Translations under genes and position numbers: made by a program
Shown: positions 1 through 6,258 of the stretch, piece after piece
How the letters are laid out: each line of letters begins with the position of its first letter
How positions within the stretch are numbered: the first letter of the stretch is position 1
Notes under the pieces: model-generated
What the model saw: only the letters and a program-made list of their open reading frames with translations
What the model was told of the DNA's origin: nothing
Databases searched by the model: none
NCBI GenBank assembly: GCA_946613735.1
Contig: CAMOFS010000107.1
Span: 1-6,258 of the forward strand
Source of the DNA: an uncultured Lachnospiraceae bacterium
GTDB taxonomy: Bacteria; Bacillota_A; Clostridia; Lachnospirales; Lachnospiraceae
Direction: 5' to 3'
Length of the DNA: 6,258 nt

Positions 1-20
1 CATTTACAGTAATCTCCTAT
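1..20 (-). other. Possible start codon and ribosome site of a further minus-strand gene
   Basis: Read on the minus strand, AGGAG (18-14) is followed after 10 bases by ATG at 3-1, exactly at the window edge. This could be the first codon of the gene after fhs in the same direction. No coding sequence beyond the ATG is visible, so the call rests on the ribosome-like site and the shared orientation only. Confidence 0.35.
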
Positions 21-85
21 AAGATCCTTCGCTTCGTTCAGGATGACTACTTTGTCATTCTGAGGGCGTAGCCCGAAGAATCTTT
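21..85. repeat. Head-to-head pair of short palindromic repeat units (REP/BIME-like) after fhs
   Basis: Unit 1 (21-47, plus orientation) and unit 2 (54-85, minus orientation) are inverted copies separated by six bases. Both follow the pattern GAT-Y-CTTCG, variable centre, TCAG-R-ATGAC. Each unit is also a hairpin. Unit 1 pairs ATCCT (24-28) with AGGAT (40-44). Unit 2 pairs ATTCT (57-61) with AGAAT (77-81), enclosing a second stem GGGC (64-67) with GCCC (71-74). The difference between the units in the outer stem is compensatory (T-A in one, C-G in the other). Unit 1 is 4 bases shorter, entirely in the inner stem and loop. The pair begins directly after the fhs stop codon. Paired inverted hairpin units resemble REP/BIME arrangements; the family here is not identified. 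It might help to end or protect fhs mRNA, but no U-tract follows. Confidence 0.8.
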
Positions 86-1756
86 TTAAAATAAACCGGT
101 AATCTTACCTTCATCATCCACATCAATATGATAGGCAGCAGGATCCTTGGGAAGTCCCGGCATAGTAAGCATATCACCAAGGATGGCTACAACAAAGCCG
201 GCTCCGGCACTGGGATAAACCTCCCTTACGGTGATGGAATAATCCGTGGGACGTCCCAGCTTCTTGGGATCGTCAGAAAGTGAATACTGGGTCTTGGCCA
301 TACATACGGGATAATCCCCCATACCAAGCTCTGTCAGGCGTTCAAGCTCACGCTTGGCTGCGGGCAGATAATTGATCTCGGAAGCACCATAGATCTCCTT
401 TGCGATCCTCTCGATCTTATCAGTAAGTGAAAGCTCATCCTCATAGAGCATCTTAAACTCACTCTTTTTATTTTCAAGGGTGTCGATCACCTCTTTTGCC
501 AGAGCCTCTCCGCCCTTGCCGCCTTTTTCAAAGACCTCGGAAAGTGCAAACCTGCAGCCCTTGTTTTTACAGAAATCCTCCACATACTTACGCTCTGCAT
601 CAGTGTCGGTAAAGAAGGAATTCAATGCCACAACAATGGGCACACCGTACTTCTGAAGGTTTTCAATATGCTTCTCAAGATTTACAATACCGGCCTTTAA
701 GGCATCCAGGTTTTCATTACCAAGGTCAGCCTTTGCAACACCACCATTGTACTTAAGAGCTCTGATGGTGGCAACCAGAACCACCGCATCAGGTGTCAAC
801 CCAGCCTTACGGCACTTGATATCAAAAAACTTCTCGGCTCCAAGATCAGCACCGAAGCCCGCCTCGGTAACACAGATATCGGAAAGCTTCATAGCTGCCT
901 TAGTAGCCCTAACTGAGTTGCAGCCGTGAGCAATATTGGCAAAAGGACCGCCGTGAACGATGGCGGGTGTATGCTCTAAGGACTGGATCATGTTGGGTGC
1001 GATGGCATCCTTTAAAAGTGCCGTCATAGCTCCAACAGCATTGAGATCCTTTGCCCTGACCGGCTTTCTGTCAAAGGTGTAGGCCACGATGATCTCACCT
1101 AAACGCTTTTTAAGATCAGCAAGATCGCTGGCCAGACAAAAGATGGCCATGATCTCAGTAGCCACAGTGATCACGAAATGATCCTCTCTAACCATGCCAT
1201 CTGACTTAGCTCCCAGTCCTATGACAATATTCCTGAGAGCACGGTCATTCATATCTTCGCAGCGCTTCATAACCACCTGTCTGGGATCGATGCCCAGCTC
1301 ATTGCCCTGCTGGATATGGTTGTCCAAAAGTGCTGCCAAAAGGTTATTGGCCGCTGTAATTGCGTGGAAATCTCCGGTAAAGTGTAGGTTCAGGTCCTCC
1401 ATGGGTACTACCTGAGCAAACCCGCCGCCTGCAGCACCGCCCTTCATGCCAAAGCAAGGCCCAAGGGATGGCTCTCTAAGTGCCAGCACAGCGTTTTTCC
1501 CCAAAAGATTAAGGGCATCTGCCAGACCGATACTGGTAGTGGTCTTGCCTTCACCCGCCGGAGTAGGATTTATCGCTGTCACTAAGACCAGCTTTCCGTC
1601 CTCTTTGGAGTCCAGCTTTTTCATCAATTTCTCAGAAAGCTTTGCTTTGTACTTGCCATAGGGCTCAATATCATCTGCGCTGATCCCTACCTTTGCCGCC
1701 ACCTCAGCAATAGGCAGCTTCACATTTTCCTGTGCGATCTCGATATCCGATTTCAT
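86..1756 (-). CDS. fhs: Formate--tetrahydrofolate ligase (10-formyl-THF synthetase)
   Basis: Cytosolic enzyme that joins formate to tetrahydrofolate using ATP, giving 10-formyl-THF for purine and formyl-Met synthesis; in acetogens it also serves the methyl branch of the Wood-Ljungdahl pathway. The protein is 556 residues, the usual length for the bacterial family. Visible motifs are the P-loop TPAGEGKT (65-72), REPSLGP (94-100), the glycine-rich family signature [11 protein letters not shown] (103-113), [10 protein letters not shown] (124-133), [17 protein letters not shown] (262-278) and the second signature [12 protein letters not shown] (328-339). The open frame reaches 9 codons further upstream to 1783, but the ATG at 1756 is preferred: GGAGG lies 5 bases before it, and the N-terminus MKSDIEIAQ then fits the family. 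From memory, the residue after the GGAAGGG stretch is usually Tyr and here is Phe, a conservative change. No lesion is seen. No convincing promoter lies in the 34 bases between the start codon and the upstream palindrome, so transcription may read through from ftsK or begin inside the palindrome. Confidence 0.98.
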
Positions 1757-1761
1757 AATTA

Positions 1762-1766
1762 CCTCC
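1762..1766 (-). promoter_or_regulatory. Ribosome binding site of fhs
   Basis: On the minus strand GGAGG is followed by TAATT and then ATG at 1756, a 5-base spacing close to ideal. This site decides the fhs start: the upstream in-frame ATG codons at 1783 and 1768 would place it inside the coding region or overlap it. Confidence 0.85.
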
Positions 1767-1790
1767 ATACATAATACATACACTCTGTGA

Positions 1791-1967
1791 GGACAGACAT
1801 GAGGCCTGAAGTATGCTTTCGAAGACCTTTAAGCGAGAGCGGCTCCGAATACACTTTGTATGTCCGTTGGCCTCACGACTTTAGGAGTGAGGACTTTACG
1901 GACATTCAACGGGATGAGGTGAAGCGGAGCGGGTCTCGAAAGTATGCTTCAGGCCTCATGTCTGTCC
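1791..1967. repeat. 177-bp nested palindrome between ftsK and fhs
   Basis: The outer arms are 1791-1827 and 1932-1967. Their outermost 21 bp (1791-1811 against 1947-1967) are perfect inverted repeats. The rest of the arms pairs except for two positions and a one-base bulge at 1823. Inside, GCTCCG (1842-1847) is complementary to CGGAGC (1925-1930). A central hairpin pairs ATGTCCGT (1860-1867) with ACGGACAT (1898-1905) and CCTCAC (1871-1876) with GTGAGG (1887-1892). The element fills most of the intergenic gap, ending 3 bp from the ftsK stop codon and beginning 34 bp from the fhs start codon. No transposase, clear target duplication or downstream T-run is present. It could be a non-autonomous mobile palindrome (MITE-like), an mRNA-stabilising or terminating structure, or a structured RNA; I do not recognise the family. 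Confidence 0.85.
1860..1905. repeat. Central hairpin of the ftsK-fhs palindrome
   Basis: An 8-bp perfect outer stem (ATGTCCGT with ACGGACAT) encloses a 6-bp perfect inner stem (CCTCAC with GTGAGG) around a 10-base loop, GACTTTAGGA. The two stems are separated by a 3-base by 5-base internal loop. It forms the apex of the larger nested structure. No U-run follows on either strand, so it is not a standard intrinsic terminator. Confidence 0.75.
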
Positions 1968-1970
1968 GGA

Positions 1971-4763
1971 TTACAACTGTTCCTGTAATTGAGAGAACTG
2001 CTCTAAGGTAAGCAGCACCTGCCTGGGCTTGGTGCCCTCCTCGGGCCCCACAACTCCGGCATCCTCAAGCTGGTCCATAATACGTGCGGCACGATTGAAC
2101 CCCACGCGGAAATACCTCTGCAGCATTCCAATGGACCCCTTTTGCTTTTCTATGATAAGCTGTGCAGCATCCGCAAAATACTCATCCCTGCCATCACCCG
2201 GCTGCTCATCAACGCTGCCTGATGCCTGAGATGAAGAGGAGGATGTCCCCTCTGCATTGGCGGTGATCTGCCTGCTTATGTCCTCATCATAGGTAGTCTC
2301 GCCCTGCCCCTTGATAAACTCGGTGACACGCGCCACCTCATCATCGGAAACAAAAGCACCCTGTACTCGAAGAGGCTTGGTAAAGCCCTGGGGATAGTAT
2401 AGCATATCGCCCTTTCCCAAAAGCTTTTCTGCACCTATCATATCTAAAATAGTGCGGCTGTCAACACCCGATGTAACAGCAAATGCTATACGTGATGGCA
2501 TGTTGGCCTTGATGAGTCCGGTGATGACATTTACAGAGGGCCTCTGGGTGGCGATGATAAGGTGGATCCCCGCCGCTCTTGCCAGCTGTGCAAGTCTGCA
2601 GATCGCCTCCTCCACTTCACTTGAGGATACCATCATCAGATCTGCCAGCTCATCTACTATCACTATGATCTGAGGCATCCTGGCAGCTGCCACCTCTGAT
2701 CCATCATTGAGCTTGATATGTCCTTTTTTGATCTTGCCGTTATAGCCCGCCATATCCCTGACACCACTCTCCGCAAATTTCTGATAGCGGTCAGTCATCT
2801 CATGGACAGCCCATTGTAATGCTCCCGATGCCTTTTTGGGATCAGTCACAACCGGGATCAAAAGATGGGGAATACCGTTATAGACAGAAAGCTCCACCAC
2901 CTTGGGGTCGATCATGATGAACTTGACCTCATCGGGCTTGGCCCTGTAGAGAATACTCATGATAATGGTATTGATACATACCGACTTACCCGAGCCGGTA
3001 CTTCCGGCTATCAAAAGATGGGGCATCTTGGCTATATCCGAGATGATAACATTTCCACCAATGTCACGACCGGCTGAAAATGCGATCTTTGACTTATTGG
3101 ATGAAAATGCTTTATCCTCAATAAGCTCCCTGATAGAGACCATGACCGTACTCTTGTTGGGAACCTCAATACCAACTGCGGACTTGCCCGGGATGGGTGC
3201 CTCGATACGGATATCTGCTGCAGCCAGATTGAGCTTGATGTCATCCGACAGATTGGTGATACGGGATACCTTGACTCCGGGCGCGGGCTCCAGCTCGTAT
3301 CTGGTGACTGTGGGTCCACAGCTTACGTCTGTAATCTTTACCTCTACACCGAAGTCGGCGAGTACCTTCTGAAGCTTGTTAGCGGTCTCCATAAGGCTTT
3401 GCTCGGTGTTGCCGTTTTTATTGCCCTTTGGCAGATCCAAAAGATCCGTGGAAGGAAGGATGTAAGGCTTTTCGGGTGCCTTTTTCTCCTCTATCTCCTT
3501 GGAGATGTCCTCGGCTGATACCGGTGCTACCTCTTCCTTGGGCTTGGGCTCCGACACGGCTGATACAGGCTCAGGGATCACAGGCTCGGGCTCAGGCTCA
3601 GGGATCACAGGCTCAGGGATCACAGGCTCAGGCTCCGGCTCATATACAGGTTCCGGCTCATATGCCGGTATAGAGTCTGGTATTGGCTCCGGCTCAGGGG
3701 ATGAAAGAGATTCTTCGGGCTGTGCCCTCAGAATGACATTGATGTTTTGATCATCAAAACCTGCGGCATCCGACGTGGTCTCAAGCACCGATGATGACGC
3801 TGTATCAGAGGTAAGTGATACTCGGTTAACTGTCTCTATCTCACGATTGGCGTTATACATGTTGATGTGGATCTCGTTAACCTCATCCGAGGGGGAATTG
3901 TCAGTATTGATCGTAGTATCAGGCAGAGGCTCCTTTTGAGCTTTAGACTTTTCCTCCGGTCCATCATCAGCCTTCTCTTCAGCCCGGGCCTTAGCCCTTT
4001 CTTCCCTTTCGATAGCAAGCTGTGTCAGTCGCTCTTTACTTGCCTGCCGCCTTTCCTCTCTTATCCTTTCACGCTTTGCACTGTCAGCAGCATAACGCTG
4101 ACCCTTTTTGTGAAGGTATAAAAAGGTCTTGGTCTCGGTTATTAGCACTAGTGATATGATCATAAGTATCACATCTATGACATAGGCACCCACTATCCCA
4201 AAAGCCTTTACCAAAACAAGGGCGATGGCACCGCCGAAAAGGCCGCCTCCCAGCTTGTCATCATAGCCTATATGAAAGGCCGGGATAGGTCCGATGGCAT
4301 TGGACTTGTGGATGAAAAGCTCAATAAAGGTTAGCAGGAACAAAAGTAAGGAAAGCGCCGATAAAAGCTTTGCCGTAGCAATGGTATTTTTTATATTGGA
4401 TACCATAAAAAATGTGCCGGCAAGGATCATAAAAGGAAATACATATGCCAGCACACCAAAAAGCCCAAAGAAAAAGCGACAGATCATATCTCCAACTGTG
4501 CCACCAAAGCCGAAATTGCCGATGCAAAGCAGGATGGAAACCAGAAGTGATATCCACAGAAAAACCTCCAGCTGCATCCTGGTAGGCTCAAAGGACTCCC
4601 TCTCTGCCACTTTTTTTACTTCAGCCTTAGATGACTTCTTTGCCGTATTATCTGCCCTTTTATTCGCACTTGACGAGCCGGAGGTCTTTCTCCGGCTCGT
4701 CGTAGTGTTTTTGCTCTTAGTATTCGATTTTGTATTTTTCTTCGCAGACTTACTTGCTGCCAT
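1971..4763 (-). CDS. ftsK: DNA translocase FtsK/SpoIIIE
   Basis: Membrane-anchored hexameric motor that pumps chromosomal DNA through the closing septum (FtsK) or into the forespore (SpoIIIE); sequence alone does not separate these roles. 930 residues. A Lys/Ser/Thr-rich cytoplasmic tail (1-60) precedes hydrophobic segments at about 66-82, 95-121, 133-151 and 172-209, enough for four or five membrane passes. A charged, coiled-coil-like stretch (about 218-266) and a long low-complexity linker (about 267-430) follow, with a Pro-Glu repeat tract at 356-400. The motor carries Walker A GSTGSGKS (587-594), Walker B IIVIVDE (699-705) and ATQRPSVNVITG (738-749). The C-terminal winged-helix gamma domain (about 860-925), which reads DNA orientation sequences in this family, contains YFRVGFNRAARIMDQLE (884-900). 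All key motifs look intact. The start at 4763 lies 22 bases after the glgA stop with a weak AGG-type ribosome site; the next in-frame Met (63) would remove the N-terminal tail. Oddity: residues 343-353 are encoded by a copy of the palindromic repeat also found after fhs. Confidence 0.97.
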   Translation of the reverse strand: MAASKSAKKNTKSNTKSKNTTTSRRKTSGSSSANKRADNTAKKSSKAEVKKVAERESFEPTRMQLEVFLWISLLVSILLCIGNFGFGGTVGDMICRFFFGLFGVLAYVFPFMILAGTFFMVSNIKNTIATAKLLSALSLLLFLLTFIELFIHKSNAIGPIPAFHIGYDDKLGGGLFGGAIALVLVKAFGIVGAYVIDVILMIISLVLITETKTFLYLHKKGQRYAADSAKRERIREERRQASKERLTQLAIEREERAKARAEEKADDGPEEKSKAQKEPLPDTTINTDNSPSDEVNEIHINMYNANREIETVNRVSLTSDTASSSVLETTSDAAGFDDQNINVILRAQPEESLSSPEPEPIPDSIPAYEPEPVYEPEPEPVIPEPVIPEPEPEPVIPEPVSAVSEPKPKEEVAPVSAEDISKEIEEKKAPEKPYILPSTDLLDLPKGNKNGNTEQSLMETANKLQKVLADFGVEVKITDVSCGPTVTRYELEPAPGVKVSRITNLSDDIKLNLAAADIRIEAPIPGKSAVGIEVPNKSTVMVSIRELIEDKAFSSNKSKIAFSAGRDIGGNVIISDIAKMPHLLIAGSTGSGKSVCINTIIMSILYRAKPDEVKFIMIDPKVVELSVYNGIPHLLIPVVTDPKKASGALQWAVHEMTDRYQKFAESGVRDMAGYNGKIKKGHIKLNDGSEVAAARMPQIIVIVDELADLMMVSSSEVEEAICRLAQLARAAGIHLIIATQRPSVNVITGLIKANMPSRIAFAVTSGVDSRTILDMIGAEKLLGKGDMLYYPQGFTKPLRVQGAFVSDDEVARVTEFIKGQGETTYDEDISRQITANAEGTSSSSSQASGSVDEQPGDGRDEYFADAAQLIIEKQKGSIGMLQRYFRVGFNRAARIMDQLEDAGVVGPEEGTKPRQVLLTLEQFSQLQEQL
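3564..3698 (-). repeat. Pro-Glu repeat tract in the FtsK linker
   Basis: Degenerate tandem repeats encode residues 356-400 of FtsK, rich in PEPEP, PEPVI and YEPEP units. On the plus strand the 15-mer CAGGCTCAGGGATCA occurs three times without change, at 3566-3580, 3593-3607 and 3608-3622, the last two directly in tandem. Unit lengths are multiples of three, so gain or loss of copies keeps the frame. Such linkers between the membrane domain and motor of FtsK are known to vary in length and composition. Confidence 0.85.
3706..3737 (+). repeat. Copy of the palindromic repeat unit inside ftsK
   Basis: This stretch matches the reverse complement of 54-85 at 29 of 32 positions. Two of the three differences fall in the 3-base hairpin loop (TAC becomes TGT) and the third in the edge flank. 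Both stems are kept exactly: ATTCT with AGAAT, and GGGC with GCCC. It lies within the ftsK reading frame and encodes, on the opposite strand, residues 343-353 (VILRAQPEESL) of the low-complexity linker, just before the Pro-Glu tract. Its length fits the frame without disruption. Confidence 0.85.
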
Positions 4764-4773
4764 ATAAAAATTA

Positions 4774-4780
4774 CCTACCT
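4774..4780 (-). promoter_or_regulatory. Weak ribosome binding site of ftsK
   Basis: AGGTAGG on the minus strand, 10 bases before the ftsK ATG at 4763 and lying entirely in the 22-base gap after the glgA stop. It matches the Shine-Dalgarno consensus less well than the fhs and glgA sites, which fits modest translation or coupling to glgA. No better start is available before Met63. Confidence 0.45.
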
Positions 4781-4785
4781 AAAGA

Positions 4786-6246
4786 TTATGTCTCGTCTCC
4801 AATCAGATACTTGTAGAGGCCCTCATACTTGAACTTGGATGCAGACCAGGAGTAGTCCTTCTGCATGCCGCGCTCCACCATCTTGTTCCACTTGGTACGG
4901 AGTACGAAGTAGATGTACTTGGAATAGTTGATGGTGTTAAGAAGCTCGTCCCCATTGTAGTTGGAGAATGAGAAGCCGTCGCCCACATTCTCATATTCGT
5001 TGAAGGGAATAACTGTATCCTTGAGGCCGCCGGTCTCACGTACAATGGGCACTGTGCCATATCTGAATGAGATCATCTGTGTCAGTCCGCAGGGTTCAAA
5101 TCTGGAAGGAACCAAAAATGCATCCGAAGCCGCATACAGCTTCCTGGCCAGGTCATCGGAATAGCAGATGTTGGCTGATACCCTGTCGGGATACTTCCAT
5201 GCATAGTGCCTGAACATATTCTCATAACGGCTCTCACCGGTACCAATGACTACAAGCTGGGTATTGTCATCCACGATACCCTCCATGCAGTAATTGATCA
5301 GGTCAAGACCCTTTTGATCAGTAAGGCGGCTGACAAGACCAATCATATACTTTTTCGGATCCACCGCCAGATCCAGATCCTCCTGAAGTCTGGTCTTGTT
5401 GGTCTTTTTGTTCTGACGGAAATTGTTGACACCGTACTGCTTGTAGACACTCATATCAGTCTGGGGATCATAGGTGATATAGTCTATGCCATTAAGGATA
5501 CCCTGCATATCAAAATGCCTGGATCCTAAAAGGCCATCCAGTCCCTCACCATAGTAAGGAGTCTGGATCTCATCCGCATAAGTGGGTGAAACCGTGGTAA
5601 TGTAGTCAGCATATACCAGTCCGCCCTTTAACATATTACCTGTCTTATTGCACTCCAGCTTGTCGGGAGTGAATAGATCCATAGGCAGTCCCGACAGTCC
5701 CTGAAGGGTCTTCACATCCCATACACCCTGGAACTTGAGATTGTGGATGGTCATGATGGACTTGATGCCCCAGAAGAAAGGATTGGCCTGGAACTCAGTC
5801 TTGAGGTAAACAGGTATAAGACCTGTCTGCCAGTCATGACAGTGGATAAGATCAGGCTTGAAATCGATGACCGGGAGCATGGAAAGCACTGCCTTGTCGA
5901 AGAAGGTGAACTTTTCCATGTCGTATCTGGTATCACCGTAGGGATAAAAGCATTCAAAGTACTCCAGGTTGTCAATGAAGTAATAGGTGATACCGAAGTA
6001 CTCATACTCCATGATACCTACATATTTTTCTCCGATATAAGGACCACAGCCCATATTGAAGTTTGCAACAAACTTGAAGTTGTCGCGGAACTGAGGAGGT
6101 ATACAGGTGTAGTTGGGAAGTACTACCCTGATGTCCCAATCTTCCTTGAAAAACTCCTTGGGAAGCGCGCCTACAACATCTGCAAGACCCCCTGTCTTGA
6201 CAAAAGGAACGCATTCACTTGCTGCAAACAAAATTTTCTTTTTCAT
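4786..6246 (-). CDS. glgA: Glycogen synthase (ADP-glucose type, GT5)
   Basis: Transfers glucose from ADP-glucose to the non-reducing end of a growing alpha-1,4-glucan; cytosolic, glycogen storage. The 486 residues match the usual bacterial length of about 475-490. The N-terminal Rossmann half holds KTGGLADV (17-24), the ADP-glucose-binding motif, HCHDWQTG (135-142) and IHNLKFQG (168-175). The C-terminal half holds SRLTDQKG (306-313), with Arg307 and Lys312 at the positions of the nucleotide-sugar phosphate ligands. It also holds RFEPCGLTQ, with Glu384 matching the catalytic Glu of the E. coli enzyme, and the second glycine loop ETGGL (404-408). All expected active-site residues are present. 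The ATG at 6246 follows a purine-rich AGAGGGGG with 4 bases between, and the N-terminus MKKKILFAASE is typical of the family. No other glg gene is visible, but only 12 bases lie upstream, so the promoter and any glgC or glgB partners would be outside the window. It is probably cotranscribed with ftsK. Confidence 0.97.
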   Translation of the reverse strand: MKKKILFAASECVPFVKTGGLADVVGALPKEFFKEDWDIRVVLPNYTCIPPQFRDNFKFVANFNMGCGPYIGEKYVGIMEYEYFGITYYFIDNLEYFECFYPYGDTRYDMEKFTFFDKAVLSMLPVIDFKPDLIHCHDWQTGLIPVYLKTEFQANPFFWGIKSIMTIHNLKFQGVWDVKTLQGLSGLPMDLFTPDKLECNKTGNMLKGGLVYADYITTVSPTYADEIQTPYYGEGLDGLLGSRHFDMQGILNGIDYITYDPQTDMSVYKQYGVNNFRQNKKTNKTRLQEDLDLAVDPKKYMIGLVSRLTDQKGLDLINYCMEGIVDDNTQLVVIGTGESRYENMFRHYAWKYPDRVSANICYSDDLARKLYAASDAFLVPSRFEPCGLTQMISFRYGTVPIVRETGGLKDTVIPFNEYENVGDGFSFSNYNGDELLNTINYSKYIYFVLRTKWNKMVERGMQKDYSWSASKFKYEGLYKYLIGDET

Positions 6247-6250
6247 AGTT

Positions 6251-6258
6251 CCCCCTCT
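6251..6258 (-). promoter_or_regulatory. Ribosome binding site of glgA
   Basis: AGAGGGGG on the minus strand, 4 bases before the ATG at 6246. It is cut by the window edge, so its full extent is not known. It supports the chosen glgA start. Confidence 0.7.

Follow-up and report, generated by a model that had tools for sequence, protein, structure and literature searches.

A dispersed REP-like palindromic repeat in Lachnospiraceae as the likely source of an in-frame FtsK linker peptide

Why does the gene for a DNA translocase carry, within its reading frame, a short palindrome that is also found in an intergenic region of the same contig? The question is raised by a 6,258-nucleotide stretch of DNA (hereafter the window; contig CAMOFS010000107.1) from an uncultured Lachnospiraceae bacterium, whose relevant features are listed below.

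23..47, minus strand: third copy of the repeat, shorter and of the C-G stem class, GTCATCCTGAACGAAGCGAAGGATC; arranged head to head with 54-82
54..82, plus strand: intergenic copy of the 29-base unit; 3 bases separate its 3' end from the stop codon of fhs
86..1783, minus strand: fhs, formate-tetrahydrofolate ligase; the repeat dimer lies directly 3' of it
1971..4763, minus strand: ftsK, DNA translocase of 930 amino acids; host gene of the embedded copy
3459..3968, minus strand: FtsK linker, low-complexity and probably disordered, approximately residues 266-435; holds the embedded copy
3709..3737, minus strand: palindromic unit in frame in ftsK; VILRAQPEES, residues 343-352
4786-6246, minus strand: starch-synthase-like gene

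The 29-base unit, GTCATTCTGAGGGCGTAGCCCGAAGAATC, occurs at 54-82 (+) and again at 3709-3737 (-), where it has two mismatches that are both located in the loop. An earlier note on this DNA had compared the slightly longer spans 54-85 and 3706-3737, and our count agrees exactly with the 29 of 32 matches that it reported: two of the three differences lie in the three-base loop (GTA versus ACA) and one in the tail, and both stem arms are unchanged. Its placement of the first hairpin just after fhs is likewise borne out by the copy at 54-82. When the two regions are extended, positions 53-87 pair with 3704-3738 over 35 nucleotides with 91% complementarity. The folding strength of single copies is modest, as the single-stranded DNA fold of the copy at 54-88 has a z-score of -2.71 and that of the ftsK copy has a z-score of -1.77, with 15 of 200 shuffles folding equally well. 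The third copy at 23-47 (-) is diverged and was missed by the earlier note. A gap of 6 bases separates it from the head-to-head copy at 54-82 (+), and together these two form a REPIN-like dimer, with a z-score of -3.62 for the fold of the dimer region (18-95). A search of the window with Rfam returned no families at gathering thresholds.

A scan of genome contigs for FtsK yielded 80 loci, and 14 genomes chosen from these were used for repeat counting. They include G001 (the genome of locus L004, with a best FtsK segment 94% identical to that of the window) and G002 (the genome of L001, 78% identical). Exact copies were defined by the pattern GTCATTCTGAG-N(4-14)-CGAAGAATC, and the reversed pattern served as the control. 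Exact copies number 66 in G001 and 128 in G002, the 12 remaining genomes have none, and the control pattern is without a match in all 14. The exact ftsK form of the unit occurs twice in G002 among the matches listed. Within a set of 145 genomes around G002, five have matches (128 in G002, 107 in G068, 66 in G001, 2 in G041 and 1 in G145), and a phylum-wide draw of 398 genomes includes 18 with matches, every one of which except G002 carries 10 copies or fewer. The commonest form was also encountered in 33 stretches of a viral contig collection, and the GGGC/GCCC form in one. The repeat family is patchy, being dense in a few genomes and sparse or missing in the rest of those searched. The earlier note had considered the case of a genome with no copies beyond those in the window, and the two relatives with 66 and 128 copies speak against it; from these relatives, which are draft genomes, we infer the copy number in the window's own species.

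The structure of the repeat was tallied over the 221 copies found in the stretches taken from G001 and G002. Each unit consists of a TGTC tag, a stem that starts ATTC/GAAT or ATCC/GGAT, a near-constant tandem G.A/A.G mismatch, and an inner stem that varies in sequence while remaining mostly self-complementary, with a loop of three bases where the unit is 29 bases long. At the outer variable pair, 152 copies have T-A, 66 have C-G and 3 have another combination; these and the other stem counts, uncorrected for kinship, do not represent independent events because related copies share ancestry. The flanking bases were tallied after those of the 221 copies that lie no more than 10 bases from the end of a stretch had been set aside: T precedes GTC in 210 of the copies tallied, and the two bases after GAATC or GGATC are T in 197 and 185, respectively. 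Among the 26 distinct 29-mers, the first and second stem positions are A-T in 21 and 26, the tandem G.A/A.G positions are constant in 24 and 25, and the stem is broken at 9-23 and 10-22, where standard pairs are present in one and none. Inner stems (GGGC/GCCC, GGAC/GTCC, GGCC/GGCC and others) are mostly paired, and 16 of the 18 in the 29-base class are fully paired compared with 0.76 expected from column shuffles. This inner-stem pairing is weak evidence when the 29-base class is considered alone; strong covariation is seen at the outer T-A/C-G pair. Close neighbours mostly have the head-to-head arrangement: among 254 loosely matched copies the neighbours within 150 bases are head-to-head in 69 cases, tail-to-tail in 10 and head-to-tail in 9.

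The genomic locations of the repeats were evaluated in 110 stretches around 150 listed exact copies from G001 and G002, with genes called by a home-made hexamer score. Approximately 89% of these stretches is called as coding, and 119 of the copies are intergenic, 19 lie across gene ends and 12 lie within called ORFs. Eight of the latter start within the first 41 residues (L136, L138, L142, L148, L153, L156, L186 and L234) and probably reflect over-extended gene starts; the truly internal exact copies number four of 150 (L147, L167, L175 and L233). Allowing two mismatches reveals more internal copies (L146, L147, L167, L179 and L180). Eight of the 19 overlaps place the stop codon of the gene inside the unit (L141, L155, L169, L180, L187, L209, L239 and L241), and the nearest gene 3' end is a median of 31 bases away, at a distance of 30 bases or fewer for 59 of the 118 copies whose flanking genes were called. 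No preference for gene orientation is visible, since the genes beside copies are unidirectional in 113 cases, convergent in 5 and divergent in 6, compared with 260, 11 and 9 when every pair of adjacent called genes in those loci is counted. In G068, 21 of 22 examined exact copies are intergenic, one is near an N terminus and none is internal, and in the 34 viral stretches 9 of 51 exact copies lie within called ORFs. The embedding in proteins that the earlier note proposed is found in several genes, but because most copies are extragenic (119 of 150) it looks like rare survival and not the habit of the element. We also rejected the idea that the unit is selected for translatability, because four of its six reading frames are open compared with 3.9 of six by chance (by hand arithmetic, 29 bases give approximately nine full codons and approximately 0.65 of frames are open), which provides no signal.

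Alignment of seven orthologous spacers from G001 and G002 showed that in five of them just one of the two genomes has a unit or dimer, and that two of them have none. Judged from its alignment, the pairing of L140 (empty) with L181 (head-to-head dimer) can be read as a clean filled/empty pair; the alignments of the other four one-sided spacers are messy. The apparent insertion in the L140/L181 pair lies in a T-rich stretch and has no unambiguous target-site duplication, which is a classical MITE feature. No match to PF01797 (RAYT, Y1_Tnp) was found in G001 or G002 at E-values up to 10, and because these are draft assemblies (approximately 1.3 and 2.7 Mb) such a gene could be missing from them. 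PF01797 matches occur in five of seven other genomes tested, and the repeat-rich genome G068 has two partial matches. A RAYT-driven REPIN was rejected on the result for G001 and G002, with PF01797 being the sole transposase family tested.

On the coding strand, the ftsK copy reads GTC ATT CTG AGG GCA CAG CCC GAA GAA TC, which is translated as VILRAQPEES (residues 343-352 of 930) and is preceded by the 4TM match (86-214) and followed by the FtsK alpha domain (436-536). This location agrees with the claim that the unit is translated within a disordered linker of FtsK. Residues 266-452 of the predicted model have pLDDT values below 50, which is no more than consistent with disorder because the model is poor (mean pLDDT of 48.9). 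The linker itself is repetitive, with repeat families designated D1 and D2. Only two of the 120 FtsK homologues listed carry the segment, namely P0001, which is the window's own protein, and P0002, which is 95% identical to it and reads VILRAKPEES; distant orthologues that share VILRAQPEES as conserved protein sequence, which the earlier note had envisaged, were not among them. A search with the linker alone found P0001, P0002 and P0004, the last of which is without the unit, and the FtsK proteins of G001 and G002 also lack it. As we read the alignment, the FtsK of the window is approximately 23 residues longer between anchors than that of G001, and the unit represents approximately 10 of these. 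Among the FtsK homologues listed, the segment is limited to P0001 and P0002, but no homologue is missing precisely these residues, as the earlier note had asked of orthologues in support of insertion; indels are so frequent in the linker that ftsK offers no exact empty site. Insertion at ftsK, where a clean junction is absent, is what we infer from the behaviour of the family elsewhere.

In-frame copies were also found in predicted proteins annotated as a MurF-like ligase, a glycosyltransferase, a hybrid kinase, GrpE and cysteine desulfurase. For the MurF-like ligase, a segment at the same site is present in G002 (P0121), G001, P0122 and P0123, and varies in length, with an ILRFAQ form at the short end and a two-unit form at the long end; it is missing in G017, G015 and G003. 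A motif scan was positive for three of the 120 homologues listed (P0121, P0122 and P0123) and negative for the other 117. The corresponding span is 51 residues in P0121, 49 in P0122 and 75 in P0123 compared with 46 in P0124, and among the 100 of 120 homologues that could be measured it extends from 46 to 94 residues, with 65 of them at 46; length by itself proves little because motif-free homologues reach a span of 94. The predicted model of P0123 shows the insert as a loop of low confidence, flanked by strands 352-356 and 391-398. The glycosyltransferase of G002 carries EEEKILRFAQNDKGSAQNDKTYD where the nearest homologue, from G017 (58% identical), has ETDKTHEKSYD, a difference of 12 additional residues. 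Three further homologues are 9 to 12 residues shorter at this site, and one of them has an internal stop codon. G002 also encodes a glycosyltransferase paralogue (56%).

The copy in the hybrid kinase resides in a variable linker between the receiver and Hpt domains, and the GrpE protein of G001 has two copies in its N-terminal tail that are not present in G002; variation in both of these regions is too great for a clean insertion junction to be recognised. The cysteine desulfurases of G001 and G002 carry a copy at a matching position, where it replaces a stretch of equal length with no length gain. In the viral collection, a ParB-like ORF at L135, whose Pfam match falls under the curated cut-off, carries VILRAQPEES, and the ORFs with copies at L102 and L103 have no Pfam match. 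As judged by the alignments for the two relatives, several in-frame copies are present in predicted proteins whose homologues lack them.

The unit may resemble the dRS3 repeats of Neisseria and the Rickettsia repeats RPE-4 and RPE-6, and the earlier note had described the Rickettsia resemblance as one of behaviour only. The behaviour is indeed shared, in that RPE-4/RPE-6 and the unit are short palindromes in frame within unrelated proteins, and homologues without the embedded copy, an RPE-like feature, exist for the MurF-like ligase and the glycosyltransferase. The difference from the Rickettsia elements is that truly internal copies are a small minority here, as noted above for the exact copies of G001 and G002. 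According to the work of Di Nocera et al. (2013) on CGTC REPs (PMC3733652), palindromes embedded in proteins have been described in Rickettsia and, through surveys of REPs, in other phyla, the Rickettsia palindromes sit in unrelated protein genes that include DNA synthesis and repair genes, and RPE-4 and RPE-6 are CGTC-4 and CGTC-1 of the CGTC REP superfamily. The same text describes CGTC REPs as having a tag of CGTC, TGTC or CCTC, stems of 8-9 bp that start with A-T pairs, loops of 4-5 bases and tails that are mostly CCA, and as occurring mostly in head-to-head dimers, with no dedicated transposase known and with some copies inside genes (PMC3733652). 'Behaviour only' may therefore be too weak, because the unit shares with the elements so described the TGTC version of the tag, A-T pairing at stem positions one and two and a predominance of head-to-head dimers, along with a mostly intergenic distribution that includes some intragenic copies.

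Compared with that description, however, the stem of the Lachnospiraceae unit is split by the tandem G.A/A.G mismatch rather than continuous over 8-9 bp, its 29-base form has a loop of three bases rather than four or five, and its tail is CTT rather than CCA. The CGTC REPs are described as having no dedicated transposase, and for the unit there is no PF01797 match in the G001 and G002 drafts and two partial matches in G068. We have not filed the unit under the four CGTC families because stem, loop and tail differ and the transposase result is not final; it is a family related to or convergent with CGTC REPs and alike in behaviour. A word search of the main text of the survey found neither 'Firmicutes' nor 'Clostridi', and the unit reported here is from Bacillota. 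GTAG REPs and REPINs with RAYT also consist of paired inverted short palindromes, many of which are near gene 3' ends, but they carry a GTAG tag and a RAYT, whereas the unit has a TGTC tag and no PF01797 match in the G001 and G002 drafts. Literature searches by repeat sequence and by peptide strings gave no relevant match, and no title among the literature matches listed names this repeat in Lachnospiraceae.

Given these results, we consider it very likely that the segment within ftsK is a copy of a palindromic, REP-like element which is dispersed in this Lachnospiraceae lineage and rarely survives as a linker peptide. Copies would be inserted by a trans-acting activity other than a recognisable PF01797 gene of G001 or G002, and insertions into genes would mostly be purged. 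The survivors would be those that are read in any of the four frames in which the unit lacks a stop codon and that fell within a loop, tail or linker of the host protein, after which the partner unit of the dimer may decay. The ftsK copy would probably predate the split between the window species and the lineage of P0002 and postdate their split from G001 and G002, and it may now be a neutral linker peptide.

Equal-length replacement, in which gene conversion-like or template-switching copying mainly overwrites existing sequence instead of inserting into it, would explain why the length of cysteine desulfurase is constant at the site and why the FtsK linker of G002 is long even though the unit is absent. 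We regard this as unlikely to be the main process, because the glycosyltransferase and the MurF-like ligase have gained length relative to their nearest homologues and because the L140/L181 spacer is filled on one side and empty on the other. Slightly less probable again is that the embedded copies have been domesticated, such that the peptide or an mRNA or DNA hairpin regulates expression, folding or binding. Persistence at the same site across lineages (four sequences for the MurF-like ligase, G001 and G002 for cysteine desulfurase, and P0001 and P0002 for FtsK) and the unchanged stem arms of the ftsK copy relative to 54-82 could be viewed as signs of such a role, but the internal copies use three different frames, the host proteins are unrelated, and both the unequal spans of the MurF-like carriers and the degraded state of the G002 copy in this ligase suit neutrality. 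A similarity that arose by chance or by convergence of coding sequence within a low-complexity linker can be dismissed despite the repetitive nature of the FtsK linker, because a match of 29 bases with two mismatches is seen in none of 200 dinucleotide shuffles and the ftsK form is also present in G002. A mobile structured element rather than chance, as the earlier note had argued, is further indicated by the dozens of copies in two relatives and by the in-frame copies elsewhere.

The dispersed element as the source of the ftsK segment would also have consequences for annotation. The presence of VILRAQPEES, HSERSEES, ILRFAQND or VILSEAKN in predicted proteins suggests repeat-derived peptides, and several predicted N-termini in the G001 and G002 stretches are probably repeat artefacts. 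The phenomenon itself is known; within what was searched, the novelty appears to lie in the lineage, in the variant of the repeat and in the set of proteins that host it. Our findings extend the phenomenon to a lineage of Lachnospiraceae in which core proteins carry copies, namely FtsK, a MurF-like ligase, GrpE and cysteine desulfurase. A broader proposal, that a REP family of Bacillota spread by a non-RAYT activity repeatedly supplies new protein sequence, is one that we hold as speculative and rather doubtful; if true, it would represent a non-RAYT family that apparently gave rise to VILRAQPEES in FtsK and in the ParB-like ORF by separate insertions and whose embedded copies are retained at the same core-protein sites in more than one lineage. 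What moves the repeat, and by which route it becomes coding sequence, thus become questions that can be addressed in free-living gut and rumen bacteria.

Where the repeat unit meets the 3ʹ end of a gene, the adjacent called gene can take its stop codon from the repeat, as was found for eight of the 150 exact copies examined in the two repeat-rich relatives G001 and G002 (stretches L141, L155, L169, L180, L187, L209, L239 and L241), creating C-termini such as DSSLRSE. The repeat is also read through by predicted N-termini in L136, L138, L142, L148, L153, L156, L186 and L234, yielding peptides such as CHSERSEES, and these start calls are probably over-extended.

The spacer between ftsK and fhs holds a second palindrome (window 1785-1972), longer than the 29-base unit, with 32-nt inverted arms (94%) enclosing 113 nt and an RNA fold of -90.3 kcal/mol (z -12.8). 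Its inner part has 73-76% similarity to places in L174 and L216 (both G002) and L298 (genome G016). The orthologous spacer at the G001 FtsK locus (L004) differs from that of the window.

Units also reside inside ORFs of contigs from the viral collection:
L135, 11313-11341: unit in a ParB-like ORF, encoding VILRAQPEES, identical to the ftsK peptide
L102, 563-587: unit inside an ORF
L103, 11939-12015: unit inside an ORF

In a cysteine desulfurase, the unit occupies the identical site in G002 and G001 (L179 and L270), with no gain in length there relative to most homologues that lack it. It is as if the unit had overwritten a stretch of equal length.
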